Both the position numbers and the translations under genes were made by a program. The notes beneath the pieces were generated by a model. That model ran no database searches, was not told the DNA's origin, and was given only the letters and a program-made list of their open reading frames with translations. A stretch of DNA of 64,000 bases from Liolophura sinensis (taxonomy: Eukaryota; Mollusca; Polyplacophora; Chitonida; Chitonidae). Location of the stretch: positions 28,367,764 to 28,431,763 of the forward strand of contig NC_088306.1 in NCBI RefSeq assembly GCF_032854445.1, given 5' to 3'. This document shows positions 1 to 64,000 of the stretch, one piece after another. Within the stretch, counting starts at the first letter, position 1. Every line of letters starts with the position of its first letter.

Positions 1-680
1 TCTGACGAGATCTCCAGTAAGTTGTGCTGGCGGGATCTGCAGTAAGTTATCTTCACGAGATCTCCATCAAGTTGTGCTCAAGGAGACCTACAGTAAGCTG
101 TGTTCACGAGATCCCCATCAAGTTATGCTCATGAGATCTCTAGGAAGCTGTGTTCACGAGATCTCTATCAAGTTGTGTTCACGAGATCTCCATCAAAGTG
201 TGCTCACGAGATCTCCAGTAAGCTTTGCTCACGAGATCCCCATCAATTTGTGCTCACGAGATCTCCATCAAGTTGTGCTGGCGAGATCTCCATAAAGTTG
301 TGCTAAGGAGACCTACAGTAAGCTGTGCTCACGAGATCCCCATCAAGTTGTGCTCACGAGATCTCCAGGAAGCTGTGCTCAAGAGATCTCCATCAAGTTG
401 TGCTCACGAGATCTTTACAGGAAGCTGTGCTCAAGAGATCTCCATCAAGTTGTGCTCACGAGATCTCCAGTAAGCTGTGCTCACGAGATCCCCATCGATT
501 TGTGCTCACGAGATCTCCAGTAACCTGTGCTCACGAGATCTCCATCAAGTTGTGCACACGAGATCTCCAGTAAGCTGTGCTCACGAGATCTCCATCAAAT
601 TGTGCTCACGAGATCTCCATCAAGTTGTGCTGGCGAGATCTCCATCAAGTTGTGCTCACGAGATCTCCACCAAGCTGTGC
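1..680. repeat. 25-bp minisatellite, about 27 units
   Basis: A 25-bp unit built on TGCTCACGAGATCTCC followed by ATCAAGTT or AGTAAGCT is repeated from the window edge to about 680, with scattered substitutions and a few small indels. The unit length is not a multiple of three, so all three plus frames stay open and give a 25-residue repeat. That explains the apparent ORFs and argues against coding. The array lies in intron 2 of gene C, about 180 bp past the exon 2 donor. Read on the gene C strand, each standard unit contains TCGTGAGC, which resembles a splice donor. Confidence 0.95.
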
Positions 681-860
681 TGCTTTTGTTTCATGCTCAT
701 AAGATTATTTGAGGTATGGGTGAAAATGAAAATTTCTTAAAATTATATGCCCGTTTCTAATATAGCAGTTAATAAAACATCCAAGTGTGGACTATTCCGT
801 CCAGAAATCACATCGTGTAATGTCGAGAATAGGCAAGCCAGACGACAGTGTCAAACTCAC

Positions 861-1669
861 CGACAATTATCGGACAAGCGGTCCTGACGGCGGGGATAAG
901 GGACGTTGTAGCGGCTGAGAGACCGAACATGTCCAGGAAGGCGGAGTACAGTATACCAAAGCTTCGTGTGAAGCCACCCAACAGGAAGAAACTCAAAAAC
1001 ACGCCTGGAATAACAGACGGAAAGTTTTATTCATTTATATCTTCATTCATTGATGGGTAGTGGGTTGGGGTAGTATTAGTGTCTGCTGGTAGAATCTTTA
1101 TGTTGAATAAATACAATACGTATGTTACATTTAACAGAATAATCTGCTGTAATAGCAGAATACATTCTAGCATCACTCAGACAGCTGGCATTCTGTTAAA
1201 TTTAACAAATTATTTTTCCAGTATATATAGGCCAATATTTATTATGTAAATAATATACTGGTTTAAAAGAGACATACAGACCTGTGTTCGTCCACCCATA
1301 ATACTAATAACCATCATATGTGGGAAATATTAAGTCCAACAATCCATCGTATTTGCAGGCGCAAATTTCGTATTAGTCTAGAATAGTGATCCTATACTTA
1401 CTGTATTACGAGTAGAAATTGGGGGTGAAGAATAACAGGTTAACCGAAGATATACATGGAACGGGTGGAAATTTTCTTCAAGGCTCATATCTTGTGTCTT
1501 AATATAGTTTAATCTATGTGACTGCTGTGTTTGATGCTGCAGCAGGGTTTATTGATTACTCCGACCATGCGTGGGAGATCATCAAAACAACCGCAGTGCG
1601 TTCCTTCTTACCAAATGCTACCGCCCATGCCCAACCACCGTCCACATCTGACGTCGTCTTCTTCTTCAT
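861..1669 (-). CDS. Gene C: SLC16/monocarboxylate-transporter-like, exons 1-2 (5' part only)
   Basis: This is the 5' part of a proton-linked monocarboxylate-transporter-like carrier of the plasma membrane, cut off by the left window edge. Exon 1 is 1669-1612 (58 nt). It starts at ATG 1669, encodes 19 residues containing DVDGGWAWAV and ends in a GTAAGA donor. This matches the family motif [DE]G[GS][WF][GA]W at the start of TM1. Exon 2 is 1004-861 (144 nt), with a TATTCCAG acceptor and a GTGAGT donor. It encodes FLLGGFTRSFGILY (end of TM1) and the loop and TM2 region ending VRTACPIIV. Both introns are phase 1 and split a glycine codon, exactly as in genes A and B. Exon 1 is too short to appear as an ORF; I found it by its motif. 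The position occupied by lysine in A and B (GGFVKAF, GGFIKVF) is arginine here. Exons 3-5 should lie left of the window, beyond the 25-bp array. Function is inferred from family; the substrate is unknown. Confidence 0.86.
1005..1611 (-). other. Intron 1 of gene C
   Basis: This 607-bp phase-1 intron has GT-AG ends. Around 1280-1330 there is a short stretch (TCCACCCATAATACTAAT) resembling the 3' part of a diverged SINE that also occurs near 10900. Unlike intron 1 of genes A and B it holds no minisatellite. Confidence 0.75.
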
Positions 1670-3444
1670 GATTTGATAACCTCTGCACAAAAATACGCCC
1701 AACTGCTCGCTAAATGTACTCGCACAACGTAATCTGTGTCAGAGATTCCACTACTGAATCAGGGCTCATCGCAAAATAGGACTACACCTGTGTAATGGGC
1801 GCTGAACAGTTCGCCGACTGGAAAGAAGGTCAACCAAACTTCACGCAGTGAACATTTCTGTTTACGCTTTAGCGGACAAACCCTGCTGCCTCATAGTCTT
1901 CAAAAAGAAAAGAAAACACAAAATGAAGGAAGCATAACTGGAGATATCAGTTAAAGCTGTATCTAAAATGCGTTCATTAATGTTTTCAGAATCTTTTTAC
2001 CACTGCCTCTTCCTAACCGTGTTCAAGAGCGCTATGAAGACAATTGTTCACATCGTGGCTATTTTAAAACCTCAGCTGTTTATCATTGTTGACAAACATT
2101 GTGTCATTTTCAAACTCATATTTAATTTATGTGAGTTATTTATAGGACAATTCTCAGCATATAAGTTTTCGAAATACTAATTTGCACTCGCCAGGGCTTT
2201 CTGGGAAAAAGTACATGTTCAGCTGGGTGTCTAGCACATTCAGTTAGTCCGTTATCTTGGATGAGTTCAGCACGAAATTCCCGTCTCGTTGAGAAAATTG
2301 TACACGTTGGTAGATGACACTTTCAAACATACATGTAGTAACATTGCAACGCTATCTACATTTACCATTGAGGACACTTTCCACGAAAAAAACCCCTGCA
2401 AAGCCAAAGAGCATCATTAACACTTTATTCAACACATGCAGTTTGCTGGAGACGACAGAAGTCTGACTACTGGTTTAATTTAGTTGTATGTTAAATGTGT
2501 CCACAATACATCACGTTGAGTAATTCTAGACCCGTGCTGTCTAATATAATCCAACTGACATTATGTATCATGTATAGTTTTTACCTAGTTTTGCTTAAGC
2601 CATGGTGCTAGGAGTGCTTAAGTTGCTATTTACATAAAAAAGTCTTAAATGGGGTAAAAATCGACGAGAGGCCGAATTGTGACCATCACATTGCCGTCGA
2701 TGCTGTGATTTTACTGTTTGCATGCATTTTGTAAATCACAGGAACCACCTGAGGTTACAGGCTTCTGGACGATTTATCTGCCCCGACACAGCATCTTCAT
2801 GCAACAGCTGACCTCCCACGCAGTGACATGTCTTTTTGTCGACAGGTAGGTGAATAAAGGCAAGCAGCTCTTCATGATTGTCAGGGAAGGACCAGTGGAA
2901 GGCCCTGCTACAAATCTGATAAGTGTTAAGGTTGTTTGAACAAGACAACTTACGAGACAAGCCTCCAAGACGAGGAGCAGTTCTGACCTGAGAAGATATG
3001 TTTTAAACGTGTTTAGTTTAGTTTACGGAACAATGGAAAGCACAATATGTATAGCATTCTTCCGTTTACATACATGTAGACGACTGGTTTGCTATAAAAT
3101 AGTTTTAAAACCTAGGGATTCAAGATGAAAACAACACATTGAATTAACCACAGAGTGGGAGGAGCCATAAAATGATCTTGTCAATACATAATCTACATGT
3201 AAAGAACAGTCTGGAAATAATATAAAGTGACAGGTTATAACCGCAAAGTCTTTGCTAAATATACCATTTTTCCACTTTTTCCATTCCACCGGTCTTATAA
3301 TTCTCTATTTTTGTTGCCAACCTGGATGGTTAATAAGCTCCAATGTTAAATAATCCAAAAACATTTACGGTAACAAATCACGACCGTCTAAGAGTCAAAC
3401 AAGCACCTGTATGCTGCGTCAGGTAACCAAATGAACAGGCGCAT
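1670..3444. other. No recognisable gene; upstream region of gene C
   Basis: The promoter of gene C should lie in the right-hand flank of 1669, but I see no distinctive core-promoter signal. The remaining 1.7 kb is AT-rich with short, unconvincing open frames on both strands. Confidence 0.5.
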
Positions 3445-4860
3445 ATATAAATGCAATACACACTGCTCACTATCATGTGTAATACACACTGCTCACTGCC
3501 ATGTAATACACATTGCTCACTGTCATTTGTAATACACACTGCTCACTGTCATGTAATACACATTGCTCAATGTCATGTGTAATACATACTGCTCACTGTC
3601 ATGTGTAATACACACTGCTCACTGTCATGTGTAATACACACTGCTCACTGTCATGTGTAATACACACTGCTCACTGTCATGTGTAATACACACTGCTCAC
3701 TGTCATGTAATACACATTGCTCACTGTCATGTGTAATACATACTGCTCACTGTCATGTGTAATACACACTGCTCACTGTCATGTGTAATACACACTGCTC
3801 ACTGTCATGTGTAATACACACTGCTCACTGTCATGTGTAATACACACTGCTCACTGTCATGTGTAATACACACTGCTCACTGTCATGTGTAATACACACT
3901 GCTCACTGTCATGTGTAATACACACTGCTCACTGTCATGTATAATACACATGCAATTACATACACTAACACACTGCTCACTGTTATATGTAATACACACT
4001 GCTTACTGTCGTGTAATACACATTGCCAAATGTCATGTGTAATACATACTTCTTACTGTCATGTGCAATACACACTGCTCACTGTCAAGTGCAATACACA
4101 CTGCTCACTGTCATGCGTAATACACACTGCTCACTGTCATGTGTAATACACACTGCTCACTGTCATGTGTAATACACACTGCTTACTGTCATGTGCAATA
4201 CACACTGCTCACTGTCATATGTAATACACACTGCTCACTGTCATGTGTAATACACACTGCTCACTGTTATGTGTAATACACACTGCTCACTGTTATGTGT
4301 AATACACACTGCTCTCACTGTCATGTGCAATGCACACTGCTCACTGTCATGTGTAATACACACTGCTCACTGTGGTGTAATACACATTGCTCACTGTCAT
4401 GTGTAATACATACTGCTTACTGTCATGTGCAATACACACTGCTCTCTGTCATATGTAATACACTATGCTCACTGTTATGTGTAATACACACTGCTCTCAC
4501 TGTCATGTGCAATACACACTGCTCACTGTCATGTGTAATACACACTGCTCACTGTCGTGTAATACACATTGCTCACTGTCATGTGTAATACATACTGCTT
4601 ACTGTCATGTGCAATACACACTGCTCACTGTCATGTGTAATACACACTGCTCACTGTCATGTGTAATGCACACTGCTCACTGTCATGTGTAATACACACT
4701 GCTCACTGTCATGTGTAATACACACTGCTCACTGTCATGTGTAATACACACTGCTCACTGTCATGTGTAATACACACTGCTCACTGTCATGTGTAATACA
4801 CACTGCTTACTGTCTTGTGTAATACGCACTGCTCACTGTCTTGTATAATACACATGCAAT
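3445..4860. repeat. 26-bp minisatellite, about 54 units
   Basis: The unit is TGTGTAATACACACTGCTCACTGTCA, tandem for 1.4 kb with sparse substitutions. Variant units recur in blocks: a shorter 24-bp form lacking one TG, a TACATACTGCT form, and a form with an extra TC. This suggests block duplications. The frame-shifting unit length keeps frames open by chance. It lies between divergent genes C and A. Confidence 0.95.
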
Positions 4861-5418
4861 TACATACACTTAAAGCAATGGATAGATCCAACACATCCGA
4901 TATCCCACCTTGTGGTTTGGTCAATTGCGTGTTTTTGATGGACAGTTTGAAAAGGTCTATTACCTCCTTTATGCTAATATTAACATCATGTTGTGCATGT
5001 AATGACAAAGGCTCATATCATAATGCTAGCGGCCATCGTATACGTGAAAAATATCCTTGAGTACGACACAAAACTCTAATCAAATAAATATATAAATAAG
5101 TGTAATAAATAAATGTAATAACAAACTATTAATCTCGTACTCATAACCACACCACCCGTGTTAATTATTTATCACTAGCAGGTAATCATTGGGTACAGGA
5201 CAATGGATAATATAATGACCAGCTGGTTCATAGGAAGTGCTTATCGCAATGCGCCGGAATCTGGAATATGATTAACAAAGTAACATATTGTAGCTAGTAG
5301 CAAATCTCAGTCCGTGCATCGCATCAGTTAATGTCCCAAGCATGTCACAACATTTACCTCCCCCAGAATATGGGACCGGTACGTGGTGGAAGGGAGAAAG
5401 TTTTCCGTTAATTGATGT

Positions 5419-5590
5419 GTTTAGTGGATTGGAGTTTTACGGTATACTCAGAAATATTCACTTAATATACAATGGAGGCCACCATTGTGGTGGGAAGAAA
5501 CCAGGTAGAACCAGGCGCAAACCCTTGACCATCCGCAAGTTGCTGCTAGACTTCCACAAAATACGAAGGGTAAAAGTTGACCAGTGAAAG
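5419..5590 (-). mobile_element. SINE (conserved-core tRNA-type), 3' part, diverged
   Basis: On the plus strand it reads as the reverse complement of the SINE: ATTGGAGTTTTACGGTATAC, then a CACTTAATATAC stretch, then GGTGGGAAGAAACCAGG and CCATCCGCAAGTTGCTGC. These are the hallmarks of the 3' half and core shared by the other copies in this window. The tRNA-like head is missing. Confidence 0.75.
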
Positions 5591-5994
5591 GGGAGATTTC
5601 CATGATAGTGAGCCAGCTATATCGGGGGTTTGTGATAGAGGGTGGTCCATGGGGCTTTCACCATCACACCTGTCATGCACTTTTCTGTGTTAAAATGATT
5701 TTTTGCAGTCTTGGTCGGTAAAAAGATGCTTGTGCCAGAAATGATGTTGCACGTACATTTGTACAGTTTCCCATACCCAAAACACAGATGCTCCTGTCCA
5801 TGTATGTTCCAAGAATTGACAAGACCGCTAACAATCCGTGGAGTCAGATTTGATTGTTGACAGTTTATGTTAAGCTGGGAATCCATGGAGTGTCATAGAT
5901 GAGGGCAACTCTTCTGTTTACCCCCCATCACCACCCCCGATCCAGGGAAAAGTCCCAATATCGGGATGTGGAATAAAAACCCTCTTGTAAACTC

Positions 5995-6292
5995 GTGTAA
6001 TGTTTAGCGCCTAATCGTGAAAATACAGTGACTTATGGAATAACAGCGCCTAATCGTGAAAGTACGGTGACTTATCGGGTAACGGCGCCTAATCATGAAA
6101 ATACGGTGACTTATTGGGTAACAGCGCCTAATCGTGAAAATACGGCGACTTATCGGGGTAACAGCGTATAATCATGAAAATATGGTGACTTATCGGGTAA
6201 CAGCCCCTAATCGTGAAAATACGGTGACTTTATCGGGTAACAGCGCCTAATCGTGAAAATACTGTGACTTTATCGGGTAACAGCGCCTAATT
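5995..6292. repeat. 39-bp minisatellite, about 7.5 units
   Basis: A unit of about 39 bp, beginning TAACAGCGCCTAATCGTGAA and ending GGTGACTTATCGGG, is repeated with few substitutions and occasional one-base length changes. It lies in the intergenic region between genes C and A. Confidence 0.93.
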
Positions 6293-7269
6293 AACAGATA
6301 GTTAAGATTTTCCATGCACCCACTCAATAAAGCCAGTGCAGACTAGATTAAAAATCTAGATCAGACTTTGAAACTGAAATCCGAGCCGACCTTTCAGTTT
6401 GAATTGCCTACCAGTTAGGAACATTTCTGGAAAATCTAAAGTGCCTGTTTTTCAGTAAATAACAGTCAGATGATTTTCCTTTTTATTGTCCAGGAGCTGG
6501 CTGCTATTAGAAAAGGTGGAGTGGCTGGTGAATATGGTAAGTAATTTCACAAAGTGTATACTATTTCTCAGCAGTGTCTATACGTATAGTGCCTAATACA
6601 AAAAATAGGTAATTAACTTTCTGTTACCAGACTTTATTTGTGTGTTTAGGGCAGCTCTGTAAATATGCACTTTACACTACGGCCTTTTGGGTACCGACAT
6701 TTCTCTGTTCTAATACAAGTATTTTATGTCAGATCCACATTTTGAGACACAGACACACTTTACAGTTCAGTTAACAGGATGTAACCGTTCAGTTAATACA
6801 GAGCTGAAGAGACAGGCCATCTTAGTTCGTCATGCCCTAATACAGAAACAAAATAAATTTAAATAACTGTTAAAAATAGTTTTTTTTATTCCAAGATCTT
6901 GGATATAGGAGAGTTCGCAACTTTTAACAAATGTTGAATGGCCTGTGAGTAGACCTTACGCTAGACTGCATTCATTTGAGGCATTTTGCCTTGTGTGTAT
7001 AGGCCTATCGTAGCTTTTGTGAGTTAGCATTTGTAAACACCTGAAATACAATCACAGCGACATTAAGAAAGTTAATGTTTAACCCGCGACAAGCGAATCA
7101 ATTCATCCAATGTGATTTTATCTCCTTGAGCGTGATGAAGTCGGGGCGGAATGAATTAGCAGCGGAGTCTTTTATAAGCAGGGTGACATTTTCGACAGGT
7201 TGTTTGAAGGTTGGGACGACATACCTGACACATGTGTAGACTGAGGTGACTCAATCGTTGTAGGAATAT
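6293..7269. other. Nothing recognised
   Basis: Intergenic, AT-rich, with no convincing coding or repeat structure. A short TATTTTTTTT-type tract near 6875 is the only low-complexity feature. Confidence 0.5.
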
Positions 7270-8510
7270 CGCAGGTAAGCGTCTGATATGGTACTGGAAA
7301 AACAGGGATAAACATCTGAAATCCTAATGGAAGATCAGGGATTAACCTGTGATATCTGACGTGAAAATCAGGGATAAAATTTTGGTATGCTCCGTTCCGT
7401 CAGCTCTCCTGAAATTTGTTGTGCAATAACATACCTAGAATTTACGTTGGCAAGCTATATTTTGATTTTGCTACATTAGAAAAAATAATTTTAAAGTGAT
7501 GTGAAATGTTGACTTAAGTCTAAGGAACGCTATGTGATCCTGGGGCCTGATATCTTACCGGAAGGTCAGGGATAAACATCTGACACCTTATCTGAAGATC
7601 AGGGACAGTTATCTGACATCTTATTTGAGGATCATGGACTTACATCTAATATCTTACTGGAAGACCAGGGATAAACATCGGATATCTTACTGGAAGATCA
7701 GAGATAAACATCTGCTATGTCATTTAAATATTGAGGACAAACATCTGATATCTCATTTGATGATCATCGACAAAAATCTGGGTGGCTTATCTAACACCTT
7801 TTTTGAAAATCGGGGTTATATATCCAGTACCTTATTTGAAAATCCGGGTGACATATCTAACACCGTATCTGAAAATCCGGGTGACATATCTAACACCGTA
7901 TCTGAAAATCCGGGTGACGTATCTAACACCGTATCTGAAAATCCGGGTGACATATCTAACACCGTATCTGAAAATCCGGGTGACATATCTAACACCGTAT
8001 CTGAAAATCCGGGTGACATATCTAACACCGTATCTGAAAATCCGGGTGACATATCTAACACCGTATCTGAAAATCCGGGTGACATATCTACCACCATATC
8101 TGAAAATCCGGGTGACATATCTAACACCGTATCTGAAAATCCGGGTGACGTATCTAACACCGTATCTGAAAATCCGGTTGACATATCTAACACCGTATCT
8201 GAAAATCCGGGTGACATATCTAACACCGTATCTGAAAATCTGGGTGACATATCTAACACCGTATCTGAAAATCCGGGTGACGTATCTAACACCGTATCTG
8301 AAAATCCGGGTGACGTATCTACTACCTTGAATAAAAAACCAGGATGACATACATAACACCTTGTTTAAACATCGGAGTAATACATCGAACACGCTCTTTG
8401 AACGTCGAGGTGACGAAACATCTGACACGATGTTTTGTGATTGGAGTGACATACATTACAAGTTGTTTTAATCTAGATATGACACATTTGAAATGTTGTT
8501 TGAATGTCGC
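7270..8510. repeat. 33-bp minisatellite core with degenerate 30-34-bp flanks
   Basis: The homogeneous core (about 7815-8325, some 16 units of 33 bp, consensus AATCCGGGTGACATATCTAA then CACCGTATCTGAA) is flanked on both sides by increasingly diverged units such as GGATAAACATCTGATATCTT on the left and GTGACATACATTACA on the right. A homogeneous centre with decaying edges fits unequal exchange acting in the middle. Because 33 is divisible by three, the core is open in two plus frames and two minus frames, so the long ORFs are not evidence of coding. Confidence 0.95.
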
Positions 8511-9529
8511 ATTATCAGACGTATCATCTCTTTGGAAAAAGGTATCTCTTTGTTTAGCATTTCGATGTCTAAATCAGCTTGTACTTGCTGTCATAGATTC
8601 GTATTCAGCTGTGACGCTGATTATTACTCCGCTGATATTACGCTGACAGAAAAGCTAGCAAAGTGTGTGTCTGGAATTGTTTTTCTAAAGGAGGAAATAG
8701 CCTTGCCGAGTTTGGAAATAATGAACTTTAGTCGGCATTGGGACTGTCAATGTCAAACGTGATTTGAAAATTATAAAACCATGCCCCTGACATGCCTAAG
8801 ACCTGCCAGAGATCACTGTGTAACCATGTCATCTTTGAACATGTGCTATGGCATATTTTATCGTTATCAAAGTCTGTTTGGACTAAGACGTTAGTATTCA
8901 CGCTCAGGTCTTCTTCCGCGTGTGTTTGTAGTTCGCTTGCACTGGATAGTATTTCCTGACATTACTTGGCGTTTAACTCTAATAAATCTTAACACATGTA
9001 CTACCTTAGCCCAGTGACTCGTGCATTACACAACGGTTGTCTATGGTGGCCTGTTAGTGCCATTAAAACGCACCTGTTGACTTTCTGAATTAAGAACATC
9101 TGACTTTTGTAGAATCTAATCGTGTGTTAGGAAGAATGAATGAATAATTATGGCTTATCGCCAAGTTGGCAATATTTCAGACATATGGTGATGTGTTGGG
9201 AAGAGCGGTTTGCTTGCTAACCAGGAAATGTTCTTCAAGAAAGCATGCAAATTTACTTGAACAATTTAAAAGTCGTTTCATTTCTGTCGTTGTTTAATTA
9301 AATTTTTTTCCACTTCAAATTTCCCTATCTATTAAAATGGTTAGGGTGCATATTGAGCCTGGTTAGTGAAACAGCATAGGTTTTTACCTCAAATTTCCTT
9401 GCTACTTTGCAATTTCTTTGAAATTTTCCCATTATTACCCCTGTATTTTATATTCGCCATATGATAACAGGGGGATTAATGATAGGGAGCTGTTTGACGC
9501 TGACATTAACTTAAGCAGAATTTTTAGGA
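8511..9529. other. Nothing recognised
   Basis: One kilobase of intergenic sequence with no gene, array or element that I can support. Confidence 0.45.
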
Positions 9530-9655
9530 AACGGGTCTTGCAGCAATCTGGGTTTCCCCCAGGCTTCCACCGGTTTCCTTCCACCATAATGCTGGCCGCC
9601 GTCGTGTAGGTGAAATAATTTTGAGTAGGGCGTCAAACACTATTTAAATAAAGAA
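9530..9655 (+). mobile_element. SINE 3' fragment
   Basis: It contains GGGTTTCCCCCAGGCTTCCA, CCACCATAATGCTGGCCGCC, GTCGTGTAGGTGAAATA and TTTTGAGTAGGGCGTCAAAC, ending in an A/T-rich TTTAAATAAA tail. It corresponds to the conserved core and 3' end of the window's main SINE family. Confidence 0.85.
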
Positions 9656-10280
9656 GTGTTTTTAGGTAACGAAATCCCATAAATGGGATAAGGTAATTTT
9701 CATTTCCAATATGTCGAGCTCAGGGTACACGTGCTGGACATGGATTGCCATGGCAGCCGTTCCCAGGAAGACTTTAATGACAAGAGTAATTTTAAGTCGT
9801 TTACGCCGTGTTGGCAGCGGAATATAGGCGCCTGGTAAAATGTCAAATAAATCACAGAAAAGATGTCGTAGAGAAATATATGTCTGTTAGCTTCATTTTC
9901 CATTGTTATTGTACTTAATTTTCCTTCATAGCATTTCACATCTTAACAATTAATGAGCTAAACCATAAAAATTGATGGGACTCCTTACATGAAACAGACT
10001 GGAAGCTTGATTAAAATGATAGAGAAAGGCACCCTCCACAACATACTGTGTAAATCTGATTTTTCTTGTACACGAATTTCTTGTAAGGCAAAACAAAATG
10101 GCACCTACGAACAACCATGTACATGTATTCGCATTAACTTCGTGACAATTCTCTCAGTATACGCATAATATTTGAAACAGCTTGAGAAACAGATCCCTAC
10201 CCATACATAAGCGACCTTTGCTGGAGGAGCCAAACACTAATCTGTTTACTGCTGAGGAGGGCAGTTTCTACAACAAAGAA

Positions 10281-13200
10281 ATGAAGAGGAGACAAGATTT
10301 GGACACTGATCGCGGATGGGCATGGGTCGTCGCATCAGGTGATACTGGAAAAGATTTTATTTATTTATTTATTTATTTAATTATTTAATCATTTGATTAT
10401 TGTTTAACGTCATTCTCAACCTTTTTTTCAGATACGATGGTGATAATTTTTTTGTCTAAAGCCGTTAAGATTTTTTTTCAGTTAGGCGATGGGTGAAGGA
10501 AACCAGAGTGTCTGGGATAGCTCTATAACGCGAGTTATTAGCATGTGGCATACGGATATGCACGCCGCATTATGGAAAGACACGTGATCTTAATGAACGT
10601 TAGACTACAGGAAAGGTCAAAGTTTGTCAGTATGTCACTAGTTAACGCGGACACATATCTGTCGTGTTTGTAATCACAAATAATATCGGTAATCCATTAT
10701 CATCCGGTTCATGCCGTTCTTATTAGAGATCTTTAGTTGTAACTTCTAACTTCAAACTTGAATTAGCTTACGTTTGCATAAGCTAACGTTCTTTGCATAC
10801 CACTTATCTTCCATCAGTTTAGTGTATATGTACATATCTGTAGGTCACACGTGGGGAAGTCCGTCACTAGTATGCCAAAGCTCGTGGGTTTACCCCTGAC
10901 ACTCTGCGTTCCTCCACCCATAATCCTGATCGTCATCGTATAAATGACCATGACATTACAAAAATATTAAATAAATTGTTATCTGTACATGAATACCTAC
11001 ACTTACATGGATGTACTGGATATTCACAAAATTTCTGGAGGACGTTATCCCATGTTTAACTTAATAAGTTTCAACATCATCATAGCTTAGCTCATAAATA
11101 ACACCCACAGATTTTAACCAGTTTCAAATTCATCATAGCTTAGCTCATAATTAACACCCACAGATTTTAACCAGTTTCAAATTCATCATAGGTTAGCTCA
11201 TAATTAACACCCACACATTTTAACCAGTTTCAACATCATAATAGGTTAGCTCATAAATAACACCCACAGATTTTAACCAGTTTCAAATTCATCATAGGTT
11301 AGCTCATATTTAACACCCACACATTTTAACCAGTTTCAACATCATAATAGCTTAGCTCATAAATAACACCCACAGATTTTAACCAGTTTCAAATTCATCA
11401 TAGGTTAGCTCATAATTAACACCCACACATTTTAACCAGTTTCAAATTCATCATAGGTTAGCTCATAATTAACACCCACACATTTTAACCAGTTTCAAAT
11501 TCATCATAGCTTAGCTCATAAATAACACCCACAGATTTTAACCAGTTTCAAATTCATCATAGGTTAGCTCATAATTAACACCCACACATTTTAACCAGTT
11601 TCAAATTCATCATAGGTTAGCTCATAAATAACACCCACAGATTTTAACCAGTTTCAAATTCATCATAGGTTAGCTCATAATTAACACCCACAGATTTTAA
11701 CCAGTGTCAACATCATAATGGGTTAGCTCATAATTAACACCCACACATTTTAACCAGTTTCAACATCATAATAGGTTAGCTCATAATTAACACCCACAGA
11801 TTTTAACCAGTTTCAACATCATAATAGGTTAGCTCATAATTAACACCAACAGATTTTAACCAGTTTCAACATCATAATAGGTTAGCTCATAATCAACACC
11901 CACACATTTTAACCAGTTTCAAATTCATCATAGGTTAGCTCATAATTAACACCCACACATTTTAACCAGTTTCAACATCATAATAGGTTAGCTCATAATC
12001 AACACCCACACATTTTAACCAGTTTCAACATCATAATAGGTTAGCTCATAATTAACAACCACAGATTTTAACCAGTGTCAATATCATAATGGGTTAGCTC
12101 ATAATTTCCACCCACAGATTTTAACCTGTTTCAACATCATAATAGGTTAGCTCATAATTAACACCCACAGATTTAACCAGTTTCAACATCGGAATAGGTT
12201 AGCTCATAATTAACACCCACACATTTTAACCAGTTTCAACATCATAATAGGTTAGCTCATAATTAACACCCATACATTTAACCAGTTTCAACATCATAAT
12301 AGGTTAGTTCATAATCAACACCCACACATTTTAACCAGTTTCAACATCATAATAGGTTAGCTCATAATTAACAACCACAGATTTTAACCAGTGTCAACAT
12401 CATAATGGGTTAGCTCATAATTAACACCCACAGATTTTAACCAGTTTCAACATCATAATAGGTTAGCTCATAATTAACACCCACACATTTTAACCAGTTT
12501 CAACATCGTAATAGGTTAGCTCATAATTAACACCCACACATTTTAACCAGTTTCAACATCATAATAGGTTAGCTCATAATTAACACCCATACATTTAACC
12601 AGTTTCAACATCATAATAGGTTAGTTCATAATTAACACCCACACATTTTAACCAGTTTCAACATCATAATAGGTTAGCTCATAATCAACACCCACAGATT
12701 TTAACTAGTTTCAACATCATAATAGGTTAGCTCATAATCAACACCCACACCTTTTAACCAGTTTCAACATCATAATAGGTTAGCTCAAAATTAACCTCCA
12801 CAGATTTCAACCAGCTTCAACATCATAATAGGTTAGCTCATATTTAGCCCCATTAGTTCTTTCGTCATTATCTCATGTGACACTCTTAATTACCACCAGT
12901 TCCATCCTACAGCCAGACAGCTTCTTCGTCATGCCATGTCGTCTTATATTTCAGACCGACAGGTCGTTCACTCTTTTCCTACATCATAATATTTTATCTC
13001 ATGTTTTACACCGACAGGTCCTACAGTCAGTTCCTACATCATGACATGTTATCTCATATTTCACATCAACAGGTCCTACAGTCATGACAGTCAGTCAGTT
13101 TCTCCTTCATAGTGTGTTATTTTATATTTCTCACCCACAGTCAGTCCCTTCATCATGGCATGTTATATCATATTTCATACCTTCAGATCTAACAGGTCTT

Positions 13201-16200
13201 TCAGTGTCTTCGTCATTCCATGTTATTTCATATTTCACACCTGTCGGTGTTTATACAGCCAGTGGCTTCGTCATGCCATGCCATGATATTTCATAATCCA
13301 TACCTTCATGACTTACAGTCAGTTCTTTCGTCATGCCATGTTATTTCATTGTTCATACCTTCAGGTTTTGCAGTCAGTGGCTTCGTCATGCCATGATATT
13401 TCATAATCCATACCCTCATGCCTTACAGTCAGTTCTTTCGTCATACCATGTTATTTCATTGTTCATACCTTCAGGTTTTGCAGTCAGTGGCTTCGTCATT
13501 TCATGTTATTTCACATTTTATATCTTCAGGTCTTACTGTCAGTTCTTTCATCATGGGAGGATTCGTAAAAGCGTTCGGTATATTTTTCGCAGAGTTTTCA
13601 GAGAAATTTGAAAGCTCGGCATCAGCCACGTCTCTCATAGCCTGCGTCCGCGCCACCATGTTTACGTTTGTAGGTGAGTTTGGGTTTGTCTTTTTATATC
13701 TTTTTTGAAATAATATTTTGTATTTGGTAATACACGAGACCATTCTAACCATGATAAACTTAAACTCAATATACTTTTTTAATTTTATGAATTGCGACGA
13801 GGCCTGAATTGCCAAGCCTGCACAGAGAACCTGTGAAGATGCATTTTGAACTTTGATTGACCTTGATTGAGGGTGGAATGTTTTATTTGGCTTATAAAAC
13901 ACAGCCCAGAGCTTAATAGCATTGATCGCTTTAAACCACATATCGATGACACAAGTTCTGAAAAGTATAACCTTTGATTTATCACACCAGGGAACATCGC
14001 CGTTTTCCCTTGTGGTGTGTGAATGCCGGCATGTTTTGACGCCTAGGTGTATAATTTATGAATTCGGCTCTTGTTTTCAGCACCACTGGCTTCGCTATTA
14101 TGTGACCGCTACTCAGAGAGAAGCGTCTTGATGCTGTCAGCCACTCTCAGTGTATCCGGTTGTTTCCTAGCCGCATTCGCTCAAAATATGGCGACTGTGA
14201 TTGTGGGCGTTGGAGTGTTAATGGGTGAGTACATGTGGCTAAGAGACATTGATCTAGATAAAAGTGTATTTGACAACAACAAACTGTGAGACAGCTGACT
14301 CAAACACAGGCGATCTCGCGTTATTAAGTCTCGTGAGATCTCCGGTGTTTTAGTCAGCTGCCCCAAATCTCGCAACTACATGTACACACTCTTACCAGAA
14401 ATTTGTCTAAATTTCTGCATGAGTCAAGTACATTGCTATTTATTTATGCTTTTAAAGACGACAGCATAAATTTGTTTGGGTTCCTTAGATGTTTGTAACG
14501 AGCTTAACACCAAACGCTGATTTCACTTTAATAACCAGCCGCAATGTATCGAGAGTTACCTTAATACGTTGCTTAGTGTTTTCGAATCTTTCTTATTTGA
14601 AGGTGCCGGGATGTCCTGCTTTTTCGCCCCCGTACAGATGGCGATAGGGAAATACTTTGTTCGGTTGAAATCTGTGGCAATCTCTGTGGTCTTTGGTGGA
14701 ATGTGCTTGTCTCAGATTGTCATGGCACCTATCATAGTGATTGTGCTGAGAGAATTTGCACTTCAAGGAACCCTCATTCTCTACTCTGGATTGCTACTTC
14801 ACTTAGCTGTCGCCGCAGCTCTCGTATTTCCACGCGACCTCGAAGATGCCAATGACCAGGTTCCCGCTGGATCCGACAAGGCCACAGAAATGACGGATTT
14901 AAAACTGTCAAGCCAATGCGAAGCTCAACATATAGAGACGAATCCAGCTGATCTGAACATGCAACCCCCCGTCCAGAGCCTCCTTTCAGTCAGTGAATCT
15001 ACTTACATGGTTGGGAAAAGTAACGACAGTCAGCAAAACCCTCAAGTTCGCTTTGTTCAGAATCCGACGACAAATGTTATTTTGGCGTCAAACAGACGTT
15101 TATCGGCTTCTTTTCGAGGGAAGCTCCAACGATGCCCCAAGTGGACGAAGTCATTAGTACGTGCTCTGGATCTATCTTTAATTAAAAACAGTCGCTTTAC
15201 TTTATACGCCTTAGCGCAGTGCTCCGCTCAGATTGCTTTCATGAACATACCGGTGTACCTGTTTCCAAGGGCGGAAGATTACAGGGTTTCCAAGGAAGAC
15301 GGCGCACTTCTTTTGACTATTATGGGGTGCACCGATTTGTTTGCAAGAGCCGTCTTCGGTATATTGGGGGACGTACAGAAAATCGGACCAAAGTTCATAT
15401 TTACCTGGGGGGCAGTTTTGTACGGAATGTCGGCGGCTGCCTTGCCCTTTACCACAGGTTTTGCTGGAATGAGTGTCGTGTGTGGGTTTTTGGGTCTGTT
15501 CGCTAGTACAACCATTGCCCTGAATATGCCCATCCTCGTCGACATGGTTGGCGTAAGAAAATTAGCCAAGGCTATAGCGTTGACCAGTTTCATATCGGGA
15601 ATCACGACAGCAGTTGCCCCTCCATTACTAGGTCAGTTCGGGTAAATACATGGACTATTCTTGAGAACGACGTAAAGCACACATGAAATAAATAGATAAA
15701 TTAATTGATAACAATAACAATAACAAAAGCGTATACTGTGAAATGTGTGTACGTCCCTTGGGCTATGGCTGGGTTTGTCCAGTGGCTATCGGGTAAAGGG
15801 AAGTCACTCTGCGGGTTCATTTAGTGCATTTCCGTACATGTGAGTTCAGTACATCTCGTGGTCGAGCGTGTGGGGTTGTAGGGATAGAGGGATGGAGTGG
15901 GGTAACTTATCTAGCTCTGCAAGACGGAGACATAAATAAATAGGTTGAGTTAGTTCTTGTACGAGTAATCTAACTCTCTGTAACACAAATATGAATATAA
16001 TGTAAGGAAATGTAACAATTTTCTTGAGAGATAGTTATAACTTACTCCCTGTAAAATCTACGTCTTATGTCAATGTGTCAAAAAACTCCATATCATCAAC
16101 AGCCATATGTTCGCACATTATTGTTTGAATATATACACAAATAACAGTTGTATGATATTGAGTCACGCCTTATTTTATAGCAATTAGTCAACATTATCGA

Positions 16201-16869
16201 TATAGCCAACAAGTACACAAAAAATTAGGCAGTGAAGTTTGGCCGCCATAAATGTTATTTTCTTGGCCGCATCTTATTTAATATTATTCAGTCCAATTTC
16301 TTGATGCACCAGCAATCAACAAATATATTATTGCTCAATGAGGTACGAATAAACCATAAATATCATTTTGGTGAAAGGGGAGTGGAACGACCCATTCGTC
16401 GCTTTGTGTCTCGCGACCTGTCTCAATCAACTGTGAGAATGAAGTGGTAGTGGGCGGGGTTGGGGGAAGGGGATTAGGGTGTGCCGGGGTGTTGTTGTCA
16501 AAGGTACGTGTCTTTCAATCCAGACAACACGTGAGATGACCGTGGGCAGGGAATTTATAGACTCTCACACTCACATTTTTGTGGGGTCTTAATCGTTAAT
16601 TAAGCCTTGCAACGTTGTGGTGTTTTTCTCATCGAGCTGTACCTTCCCTCAATTTTCTTCATAAAAAGGTTATTTGGATTTATATTACAGGCCACATCCG
16701 GGACGTGACCAACTCCTACAACATCGTGTTTTTCATCTGTGCCGGGACCCTTTTTCTCTCGGCTGGTTTTATGTTTACGGACCCGATTCTGCAGTGGTGG
16801 AGACGCAGGAAAGGGCGACAAACCCGCGAATCCAACGACCATGGCCAAATGACAGAAATGAAGCCATAA
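10281..16869 (+). CDS. Gene A: SLC16/monocarboxylate-transporter-like carrier, five exons, 517 aa
   Basis: A complete MCT-like carrier of the major facilitator superfamily, expected in the plasma membrane and to move a small carboxylate or similar solute. Exons are 10281-10338, 13530-13673, 14081-14224, 14603-15631 and 16691-16869, all with GT-AG introns in phase 1, giving 518 codons including TAA. The start is the first ATG after an in-frame stop at 10173, and the 19-residue exon 1 matches gene C. Visible features: DRGWAW at residues 10-15 (usual motif DGGWGW); K33; loop motif CDRYSER between TM2 and TM3; YFVRLKSVAIS from residue 133 (the TM5 family motif); a hydrophilic central loop at about 193-312; TM7-TM12 from about 315; D360 and R364 in TDLFAR of TM8. 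K33, D360 and R364 align with Lys38, Asp309 and Arg313 of human MCT1, residues known to be needed for proton-coupled transport, so proton coupling is plausible. The short C-tail is basic (WWRRRKGR). The exact SLC16 subfamily and the substrate cannot be read from sequence. Confidence 0.93.
10339..13529 (+). other. Intron 1 of gene A (3.2 kb)
   Basis: A phase-1 intron with donor GTGATA and acceptor TATCTTCAG. The left part holds a (TTTA)n run at about 10355-10385, a diverged SINE-like 3' piece around 10895-10985, and otherwise unassigned sequence. The right 2.5 kb is entirely the minisatellite described separately, and it runs through the acceptor into exon 2. Confidence 0.88.
11068..12850 (+). 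repeat. 53-bp minisatellite, about 33 units, in gene A intron 1
   Basis: A 53-bp unit contains TTTTAACCAGTTTCAACATC, ATAATAGGTTAGCTCATAAT and TAACACCCACA. Two unit types alternate: one with AAATTCATCATAGG, dominant on the left, and one with AACATCATAATAGG, dominant on the right. Many units end in CACCCACAG, an acceptor-like step, and others in CACCCACAC. The array is in register with the degenerate array that follows: the AG at 12803 is 159 bp (three units) before the AG at 12962. Confidence 0.95.
12851..13560 (+). repeat. Degenerate ~55-bp units continuing into gene A exon 2 acceptor and coding start
   Basis: Units of about 55 bp follow the pattern CAG|GTCCTACAGTCAGTTCC, CATCATGACATGTTAT, CTCATATTTCACA. 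Acceptor-like CAG|GT steps occur after 12962, 13016, 13072, 13364 and 13474, and the true exon 2 acceptor is at 13529, so spacing is 54-56 bp or a multiple of it. The final unit includes the acceptor and exon bases GTCTTACTGTCAGTTCTTTC plus ATCATGGG, coding LTVSSFIMG. Unit sequence aligns base by base with the 53-bp array (CAGTTTCAACATCATAATAG versus CAGTTCCTACATCATGACAT), so both are one array diverging towards the exon. Confidence 0.85.
15632..16690 (+). other. Intron 4 of gene A
   Basis: A phase-1 intron of 1059 bp with donor GTCAGT and acceptor TATATTACAG. I see no element or array in it. Introns 2 (13674-14080) and 3 (14225-14602) are short and likewise unremarkable. Confidence 0.85.
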
Positions 16870-17344
16870 AACAATATGCCCCAAAATATCGGCTCGAATC
16901 CAGCGGTCATCAGTGAATTTGTGTGGGAAAGTTGTTTTAACTGCTTTTTAAAATTTTGCTACAGCCACATTTCAAGCAGTACCTCTGGTTCACCGTAATA
17001 GTTTTATGTTGTGTTTTTCAAAAACTTATAATTCAGACAGGTTATAGGTGTCGGTAAGTTGGCGTCATTCTAGAGACATTATTTCGAAATCAAGGAGACG
17101 GAAATGATCCATGTGACGGCAACCAAAGGAACTCATTTGTTCAAAGATGTACAAACACACGAAGCTACTTGTACATAGCTCTGGGTAAACGAGTTGTAAG
17201 AGAACATTTCTCTCCTCAAAGGTTTGCTAACTGACCCTTTAAAAACCTACTGTACCAAACATAATCTGTTCTGGTTTAATTTTACCCAGACATAAACTGA
17301 TGTCGTTGACATTTTTTACTTGTAACATTACTTTAATTAAAAAT
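16870..17344 (+). other. 3' flank of gene A
   Basis: Probable 3' untranslated and downstream sequence after the TAA at 16867-16869. No strong AATAAA signal is visible before the minisatellite begins, so the transcript end is undetermined. Confidence 0.4.
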
Positions 17345-18105
17345 CTATGGCTTTGATCATGTGTACAAACTGGTGATACAGACTTGACCATAGGTGCAAA
17401 CTGGTGACAAAGTCTTGATCATGTGTGCAAACTGGTGATACAGACTTGATCATGAGCGCAAACTGGTGATACAGACTTGATCATGTGTGCAAACTGGTGA
17501 TACAGACAATCATGTGTGTTAGCTTGTGATACAGACTTGATCATGTATGCAAACGGGTGATGCACACTTGTTCATGTGTGCAAACTGGCGATACAGACAT
17601 GATCATGTGTGCCAACTTGTGATACAGACTTGATCGTGTGTGCAGACTGGTGATACAGACTTGATCATGTGTGCAAACCGGTGACACAGAGTTGGCAATG
17701 TGTGTAAACTGGTGAGACAGACTTGGTTATGTGCGCAAACTGGTGATACAGACTTGACCATGTATTCAAACTAGTGATACAGACTTGATCATGTGTGTCA
17801 ACTTCTGATACAGACATGGTCATGTTTCCCAACTTGTGATACAGACTTCGTTATGTGTGCAAACTAGTGACACAGATTTGACCATGGTTGCAAACTGGTG
17901 ATACAGACTTGATCCTTTGTGCAAACTGGTGATACATACTGTGTGCCAACTGATGTTACAGACTTGATTATGCATGCAAACTGGTAACACAGACTTGATC
18001 ATGTGTACAAACTGGCAATACAGACTTGGTGATGTGTGCAAACTGGAGATACAGACTTGATATTGTTGTGCAAACTGGTGATATACAATTGCCATAGCAC
18101 GGATG
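17345..18105. repeat. 31-bp minisatellite, about 25 units, degenerate
   Basis: The unit is TTGATCATGTGTGCAAACTG followed by GTGATACAGAC, with substitutions and small indels throughout. It sits about 480 bp downstream of the gene A stop codon. Confidence 0.93.
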
Positions 18106-18469
18106 CCAACTATGCTTTCGTTGAATCGCCTCTGTGTGGCGCTGCCATGGTTACTGGCATAACGCCTAGCAGACATTTCGCATGGTAGCAAAACTGATGT
18201 AAAAGTTCCTAAGAGAACACCATCCACAGGACGTGAGTTAAACCTGGCTGCCTTCCTCGCGTAAACAACTTCACTTGTAAATGCTCTCCGTGAACGACTT
18301 TTTAAGCCAAGCGTGCCAAGTGGCGAAGAGCTAGATGAGAGTTCACTGACGTGCGTGAAGCTTTTGTCTGTTCATGTCAGACTGTTCTTTGGATGCCAAT
18401 TATCTCATGTACGAGGTTTTATCGGGCTGGGGTCCTTGCTTGTGAAATGTGTGGTAGTGACGTTAAAAC

Positions 18470-18866
18470 CATATTCCTTACAGCGCGTGTGTAGCTCTCT
18501 ACCTTTTGCTTTACATCACTGCCACCACTAGTAAATTTTGTACAGAAATCTTGAACAACGCCGGCGTCGCTGAGGTCACATGGGTCACTCTGATGAGGCA
18601 GGAACTGATGTCAGAAAACACAATCTGTGTCAACCTTTGTCTCTCACAATACACATGCATTCTGCCTATCTAGAGTACATACAACATGATTCTAACCAAA
18701 ACCTAAAACAATTTTATTGATGAACGGTGATTGCATAGTTCACACGTGATGACACTAAGCCTAATCAAGCCTACGGTCTCGCAGGTTCCAAAGGTCATGC
18801 TTGTCTGGTGGTGGCAGTGATGTAAAGCGAAAGGTAGAGAGCGAGGCATGCGCTGTAATGGGTATG
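18470..18866. mobile_element. MITE-like element with inverted ends, copy 1 (about 397 bp)
   Basis: The ends are inverted repeats of about 55 bp. The left end runs CATATTCCTTACAGCGCG, CTCTCTACCTTTTGCTTTAC, ATCACTGCCACCACTAG. The right end is its reverse complement (CTGGTGGTGGCAGTGATGTA to GCGCTGTAATGGGTATG). No transposase is encoded. A second copy with the same ends lies at 59294-59924. Confidence 0.82.
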
Positions 18867-18899
18867 CCTTAAAATTCATAATTTTGGTACTTTCCTAGC

Positions 18900-19095
18900 G
18901 CTCAGCATAACGGGATAAGCCATGGACTAGTCGGCATGGTGTCAGTTAAATGTGACTGGATGGAGCATCATGTTATGTGTCGTCGGCATGGCGTTCCATT
19001 GAGTCAGCACTTAAAATATATCCGCATTCATTCTCATCTACTATGACGAAAGGCCGAAATACTGTTGAAAGGGACGATTAACCTCAAAAAAGAGA
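18900..19095 (-). mobile_element. Dispersed repeat family B, fragment
   Basis: Contains GACTGGATGGAGCATCATGT, CGTCGGCATGGCGTTCCATT and TGACGAAAGGCCGAAATACT. It resembles the reverse complement of the copies at 19675-19960 and 27035-27395. Probably a short non-autonomous element; the family boundaries are unclear. Confidence 0.5.
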
Positions 19096-19184
19096 AGCTA
19101 GTAAACAATTTCGTTAGTTGTTGCAGAAAGCGGCTCCCTCCACTGTTAGAACTATATATGCTGTGCAATGAATTTACCTGAGAT

Positions 19185-19410
19185 TTATCTATTTGTTTAT
19201 TTGATTGGTGTCTTACGCCGTACTCAAGAATATTTTACTTATACGACGGCGGGCTGCATTATGCTGGGAGAAAACCGGGCAGAGCCCGGGGGAAAACCCA
19301 CGACCATCCGCATGTTGCTGTCAGACCTTCCCAGTTACGGTCGGAGAGGAAGCTGGACTTGAACTCACAGCGACAGTATTGGTGAGGGGCTCCTGGGTCA
19401 TTGCAATTTA
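19185..19410 (-). mobile_element. SINE, tRNA-type with conserved core, nearly full
   Basis: The plus strand shows the reverse complement: a TTTATTTGATTGGTGTCTTA tail, TACGCCGTACTCAAGAATAT, CTTATACGACGGCGGGC, CCGGGCAGAGCCCGGGGG, GACCATCCGCATGTTGCTG, then GACTTGAACTCACAGCGAC (B-box region of the tRNA-like head) and GGGGCTCCTGGGTCATT. The start of the head is truncated. Confidence 0.9.
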
Positions 19411-19674
19411 CCTAAAAAGTTTCACTATTGAAAAAGTGTTATTTATAGAGTGCATAGATTTCTTACCGTTTTAAAAAAATAACAATGAGTTGATCTTGCA
19501 GCATTGAAATGATAACAAATAATACAACCACAAGTATTTCTGAATCGAGACATGAAAAGATCTAAACGTTCTGGAAATACAATGCATATCACTCCTACCC
19601 TGCGCACATACATGCGCAGCTAAAAGAATTTTGCTTGTATTTATGCTTGGGTTTTTACGATGTGTATTAACAAC

Positions 19675-19960
19675 ATAAGCATATGACGACGGGGGATCAT
19701 TAGATGTGTTTATTTTACGCAATGTTTTGTCGTGGCAGGGCTTCCACCACTGAAATATCACTCCAAATACTCCAAACTTGACACTCCACCCAGTCACAAT
19801 GCCCCAACACTGGGCCAACCAGTCCTGTTTTCTTGCTCTAACCTCTCAGCCTCAGCAAGTACCGTTTTTGAAGTCTTTGGTATGACCCACCCGGGATTTG
19901 ATTCCAGGTCTTTCGAATTCGAAGCGGACGACTTAACCGAAACGGTCTGAGTTCTCGGGT
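19675..19960 (+). mobile_element. Dispersed repeat family B
   Basis: Shares CACTCCACCCAGTCACA, TTCTTGCTCTAACC, GTCTTTGGTATGA, GGATTTGATTCCAGGTCT and TCGAAGCGGACG with the copy at 27035-27395. The end nearest 19900 looks tRNA-like (a GGATTTGATTCCAGG box), which suggests another SINE in the reverse-head arrangement. Confidence 0.6.
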
Positions 19961-20189
19961 TACCGAAATAACTTGTCCCTGATTGGTTATACTTGATAAC
20001 ATGGACGCCCTTTCGATTGTCTCAATGTGCACGTTTTATCTTACTTTGAACTGCGATATCTCGGTGATATAACATAACTAAAATGAAAATTGTACTTTTT
20101 GAAATTTATTTGAGGTATATACTACATCGACGCGTATACATACATATTGGCTGCTTTTGTGTTTTCTTTTACCACCTGAGGTGAATAGG

Positions 20190-20385
20190 CCAAGCACTAG
20201 CCGACTAGGTGTCTCTATATACTGTGACTGGGTGAACATCGTGTCTGGCGTTCCAGACAGACAGCGCTAGAAATATGTCGACAGTGGGTCTGGTCGGCAT
20301 ACTAAAAGGAGACAGCGTCAAGATAGGACCAAAATAATGTCGAAAGCTACGTTAAACCCACATGAAACAAACAAACATTTCTTCC
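20190..20385 (-). mobile_element. Dispersed repeat family B, fragment
   Basis: Contains GACTGGGTGAACATCGTGTC, GTCTGGTCGGCATACTAAAA and a terminal CTACGTTAAACCCACATGAA ACAAAC-type tail. It resembles the 18900-19095 fragment in orientation. Low-confidence family assignment. Confidence 0.45.
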
Positions 20386-20387
20386 AA

Positions 20388-20540
20388 TTTTATTTATTCA
20401 TTTACTTAAATGGTGTTTAACGACGTACTGAATAATATTTCACTCATACAACGGCGACCAACATCATGGTGGGAGGAAACCGGGGGAAGCCCACAACGAT
20501 CAGCGCAGGTTGCTGCAGGACCTTCCTGCGTACAATCGAA
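20388..20540 (-). mobile_element. SINE 3' half and core
   Basis: Reverse-complement SINE: TTATTCATTTACTTAAATGG tail, GTTTAACGACGTACTGAATA, CACTCATACAACGGCGACCA, ATCATGGTGGGAGGAAACCG, CACAACGATCAGCGCAGGTT. It breaks off before the tRNA-like head. Confidence 0.85.
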
Positions 20541-20617
20541 CTTTCCTTTTAAGTAGTTAAAATGTAATTCTACATATAATGGTAACATCACTCATTGCAC
20601 GTAGCACCAGTAAAGTT

Positions 20618-20740
20618 GTTTATTTATTTGATTGGTGTTTTACGCTATATTCAAAAATATTTCACTCTTACGACGGCGGTCTTCATAATGCTGGGAGAAA
20701 ACCGAACAAACCCTGCAGGGAAGAGCACATGGAAACGCTT
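20618..20740 (-). mobile_element. SINE 3' half
   Basis: Reverse-complement SINE: GTTTATTTATTTGATTGGTG, TTTTACGCTATATTCAAAAA, CACTCTTACGACGGCGGTCT, CATAATGCTGGGAGAAAACC. Truncated after about 120 bp. Confidence 0.85.
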
Positions 20741-20899
20741 GCGCGCGCTATTAATACTGCCCTGGGCGTCCGGTGAAAATTGGCTACGAAATCCGCCGGG
20801 AAAACAAAATAAATCTCGTCCAATCTTGAGTGCCATCGACAAAACGTTCATGTAGAAGATCTGGTGAAAATGTAAGCGGTGGCTTCAGTTTAAGCATTA

Positions 20900-21475
20900 A
20901 CATATAACCACATCACGCATAACCTAGTAACACGTACACATAACCTGTTCACAGATGACTAACATATGTGGACACATGTACACAGGTAATACATATAACC
21001 GGTTACTCTTACAAACCAGTGACAAACATTCCACAGTTCATGGGATCAAGCATTACCCAATAACACATAATCTATTCACAGATAGCCGTCACACAAAACC
21101 CAGCCACGCATAAAAAGATCATGCAATACCTAGCCACGCATAAAAAGATCACACAATACCTAGCTACTCACGAAAAGATCACACATTGCCTAGCCATATA
21201 TAAAAAGATCACACAAAACCCAGCCGCACATAAAAGAGTCATACAATGCCTGGCCACAGATAAAAAGATTACAAATACATAACCGCACATAAAAAAGGCC
21301 CATACAATACCCAACCACACGTAAAAAAGATCACACAATACCTAGCCTCAAATAAAAAATCACACAATTCATAACCACACACAAAAGGTCCATACAATAC
21401 CCAGCCGCACATAAAAGGGTAAAACAAAACCCAGCCACACATAAAAAGGTCACACAAAAAAACAACCAGACCGGG
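20900..21475. repeat. ~30-bp minisatellite, left arm, degenerate
   Basis: Units of about 30 bp of the type CACACAATACCTAGCCACGC ATAAAAAGAT, becoming more diverged to the left (AACCTAGTAACACGTACACA). It is separated from the homogeneous 60-bp array by a SINE at about 21476-21815, and both arms share the CACACAATACCCAGCCACAC motif, so they look like one array split by an insertion. Confidence 0.88.
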
Positions 21476-21815
21476 CCCCGTTGGCTCACTCGGTAGACAG
21501 TCTGCTTCGGGAGCCTGATGAGAGATCCAGCGTCAAATCTGGGTCAAGTCACACTTACGACTTTAAAAGAAGTTCCTCGCTTGGCGGTCAGAGTTGAGGG
21601 GATAGTGCAACGAGTGGTTGGCTCGTGTCAGTATAATGTGTCAGGTGGGGCAGCTTACTTGCCTTCCGTAAGTCGTCTCAGTGACGCAGCACAATATAAA
21701 AGACCAGTAGAAATGCGTCCTGCAAGAAGGAGGCACATTACATGCACTCTAAGGACTCCTTCGTCGTCATATAACTGAACAGTTCAACGGCGTTAAACCA
21801 CTTACTTACTCACAC
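21476..21815 (+). mobile_element. tRNA-derived SINE, second family, inside a minisatellite
   Basis: It begins with a tRNA-like head (GGGCCCCGTTGGCTCACTCG with an A-box-like TGGCTCACTCGG; B-box-like AGCGTCAAATCTGGG), followed by a body with AAGAAGTTCCTCGCTTGGCG and GGGGATAGTGCAACGAGTGG, and ends TCGTCGTCATATAACTGAAC, GGCGTTAAACCACTTACTTA. Satellite sequence continues on both sides. Because the head is joined to a long body with a tail, I do not call it a tRNA gene. Confidence 0.82.
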
Positions 21816-23115
21816 CGATCGACTCATAAACAGGCCACACAATACCCAGCCATACACAGAATGGTCACACAAGGACTAGCCACTCATAAACAGGCCACAC
21901 AGTATCCAGCCACACACAGAATGGTCACACAACGACAAGCCGCTCATAAACAGGTCACACAACACACAGCCACACACAGAATGGTCACACAAGGATTAGC
22001 CGCTCATAAACAGGCCACACAATACCTAGCCACACACAGAATGGTCACACAAGGAGTAGCCGCTCATAAACAGGCCACACAATACACAGCCACACATAGA
22101 ATGGTCACACAAGGACTAGCCGCTCATATACAGGCCACACAATACACAGCCACACACAGAATGGTCACACAAGGACTAGCCGCTCATAAACAGGCCACAC
22201 AATACACAGCCACACACAGAATGGTCACACAAGGACTAGCCGCTCATAAACAGGCCACACAATACACAGCCACACACAGAATGGTCACACAAGGACAAGC
22301 CGCTCATAAACAGGCCACACAATACCCAGCCACACACAGAATGGTCACACAAGGACTAGCCACTCATAAACAGGCCACACAATACACAGCCACGCACAGA
22401 ATGGTCACACAAGGAGTAGCCGCTCATAAACAGGCCACACAATACACAGCCACACACAGAATGGTCACACAAGGACTAGCCACTCATAAACAGGCCACAC
22501 AATACCCAGCCACACACAGAATGGTCACACAAGGACTAGCCACTCATAAACAGGCCACACAATACCCAGCCACACACAGAATGGTCACACAAGGACTAGC
22601 CACTCATAAACAGGCCACACAATACCCAGCCACACACAGAATGGTCACACAAGGACTAGCCACTCATAAACAGGCCACACAATACCCAGCCACACACAGA
22701 ATGGTCACACATGGACTAGCCACTCATAAACAGGCCACACAATACCCAGCCACACACAGAATGGTCACACAAGGACTAGCCACTCATAAACAGGCCACAC
22801 AATACCCAGCCACACACAGAATGGTCACACAAGGAGTAGCCACTCATAAACAGGCCACACAATATCCAGCCACACACAGAATGGTCACACAAGGAGTAGC
22901 CGCTCATAAACAGGCCACACAATACCCAGCCACACACAGAATGGTCACACAAGGACTAGCCACTCATAAACAGGCCACACAATACACAGCCACACACAGA
23001 ATGGTCACACAAGGACTAGCCACTCATAAACAGGCCACACAGTATCCAGCCACACACAGAATGGTCACACAAGGACTAGCCACTCATAAACAGGCCACAC
23101 AATACGCAGGTATAC
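21816..23115. repeat. 60-bp higher-order minisatellite (dimer of ~30 bp), about 21 units
   Basis: Each 60-bp unit holds two related halves, one around AATACCCAGCCACACACAGA and one around AAGGACTAGCCACTCATAAA, each followed by a GGYCACAC step. Units differ at a few fixed sites (ACTCAT/GCTCAT, ATACCC/ATACAC, GGACTAG/GGAGTAG) and length is constant for more than 20 units. Since 60 is a multiple of three the array yields a 423-codon open frame with a 20-residue period. I regard that as an artefact. Confidence 0.95.
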
Positions 23116-23420
23116 AGGTAAAGGCCACATGATTCCCCGTTACACATGAAACTGTCACACATGAAAAGGCAAATAAACCTCAGTCACACATAAAATAAAG
23201 TCACACAATACCCAGTTACACAGAAAACTGTCACACATGAAAAGGCAAATAAACCTCAGTCACACATAAAATAAAGTCACACAATATCCAGTTACACAGA
23301 AAACTGTCACACATGAAAAGGCAAATAAACCTCAGTCACACATAAAATAAAGTCACACAATACCCAGTTACACATAAAACTGTCACACATAGCCTGGTCA
23401 CACATGTCCTGGTCACACAC
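23116..23420. repeat. 76-bp minisatellite, about 3.5 units
   Basis: A 76-bp unit contains GAAAAGGCAAATAAACCTCA, GTCACACATAAAATAAAGTC and CCAGTTACACAGAAAACTGT. It follows directly after the 60-bp array and shares its TCACACA and ACCCAG words, so it is probably a diverged right edge of the same satellite. Confidence 0.9.
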
Positions 23421-24054
23421 GTACTGTGACCTTGACATACATACTGTGACCTTGACATACATTCTGAAAGAGGTAAGGACTATCATACGTTTAACATCAT
23501 ACTCAAGAATTGTTGGCTGATGACCGATGGCAGTTTTACGAGTGGACGACACATGTCTACGCTAAAGTGTCAAGTAACATACTAACTTCCATTCGGGCGG
23601 CCCACAACTCTACCTCTATATTGTATTTCATATACTGATATTACTTTTGGTTAACCCCTTCAGTCGGCACTGCTCTCTCTATCATGTGCGGCGTAATTCT
23701 GACATTTTCTTTGAGGTGTGTGTAGCAACGTATATACCTGTGTATAGACGACATGAGAGGGTTTACGTGTAGCGTGTCCAGTGTATCAACATATGCCTAA
23801 TATTAATCTGATATTTATATCACATACATGTATGTCTATGCAAAATAATACCGCACTTCAGATTCATAATATTTTGACAATAGCATCGCCTGTTTATCCT
23901 TCTAGGTAGCACACACTAGGCTGACAGGAATTTTTCTATGGAAGCCCATTAAAACCATCATCCTGATGTCCATCGTCTGAAAGTAAAATCGCCCGGTGAA
24001 GGTAGGAAGTGAAAGGACAGGGAACCGACGCGTGATGGACAAGGAGATGTTAAG
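23421..24054. other. Nothing recognised
   Basis: Short unique stretch between two satellite blocks with no supportable gene. Confidence 0.4.
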
Positions 24055-24420
24055 ACAGAAAAAAGCGATGGGACCATTGAACAAAGCGATAGTATGAACG
24101 AGGCGATGGGACCATAGAACAAAGTGATAGTATGAACGATGCAATGGGACGATAGAACAAAGCGATAGTATGAACGACGCGATGGGACCATAGAACAAAG
24201 CGATAGTATGAACGAAGCAATGGGGACCATAGAACAAAGCGATAGTATGAACGATGCAATGGGACCATAGAACAAAGCGATAGTATGAACGATGCAATGG
24301 GACCATAGAACAAAGCGATAGTATGAACGACGCGATGGGACCATAGAACAAAGCGATAGTATGAACGAAGCAATGGGACGATAGAACAAAGTGATAGTAT
24401 GAACGACGCGATGGGCATCG
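24055..24420 (+). repeat. 38-bp minisatellite, about 9 units
   Basis: The unit is GCGATGGGACCATAGAACAA followed by AGCGATAGTATGAACGAC. Units alternate between forms reading ACGACGCGATGGG, ACGAAGCAATGGG and ACGATGCAATGGG, hinting at a two-unit period. Confidence 0.93.
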
Positions 24421-24514
24421 TGTTAGAAGTATTCCATGGCTTCGTGCCATCGTCGTATCGACTGTTGCCATCGTGTTGTCTCTTCATGTCAACCTCATGT
24501 CACTTCTGGCCATC

Positions 24515-24800
24515 GTCAAATCGCTTCGTGACATCCCCCATCGCTTCGGATCCCCCTCCCCCTCCCATCGCGTCGTAACATCCTTCCCATCGCTTTTTTG
24601 CAATCGCTCCATCGGTGTGTGACACCCCCATCGCGTCGTGACATCCCCATCGCGTGGTGACACCCCTTTATCGCTTCGTGGCATCCCCCATCGGTTCGTG
24701 ACATCAACCCATCGCTTATTGTCATCGTCCCATCACTTCGTGACATCCTTCACATCGCTTCTTGCCATCCCCCCAATCGCTTTGTGACCCCGCCCCCCCG
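24515..24800 (-). repeat. ~20-24-bp minisatellite in opposite sense to the 24055 array
   Basis: Units of the type CCCATCGCTTCGTGACATCC, irregular in length. Read on the minus strand each unit is CGATGGG...AAGCGAT, the same two blocks that bound the 24055-24420 unit on the plus strand. The two arrays are therefore related and inverted, separated by about 95 bp. Confidence 0.85.
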
Positions 24801-25677
24801 CACCCATCTCTTCGTACTATCGATACTACGATGAAACGATAATCTTAACCGGCTTCCATAATTTACACACAACAGCACATGCACCAGCGCATCGACAAGG
24901 CAAACTGCTTGAACAAACTGCTTTACATTAGACTCAGACGAGTCTTTAGACTTTTCTGGCGATGTTGGAGAAGATCCAGCTGAGTTTACGTAAGAACCAT
25001 GCATAATTCATCCATTCCACTACAGGCTAATTCCACGTCAAGGCCGGGGGTCAACACAATGATACCGCATGTCACCTTGTAGTTGGCCATTCTAGTCCAT
25101 GGTATAATTCGACCGAGAAGTCTTTCCCTGTGTAATTACGTGCATGCATATATCGAATATACAGATGTGAAGTAACCTCATGGGAGCGTAGCCAGCTGGT
25201 GAGATTTGGGTCAAAGCTGGGTTATGCAGCGTTACATGACAGCAGGTAATCTGTAACCTAAATAGTTGGCGAATCAATCAGCTGATCGCACGTGCGTGCG
25301 AATTCGTCACAAAAGACGCCTAAATACACCGTCCGCTTCCCAGTGCAAATGTTAGAATGGCGGGCTTAGCCTACCACGTCGCCGATCGAACCAGACTGTA
25401 GCCGACAGTAACAGCGATATAACGACCTTCACACCAACCTACGATCTAAGCAAAGAACTAATTTTGCCGGTGAGCTTTGTAAGGGATCAAGAACATTAGT
25501 TCTGAGCCGGATTATGCGTTATGACGAAATCAGGCACGATGTTAATGAGGACTACAAATTGATCTAACTACAAAAAAGCGACAGACGATCGGAAGTGAGT
25601 TTGACAAGTTTAATGAACAGACCAGCTGAGCTACAACAGCGGCGTAAGTGGAACACCTTGTCTCACACCAGGACAAA
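24801..25677. other. Upstream region of gene B, nothing specific recognised
   Basis: Non-repetitive sequence preceding the gene B start codon. It should contain the gene B promoter and 5' untranslated exon, but no motif is distinctive enough to call. Confidence 0.4.
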
Positions 25678-28600
25678 ATGGGACGTAAGCCACCTGAAAT
25701 GGACAGCGGCAGGTCATGGATACTTGTTGTGGGTCAGTTTTATACAGTTTTTATGCTCTACATCATCTATCTGGCATGGTCAAAATAGTTTAACACTGCA
25801 TGCTGTGTTTACAAAATAAAATGTTTCATTTAAAACTGTTTGATAACGGTTTCTTTGGGGCTTAATTCTAATGTTATACCAGCTGCATCAAAACGAGAAA
25901 GTTTGTCATTGACTTGCCAAAAGTCGACCGTTCCCCCCTGCATTCCGGTTTCCTCGATTCATAAAACTGACCGACTTCGTATAAGTGAAAAATTGCTGAG
26001 TACGGAATTAAACAACAATCAAATAAATCGATCAAAAATTTGTAATATTTCACCATAAGGAAAGAGACGATATTTCACATAATGAGGGGTAAAATAACGG
26101 GACTCTAAAATAAAGCTTTCTATGGGATGCATGTCAATCTTTAACACAGAATAAATGAGTGTGCCTCTTGCTCGGTTCACATATTGGCCTGCATTACATG
26201 ACATATCGGGGATATATCCGTGTGTGTTTCGGTATACTGAGTTTACTTCTACCCACCATTACCTGTCAGATTAACAGATGTTTAGTACAACTTTACTCTT
26301 GCAGTTTTTTTCATGCAGGGATTTGAAAAATAATAGTCACCTAGATATACGTCTCGCATGCAAAGTGTGAATAACAGATCGTTGCTTTGTCGGGTTTTCA
26401 AGGGCACATATAATGGACAATACACTTTTATATCCGCTTCTGTATTTGCATATACCGGTATACATGCACATACAAAACACGGTCATTCAGTGGTGAATTT
26501 GACTGTGATTATGTACGTGGGAATATTTCTCACATAGCACACAGTATTATACACGTCAGTGACACAGCGAATTACACACATACACAGCATGCTGTGGTAT
26601 AGGCAACCCAAAATATAGGTACGCCCCCCCCCCTCTCGTCTTTATGTCTTCAAAGTGAAACGAACTTCTCTGTTTCAAACACAGAAATTGTTTCAAATTA
26701 TCGACTGAAAAGCAGAACTACCATTAAATTAAAAGTCATCTTTTTAGAGATGTGAGAGTTGTTTGTTTTAACGTACCGTTATTCACAATGCTCAGTACGG
26801 TCGCATATTTACGACTGGTGTTTTTGTAGTGCCTATATCGGCTTATTTTACTGGGACTATATTATTGATTGACTGAAGGGTCGGAGTGTCATGAAAATAG
26901 GTTTTACAAGACCATTTATTCTATATGTCACTTACCGATAACTTTTATCACAAGTGCCTAGCAGGGAAGTCCTGGTACTGATATCTTTTGTGAGGCCCAC
27001 TGTTAGTATCTGTGTGGAGGTATGCTTGAGTTTAACGTCATACTTAACAGTATTTCATCTGACGACGTGGAGTCATTAGGTGTGTGTAGATATACTGTGT
27101 CGCCATATGTCAGGGCGAGTTCATGCTGTCAAAGTGCTGTCATTACTGAAGTATCATGCCGAAAACACCAGACATGACACCCCACCCAGTCACACTGTAT
27201 TGGCACCGGGGCAACCTATTTCCTATTTCCTTGCTCTAACCCCTCATTGCTGAGCGACAAGCGAGGCAGCAGAAAGTAACATTTTTAAGGTCTTTGGTAT
27301 GATCTGACTTGGGTTTGATCCCGGAGTCTCCCGACTTCGAGGCGGATGCTCTAATCATTAGTCAACTGAAGCAGTCCCTACTGGTAAGGAAATTTTTCTG
27401 ACCAAGATTGAAAAAACACATATGTAGAAGAAAGTCATTGTTTTCCCTGACTTATCTGGTGTCAGCATGCACGTGATTACAGTTACTTCTCACCCGTTCC
27501 ACATTTGACATGGTACACGTGTAAATAGACAATACGCAGCCTACATCATGCTAATCTAACCTTTGCATTGGGTTGTAAGAAGCTGCAGATCTTTGGGGGA
27601 AACGCATATTTCATTTGTACTTATTGATACCAGTAATTATGACTGTCCACAAGAAAACGCCTTGCACTGCATGCTGGCAGTAGATGAACGTATGAAGAGT
27701 GCTTTTATGTGTTATACTTATTTACTGAAGTACTTATTCAAGTTATTTATTTGACTGGTGTTTTACGTCGTACTCAAGAACATTTCACTTATGCGACGGC
27801 GGCTAGAATTACGGTCGGAGGTAACCAGACAAATCCTGGGGGAATCCAACGACCATCTACATTTTGAGTGATAAGATACTGAAAACATACTCATATACTA
27901 TTTGTTACCGTAGATATATGTATTAGTAATTCATTTATTAATGCGTGAATTATTTGCAACCCATGTGGGACCGAAATGGAATTATGCACCCCAGTCCTTA
28001 TCTTTGTTTAAACTGGAAAACTGACTGTAACTGCAGCTGTAGGATTTTAAACTAGAAACTCGCTGTTATTTCAGACGTTGGATTTTTATCTAGATGGTAA
28101 CTGTTACTTAAGCATCTGGATTCTAACCTAAAATCTGTTGCTTCAAAGTTTTATTGAGTTTTGAACAGGAAAGTTTTTGAACGGGAATGTAACTAATTAC
28201 AGCTCTCCGGATGGTCGTTGGGTCACCCCCCACTCCCAACCCCCGCCCCCAATCCCGGATAACATAATCCCAACATAATGCTGGAGGCGTCGTGTAAGTG
28301 AAGGATCGCCAGTCGGGTAAATAAGTCAATATACTTCTCTTATTTAAGTTCCCATATTTTCAACTGAAAACTAACTGCTACGAGTTTTATCAACAGTTTA
28401 ACTTTGACCTGGAAACTCATCACTTTGAATTTTAAGCCCTGTTTGGATGCCATTGTTCACGAAACCAGTAAAGTCGAGCAAAATATGAGATGGTGTTATC
28501 GGAGAATTCAAAACGTGCTGAGATAGATGTCAAGCTCCTACAATTCGGATACAGGCGACTTTACCCTACATTTTAAATCGCATGGAATTTTCCGTGGTTT

Positions 28601-31600
28601 TTACTATGCTTTCCCTCCTATAGAAACATTCTCAAGTAAAACACATACTTCAAGAAGGTCTGTAGACTTAACCTTAATGTTTGATCAAGCTCAGATTGTC
28701 CTAGTTTAAAGTCTTTGTGTGCGAATTCCATGAATAAACGTTTGCCTGCTTAAATATGTTGTGTGCACATGGAAACATTTACGCAGATTCTTTGGATTAC
28801 ATTTTTACATGCAAAAGTTATCAGTAATATGCTGATATTACACACCTCGTACCAAAGCTATGTCCGCGTGATACATAATCCCAAGACGTTTACATCTGCA
28901 TGCGTTTTAGAAATACTGTCTTTTGTTCAAATTTTTTTCATCTTTTTACATGATATCTGAAAACCTTTTACAAGCGTGTGCTTCACACACACTATGTATG
29001 TCCGTAATGTGACTGTGAAATGCTGATCGTTCCAAACGGTTTCTTTACACAGTCTTACGTTTGTTTATTGAGACTTTTCTTCTAGCAGTTTGGAAAGTTC
29101 GTCAGTAGCCAGTAACCATATGAGCAAATGAAAACTTCTTGAATATCCCGAGGTGCAAAATCAAATAAATAAGCCCCTACTGTCTTCATATGAATACGTT
29201 TTCTTCATCAGTAAGTACTTTGGAATTAAAGCCTGTGACTGGCTGAAAACACCATCGATAGCCAATCCGTCGTCTAACTGAAGTATACCAACGAATTTGA
29301 GCTTTAATCAATAGCTTTCTCGCTAGAAGTGTTTTAATGACAACACCGTTTTTTGTTTAGAAAAAGATGGGAATCCTATTGCTTTAACATGGAGTTAGAT
29401 GGGAATTGGACTGGGTTTGTAATATTTCACCTGATGCTTTCCGCTCCACTGTCCATGATCTCCCGAAACAGTTGTGCGATGACATACAGCTATGCTGTCC
29501 TGTATTTGATGGCGTAGAATGATTATTACAACAGCAAACGACGTGGACCTGTGAAAGTTGGCTTTGTTTTGCGCAGACCTTGTCTTCTTTACTGTACGCT
29601 AACCAGGCCAGGGTGATTGACAGATATCGACATGTGCCCAGGTCCAGGTGTTGCCTTTCTGACAACGGCCGAGCTATCAGTGGAGCAGTGAGCCTGTGCA
29701 TAGCAGGTCGTGGATTGAGACGTGGAGGTGTAAACTAGCTGTTACACGGGCCGTGTTTTTGCGTTATTTCTTACAAAAAGCGGTCGAAGTCTGCCAAGGA
29801 ATGACTGTTTTTCACTGGGCATAGCGTAGCATCATCAAGCTCACGGATCTCTTCGCGGAATGCAAATGACCGGCCGACCGCCTCAAACGGTGTGAGGTCG
29901 CATTGAAAGTTATAAAGCCGTGTATCTGGTTATGTATTGATTTTCGACCAATAACTTATGCTCTGATATGAGAGATATAAGCTTAAAGAAAATGTGTATG
30001 TAATTCTGAAGTGAGAATTGCGACTGCCTTTGGGCTACACAAGGATTTAAACGCTAACTGTCTCCCGGCTGTGTAGTGTGACGCAGATTTGTCTTGGGCA
30101 GTCGGCGAAGGTGATTGACGTCAAGAAATGGACATCAGGCAGATCGCACCGACTTTTTTCCTTTTCTTTTCTTTTCTCTTCTCTTATCGCTCACGCCTGT
30201 CAGTCACTACTGAGTTCGATCCCAGCTAAGTCAATTTGTCAGGTGATGAAAATGTGATGGATTTAAACGTTTTAAGTAGGCTGGTAGGCGTAGTTGGATG
30301 TTCTGATGACAAATCTGGTGGTTTTTCCTTTCTCCGACGCACGGTTTTGTCGCCAATTGCCATGAAAGTGCGAAAAAAATGCAATTTTCCCCCACGTTTG
30401 GAGGTCACGTGACACAAAACCGCTGCTGCCTTGGAGCTGAAAATGACTGAGTGCAAAGGGCTACACATGTACTCTATGTAAATCGTTGATATGTGTCAAT
30501 AAACGCAGGACATACATGTTTTCAAATAATGTCCAAAGGCAGATTTACCACATTCGGCACATTTACATATACAAGCTATGTAGTGTAATACAATGTATGG
30601 ATGGTTGCGAAGAGAATGTCTCATATATATGTTCTCCTAATGGTCTGGTTTGCATGGAAGTTGCGATTGCCTCAACCACTGTATCTTGTGTATGTATTTC
30701 CAAAAGTTAGCTTTGTTTTGCGCAGACTTTGTCTTCTTTGCTCTACGCTAACCCGGCCAGGGGCCCGAGCTATCAGTAGAGCAGTGAGCCTGTGCATGGC
30801 AGGTCGTGGATTGAGACGTGGAAGTATAAACTTGCTGTTATATTTGCAGTGTATTATTGAGTCGGGAAACCGTCCTCGATCCGTTCCAGGATCCCGGCCT
30901 AGGATCTGCTGTTCGCAGATCCACTCTAGTTTAAATTTGATTTTCTAAGTTCTCATTATCACATCGAAACCCCATTACTGTCTAAATTGTTAAACCGGTT
31001 CTTGCCATGATATTGTTGAAATATCGCCAACGTGGCGTTATACCATAATCATTCATTCATTGTGGTGGGACGTACATGAACTTTAAGAGTTGTAAGGCTC
31101 TCGACAGCATCCATACACAACGAAATATTTGTTGTGCATCACGTGTACATTACGCCCGTTAAACTCGCCTGTGAACGTGACACTGTGTGTTGCATCGTAC
31201 CAGCCACAAACCTTGGCGTTATTCAATCTCTTTATACACACATACATGTTGTATAACTGGTGTACTGTTGTGCGATTGAGCTATCCATGTTTACTCAAGA
31301 TTCTACGGAAGCCCAGAAACGCCATTAAGCGCTTTCACTGAAACTAATTCCATGGCTTCATCGTCTGTTGTTGATTCTTGTATTTTCCGAAACGAAAATG
31401 ATGCTTTGGACATATCCCTGAAAAGCGCTGTCTTTGAAGCTTTAAATGACAGAGGTTTCGCACCTGCAATAACGATAGGTTACAGGGGATACTAATTAAT
31501 AATTGATGGCTGCTTTTATGTTCCATGTTACTATGAATTCTTTATTATGTTATTTGTGTTCATGCCAGTGTCAGAAGTGGGCATATCTTGTGTTTGTTTG

Positions 31601-34600
31601 CCAATTTAATGTGCCCACAGCACAGCAGTTTGAGTAATACTATACCAGTGACGTTTAATAAATTGCGATAAACTCATTTTACCCAGTACTGCTAGAGCCG
31701 TAGTGCAGGGTCAGGGGCAAGTGGGTTGCTGCTTTATAGATATTGTCATGGACAGTCACAATAAACGTCTAAAAGAGGTGGATTTCTTCTGCGATATCAC
31801 TGTGAGTATCTTGAATTGTATAGGGAGACAACACACTGTTTGGCAAACACAGACATTTATTTATTTATTCCATTGGAGTTTTACGCCATACTCAAAAACA
31901 TTTCACTTAAACGACAGCGGCCAGCATTACGGTGGGTGGAAACTAGGTAGAGCCCGAGGGAAACCCACGACCATCCGCAAGGTGTTGCCGGACCTTCCCA
32001 CTTACGGCCGGAGAGGAAGTCAGCATGAGCTGAACTTGAACTCACAGCGACCACATTGGTGAGGGGCTGCTGGATCAATGGGGTGTACTGTTATGATACT
32101 CCACTCGGCCACAGAGGCCCCCAAACATGGATACGATACCTCTGAACATCTCTCTCAAAGAGACTCCTATATTTGTGTTCGACCTGGAAATTGTTCACGG
32201 CCTAAGTTTCGAAATTTAAATTGGATGTCATGCGTAGAATATCGACTGTCTTCTATGAATCACTGAAAAAATTTACTCTTGCATGTTAAAACCTTTATGT
32301 TTTATTTGTAAAACATTCCCTTGGGATATGGTTGTTTTGGGCATTTGTCCTGTGATTATCGACTTGGAGTACCCCTTTACAATTGTATGAGTGAATTTCG
32401 AATGGTGACTAGGTGCTGTCAGTTCCGACCAATTATCAGCTGTTACAAATTTTTTCCTGGGATATTACTTTGTCATTTCATTAAAATTTATAATCAGGAC
32501 AAGTGGTCAGCTCGTGTCCGCAGAGACTTCGCTTAGTTATCTTGTACAGGGTTTTGGGGTCAGTTTGTTTCAATCTACAGTTTGCACATGCACCCGTGAA
32601 TTGACTTTTGGTCAGTTTGTTTTAGTGTAAACTTTACACACGCACCTGTGAAATGACTTTTGGTCAGTTCGTTTTAATGTACACTTAACACACACGCACC
32701 TGTGAAATGGACTTTTGGTCAGTTCGGTTCAATCTACACTTTTCACAGGCACAAGTGAAATGACTATTGATCAGTTCGGTTTAATCTACACTTTTCACAG
32801 GCACCTGTGAAATGACTATTGATCAGTTCGGTTCAATCTACACTCTGCACACGCACCTGTGAAATGACTTTTGGTCAGTTCGGTTCAATCTACACTTTGC
32901 ACACACACCTGTGAAATGACTTTTGGTCAGTTCTTTTTAATGTACACTTCGCCCACGTGTATTTTACGTGTCTCTTACAAGTTACAATTCTCATATATTG
33001 TTTCAAGGGTTATTAGTTAGTTTGCTTCAATGTACATTTTCAGAAAAGACCTATGCTTTTCCAGGAATTTGGAATCCGCCTTGTATTGTTTTCAGGGATC
33101 ATGGTAGGATTGTTTCATTGTACTGACCACACACCTATTTTGAATCATATTTTTGGTCAGATCGTTTGAATGCACACTTCGCACACGCACCTGTGAACGG
33201 GCTTTTGGTCAGTTTGTTTCAATTCACCCTTCGCAAACGTATCTTTTAAGCATTTTGGTCAATCGTTTTAGTCTACTCTTAGCACATGTTTTACACGTTT
33301 CCCAGTTCGTTTTGGGTTAGTTTGTTTTAATGTACAACTCCGTATGAAGGCCTATACTTTTTAGGAAATTTTCAATTTACTATCATCTCATGTTTATCAG
33401 AGATCTTCATCAGTTCGTCTCAATATGCATGTATTTTGCACACGTATCTTTTTCAGTGTGGTTAGCCAGTTCGTTTCAATGTACATTTCACCGTTGTCTT
33501 CGGCAGGTTTCTTAGTCAGCTCGTTTCTGCTGGGAGGCTTCATCAAAGTCTTTGGTGTTTTCTTCGCGGCATTTGCCACAACCTTTGAAGCTTCGGCGTC
33601 CACAACGTCATTAATTGTCGGAATTAGAGCTGCCATGTCTACAATCGTGGGTAAGTCTTTTTGTGCTTTGATTGATTGATTGGTTGATTGATATTTTAAG
33701 ATGTTCATAAGAATCTTTCATGTGACGGCGCTCAGATTTATGGTTTGGGAAAACGGGATGTTTGGTTACTGAAACATACACGATTAAACTTTTTGGGAAT
33801 ATATACCCTAATAAACATCTTCGCTCAGGTTTTTGGGAAAGAAAACAACCACGAGCACTCGTCCTGGCAAGAATGGCATATTATTCACTCAGGCACATCT
33901 TGGTTGTTGGTTCAAATGTTTATCCCTTTTGGCATTTTTCTTTGGCGAAGATTTCCGAAGACAGTTACTTGAATGACATGATCGTTAACACTTATCATTT
34001 ATGCGCGATCTATTCTGATCAGGATGTCAAAGAGTCTTTTTGGCCTTCTCCCCAGTTATTCCACAAGAATGACAAATTCTTAACCCAAGTACTAACTACC
34101 CTTTTTTGTTACGTGAGTGAAGTTAAACTGTGGTTAGCAGTTGGCAGTTAGCTATTCAACAAGTCCTTATTTCTATAAATTATATATTCGCCTATATCCC
34201 TATATTAATACTGCAACTACAGCCATCATACTTGGCGCATTTCAATTGACAATTCATGCGATCTAATACGTCATGCCAATGATTCCCGATTCTGACACCA
34301 AGGGGCGCTTCTGTGAATAGAAGTCTGGTCCATATCTCCATAAATACTGCGCCTACAGACATCATACTCGGTACATTATTAACTCTTACTGCGGGCTATC
34401 ACGTCACGCCGATGATTCCCGATTCTGACACTAGGGGGCGCTGCTGTGAATAGCAGTCTGAATAGCCGTCTGGTCCGTATCTCCATAACTACCGCACCTA
34501 CAGACATCATACTTGGTACATTATTAACTCTTACTGCCGGCTATCACGTCATGCAAATCATTCCTGATTCTGACTCAAGGAGGCGTTTCTGTGAATAGCA

Positions 34601-37600
34601 GTCTGAATAGCAGTCTGGCCCATGTCTCCATAACTACTGCACCTACAGACATTATAAGGAGGCGTTTCTGTGAATTGCAGCCTGAATAGCAGTCTGGCCC
34701 ATGTCTCCATAATTACTGCACCTACAGACATTATAAGGAGGCGTTTCTGTGAATTGCAGCCTGAATAGCAGTCTGGCCCATGTCTCCATAATTACTGCAC
34801 CTACAGACATTATAAGGAGGCGTTTCTGTGAATAGCAGTCTGAATAGCAGTCTGGTCCGTGTCTCCATAACTACTGCACCTACAGACATTATAAGGAGGC
34901 GTTTCTGTGAATAGCAGTCTGAATAGCAGTCTGGCTCGTGTCTCCATAACTAATGCACCTACAGACATCATACTTGGTACAATAAAGACACTTAATGCGG
35001 ACTATCACGTCGTGTCAAAAATTTCGGCGTAAAACACCAATCAAATAAATAAATAAATCTTAAGTTTATAAATACTTTATTATGCATATATGTGTTTAGA
35101 GGGCTGCGTTTTTCGTAACATTTGTACCAAAATTTATCTGTTTGTTTCATTTGTGTCTTACGCCATACTGAAGAATATTTCACTTATACAACTACTGTCA
35201 GCAATATTATGGAAGGAAACTGGACAGAGTAGGGGGAAACCTATGACCTTTCGCTGGGTGCTTCAAGGCCATTTAAGCAAAGAGTTTTCTTTAGAAGTTT
35301 GCAAGGGAAACTTTCACACCTGACTCCTTCAACTCGCCAAATTATGATGTGATCTTGACAGTTCTAAAGGAATCCAGAGAGAAAATGTCTTTCGATGTGT
35401 AAGACGAAAAATGAACCCAACCAGCTGAGATGACAAAGTGTCTGATGTACAGTCTCATCAGCAGATCGTATGGTAAAGAAACGATCGGTAAAACTGGGGG
35501 GCCCGAGCAAGGCTGTCGCTTCTGCACGTGCAATCCTTCTACCTGTATATAAAGGGAGTGTGATGAAGATGTAAATTAGAGGTTGCTGTATGAGAAAGCT
35601 GCATTTTGAGACGTGATGATTCTCTCAAACGGACATAAATGGGAACGTGACTTGAGGTTGTTGCTGTACAACAAAATTGGTTAGGTTAGATTTTACTGCT
35701 GGTTAGTTCAAAGCAATCTAGATTTTAAAATCGTGTTAAACAGCCTTGTACGTATGGTTGTGGGTGGTATAAAACTTTTATACTAATAACTAGAAAATAC
35801 AAATTTACATTATTATTTTTTGTTCCTTATATAACTTTAACCCACTTACAATGAGTGCATCTCGTGAACCCGGATCTGATTTGATTTTTGTGTTGGCCTG
35901 AGAGCTTACAACATATTTTTACATCACCCTTATACTCTCGTGCATAGACAAAGATGACCTATTATAAAAGCATTTGAACTTTTTGTACGTAACATAACAA
36001 TTTCACAGTTGTACATATAATTTACGCATCTTGTTAATTAAAATTTGCAGACAAAAACTTTATACTGGGTGATGAAATGTTAGGATTTGCTTATTCGCTG
36101 ATGAAACTGATGTTTAACGTAGTTTGAAGGCTTTGTCATTCATTGGTTCTATCCCACGCCTGGAAGAGGTGACCTTTGACACCATTCCTTAACTCATCTG
36201 CATTATTCGTTTACAACTATTTATACATGAATGTAGTAAATATTATATAAAATAACACAGGCCGAAATTTGGTTGGCATTCATATTGTTCTCCTTTAAAG
36301 TGAAAAAGATAAAGATGTCGATGTTGGGGAATCCTTTTCGACTCTCAACAGAAATAATTACGCCCGTATTTATACATGCTGTGAACAGAATTATTAAGAT
36401 GTGCACGTTTTCAAAAGCTCAACACTTTTTATTATAAGATGATAACAATGTCAAATAGCAATTGCATTAAATTGTTGTAACGATCGACGCCCTTTAAATG
36501 GAGTATGTTTGAAGACCATTGTCATTTGACATTCCTTAAAACACACGGCAACAAATAGTCATGTTACTAATTGAAATGAAGCTCTGTATGACATTTTATT
36601 GGTTTTCAAGATCGAATGCATTGTTTGGTTCACAAGATGGAGTTTACAAGTTTACAACAGTTTAATTCTAAAAATCAATGGTATTTCAAAATTCTAAATA
36701 CTTAAGATACGTGTACATTTATGGGTGGAAGGCCGTTGGTAGTAACGATTGAAAACTTTTGAATCATTTAACATAAAAAAAAACTTGCAGCATAAAAAGC
36801 AAAACCAGAGCATCGACGACAGTGTGATATAAAATTAGTTGGCAAATATAGCCACGCGTAACCGGTGAAATTCGGCCTCTTGTCAATTTTCTCAGTCAGT
36901 ATTCTAACTGCATCTTCTGTGAATAGCAGACTTAATAGCAGTCTGGTCCATATCTCCATAAATACTGAACCTAGAGACATCATACTTGCTACACTTATAG
37001 CACTTAATGCGGACTATCACGTCATGTCAATAATTTCCGATTCTGACACCAGGGGGCAAATCTGTGAATTGCAGCCTGAATAGCAGTCTGGCCCAAATCT
37101 TCATAAATACTGCGACTACAGACATCAAACTTGGTTTAAAAATGACACCTAATGCGGGATATCACGTTATGCTAAAAAAAATCCTGTTTCTGACAGCAGG
37201 GGTGCTTCTGTGAACAGCAGTCTGAATAGCAGTCCGGCCCATATCTCCATAAATACTGCACCTACAGACATCCTACATGGCACATTAATGACACCCTAAT
37301 GCGACGGGGCGAAGAGGGATTACAGAGTTTTTTTCTGATTGGCTATATTGGGCTTGATATAAATATTAGGTATGGAAGATTTGTTTAAGAGTGATGAAGG
37401 CTAGGAGATTTAAACCAGGAAGCCCAATGTCCACTGTCAGCCATTTAGCAATTCTCTCTCCTTCTAACCTATTTAAAAAGGTGTTTATTAATTTTTATTC
37501 TATAGAAAATGTATTTTAATTGAACAATATGTTTCAGATAGATACAAACAGGCTCTAAGTGGTTATCCAACACAACTTTGACAATCTAAGAAAAATTGCT

Positions 37601-40600
37601 TGAGAAATCTTTAACGTCCGATGTTAGGTGACGCCACTCTAAAATGTTGACCAAGGAGTAAACTCCGCTGATTACCGACTATGACACCTGAACTAATATA
37701 CCCTAATGTGAGGTCACACTGAAATGTTTACCGAATTCTCAAGACACGCACACAATTTGAAAAGCTCTACAAGCCATTATTGTCTTACAGAAAATATTTT
37801 TTTTTAAATAATGAACAGCGATACAGACAAAATAGTGTATATTTGGTTCGGCGTCAGTATTCTCAACTTCCGACGTTGAGAATACATACTTTTTACGTCA
37901 ACTTTAAACTCTACTGTCAACTAGCTTTAACCCCTTCACAAATAAGCTTTAGGATGATGTCCCACTGAAGTGTTTACAGAACTGTTAATGGATCTTTTAA
38001 CCGGCGTTTCCGCCTTAACCAATACAAAATGGCGTGAACTTCTTTGACGTCAAATGACTGCTAACGTCAGACTGAGTTGATAACTAGTCTATTAACAGAA
38101 CTGTTTACTGGTTTTAAAGACTTAAAGGAAAGCATTTTATACAGACACACACTGTTCATACTTGGTAATTAAACACTTAATTTACACTTTCCAAACGGTA
38201 CAAAGTTGCACCATGAATTTTGACATCCGACTCCAAATGGCGTCAAAATAAGCAGTTAACCCTGTTAACTGATCTGTAAAACGGCATTAACGCCTTAAGT
38301 AATACACAAACAGATCTCAGACTTCATACATAAACATCACCTTACAAGGCCTACAAGTCATTCCTACAAAAAAAGTAGAAAAACTAACCGGAGTTATCAC
38401 CTTGACCAATAGACGTAGTGATCTCTTTAAAAGATAAACACCTCTTTTTTAGCCCTACAGAACGCTGTTAAACGTTTTAACGTCCGATGAAATCTGAAAT
38501 CACACTAAATTGTTAACCGAATTTAAATTCTTAACAAAATTGTTTACTGGTTCAGATTTTCAACCAATTCAAAAGGGACAAACCATTACTTTGTCATGAA
38601 AACACAAATTTATATAAACAAAAATGGTACCAATACAGCTACTTGATATTAAAACTTCAATTTGCAAACCCATACAAAAGGGTGTGAATTGCTTTGACGT
38701 CCAATTTCTGCTAAAGCCAGACTTGCGTTTTTAATTAAACTGTTAACAGAACTATTCACCGGTTTAAAAGACTTAACCAGCTCAAAAAAATAGTTATAAT
38801 TTCCCTATGGTAAATAAAAATCTCTCATATAAAGTATTACAGATACACATTGTTCAAACTTGATAATTAAACACAACTTTCCAAACGTTAAAAAATTGGT
38901 GCCAAGAATCTTGACATCCAACACCAGGTGGCGTCAAAATTAGCGGTTACTAATAGCCCAACTGTTGACTGATCTGCAAACCGGCATTGATGCCTTAAGC
39001 ATTAGACATACAGATCTCAGACTTCATACACAAATATCACATTGCAAGCCCTACAAATCATTTATTTCCTACCAAAAAAAATACTAATTTCTTATGAAAA
39101 TAATATAACCGATGCACATATATTTTATTTGGTGATTACAGCGCACTTTAAGAGTCGTTCAAAGCGCTATCAGTGGACTTTGCCTCGACGTCAGATGACG
39201 TCAAACTGAGAGTTTAATCCAACCATTTACTGAACTTTAAATGGTTTCAGCGCCTTTACCAGTATGTCGTAAGGTGACATCACGCTGAATGGTTTACACA
39301 ACTAATAATTTACCTCTTAACAGGAATTGTCACCTGTATTAGTAAACGTAAAGATCTCATGCTTAATACCTCGTTTCCAGCCCAACAAAACGCTTTCAAA
39401 GGTTAAACGTACAATGCCATCTGATTTATTTATTTATTTAATTGGTGTTTTATGCCGTTCTCAAGAATACTTCACTTATACGACGGCGGCCAGCATTATG
39501 GTGGGAGGAAACCGGGCAGAGCCTGGGGCAAACCCACGACCATCCCCAGGTTGCTGCAGACCTTTCCACGTACGGCCGGAGAGGAAGTCAGCATGAGCTG
39601 GACTTGAACTCACAGCGACCGCATTGGTGAGAGACTCCTGGGTCATTACGCTGCGCTAGAGCCCTAACCGACTGAGCCACGGAGGCCCCACAATACTATC
39701 TGAAATCACACAAATTGTTAGGTGAAGGTTTTCACAAAATTGTGTACTGGTTTAAGATTTTCAACCAATTCCAAAAGGGACAAACCTCTAATTTTTCAAT
39801 TTAATTTAAAAAATATTACCAGGTATGTTGTCTGTAGGTGCAGTATTTATGGAGATTTGGGCCAGACTACTATACAAGCTGCCATTCACAGAAGCGCCCC
39901 ATGGTGTCAGGATCGGGAATCATTGGCGTGACGTGATAGCCCGCATCAGTTGTTATTAACGTACTAAGTATGATGTCTGTAGGTGCAGTATTTATGGAGG
40001 TACGGGCCAGATGGCTATTTCAGGCTACTATTCACAGTAGCGCCCCCTAGTGTCAGGATCGGAATCACTGGCATAACGAGATAGCCCGTATTAGGTGTCA
40101 TTAATGCACCAAGTATGATGTCTGTGCGTGCAGTGTGAATGGAGATATGGACCTGACTGCTATTCAGACTGCTATTCACAGAAGCGCCCCCTATTGTCAG
40201 AATCAGAAATCATTGACATGACGTTATATCCCGCATTAAGTGTTATTAATGCACCAAGTATGACCTCTGTAGGTGCAGTATTTATGGAGATATAGGCGAA
40301 AAAATATTTCATAGAAATAAAGACTTGTCCCTGTTGAATAATTAACTGCCAACTGCGAACCGCAGTCTAGCTTCATTGACATTTTGTGTTTTCCACGTGT
40401 ACAGTTGAGGATTTCTGATGACCTAATTTAAGACGCAGAGCTTTTAAATCTAACTAAAAATTGTCACAGCCATTAGCTGTGACAAGCAGCTCTATAACAG
40501 AACGGTGTTGTTGTTGGCAGTGGTGTACTTGTTTATGAAGATCATAGATGAATTTTTTTAAATGCGCATGCGTCACAGCCTGTCACCATACACAGGTCGG

Positions 40601-43600
40601 TGCTCTTGTTTTACTCTGTGTTGTAGCTTTTTATTCTCACAAATTCTTCCTGTCTTCTCTCTTTCATGTATACAGCGCCGCTGGCGGCCGTCATGTCGGA
40701 GCGCTACTCAGAGAGACTGGTGCTCATTGGTTCGGGCGTTTTCTGTTCGTTAGGCGCCCTTGTGGCCGCCTTCGCCCCGAACATGGAGATGGTTGTATTC
40801 GCAACAGGCTTCATCATGGGTATGTCTGGAATCCCTTTAATGACACTGGACTGCAAGCTAGTATTTTATTAGGGGTATCTTGCATCTAGTAGTACCTAGC
40901 TAATCATACCATATGCATCGTACTAACGGCTGTAGTAGGTTTCTCTGTCCGGGCTGATGTTAGCTGTTCCATAGTGCATCGTGAGATTGTTGGGACACGG
41001 GCGCACATATGCACACTAAAAATTTCATTCTTTATTTGGTAAGTAAGGTTATTATGTTGATTATATTAAACATGTGAAAGTTTACAGAGTAATTTGGTAT
41101 ATGTTTTCAATGAACACAGGTAATTTAGTGAACATGACTTTGTGTTAATATTAAGTGTAGAAAGCCGGTCAACATATAAAAATGTTTACTGTATTTAAGA
41201 ATTTATTTATTTATTTGATTGGTTTTTCGCTGTACTCAAGAATGTTTTCACTTATACGACGGCGGCATTATGGTTGAAAGAAAACGGTCAGAGGTTGCTG
41301 ACGTGTTTCAAGTTCACATAGTAAATGCCACATATTTACTTTGTTTACGCAAATTATTTTGTATGAATGTATTTCAAAAATCAAGCTACTCAAGAAATGT
41401 AGAGCGTAAAATACGACAAAGAGAAGAAAGTTATATGTTTACATCAGATAGAAGATGTTGTTGACTCGAATTTAGGCTTGTAGATAACTGGCGTCATTAG
41501 AACATGCTGGAACAATAAATAACTGAAAACATATACGTAAACACATAGTAAACCACACTCCAGATCCTGTTTGACGTGTACCTTTCAATCAGTCGTCTTC
41601 TTCACAAATATGATCTCCTAGCACCTCGATAATTATTTGTTTTGTTGTTGTGTGACACCATATTTCAGAATTTTCGCTAGTGCAACGATAATTATAATCG
41701 TACGATGTTTGTATAGAGCAAGTCACATTGCTCCTCCAGGTTTTATCATAAACTGCCCGACTCAAGCCTCTTACTGAATTGAACTGCGAACTTTAGTCTT
41801 ACCGTAAAGTATTCCGAATACTTACAAACGTGAGTTACATTTTAAATTTTCTTGATTGTTCTTGTATGTATTAATGTTCACAGGAATTGGTGTGTCGTCC
41901 TTTTTTGCGCCCGTACAGATCGCCATTGGGAAATACTTCGACAAACGAAAATCTATAGCAATTTCTCTGAGTTTTGTTGGCATGTGTTTTGCACAAATTG
42001 TCATGGCGCCCGTGAATATACTTTTTCTAGAAACTTACGCCCTTAGAGGAACATTAATGCTATACGCTGGGTTTATGTTGCATATCATCGTGGCAGGTGC
42101 GCTTGTTCAACCAATCAAAGCATCCAACAGAAGTCACCTGGACCAGAAACCGGAACTTCAGGGGAGAAATGCGCTGTCCGTGCTAGAGCTGGCATCGGTC
42201 CAAGATTTGTACGCCAGTCGCGAATTCATCAAAACTATGAACACAAACGCATCAAAAGTTCAATCTAGACCTTTAGCCAAGAGGACAGATAACGAATTCC
42301 TCCGTAGCGATGAAGAGACTGCACCAGTGAAATCCGATGGTGAAGGGGTAGACCTTTCGGCAACTAGCAAAGGCCATATCCTCAAACAGACCAAAGATCT
42401 CAAGAAAGCCGCAGCCGATGTGTACGCATTTTGTGTTCAATGAAACACGTTCTAGACTTCTCGCTCTTAAAAATTCCAACATTTACTATGTACGCATTCG
42501 CCCAGTGTTTGTCTATCGTAGCTTTCAACAATGTTCCAGTGTATCTGTTTCCCAGGGCGGAGGATTACGGCTTGACGGCGAACGAATCCGCACTACTTTT
42601 AACCATTACGGGATGCACGGACTTGCTGTCGCGGATTCTGCAGGGTGTATTCGGCGACGTGAAGGGAGTCGGTCCCATGGTTGTTTTCACCGGTGGAATT
42701 TTCTGCTTCGGAATCTCCACTGCTGCCATTCCGTTCACAACGACTTTCCTAGAAAATGGCCATTGTCAGTGGCTTCCTGGGATTGTTCGGCAGCACGACG
42801 ATTGTGTTAAATATGCCGATTCTGGTGTGAAACAGTGGGACTTGGAAACTTGCCCAAAGCAGTCGCTCTTACCAGTTCTTCAACGGAATTACCAACGCTG
42901 TGGCGCCACCACTTTTAGGTAGGTTCTCTTGGCAGCAGAAATTACGAAAGACTTATAAGTCGATTAACATGACATACGGAAATAAGGTTATAACGAGCTG
43001 TACAATTACGTGTAACTCTGTTGCTGATAGGAAAATGTATTGCACTGGTGTTCATACGTGGAGGAAACCGGAGTGCGCTTCGGGAAGCGGTAGATCCAGG
43101 GCTAATCCTGGGTCGTGCCACACGTAAGGCCTTGAAAGAAGAAGTTGTAACTTCCTCACTTGACAAACAATCAAACAGTCGTCTTTGGGTAACTCGTAAA
43201 ACTCTTTTCCGCCTGCATTAGGACGGTTCAAAGTTGATTTATCCATTCTTTGTTGACCTTATTTGTTCTTTCATTCATTAAGTCACATTTATCGCTGTAC
43301 ACGTGTTCATAAAACATATGTGCACACGCACTGCAACGTCACAGGGGAAAACGATGCGTTCAATCTGTCATCTGGACCGTATGTGTAGCTTTTCCTGCAT
43401 TCTCCTATTTGTGAAATCAACTTCATACTCAGATACAAAAACGCCATCGCATACATATAACGGGTGGGCATAAAAAATGGGCCGTACTTTGACACTCAAT
43501 ATCTCCGAAACCCTCCTGCGTCAGCTTTTAAAAATTTACACACTCAAAAGCCATTATGTTATAAATATACAGACGAAACCTCAGTTTCATCGTTTAAGAT

Positions 43601-44243
43601 TTCTGTTCATGTTACCAAAATAAAAATAGAGTCGAAAACGCATGTTCTGGACATTTCAAAATGATGCTCTATCTTGTTTTACTTGAAAAAGGGATCAATT
43701 GGTTCCCCATCTTCTCGGTGGACGGCGCGCAAACGTTTCTTCCATGAACTGATTGAGTCCCGAAGCTCCTTAAGAGTAATTTTTTTCCAGCAGTCCTTGA
43801 TGCGTGCTTGTAGTTCATCCTCAGTGAATTTTTTTTCCGTGCGACCCTCATAGGTTTCTGACAGGTGATGCAATGTGGGTCACCGGAACGTGCGTTTTTA
43901 AGGCTATATTTTCATTTTAATCCTGTGTACAGACTACTCAAGCTATGACCTTGAAAACTGGTCAGTATATTAACAAAATTATGCCATTTGAATGTCTAAA
44001 GTTTGAATGGGTTTGCACAAAGGATAATGGAGCATTGCAGCATTAAAGTGCGGCCCATTTCATTATGCCTAAAGAACATATACCTAAAGTCAAGTGTTCT
44101 TTCTGTTTTAGGGTACATCAAAGACGTCACAAACGTCCTACAATTACGTGTACGTTGCATGTGCGGGCACACTGTTCTTGGCTACAGCCTTCATGCTGGC
44201 TCAGTCAGTCGTTCGATTCGTTGCAAGTAGATGCAAGGGATGA
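25678..44243 (+). CDS. Gene B: SLC16/monocarboxylate-transporter-like carrier, five exons, frameshifted (possible pseudogene)
   Basis: A paralogue of gene A over 18.6 kb. Exons are 25678-25732, 33507-33650, 40676-40819, 41884-42918 and 44112-44243; all introns are GT-AG and phase 1. Exon 1 is tiny; ATG 25678 has A at -3 and G at +4 and follows an in-frame stop at 25645. It encodes DSGRSWILVV, a degraded TM1 motif that aligns residue for residue with gene A up to the split glycine. Exon 2 has LGGFIKVFGVFF (transport lysine kept), exon 3 SERYSERLVL, exon 4 YFDKRKSIAIS and TDLLSR (Asp and Arg kept). Five single-base shifts break the frame: one base short near 42430, one extra near 42755, one extra near 42828, one short near 42875, one extra near 44135. 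Those in exon 4 cancel, so its length is exactly 345 codons (343 in gene A). Without them the product would be about 502 residues. It is either a young pseudogene or a locally poor assembly. Confidence 0.85.
25930..26040 (+). mobile_element. SINE 3' fragment, diverged
   Basis: Contains CCGGTTTCCTCGATTCATAA, CTTCGTATAAGTGAAAAATT, GCTGAGTACGGAATTAAACA and CAATCAAATAAATCGATC. These are the 3' half of the main SINE family with its CAATCAAATAAA tail. Confidence 0.75.
27035..27395 (+). mobile_element. Dispersed repeat family B
   Basis: The longest copy: GACGACGTGGAGTCATTAGG, CATTACTGAAGTATCATGCC, ACACCCCACCCAGTCACACT, TTCCTTGCTCTAACC, GTCTTTGGTATGATC, GGGTTTGATCCCGGAGTCTC, TCGAGGCGGATGCTCTAATC. 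The right end reads like a reverse-complement tRNA head, so this is probably a SINE family distinct from the main one. Confidence 0.65.
27745..27860 (-). mobile_element. SINE 3' half
   Basis: Reverse-complement SINE: TTATTTGACTGGTGTTTTAC, GTCGTACTCAAGAACATTTC, CTTATGCGACGGCGGCTAGA, ending in a CCAACGACCATC core remnant. Confidence 0.85.
28200..28330 (+). mobile_element. SINE 3' half, diverged
   Basis: Contains CTCCGGATGGTCGTTGGGTC, CAACATAATGCTGGAGGCGT, CGTGTAAGTGAAGGATCGCC and an AAATAAGTC tail, matching the core and 3' end of the main SINE with extra C-rich sequence between. Confidence 0.7.
29561..29745 (+). repeat. Direct repeat copy 1, SINE-like
   Basis: Contains GGCTTTGTTTTGCGCAGACC, TTGTCTTCTTTACTGTACGC, GAGCTATCAGTGGAGCAGTG and GCAGGTCGTGGATTGAGACG. 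The same blocks recur at 30706-30850, where about 40 bp of the middle is missing. The GTGGAGCAGTGAGCCTG and GGTCGTGGATTGAGAC blocks look like degenerate polymerase III boxes, so a tRNA-derived SINE is likely. Confidence 0.65.
30706..30850 (+). repeat. Direct repeat copy 2, SINE-like
   Basis: Second copy of the 29561-29745 repeat (GCTTTGTTTTGCGCAGACTT, GGCCCGAGCTATCAGTAGAG, CAGGTCGTGGATTGAGACGT) with an internal deletion relative to copy 1. It is followed near 30902 by a perfect 8-bp stem with a 5-nt loop (GGATCTGC/GCAGATCC). Confidence 0.65.
31856..32120 (-). mobile_element. SINE, essentially full length
   Basis: Reverse complement from the TTTATTTATTTATTCCATTG tail through CGCCATACTCAAAAACATTT, ACGACAGCGGCCAGCATTAC, GACCATCCGCAAGGTGTTGC, CGGCCGGAGAGGAAGTCAGC and TGAACTCACAGCGACCACAT to the tRNA-like head, ending CTCGGCCACAGAGGCCCC. 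A short insertion lies within the head region. Confidence 0.92.
32121..32555. other. Nothing recognised
   Basis: Intronic sequence of gene B between a SINE and the acceptor-linked minisatellite; no supportable feature. Confidence 0.4.
32556..33535 (+). repeat. ~52-bp minisatellite running into gene B exon 2 acceptor
   Basis: Units of about 50-56 bp contain GACTTTTGGTCAGTTCGTTT, CAATGTACACTTCGCACACG and CACCTGTGAAAT. They are clear at 32570-32950 and increasingly degenerate towards 33500. The last upstream unit has CGTATCTTTTTCAG (AG ending at 33456) followed by TTAGCCAGTTCGTTTCAATG. Exactly 50 bp later the true acceptor CGTTGTCTTCGGCAG (33506) is followed by exon bases TTAGTCAGCTCGTTTCTGCT. 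The exon 2 acceptor and its first coding bases thus look like the final unit. Confidence 0.75.
34610..34990 (+). repeat. ~82-bp tandem units inside the inverted-end element
   Basis: Four or five shortened units (GCACCTACAGACATTATAAG, GAGGCGTTTCTGTGAATTGC, AGTCTGGCCCATGTCTCCAT) follow the longer units of the left end, where the CATACTTGG to CTGACACC part has been deleted and the short form amplified. Confidence 0.85.
35010..35265. mobile_element. Two SINE fragments in opposite orientation
   Basis: At 35020-35060 a plus-strand 3' tail (CGGCGTAAAACACCAATCAA, ATAAATAAATAAATC). At 35130-35265 a reverse-complement fragment (GTCTTACGCCATACTGAAGA, CACTTATACAACTACTGTCA, AATATTATGGAAGGAAACTG). Both lie at the inner edge of the left inverted end. 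Confidence 0.75.
35270..36890. other. Unassigned interior of the inverted-end element
   Basis: 1.6 kb of AT-rich sequence with only short open frames. I see no transposase motif. Confidence 0.4.
37857..37885. other. Perfect 11-bp stem-loop inside gene B intron 2
   Basis: GTATTCTCAAC, loop TTCCGAC, GTTGAGAATAC. It is inside the inverted-end element near the start of the large-unit tandem repeat. Confidence 0.8.
38020..39075 (+). repeat. Tandem duplication, spacing about 650-700 bp, diverged
   Basis: Copy 1 (about 38020-38370) and copy 2 (about 38680-39075) share in the same order TTTGACGTCAAATG/TTTGACGTCCAATT, CTGTTAACAGAACT-type words, ACTTTCCAAACG, TCTTGACATCC, GGCGTCAAAAT, CTGATCTGYAAAMCGGCATT, ACAGATCTCAGACTTCATAC and CCCTACAAATCA. 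Shorter related words continue on both sides (37600-39420), so the whole stretch may be a degenerate large-unit tandem repeat. Confidence 0.75.
39423..39695 (-). mobile_element. SINE, full length with tRNA-like head
   Basis: The best copy in the window. The plus strand reads TTTATTTATTTATTTAATTG tail, TTTATGCCGTTCTCAAGAAT, TATACGACGGCGGCCAGCAT, GGGAGGAAACCGGGCAGAGC, CCATCCCCAGGTTGCTGCAG, TACGGCCGGAGAGGAAGTCA, GGACTTGAACTCACAGCGAC and finally CCGACTGAGCCACGGAGGCC. On the minus strand this is a head with A box (TGGCTCAGTCGG) and B box (GAGTTCAAGTCC). It sits inside the 34113-40385 element. Confidence 0.95.
40461..40485. other. Perfect 10-bp stem-loop upstream of gene B exon 3
   Basis: TTGTCACAGC, loop CATTA, GCTGTGACAA. 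It lies about 190 bp before the exon 3 acceptor and just outside the right inverted end of the 34113-40385 element. Confidence 0.8.
41199..41300 (-). mobile_element. SINE 3' fragment in gene B intron 3
   Basis: Reverse complement: TTTATTTATTTATTTGATTG, TTTTTCGCTGTACTCAAGAA, CACTTATACGACGGCGGCAT, then a short GAAAGAAAACGGTCAGAGG remnant. Intron 3 spans 40820-41883 and shows nothing else. Confidence 0.88.
43055..43175 (+). mobile_element. Fragment of the second SINE family, gene B intron 4
   Basis: Contains GCGCTTCGGGAAGCGGTAGA, TCCAGGGCTAATCCTGGGTC and AAAGAAGAAGTTGTAACTTC, which match the head and body of the SINE at 21476-21815 (CTTCGGGAGCCTGATGAGAG, AAAGAAGTTCCTCGCTTGG). Confidence 0.6.
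43466..44070 (-). mobile_element. Tc1/mariner-like remnant (~605 bp) in gene B intron 4
   Basis: Inverted ends: GGGCATAAAAAATGGGCCGT ACTTT at 43466-43490, and on the opposite strand AGGCATAATGAAATGGGCCG CACTTT ending at 44070. Between them, on the minus strand at 43873-43679, an open frame reads like the C-terminus of a Tc1/mariner transposase (FTEDELQARIKDCWKKI, then ISSWKKRLRAVHREDGEPID). The catalytic domain is missing, so this is an internally deleted, non-autonomous copy. Confidence 0.75.
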
Positions 44244-44339
44244 TTGTGTACCATAATATTTCGCCATTGCAACATTGCTGCCTTGTTCAAAGTGAAGGCA
44301 CACTGTCGCGTACCTTCTTACCCATACATTTATCACATT

Positions 44340-44560
44340 CAATCACGTTCAGACAGAATGGTGTGTAACCTGTTGACTCGTGCCTTGAGGTATTATATGC
44401 GCAAGAGAAGAAACAAGCTTTTCCAGTCTGATTTTTGTTTGTATGTTAAAGTGCCCAGCATAATTAGCAGAGTTCAACTGAACATCGGCTCTTAGATTGA
44501 ACCGCTCTGATTCCGAGTCACCGCTGGGGTCCGTCAACCTGACCGAATCCTTGAACACGG
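44340..44560 (-). mobile_element. Retroelement-related direct repeat, outer copy
   Basis: About 75 bp at 44345-44420 (CAGACAGAATGGTGTGTAAC, ACTCGTGCCTTGAGG) repeats the sequence at 45218-45295 at the 3' edge of the Ty3/gypsy element. Both carry a short minus-strand reading frame ending QGTS..VTH.SV. The outer copy may be a second element fragment or part of a terminal duplication. Confidence 0.5.
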
Positions 44561-45214
44561 CAGGTGGTCATTGAGGAGTGGGAGGAGAGGTGTAACCGAG
44601 AGACCAGCGGGTAAAGAAACAAAAAGCGATAACATGTTCGTGTGCAATACTCTGACCTTGCTAACATTATCCTGTCTTACGTTATAGACTGGAATATCTG
44701 GGTTTGGCTGGGATACTTCTGATCCGTAAGGACGTTCTTCCCATCGGTTAACCATCGTTTGCCTACCTTTCATTCCTACATTTCTCACCATCACCCGGTG
44801 GCCAAGATTTTATGCCATTTATTATTTATTCAGCATAAATGTTAAATTAAGTACATAGGTATACATGTGGAATACATTTGGCAGGATTAAAGCTCACAAG
44901 AGCTTGTTTTATCCCATGGAGTGTTATAGAGCATAGTATACATGGATTAATGGTAATAAACATCACAGCGTGTCACGTATAAACAGACATGATGATAGGA
45001 CAAATGGACACAAAAACGGATCATAAACAATGCTGGAAACATTATGAGCATTTATTATGTGAATTTTATTTACCTTTTTTACGTTTATCGTTAATCTACA
45101 TAAACAACCAAAGTGTGCTTTAATTCTGATGCGTATACTGTTCTCGGGCTTTCTGAGTACCATTTGGGTTAATACCTAGGTAGTCAGCGATGGTCAAACG
45201 AGGGAGTCTGCTGA

Positions 45215-48200
45215 ACATCAGACAGAATAGTGTGTAACATGTCTACTCGTGCCTTGTGGCATTATATGCATGGACCAGGGAAGGAACAAAGCATTTCGAT
45301 TTAACCCTTTCGCACATACTATTCCCTTCCGGATGATATGGCGTTGTACGACTCTTCTGAACTCCCGCAATTTTACACAGCTCTCTGACTTAGTCAGACT
45401 CAGATTTCCTGCCCTGGTCACCATGAAGTCGACAAGGAAATCCATAATTCACCGCGAAAGTATCGAACAGTTCCCTAGCGGTTAATCTCTGTCTGGGTTT
45501 TGGTTGGAATAGCTTGTGCGTACATGGTGAAGTGATCCGTTAGGACCAAAATACCGCTGTAGCCTCCTTTGGTACTTTTAATAGATAATCAATACAAACT
45601 TACTCCATTGGCTGGGTAGTGTTAACTCTCACAAGGAAGGCAGCTTTATTAGGTGGCTTAGACTTGTACTGCTCACAAAACCTCCCTGTTAACATCAGTT
45701 GTCAACCAGGCCAGTGAAACCGGGTCATCACCAAGTTCAACGTCCGAGAAACTCTCTGGTGACCCATGTCGTGATGTAATGGCTGCAAAACAAGGTCCCG
45801 AAATTTTGTAGGTTGTATCAACTGTCGTGTGGTACACTCCCTGACTGAGATTTCACGGAACGAAATATCGTTGTCTAACACCAGCTTGTCCCAGTCCTTC
45901 AAAACCTGATGCACCCTGGCTCAGTAGGCCTACACTACTGGGAAGCCTCTGTCCTCTTTTAGATACCATTGAGAATTATCTGAAAGATGAGGTAGACACA
46001 CCTAAGAGAGGGTTTATACTTACCTCGGTTTCTTCATTCACACAGAACCCCAGACACTCCACAAATGGGCCTACAACCGCCTTCACTGTTGTATGGTCCA
46101 CCTCGCGAGTGTCTGGATGTCGTGATAGCTCTTCCGCATCACGATGTTGCGCACCTGACTTGTATACCAAATCAAAATCATAAATCCAGAGTTCGGCGAG
46201 ACAGCGATGTCCAGTTTAGCGGTAGTGGGGACATACGTCAGCGGATTATTATGTTGTTTTAACGGTAAACCGATGACCACAGATGTTCTTGCGAAATTTG
46301 TCGCAAATAACCCACTTCACCGCACCAAACACCCCCACGCCCCTAGTGGGCTGAGGAGATTCGTTCCGCCTGTTTAAATCACCTGCTGGCATATACAACG
46401 AGTCGCTCTATCCCGGCTTGATTTTGATATAGTACAGTCCGGATACCTTCCGCGCTGGCGTCAACATGAAGTAGGAAAAGCAGTTTGTAATCTGCTTAAA
46501 CCTGAATCGGTGGGGAGGTCAGCCCACTAATCAACGCATCAAAAACAGACCGGTGTTTTGGACGCCACACCCACTTCGTATTCTTTGTGGATCCCTCTGA
46601 TTTTCCTGCAAGGAAATTCTTTAACGGTTAGCAATATGTGCATAGTTCAAGATAAAACGGCGGTAGTACCCCTCGAACCCGAAAAACTGAGCTATTTTGA
46701 GTTTCTGGGCTCTGACCACCGTTTAAATGCCTCTATCTTATTAGGATCAGGTGGACTATGCCCCAAACATTTAACCTCAATTTTGAAAAAAAGTCACATT
46801 TGGAAGATTTAATTATAGGCTGTGTTGCTTAAGGCGAATGTAAACGCTTTCATGCCGAGAGAAAGCACTATAATATTATCAATATACACCAAACATTCTC
46901 TAAGATCTCGGAAGCATTTCTCCATTAACCTTTGAAAAGCAGATGTGGCGTTCGTGAACCCAAATGACATACGATTAAAACCCTCGAGAACCCACAGCAT
47001 AAACATCTCTGTTCTTCCTTGAACTGAGTTTTCTATAATCTATGCAAAACCTCATTGAATTTTCCGGTTTTTTAAGTAAAAATACTTCAGAGGAAAATGG
47101 ACCAACTGATTTCCGGATGGCACCAATCTCCAAGATTTCCTGTAAATGCTTCCTTACCTGCTGAATCAATGCTGGTGGGATCCATCTGGGTGCCTCTTTA
47201 AACGGGGTTTCATCACGAAGATTGATCTCATGAGTATCTGTTGATGTATAACCTAGATTGAAAGAGTCTTGAGACATGATGCTGTACCAACGATTTAGCA
47301 AAATTCTCTAACCTGATCTTTCCTCTCCAGTCTAAGTTTGTCATTCGGGTCAGATTCTAGCTTGGCGTTCCGAGAATTAGGTATTAAATCAGGCTCCTTT
47401 GGAACACAAGGGAAAACAAACGAAACAGCCTGAAAAGCTCACAACTTATCATTATTTGGAATTGTTACTGCTTTTGAGGATATGTTACAAATTGCACTGT
47501 TCCCGGTCGGTGCATATTCTACAAGCTGAGCTAACAAGCAAATTACTGTTTAACCACACATTCCTATGTTCCACAATAACAGGGTGAGGCACAGTTTGAT
47601 GACTCTTAACCAAGCCTTTCATGCTTACCTCCTGATCTGGTTCATTGGTCTAGTGTTTGTGGCCCTAACAATACCCACTAGGCTATCAGTTTGTATAATG
47701 TTAACAGCCCAACCCCAAGGACCATAACCAGGGTTACCTACATGTACCGGGACAATACCCACTAGCTTGTCAGTCTGTAGAATTTTGGCAGCCCAGCCAC
47801 AAGGACCATAACCAGGGTTACCTACATGTACCGGGACAATACCCACTAGCCTGTCAGTCTGTAGAATTTTGGCAGCCCAGCCACAAGGACCATAACCAGG
47901 GTTACCTACATGTACCGGGACAATACCCACTAGCCTGTCAGTCTGTAGAATTTTGGCAGCCCAGCCACAAGGACCATAACCAGGGTTACCTACATGTACC
48001 GGGACAATACCCACTAGCCTGTCAGTCTGTAGAATTTTGGCAGCCCAGCCACAAGGACCATAACCAGGGTTACCTACATGTACCGGGACAATACCCACTA
48101 GCCTGTCAGTCTGTAGAATTTTGGCAGCCCAGCCACAAGGACCATAACCAGGGTTACCTACATGTACCGGGACAATACCCACTAGCCTGTCAGTCTGTAG

Positions 48201-48345
48201 AATTTTGGCAGCCCAGCCACAAGGACCATAACCAGGGTTACCTATCCCCCGGGCAAACAGCTTTGTTACCTTGGTTCCTACTATCACGGGAACAGTGCTA
48301 TTGTAGACTGTATCTGGAAGCACCAGAGCGCGAGCCACAACACTT
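45215..48345 (-). mobile_element. Decayed Ty3/gypsy LTR retrotransposon, protease to integrase
   Basis: The minus strand carries, in the expected order from 48345 down, a protease-like end (VPVIVGTKV), an 84-bp tandem insert, reverse transcriptase pieces at about 47300-46810 (FCIDYRKL; FGFTNATSAFQRLMEK; active-site YIDN where YIDD is usual), an RNase H end at about 46150 (a RDAEELSRHP version of the usual DALSR block), the zinc-binding part of integrase at about 45910-45700 (LHHDMGHQR, TRFHWPG) and an integrase core remnant near 45580-45350. Many stops and shifts break the frame, and no clear LTR pair is visible. Dead element, about 970 bp beyond the gene B stop codon. Confidence 0.82.
47690..48245 (-). 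repeat. 84-bp in-frame tandem repeat within the gypsy polyprotein region, about 6.5 units
   Basis: The unit includes TACATGTACCGGGACAATAC, CCACTAGCCTGTCAGTCTGT, AGAATTTTGGCAGCCCAGCC and ACAAGGACCATAACCAGGGT. On the minus strand it encodes a 28-residue unit (GNPGYGPCGWAAKILQTDRL, then VGIVPVHV). Units are nearly identical; only the outermost ones differ. They interrupt the protease-to-RT linker of the retroelement, so the 237-codon frame is transposon sequence, not a host gene. Confidence 0.93.
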
Positions 48346-49879
48346 CAGACAGCTCTGTTTATAAATGAATGGTTGTCATAGCATCGGAGATTGGTTCAAT
48401 CTTTTTACAGTATTTCGGGTATGTTTGGCATGTAATGCTCGCGTCTACCCTCATCAGGAGTCTACGACAAAGAAACCAGGCTATAATTTGGAATTACGCA
48501 GGATTTCACCAAGGTTCTTACCTCTACGGTAGCCGATTAGAGGACGAAGAGGAAATATTTCATATGTATTAATGAATCTGAGTCTTTATTTCCTTCATTC
48601 AGACGACAGTATTTGTTAAGGATGTTTCTGATATTCCTTTGGTCCCTGGTAACCGTCTTGGGTACTCATGTTGAATCGGGGGGCGTCACAACTAATAAAA
48701 AATTCGACAATGTTGCCGCCATAAATGTTTGCTGTAGAAGACCACACTTTCCCACACAGAAACTTCGTGCAAGCGGTTTTCGGTTTGGACTGGCACTACC
48801 GGAAACCATACACAGCTCTCCAAAACTCCAATAGCCTTCCAAATGACTGGATAAAGTTGGTAACTGGTAAACCCTATGCATGGGTAATAGGCAAATACGG
48901 CTGACAACGACAAAAACAGTTCAGGGACCATTTTTTACATGAACATGGGTGTCGGGCTCTGCTTTCCTATATGCCGGGATTTCCATGGAGTTTGACACAT
49001 TCCCTTTGTCATCGTCATTCCGCGGAACACTTATAAAAGCTTCAATATATTCCACAATGTCGCCCAAATCATAAAAGCCGAGCAATCGGCCTTCGCAGCT
49101 ACAATATTTAGATATATACATGTGAGTTAAAATATGCCGCATGAAATTGATAAACAACGTTACATTAAAGCAATTTCTCACTTTGCATATATTAAGACGC
49201 GTAATTTAATCCTCTATGTATAAATAACATATACTTATGTCTTATCTGTACTAATTTAATTACATAAACTGCCGTCCTGGAAGAGTAGTTTTTTCCAAAG
49301 CTTGTACTGACGTATTGGCTGTAGATACACAGGAAATCCTTTTACCTGGACTATACCAAGCCAGACTGGATTCTCATTTTACCAAACACCTGATTAACGT
49401 AAAATCTGTGTGATCTCTAATCCTTTTGATGACACCAACGTTTATTCCCGAGTGCATGGCTCTTTGTGAACATTGTGTAGTTTCTGAGGGTATTATCTGC
49501 TGCCAACTTTCTTCTGTTGTTACCAAAGCAAGAATGCAGGTCTGTCGCTTGGAAACATATCCTATTTATAAAAAGTAAACTCATCACATGAAAGTTTTCC
49601 TCAACATGAATTTACAGATGTAACTATAGACCTACCGTATCATAAACATATTGTATCGGTATGTTGTCAGTGCATATTTATTTCCACAAATCATGAGTTT
49701 ATATATAGTTTAGAGATATACCTGAACATGTTGGTCATGTTTGTCCATGATTGCTGTGGGAGAAGTACCCATGCTTGATGAGATATGTTGATCTTCTTCT
49801 TCGATATATGATCTGACATTTTCATTCGATGTCTTACCTTTCTCTCCCGACAGATGACTAAAGAGAAATGGTACTGTTC
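48346..49879. other. Nothing recognised
   Basis: 1.5 kb between the gypsy and LINE remnants. The right side of the gypsy element (gag and LTR) would be expected here, but I see no zinc-knuckle or LTR boundary. Confidence 0.4.
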
Positions 49880-51780
49880 CTGGACGAAGACAAGCTTTTG
49901 TCTGAAGCCCAAGTAGGTTTCTGTAAAGATTGTTCCACATTCGATCATATGTAACATTTATGGTATGGCTAAACTTATGAAACTAAGAAAAGGGAAACTG
50001 TCTCGTGCTTTTGCCGATTTAAGTAAAGCATTTGATACGACAGATAGACAATATTTATGGACGAAAATTATTAGGTATCAAGTGGATGGAAAATTTATTC
50101 GAATCGTTCAAAGTATGTATAATGGAATTAAATCATGTGTTAAAGCTGGAGACATATTATCAAGAATGTTTCCATGTGAACATTTACTACTTCACTCCTT
50201 TTTTCTCTCTACGTGAATGACCTTGAAACATATACGAAAAACTCTCGCTTTAATGGGATGGAGATTGAATTGGCTGAAAATTATTTTGTCGTTTTCATGA
50301 AATTATTTGCCCTGCTCTATGCTGATGACACTGTTATCATGACTTGGTTTGATCTGATTTGTTTATTCTTCACTGGAGGACAAAAGATTAAAAAAAATAT
50401 AAAAACCAACTTTAGACACACTGACAACACATACCATACCTATAAATATTGTGTACATGTATATCAAGGAGTTACATGTTGTACATCGGTGGGATTAGAG
50501 CTCAAGAGAGATTGTTCTATCCCAATTGAGGAAATATAATAACATGAGATGGCCGATTTTTACATAAGGTTTTGGTAAGGCGGTGATGAAAATAAACAAA
50601 CTATACATAGCGTGGCAACACAAACAAGATCGGAAGAGGTGAAATAGCAAAAGTCGTGTGCAATGAGTGATCTATTAGTGCCTCACTGTACATCACTGGC
50701 TATTATTCGATTGTTGACAAAAAACCATGGCCACTTCTGCTCAAGATCTCCAGTCAGCATTTGATGTATACCTGCAATACTGTCCGAAATAGAATATTGA
50801 AATAAACAACAAAAAGACAAAGGTTATTACCTTTGTGTGTAGACGAAATACTACTCACCACTTCACCATTGGGAATGAAAGAATCGATGTCTTTATAATA
50901 AACAATTTTAAATACTTATAAGTTTTCATCCGTTATAACAGGAATTTTACGTTTTGTGGGAAGGAAATTGTACTATCTGCATCACAGGCTTTGTGTTCCC
51001 TGTTAAAAAAAGAAAGAAATTTAGATCTACCATTGGTGTGTATTATAGAATTTTTGAACCAAACTGTTATGCCTGTGTTGTTATTGGCTGTGATGTGTGG
51101 GGGTTGGGTAACGTAAACTGCATTGATACAGCTGAACTGAAATTTCTGAAACTTGTACTGAGACCGAGAAAATCTACTGCTAAATGTATGCTTAGGTAGA
51201 TATCCTGTCGATTTAACTATCAAAACTCGTGTGATCGCCTATGGGCAAAAATATTAGTTTCAAACCTAAATAAATTAAGCGGTATCCTGTATCGAATGCA
51301 ATATCCAACTAAAAGCACCTGGCTATAGCAAGTTAAATTATTTTCAGACAATTTAGAACTATCTCATCTTTGAACTAGTCAAATATTCCCAGTATCAAAT
51401 GGCGAATACAGCATGTTAACGGACGGATATATACATGATCAATTTATTGAAAAATGGACAGAAGATATTAGAAATTCCCCTAAGTACCGCTTATACCGAG
51501 CTCGAATTAGAAAAATACCTTTACGTGTTACCTGACCGATTCTCACCTTATTTAGTAGCCTTTCGAACGTCAAACCATTCACTACGTGTCGAAGTTGGCA
51601 GATGGAAAACATAGGCCTGTATCAACAAATATGTGATAAGTGCAAAAGCTGCGTAGGTGACGAAAGGCATTATATTTTTGAGTGTAACTTGCTTCAGTGA
51701 CAAAAGAAAACGATCACGTAGCCTGCCGGTATAACATTGCGGTTATGAGAACGTTAGCAGAATATGTTATTCACGTCTTG
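49880..51780 (+). mobile_element. Decayed non-LTR retrotransposon (LINE), reverse transcriptase and C-terminal region
   Basis: Plus-strand pieces in successive frames match a LINE reverse transcriptase: LLSEAQVGFCKDCSTFDHM (about 49890), AFADLSKAFDTTDRQYLW (about 50010), the active-site block LLYADDTVIM with FSLYVNDLETY before it (50205-50340), a KTKVITF-like block near 50815, then the C-terminal part with ALCSLLKKERKF, NCYACVVIGCDVWGLG, RKSTAKCML and a CDKC...HYIFEC zinc-like motif near 51640. Several frameshifts and stops are present and the 5' half with the endonuclease is absent. Typical 5'-truncated dead copy; clade not determined. Confidence 0.8.
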
Positions 51781-52704
51781 CCTGGTTTTTAAATATCATT
51801 TTTCTTGCTGTCTTGATGAATTCTATTTTATCTCCATTTCACTAATTTTTGTATTCCACTGTGTAATTTTCTCCGTGCCAGACAAGGGCCTGAGGGTCAG
51901 AAGAAAATGAAGTATCAGTGAATGGCGAACTGTATGTTTCGTCCTCTTCACAAACAAAATGTCACAGCGGTCTATACAAGGTGACTTGCCGACTTTCCGA
52001 ATGGGACTTGAAATGTGCTAAGAAGTCACCATTTGCAACTCACACTTTCCATGAGTCGATGTTGAACGAACGTTTGAAGGCCGCCTGTGGCAAGACTGTT
52101 AGGTTGGCCAGTCGACCTTAGCTGCCTGCCGTTGATGACGGAAGTTCAGGATCCGCTCCATTTAATGGGCACTTTGATACTGGCCATCTCAGCACCCGCA
52201 CTGGTCTTCGCTATATGAATGTCACCAGCGCGCTCTTCGGAAGTTACGACATGTAGAAGGCTTTCCTGTGCTGCCCCAACCACCATATCTGATGAAAGGA
52301 TAAAATATACATCACAAATTAGATTTAGCAATCCGCGAAGGCAGTATGAGGCGCGATACCATAGACTGAACATCAAAGGCTGCCTGGCCGAGGCCGGGTG
52401 CATTCAGAGAGCAAAAGCTCAGCGGGTATTCCTGCCAGGCTCGCTGGGCTCCCTGTTCCTGCTTCCATATATACCTTCATGGAAAAAAAATCATATCAAA
52501 TTTCACAGAGACTCCTTTTCATATCACCACACCACGTTGGTGAAAAAAGGCTTCTTCAATGACCGTCCACACAACAAAGAACTGACGTTAAATGGTTTAT
52601 AAAAGGTGTGTACTTCCTGAGTGTATGTAACATGTAACATGTGAGGATATACACTGCTGTGGTAGACCATGAACACTCATCAGGCGCATATAGAGAATAC
52701 GTCA
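51781..52704. other. Unassigned; weak open frame at 51918-52121
   Basis: A 67-codon plus-strand frame at 51918-52121 and an 85-codon minus-strand frame at 52403-52146 are open, but have no recognisable domain or supporting splice context. I cannot say whether either is coding. Confidence 0.3.
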
Positions 52705-52950
52705 AGGCTAAATTGTACGTGGGAAGGTCTCTCCGCAACCGTCTCCAAAAGACCCTCACCAATGCGGCCGCAGCTCATGCTGGCTTCCTCTCCGGCTGTA
52801 CATAGGAAGGTCTTCCAGCAACCTGTGGATGGTCGTGGGTTTCCCCTGAGCTCTGCCCGGTTTTCACCCACCATAATGCTCGCCGCCGTCGGATAAGTGA
52901 AATAGTCTTGAATACAGCGTAAAACACCAATCAAATAAATAAATCAAGGT
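52705..52950 (+). mobile_element. SINE, body and 3' end, nearly full
   Basis: CTCACCAATGCGGCCGCAGC, TCATGCTGGCTTCCTCTCCG, TGTGGATGGTCGTGGGTTTC, CACCATAATGCTCGCCGCCG, TCGGATAAGTGAAATAGTCT, ACAGCGTAAAACACCAATCA and an AATAAATAAATC tail. The head is degenerate. Confidence 0.92.
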
Positions 52951-54417
52951 TAAACTCTTAACATTATTACAAGCTATACTTATTTCCACTAGAAATAAAC
53001 AGATAGGCACAATATATGTATTAAATCCTTGCTCTCCCCAAAGAGGTCTCAGAATATTGAACTTCGCCACCCCATTGCGACTGGTGAGTTAAAGTGAAAA
53101 ATTCGACATGCTTGTCGTCACTCTTGTAGCTTTTTTAACACTGAACTAAATGACGACGCTCTGACGGCTCATAACAGTTTGACTTGTTTGACATAATTCG
53201 GCGGAGACAACTAAATGATGGCGGGAAAATGTGTAAAACTAGCCTCATTATCTAATGATTTTAAATTCCATATTACTCAGATTAATGTACCCTTTTTAAT
53301 ATTTTTTTACTCAGTTTAACAATATAAACAGGGATAGCTCAATATGAGTAAATAGAAAATCATAAATCGACATAATATAAAATTAGGTTAAAAAAAAGCA
53401 CTGCAGTGATGATGAAAAGTGACTGCTTCTCTCTTACATGATTCCAACTTTATAGCAAAGTAAAGTGATTATTTGTACATTACCACTGGCAGCTGGTATA
53501 TTAGGTTACTTTTAATTTGGGTCTGGCGATTAGCGGCTTAGAAGGCTCCGTTTGTGCGCTACGCATACTTTACGCATAACCTGAAGTTATCTCTTTGTCG
53601 GCAAATGTTCCTTATGATTAGGAGACAAATATAATTAAAGACTTGTCAATTTACCACAGTCAAGGTAAGACTGATTCGTATTTGTTAATAAATCGCATGA
53701 AGCAGAACAAAAATAGTATTACTATGGCGACTCACATTTACCTGACGCAGACATACATCCTAAAAACATAAAGTAATGAATCACATTTACACTGACTGAA
53801 ATGAAAACAAGTTTCTTCCCACATACCCGTACTGTTGATCCCAGAAGACTGCGATAGAGATCGAGGTAACAATTCACTTCCGGTTTTCTTGGACTGTTCT
53901 AAAGAGCTGGCTCGACAAATCTTCATAGAAACAATTTAAAACGCCGTTATTTTATTATTATTATTATTGATACGTATGACCTATATGTCATGCCTGTTTG
54001 TAAATGTCCTGTGTAAATTGTCCACCAGCTGCAAGCAGACTGCCGTGATAAAGTGCGGTATAGCCAAGCTCAGTCACAAATTATTTGGACCATAGATAAT
54101 CCTTGGAGCAACAGCTGATTTGGACTTTCCATTCATTAATTCTATTTGTACAGGCTGTGTGGACATTTCATTAATGACAGATGAACGTATCTCACTATGA
54201 TCCCAAAGATCTTTTATTGAAAACGTTAACAGCTTTAAATGTGAGGTATATTTGGGGTTGCACACGAGTCGTTGGAAGAAAGAGCGTTCCGTGCAAACGT
54301 TGACAGCGTTTAGCATCAGGTGTATTGCTAGACGCATACTTTCCGCTACTGAATAGATAGTGCAGTCTTATTAATCAAATCTAAACTAGGAAAATCTGGA
54401 AGCGTTGTCCTCGACAG
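52951..54417. other. Nothing recognised apart from a short (TTA)n tract
   Basis: A TTATTATTATTATTATT microsatellite lies at about 53950-53967. Short open frames on the minus strand (such as 54337-54074) show no known domain. Confidence 0.45.
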
Positions 54418-54660
54418 AATTGATTGATTGATTTATTTAAATATTTCACTTATACCAAGGTGGCCAGCATTATGGTGGGAGGAAACCGGACAGAGCCTTG
54501 GGGGAAAGCCACGACCATCCGCAGGTTGCTGGGAGACCTTCCCACTTACTGCTGGAGAGGAAGCATGCATGGGCTGGAGTTGAACTCACAGCGACCGCAT
54601 TGTTGAGATGCTCCTGGGTCATTACGCTGCGCTAGCACGCTAACCAACTGAGTTATTGTG
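54418..54660 (-). mobile_element. SINE with 3' end partly deleted
   Basis: Reverse complement: TTGATTGATTTATTTAAATA, CACTTATACCAAGGTGGCCA, GGGAGGAAACCGGACAGAGC, CCATCCGCAGGTTGCTGGGA, GAGTTGAACTCACAGCGACC, ending CGCTAACCAACTGAGTTATTG. The segment normally reading GGTGTTTTACGCCGTACTCA is missing. Confidence 0.88.
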
Positions 54661-55139
54661 GGAGAATTGAAGCGTTTGGCAACGTTGCGATTTAATAAAT
54701 TATTAGCCAGTGATAAGAACACTCTACAAAACAAGTCGGACGATATCTACGAATCATTCCTATTATTTCATTGAATGCTTGTTTTCGTTAGCAGTCCTGA
54801 GAACCGATTACTTCGAAAAATTGGGAGAAATCTTCATTGGAACTTTGTCAATGATTGAAAAGAATTTACACAGGACACCAGATATCATAATGAATTTAGG
54901 TTGTCTGCAAATGATTCCCTTTAAACAGCTTTACAAAGCCCTATTCGTTGTGCCCTCGATATTTGTCATGATGAGATTCTTCCTGCGACATTTTGATTCG
55001 AATCGTCTCTCTGCCTTTTGAATTGTTGAGAAATGTTTCAATACAATATTCGACATTTTCGCAGTCCGTAATGCAAAGACGCTGCTCATCAATAAGAACA
55101 AGTAATTTCTCGTTCAGCTCTATGATAGACTGGCGAAAT

Positions 55140-55290
55140 TTAAAGCTGACCCTCAGTAATGGTCAGTTGAGATATAAAGGGTATAAAAGTGACTCTTCAT
55201 CCGCCATGTGCGCCATGCTGCTCACGGCTGATAATCAATGCATGTTTTTCTTTCTTCGTTGGGAAATATGTGCTTGCCAGAAACACAGGG
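55140..55290 (+). repeat. Dispersed repeat family E, copy 1
   Basis: Contains GCTGACCCTCAGTAATGGTC, AAAAGTGACTCTTCATCCGC, GTGCGCCATGCTGCTCACGG and GATAATCAATGCATG. It matches 63355-63460 in the same order. Identity of the element unknown. Confidence 0.6.
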
Positions 55291-55744
55291 TGGGTCGTTA
55301 GAAGATTCACCGGAATGAAAGTTAGTCACCATCATTGCTTTCGCGTGGATACAACGACCGTAATCAGACATTTCCTCTGAGTGACTGACCGAGTGGACTT
55401 GCCGATATCAAGTGTTGGACAATTATAATCAGCGATGATGTTCAAGTGCAATTGCAGTTCAACCCTGTACCCCCCGTTTGGATTTGATTTGAGTGTTCTC
55501 GTTTGTGTCGAATCGATGAGGACCATATGAATTGGCTATTAGCTTTGATTTATCACTGGGACAGACTTGATTTTCTAAGAAAGACTGACTGGATATCGCA
55601 TGTTTCCTTCCAGAAAAAACGCACTGGTAGAGTCTATGGTATTGTCAGTTAGACCCAAGGGAGCACTACGTCTGTTAATATATTATGACCAGCTGTATAC
55701 GGATCATTCTAATAATCCATGTACACTAATAATAAACGGGTAAC

Positions 55745-56195
55745 TGTGTACAAGCTGTGTACACGTATGTAGTGGTCAAGTGTAATGTACCTGTAAAATA
55801 GTTATAACAGATGTGTGACATACCAATAGTTAAATCAAGCTATAGGCTGGCCAGTCAACTGTGTCCAGCTTGTTAACATGTATAGTTAAGTAGATTAAGT
55901 GTGGGGATCAACTTTCCACATGTGCATTTGACTAATCAGTCAGTGTTTCTAATTAAAGAACAAGTTTATACTTAAACCAGCAACTGTTACTAATAGTTAA
56001 GTAAACAAATAATTGTAAGTATAAATATGTTTGTTTCTCAAGTAGAGGAGAGAAGGGAGAAGGAGTTTGGGAGTTGACCTGTAAGGACCTAAGAGTCCGC
56101 TCACTCCCATTATGCAATGTATAATAAATGCATGTTGTTAACTGAGAACGCCTTGGAGAGTTTTCCTATCTGCGTTTTATTAAGGACGAAAACAA
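55745..56195 (+). mobile_element. Possible solo LTR
   Basis: This AT-rich stretch has TGTGTACAAGC near its left end, a TATAAATATG box at about 56021, an AATAAA signal at about 56122 and an ACA-type right edge near 56195. The order promoter, polyadenylation signal, then short U5 is that of an LTR. I cannot see a second copy or a target duplication, so this is tentative. Confidence 0.3.
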
Positions 56196-56199
56196 ATCT

Positions 56200-57390
56200 A
56201 TCCATTCATTCCGTGTGAGGAATAGTGGTAGAAAAAGTAGAAAGTAGTACAGTGGAGCAATCCGAAGCAGTGTTTAAGTATCCACATATAGCTGACGCCT
56301 GAATTTTTTGCAGTTCCACAGCAGTACTTATTTCAAAATGACTTCTTGTAGTACCGTCGTTAAGAAAGAGGATACGAGTTTGGTGGTACAGCTTTTTGAC
56401 CCCGCCATAAAGCGAGCTTTGTATGGGGATTTATGCAGTATTGGAATGCAGTAAATTTGAGGAATGTCCGTGGACAGGAAGGTTCAGATATACTCCTCTG
56501 TTTGAGAAAGGACTGATGCTTTTTTAAACACTTCCTCCAGAGTATAGCTCGATATGGATGTCGTGGCAGTTGTTGTGTTCCTCCAGAAGAGCCTGATACC
56601 AGTAATTCTTGCAGACAAATATAATATTACTGAGAACTTTGCCGGAAGGAACAATAACGTATTTTCTAGATTATCCAGTACGTTTCGCTCGGGAGTATCT
56701 TTCAGAACTTGTCTGGCTGACACATGAACATTGGTAGTAATATGGTGCATTACATACACAACCTTTTTCTTTACTAGCTCAAGCCAACTCTGAAGGACAG
56801 AACGTTCTACCTTCTCCCGTTTACAACACAATGTGCAACGTTTTCAAGCGTCGAAAGGTGAATTTTCTCATTGGCTCTCATATTCATCTTCCTCGGCTCT
56901 CTATAGTTAGGACCCCCTGACAAGCAGCACTCGTAGATCATCATTATTTATAATATTAAGGTTACCAGTCATGATATATTAAAATGAATGGTAAGTAAAG
57001 TCTGACGATCCACAGTTATAACTGAATCCACCAGAAGTTTAATCGAACATCTTAAAACTACTTTCGCGTAATTAATTATCTTGGAAGCGATTGGTTTAGT
57101 ACACTGGTGGGAAATGCATGGGCCTATGCGTCGAAACGGATATTCGTATACCAGCTGTCAACGAGTTAGGACGTTCCAGGTCAATAATCGCAAGGCCAAT
57201 TCCCAAAACACAAACCACCAAAGAACTAAGAAAGTGTATAAAGTATGAGAATACTCTTTTTATTAACTCGATGAAAAGCATAGAATGGAAGCAATTATAA
57301 CTTAGCCAATTTACAAAATTAGCTTAACATGCAGTATATTGGATTTTTGGCGTGAAGTGTTTATTTTAAAGCAATATGTATTTCCGACTG
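56200..57390. other. Mostly unassigned; contains the left half of an inverted repeat
   Basis: A minus-strand frame at 56831-56484 (115 codons) has no recognised domain. The inverted repeat at 57115-57225 is listed separately. Confidence 0.4.
57100..57235 (-). other. Exon-like segment, inverted pair member 1
   Basis: On the minus strand it reads VVCVLGIGLAIIDLERP, then SLTAGIRISVSTHRP, preceded by an acceptor-like ACTTTCTTAG. A similar peptide is encoded on the plus strand at 57765-57862. The hydrophobic stretch followed by IIDLERP is vaguely reminiscent of bestrophin-like DUF4239 proteins, but that is a weak inference. Confidence 0.4.
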
Positions 57391-57520
57391 CAGCCACTTG
57401 AGGATGATCGTGGGTTTCCCCCGGGATCTGCCCGGTTACCTCCCACAATAATGCTGGCCGCCGTCGTATAAGTGAAATATTCTTCAGTACGGTGTAAAAT
57501 TTCAATCGTAGACATTTTAT
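57390..57520 (+). mobile_element. SINE core and 3' end
   Basis: TGAGGATGATCGTGGGTTTC, CCCCGGGATCTGCCCGGTTA, CACAATAATGCTGGCCGCCG, TCGTATAAGTGAAATATTCT, TCAGTACGGTGTAAAATTTC AATC. It lies between the two halves of the 57.1/57.8-kb inverted repeat. Confidence 0.92.
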
Positions 57521-57764
57521 TGAAGTAGTATGTAGTCTCCAGGGAGACGGAGAGACGGTCAGTTTAGTTCAGATGTACCCGAGTACTGGGATCGAAGGTT
57601 TCTTATTCTGTATGATGTTCCAGGGTTGTTTTATCGGCTCATTACACATACAGGATGCGTGACTATGACTAGCCCGTGACAAGACATTCACCAATCACTG
57701 TCAGTACTGATTTCATCCATGCGCCTAGAAACAAACATCATTGAAAATTATTCACGGCTTCGTT

Positions 57765-57862
57765 AACGTATTCGTTTTGGGAATTGTCTTTGCGATTATT
57801 GACCTGGAACGTCCATCCTTGTTGACGGCTGTTATGCGAATGTCTGTTTTGACACAGAAATA
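57765..57862 (+). other. Exon-like segment, inverted pair member 2
   Basis: On the plus strand it encodes VFVLGIVFAIIDLERPSLLT, then AVMRMSVLTQ. This aligns with the minus-strand segment at 57100-57235 over about 30 residues and at nucleotide level (GCGATTATTGACCTGGAACG is identical). Either two exon copies in opposite directions or an inverted duplication. Confidence 0.4.
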
Positions 57863-58284
57863 TTTTGGACAGTAAAACGCTTGGGTCGTGACTTGTATAA
57901 TTTGGGTACTGATTTACTGCTGATTGAAACTTTGAGTATAAGCAACATTTATTTATAAATGATGCAGTGGATCGTTCAGCTACCCCTCAAACGCAGCATA
58001 CCTATCGTGGTACCTTTTTTTTATGAATTGTTGAATGCGAAAAGTACTTATGCTTTATGAAACTGTGTTTGACCTCAGTGATATGACAAAGGCAAAGTTT
58101 TTTCTTTTGTGTCATTTGGGCTGCACTATTACTGCGCACGACACCGATTTCTGCAGCTAGATTCCACTACAATATTGTATAACAGGCATGTATTTAGAAA
58201 TTAAACACAAATTTGCATTTGTTCATAAACGTTTGCAAGGTGTATTTTAAACACAATTTTGAGTGTGTGATGAAGATGAGATAT

Positions 58285-58490
58285 CTCAGTGGTCAGATGT
58301 GCCATTCGATCCTGACCGTTAGCACACGAGACGAGAGTTCAATCCCTGTCATGGGCAGGGGAATTCTAAATTTCCCAGCTCCCATTTCTCTTGGGGCCTA
58401 GGTGCCAATTAGAGTTAGACACTCGTGGTGCCGAGCACAGTATGACGAGCACTGCAGAAGACTCCCACCAGTACCGGGTGCAAGTTCGTC
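58285..58490 (+). mobile_element. tRNA-like SINE, third family
   Basis: A degenerate polymerase III head (CCTGACCGTTAGCACACGAG, GAGAGTTCAATCCCTGTCAT) is followed by a body with TTTCTCTTGGGGCCTAGGTG, TTAGACACTCGTGGTGCCGA and AGACTCCCACCAGTACCGGG. No other copy is obvious in the window. Confidence 0.5.
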
Positions 58491-59293
58491 GGAAAGTTCG
58501 TCAGTGACTTGACAAAGGCTGGATTTCCCCCTCCTGACAACAAACCACATTTTTGAGAAACACATAAATAAATAGTTTAATGGCGTCCTTTAGCACAAAA
58601 GACGCCATAAAATAAGACGCTATAGAAAAACTGCTGACGAAATGTCTTTGAGTCGAGGACAAACTTAAGAGTAAAACGGTTGTTGGTAATTGCTTATAAT
58701 GGTAACCGACTTCCAGCTTTTGTATCAAAGCACATCCAATTTAGGCTTAATATCGATGTCATTTTCTGCACATGTATATGTTACATCATCATGTTCTGGA
58801 AAGCACAGTATTTATCTGGCTTGCCAGGCTGAATATCGTATCAAGGCTTGTTGCGTTCACTCGCCGTGATACGATATGCATCCCTGCTCGCTTGATAAAT
58901 CCTGTACCACATAGAACATAACCATGTCACATGCAGGTTTCACAGAGGTAAAAAATGTTCAGTTTTTTTGCTGAAGACTTTCTTAGGTGAAAAATTTCTG
59001 CAGGTAAAATTCATTGCGCTTTGCCGCAATGCTTCTTCCACATCGATACATAATTCATTTCATGGACTATTCTCAGTGTAAAATGCTAAGCACCGGCTGT
59101 GATGCAGACAGCGTAAGTTTGAAAATAATGATTTTATTACGCCGTGTCTCCAAATTCATATTTGGCTGATATAGTAAAGAAATGGAGTTGAATCACCGTA
59201 TTGTGTAACCCTTAACAAACAGAATTCGTTTTATGTAGCGCAGACATGCACAGGGGTCAAACACATGCGTCATAAAATATACATCTGTGATAT

Positions 59294-59924
59294 CATACTC
59301 CTTACAGCGCATGTGCCGCTTTCTACGCTGCCACCACTAGACAATCTTGACCTTTGTAGCTTGTGCGACGCGCCAAGGTTTGCATATGCTTAGTCTCAAC
59401 ACTCATGTCCTTGTGCGGAACAATTTGATCAGCAGTCATCAGCTCAGGTGTTGGTTTGAACCATGTGGGGCATACATTAGATAACGGAAATACATCTTTA
59501 TAAAGTACTATTACAGGAATAGGTTTATGTTTTTCTAACATCACTTCCGGCCTCGTCCCCGTGACCTCAGTGACCTGGGAATTATTCAAGATTTATGCAA
59601 CAAATTTGCTTGTGGTGGTGTTACGCCTGTGCATTGTTTCAGATTGTGGAAGAGTGAAACACAAATACACATTATGGAGCTGGTTTGCTCATTTACTACT
59701 CAAGATGGCAGACGCAACAACAACACCCCGTCATAAAATATACACCCGCTCCTAGGCTGTAGACACGAGTTATCCCCCTTGCAACATCAACTCTGGCGTA
59801 ACAGAAAACACACACACACACACAAAAAGAAACAGCGCCTCAGCAGACTGTTACATGTCCATTATCTTACTGTGGCAGTGATGTAAAGCGAACGTGGAGA
59901 GCTATGAATGTTGTAAGGAGTATG
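59294..59924. mobile_element. MITE-like element with inverted ends, copy 2 (about 631 bp)
   Basis: The left end CATACTCCTTACAGCGCATG, TACGCTGCCACCACTAG and the right end, which reads on the opposite strand CATACTCCTTACAACATTCA, TAGCTCTCCACGTTCGCTTT, ACATCACTGCCAC, match each other and the ends of the 18470-18866 copy. The interior differs from copy 1 and encodes no transposase. A (CA)n tract lies at about 59807-59824. Confidence 0.8.
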
Positions 59925-60129
59925 TTCTGACACCATGTAGACGGTACAAGTGCTATGCGTTATACAGCGTCCATAGCAGATGGGCTCCACATGTGCCCTC
60001 TTGGTTTTTTAATTGGCTAAGAGCGCAAGGGAAAAAAGATAACCCCATTCCAAACTGGACGTGAGCCCGATAAGTGAATCATCCCGGCTGCCTCAGGTTT
60101 GTATTCACCGACTGAATGATAAAAAAGTA

Positions 60130-60390
60130 TGATTTTATTTGTTTACACCGTACTCAAGAATATTTTACTTATAGCACGGGGCCCTCATTATGTTGGAAGG
60201 AAACCGGGCAGAGCTCGGAGAAAAGCCAAGACCATCCACAGGCTGCTGAGAGGCCTTCCCATGTACAGCCGGAGAGGAAGCCAGCATGAGCTGTACTTGA
60301 ACACACTGCGACCGCATTGGTGGAGGGTCTTCTGGATGATTGCGCCACGCTGGCGTGCTAATCCGCTCGGCCACGGATGCCGGTTTGGTA
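60130..60390 (-). mobile_element. SINE, nearly full length
   Basis: Reverse complement: TTTTATTTGTTTACACCGTA, CTCAAGAATATTTTACTTAT, GAAGGAAACCGGGCAGAGCT, CCATCCACAGGCTGCTGAGA, CAGCCGGAGAGGAAGCCAGC, ending CTCGGCCACGGATGCCGG, which is the reverse complement of the tRNA-like head start. Confidence 0.92.
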
Positions 60391-61779
60391 CCGGTTTCAA
60401 AATAATATAAAATAGTTCAAAATAAAATCAGAGTAACGACGACCATAATATTTGATAAATGGTTCGTTCTCAGCGAAGGTTTTAACTTAACTTACAAATT
60501 CGTAAATAGTAGCAGCTTCACACTACACACCACCAAACCAAACAAATTAAACAAAATAAACAGTTAAAAATACATTGTAAAATTCCCCAAAGAGTCACAT
60601 ACATGACACGCACACACTACAATTACGATTTCAGTTTCAAACACGATGACAAAATGAACAACCTTACTCCATTCCTAAATGCATGAGATATGTTACCAGC
60701 CTAGGGCTAATGCCATGACCGTTATTCACCCAGAAAATGGCCAAAAGTCGCTTTTCGTGAGCGCAATATACCCCATTGTAAAGAGGACCAGCTTGGATAG
60801 AAAACAGTACATGTGCATCCTTCAGTTTTAATCTTCGTTAGATTATATTCTTTTGGTATTCCAAGAACGGTTTCAGCGGGTACTAAGTAAAGTTATGGAG
60901 CGATGTCCGCTTTCTTGATGAAAATCTAGTCCAGAACGTGTTTTCAGGTGGTGATAAAGCTCAGTACAGCGTGTATCGATTGCCGTTGCTAGGCAAGGTA
61001 AATGTCGTAACCAAAGCATGAATTTTTTGAGAAACTTAAGTGTGCAGTCGCTAGGTTAACATGAAGAAGGTTAACAGCTTTACAATGGCAGTAATTTTCT
61101 GCATGAGTGGACACGGAGACGTCTGATATTCGATAACACATCGTTAGTTAGAACAGCTCTTGGAATTCCCTGTCCGTGTAGCCAGTGGTTATGAGAACAA
61201 GAATAATAGCTGTATTTGTTAATGAAACACATGCGAAGGATAAATTAATTAGACATATGTCATAGGCGTATCTTTGAATTCGTCAAATAATTGCGTGATG
61301 CAAAAACAAAAATGGCGACTTTTGTGTGATACTTGATACAAATGTACATAATGAACAGTAAGACAGATATCTGCGCTACATTTCTCCGATGAAATGAAAA
61401 TAAATTTTCGGGACATGTCGGCCCTTTGATATCTCCAGTCACCCTAATGACCGCGATCATCACTTAGTCAACATTTCCGGTCGTCCTGGATATTTCTGCT
61501 GAGCTGGCTGGACCAAAAACCACCATAGGAAGATTTTAAGGGCCGTTAAGTTCAATTACTGTTACACATGATTGATGTGTGAATGGCACTAGGTTTCCGG
61601 TAAGCTATCGATCGTCTCAGAACAGATTTTTATCAGCAGTATATACAACCCTCACACGGAAATCAGGTGATCTACCCAGAGGGTAACAGTGATAAGTGAT
61701 TGAGCAACACCACAGTTTGCAGGTGAGCTTCGTCTATCCAGAATGTATCATTACACTTTTGTCATTTCCCACTGGTGAC
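60391..61779. other. Nothing recognised
   Basis: 1.4 kb with no supportable gene or repeat. Confidence 0.45.
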
Positions 61780-62760
61780 AACGCTGTGCAGTTGTGTGAC
61801 ATTTTCCATCTATCAGAGAAAGTCCTCGTTGTTGCTCATAGCTACGTATTTTCTCTTGGTGACAAAAGTAAATGGTGGTGTATCACTTCTGGATAATAAG
61901 AGAACATTCGGTGTAAATACTTTGAACAGTTCTGGATGCCTATTTTCTGTTGGGGACAAAATTGAACAAGGGTGTACCACCTCGAGCCGTAAGGAAACAG
62001 CTGTGGATACATATTCTGTTGGTGGCGAAAGTAAACCGTGGTGTACCACCTCCAGCCATAAGGAAACGACCTGTGTACAATTTAACAACTGCGGATTTAT
62101 ATTTTCTGATGGTGACAAAGCGAACAGTGGTGTAACATCTTCTGTCACAAGGGAAGGTTCTGTGTAAAACAACTGCAGATTAATATTTTATAATGGTGAC
62201 AAAGTGAACAGTGGTGTATCATCTTCTGTCATAAGGGAAAGTTCCTTGTAAAATCCAACAACTGCGGATTTACATTTTATGATGGTGACAAAGTGAACAG
62301 TGGTGTACCATCGTCTGTATAAGGGAAGGTTCTGTTTAAAACGACAGCGGATTAATATTTTATAATGGTTACAAAGTGAACAGTGGTGTATCATCTTCTG
62401 TCATAAGGGAAGGCTCTGTATAAAATAACTGCGGATTAATATTTTATGATGGTGACAAAGTGAAAAATGGTGTACCATCTTCTGTCATAAGGAAAGGTCA
62501 AGTGTAAAACAACTGGGGATTTATATTTTCTGATGTTGACAAAAATAAACAGTGGCGTACCATCGTCTGTATAAGGGAAGGTTCTGTGTAACATCTCACA
62601 ACTCCGGATTCATATTTTTCTGGTGGTGACTAAAGCAAACTGTAGCATGCCATCTTCAGCCGTCGCACAAACAATATTATACCACCTTCAGCCGTCGCAC
62701 AAATTTCTGTGTAAAAGTTAACAACTGTGGATACATATTTCGGGCTGGTGACACGAGTAT
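61780..62760 (+). repeat. ~84-bp degenerate minisatellite, about 11 units
   Basis: Units of roughly 80-88 bp follow the pattern TTATGATGGTGACAAAGTGA, ACAGTGGTGTACCATCTTCT, GTCATAAGGGAAGGTTCTGT, GTAAAACAACTGCGGATT. The 62160-62480 part is most regular; the left units (GGTGTACCACCTCGAGCCGT) and right units (GCATGCCATCTTCAGCCGTC) are more diverged. The array is open on both strands in places, which explains the overlapping plus and minus frames at 61775-62172. Confidence 0.88.
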
Positions 62761-63345
62761 TAGGTTATATATCCCCTTTAATCCAAATAGAATGTGCTGA
62801 CAAGAGAGTTTCTGTTGGGGCATATATTGTACATCACCAACCTTTTTTCTCACCTGAGATGATATGACCAGGTTCTTTCATAGCGCTGGAAAAGTTTGAC
62901 AACGTTTGGACACGACAAAGATTTCCAGCTATATCTGGGTAGAAGAGATTGTCATAGAATTTACTGTCGTTTAGCTATGTGTCCCCAATGAGGTTATCTA
63001 CATTCCAAGATTGTGCGTGTATTCACTGGCCACTAAAAATTTGTGACTTACACAAGGTCAATATCTGAACTGTCATTGGGAGCTTTCCACTATATCGTCT
63101 AGGATAATAAACTCTCTTCGTTCTCCAAATACTTTTATCGTAAAGGCTGAAAACAGCCCTGCTCAAAATTCAATGAGACTTTGTAATAGCCACAATTGTG
63201 TTCTCTTCTCGCACTAGCGATTCACGTCCTGTCTTTTGAAGTGTGCAGTATCGATCTCTTTCGTACAGATTGGTTTTCAACCTAATAGACTAAAGCGATG
63301 CGGAAGGTAAAATAGCAATTTGTGAAAGCTATCCTGTGAGGTATT
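62761..63345. other. Nothing recognised
   Basis: No supportable gene or element. Confidence 0.4.
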
Positions 63346-63349
63346 GACG

Positions 63350-63465
63350 TCCTTAAGCTGACCCTCATTAACTGCCGCGTGAGACAAAGAAGAAGAAAGT
63401 GACTCTTCAACCGTCGTGCGCATCATGGTGTTTAATGTTAATAATCAATAAATGTCATGTTGTTT
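63350..63465 (+). repeat. Dispersed repeat family E, copy 2
   Basis: AGCTGACCCTCATTAACTGC, AAAGTGACTCTTCAACCGTC, GTGCGCATCATGGTG and TAATAATCAATAAATG, collinear with 55140-55290. Confidence 0.6.
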
Positions 63466-63774
63466 TTTATGATAACATCCGTCCCTAACAACGCACTATC
63501 TGTATGATGTTATCGGTAGATCGGACGGGAATTCATCCTACATTGCTCTTTTCATTGCTCGGCCAGGATACCGATAAGAAAGATTTGCAGATAAAAGAAA
63601 AAAACAATGAACAAGAAAACAGAATGCCTGTACACGGTGAACACATGCCGCTGGGAGCATGACAGGGAATATTTCTTGAGAGTTGACATGTGATATTGGT
63701 CACTGGATATTTAATCATCCATGGTAGAAATGACAACAATTATAACTTACAGGTATATAAATTCTTACTATACA

Positions 63775-64000
63775 TGAGTAACCAACTCAACTAATTCGGA
63801 GCCACGAAGGTTGTTCATGCATCAGCCTTTCGCTGAGTTTGTAAAAGCATGAGCCTTGGAATTGAGTAACGAACTCGACTAACTCCGAAACAGTAAGGCT
63901 GCTCTTGTGAAAACACGAGCCTTGGATCTGAGTAACTAACTCGACTAACTGGGAAACAGTAAAGTTGCTGTTGTAAAGACATGCGCCTTGGATTTGAGTA
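63775..64000 (+). repeat. ~72-bp minisatellite, about 3 units, running off the window
   Basis: Units read TGAGTAACGAACTCGACTAA, CTCCGAAACAGTAAGGCTGC, AAACACGAGCCTTGGATCTG with a few substitutions. The array continues past the right edge. Confidence 0.9.

Follow-up and report, generated by a model that had tools for sequence, protein, structure and literature searches.

The closest described counterparts of the structure analysed here are the mirages of amphioxus, in which an intron/exon boundary has undergone a minisatellite-like tandem duplication; they have been reported for the globin genes BflGb6 and BflGb9, as well as for Adh3, TnC, and PGBD5 (PMC3087553, PMC3902484). In BflGb6 the mirage unit combines the 3' end of an intron with the 5' part of exon 2, and many of its units, though not all, keep the AG/GT signal, the central units being homogenised while those at the edges are not (PMC3087553). 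The same authors report that regular splicing is left undisturbed (PMC3087553, PMC3902484). A different case is that of a potato gene, in which a tandem duplication across an intron-exon boundary was associated with intron gain (PMC4974935, accessible part), while the 27-bp array in intron 3 of an abalone TSSK1-like gene appears, from the text available, to be an ordinary intronic minisatellite (PMC6905558). Among the matches listed in a search of titles and abstract openings, no further boundary-spanning minisatellite from outside the lancelets was recognised; subscription papers lay mostly outside the scope of this search, and we make no claim of absence from print.

The array that we describe lies in intron 1 of a gene, called gene A, within a window of 64,000 nucleotides, the whole stretch of DNA that was analysed. 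As in the mirages, insofar as the accessible accounts describe them, its tandem units span the boundary, the true boundary constitutes one unit, and splice signals are kept in part of the units (here AG at 23 of the 45 unit ends that precede the real acceptor, five of them in AG/GT form). It differs from them in scale, being longer than the globin arrays: it has 46 units against 6 and 3 in two haplotypes of BflGb6, and its units measure about 53-55 bp, compared with 150-160 bp in BflGb6 or 10-72 bp in Adh3. Unlike the mirages so described, it belongs to another gene family, and a paralogue probably carries a second array at this site. The potato gene resembles gene A in that the stretch duplicated there extends from an intron end into the beginning of the following exon; in potato, however, a single duplication is reported to have made a new intron, whereas gene A has many copies within an old intron and no new one. 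With the abalone gene the likeness is limited to the presence of an intronic array of short units, since that array, in the text available, is not described as holding a splice site or exon bases, unlike that of gene A. Boundary-spanning minisatellites are thus already known from amphioxus, and the gene A array constitutes a further case, possibly from a new animal group: the mirages were described in cephalochordates, in the literature as accessed, and the host of gene A is probably not a lancelet.

Gene A and Its Paralogues

The protein joined from exons 1-4 of gene A matches the Pfam family MFS_1 (E=4.6e-33), and its best match among solved structures is MCT1 (6lyy, E=7.8e-33). Judged from this predicted protein, gene A is an SLC16/monocarboxylate-transporter-like member of the MFS transporters in an animal genome. 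Two additional SLC16-like genes are present in the window, gene B on the plus strand and gene C on the minus strand (table 1). Exon 2 has the same length of 144 nt and the same phase in all three genes, which supports placing the real gene A acceptor at 13529 and indicates that intron 1 is old. Intron gain by tandem duplication, considered for gene A, was rejected on the same grounds. The residues encoded by the head of exon 2, (G)LTVSSFIM, align with both paralogues and with MCT1, the LTVSSFIM segment falling in a conserved N-terminal part of the latter that we take to be its first membrane helix. The intron directly following exon 2 of gene C carries a 25-bp array of its own (5-681), about 180 bases from the donor of that exon.

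Table 1. Positions of the gene A and gene B arrays and of the surrounding exons in the window
Feature	Position	Strand	Remarks
Gene A, end of exon 1	10281..10338	+	Nearest in-frame ATG considered, start codon putative; donor CAG/GTGATA
Gene A intron 1, 34 tandem units of 52-53 bp	11058..12856	+	Wraparound alignment; mean likeness 91-93% at lags 1-15
Gene A intron 1, 12 tandem units of 51-62 bp, mostly 55	12857..13529	+	Last unit ends exactly at exon-2 acceptor
Gene A, equivalent of a unit at the boundary	13501..13555	+	Intron tail of 29 nt including the AG, followed by exon head of 26 nt; putative source
Gene A, exon 2	13530..13673	+	144 nt, phase 1; first 26 nt part of repeat
Gene A, exon 3	14081-14224	+	
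Gene A, start of exon 4	14603	+	
Gene B, array and degenerate copies	32558..33506	+	52-bp array at 32558-32957, copies up to exon-2 acceptor; probable counterpart of the gene A array
Gene B, exon 2	33507..33650	+	144 nt
Gene C (SLC16-like), exon 2	1004-861	-	

Structure of the Array and Its Relation to Exon 2

Wraparound alignment resolves 46 tandem units in intron 1 that continue without a break into exon 2, in agreement with the preliminary description, which had counted about as many. They form two zones, hereafter called the 53-bp and the 55-bp zone, the latter adjoining the exon. The 55-bp zone is diverged, with a mean likeness of 66-75% among units 37-46, and contains a 110-bp higher-order repeat in which the real boundary is included. 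The unit is composed of about 29 nt corresponding to the intron tail and 26 nt corresponding to the exon head.

The evidence for a relationship between the units and the exon is clear for the 55-bp zone. The exon bases 13530-13555 are identical to the 55-bp consensus at 24 of 26 positions, with a local score of 44 that was reached by none of 1000 dinucleotide shuffles and by none of 3835 background windows taken from outside the arrays; the alignment of the bases coding LTVSSFIMG with the unit, initially proposed from inspection of the sequence, is thereby borne out. Compared with the whole intron, the exon head scores 38 (maximum of 29 in 200 shuffles), while a probe made up of 10 bases of intron and 30 of exon scores 47 against the 1.5 kb upstream (maximum of 24 in 60 shuffles). 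The matches of individual units to the exon head, expressed as best gapped identity and thus as raw values without a chance level, amount to 21-23 of 26 positions for the four units closest to the exon, 17-22 for the preceding eight, and 16-19 for the units of the 53-bp zone.

The expectation that all units would align with the boundary above shuffled controls holds for the 55-bp consensus and fails for the 53-bp consensus set against the exon head alone: its score of 14 was reached by 400 of 1000 shuffles and is not significant, and in forced register 41 of 2000 shuffles reached the score. Direct homology of the 53-bp consensus to the exon head alone was consequently dropped. The same consensus is nevertheless related to that of the 55-bp zone (1 of 1000 shuffles) and, when compared with the whole boundary segment of 55 nt, gives a score of 8 that exceeds the shuffle maximum of 7 (0 of 300). 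Hence, the 53-bp zone is tied to the boundary mainly via the 55-bp zone.

Boundaries of the three genes, comprising seven acceptors and six donors, were probed against 1.5 kb of flanking sequence with 60 shuffles each. Exon 2 of gene A stands out clearly (0 of 60 shuffles) and exon 2 of gene B is borderline (3 of 60), whereas for the remaining 11 of the 13 boundaries 11 to 53 of 60 shuffles reached the score; the probes for exons 3 and 4 of gene B and for both donors of gene C have edges that are 1-2 bases off, a minor shift for 40-base probes. The edge of gene B exon 3 is likewise 1-2 bases off in the comparison of consensus sequences with exon heads, with little effect. No array was detected at exon 2 of gene C by this probing (13 of 60 shuffles).

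Splice Signals within the Array

The claim that the intron carries many duplicated 3' splice-site segments is sustained by the AG dinucleotides already mentioned, which occur at 17 of the 34 unit ends in the 53-bp zone and at 6 of the 11 upstream unit ends in the 55-bp zone. The ends of the 53-bp units, many of which were described at first as sharing one ending, are in fact of two kinds, AG in one half and AC in the other 17. AG/GT steps follow positions 12962, 13017, 13072, 13364, and 13474, and lie in one register with the real acceptor at 13529, as had been noticed in the preliminary description, except that the second step was placed there at 13016.

Splice-site scores were computed with vertebrate position matrices. 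On this scale the acceptors of the 53-bp zone range from -4.7 to 1.6 and those of the 55-bp zone from 0.3 to 4.2; in the uniform 53-bp units, the acceptors are weak or lost. The real acceptor scores 3.9 and is the fifth of 180 intron AGs by score, the top two lying upstream of the array. Strength alone does not single out 13529, because the decoys at 13364 and 13474, both at 4.2, slightly exceed it. The donor of exon 2, TAG/GTGAGT, scores 6.5 and is the best of the GTs scored in intron 1 and exon 2.

Could the array be a functional splicing device, in which duplicated acceptors, or units with both AG and GTTAG, remove the intron stepwise or act as regulated decoys? The AG/GT steps at five upstream unit ends are of the kind that such a device would use, but as donors their GTs score -2.2 to -4.4, values matched or exceeded by 22-43% of the 3992 GTs of the strand. 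Recursive splicing through these steps, which had been put forward as a possible consequence of the array, is not supported by these scores and was rejected. A second point in favour of a device is that the 34 units of the 53-bp zone contain 30 GTTA donor-like sites, mostly TAG/GTTAG(C/T) and located, by reading the alignment, 28 bases after the unit start. Those listed score 0.8-1.6 as donors, and two ranked sites fall in the top 5-7% of GTs. Against this stands the absence of AG from half of the 53-bp units, together with the low acceptor scores of the rest. We consider a device of this sort improbable.

Units of the 53-bp zone that possess both an AG and a GTTA site resemble tiny exon-like cassettes, a look that we take to be the product of chance and homogenisation.

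The earlier suggestion of a variable N-terminal loop fares no better. None of the 23 unit-end AGs upstream gives an open frame into exon 2, and the encoded segment aligns with a conserved part of MCT1; protein diversity through unit-end acceptors is thus not supported. Only 2 of 149 AGs in 11051-13529 are open into the exon, namely 13487 and 13529, the former being in frame and adding 14 codons if used. The closed frames are no sign of selection, because intronic sequence gives early stops anyway.

Gene B and Other Features of the Window

A degenerate array probably occupies the corresponding splice site of paralogue B, which lies 20 kb downstream, as suggested by the resemblance of the repeats there to the exon head of that gene. 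Its 52-bp consensus matches the head of exon 2 at 14 of 16 bases, a score that was reached by 3 of 1000 shuffles and by 18 of 3835 windows, and the motif recurs at 33411, at 33467, and, within the exon, at 33517 (spacings of 56 and 50). The broader flank probe of this exon is weak, with 3 of 60 shuffles and a best match 991 bases upstream, and the regular units, inspected by eye, are without an AG at the matching place. Between genes A and B the intron tails show some likeness (a score reached by 48 of 2000 shuffles), and the consensus sequences of the 55-bp array of A and the 52-bp array of B show none (190 of 1000 shuffles). Descent of both arrays from one ancestor and separate duplications at two homologous boundaries would leave the same picture.

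In exon 4 of gene B (41884-42926) the reading frame is shifted between 42748 and 42756 and meets an in-frame stop near 42828, and exon 1 of this gene was not found by motif search and tblastn. Gene B may therefore be a pseudogene, or the sequence may contain an error.

Several other repeats were observed. A tandem family of about 145 bp forms three arrays in one intron of gene B (34268-34972, 36914-37272, and 39818-40297), the third apparently in opposite orientation from a reading of its consensus. An array of 84 bp, equivalent to 28 codons, extends over 47668-48244 with both strands open along its full length, and gave only weak Pfam matches, none with a passing stretch. The minus-strand reading frame 46975-47307 resembles a polymerase fragment of a gypsy-type retrotransposon, and had no Pfam match. 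One dispersed repeat has five copies with no more than three mismatches (19207, 27757, 31875, 39444, and 52905), where none is expected by chance; it is presumably one known from lophotrochozoan genomes, and its presence suggests that the host is not a lancelet. Scans for Rfam families and tRNAs found nothing in the window.

Origin of the Array

What kind of event could have produced such an array at the start of a conserved exon? Probably, it is a minisatellite of mirage type, in which a boundary-spanning unit was duplicated in tandem and expanded within the intron. A segment of about 55 bp across the 3' splice site of intron 1, with about 29 nt of tail including the AG and 26 coding bases, would have been duplicated tandemly, and slippage or unequal exchange would then have multiplied the copies in the intron, homogenising them locally. 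Close to the exon the units have diverged, the distal 53-bp units are nearly uniform, and half of the latter have no AG; this distribution would be consistent with an old duplication of the boundary, followed by later expansion and homogenisation away from it. The exon copy itself may have been kept by selection on the protein.

The direction of this process deserves consideration, as the preliminary description had left it between two options. The first, amplification from the exon boundary, stands. The exon is most likely the source of the array, because its head is conserved transporter sequence that continues where the match to the unit stops. The second option, that the boundary is maintained by the array, does not agree with an exon that goes on as conserved sequence past the units. 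A broader form of it would have the array as the older element, from which the start of the exon was recruited, or would have the array preserve the likeness of the boundary through gene conversion. The near identity of the exon head with the four nearest units fits such a view, and conversion towards the exon is conceivable for the silent sites of the latter; but the residues of the exon head are common to gene B, gene C, and MCT1, the conserved exon extends beyond the unit, and gene C has the exon with no array detected there. We regard this alternative as very improbable. Chance similarity or an assembly artefact is scarcely credible, for even if the window is full of tandem repeats (45 rows in the repeat listing), some of which are expected near exons, the shuffle and window statistics stand against it, and the units differ by many scattered changes, the 55-bp zone being well diverged.

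If the array is a mirage-type minisatellite derived from the exon, it would represent a tolerated tandem duplication of a 3' splice site, in which the real site is chosen by exon definition. Position 13529 would win over its decoys as the only copy followed by the body of exon 2 and a strong donor, and mis-spliced messages would mostly be destroyed. The likely effects of the array are on intron length, with some splicing noise.

Significance for Intron Evolution

The array makes it possible to ask how a single 3' splice site is selected by the cell when dozens of near copies are present, and bears on how introns grow without breaking the gene. Its gradient from strong to dead acceptors, along one and the same array, offers a natural series for studying exon definition and the competition among splice sites. 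Should the host prove not to be a lancelet, the phenomenon would be no oddity of cephalochordates. A bolder proposition, which we advance only tentatively and consider rather doubtful as a whole, is that, outside cephalochordates, two SLC16 paralogues lying next to each other either acquired or inherited boundary arrays at the corresponding splice site, and that the units which became amplified are those with dead acceptors. Were this true, it would amount to a ratchet: expansion would be open only to copies that are silent in splicing, and the 3' splice site would become a general motor of intron growth.
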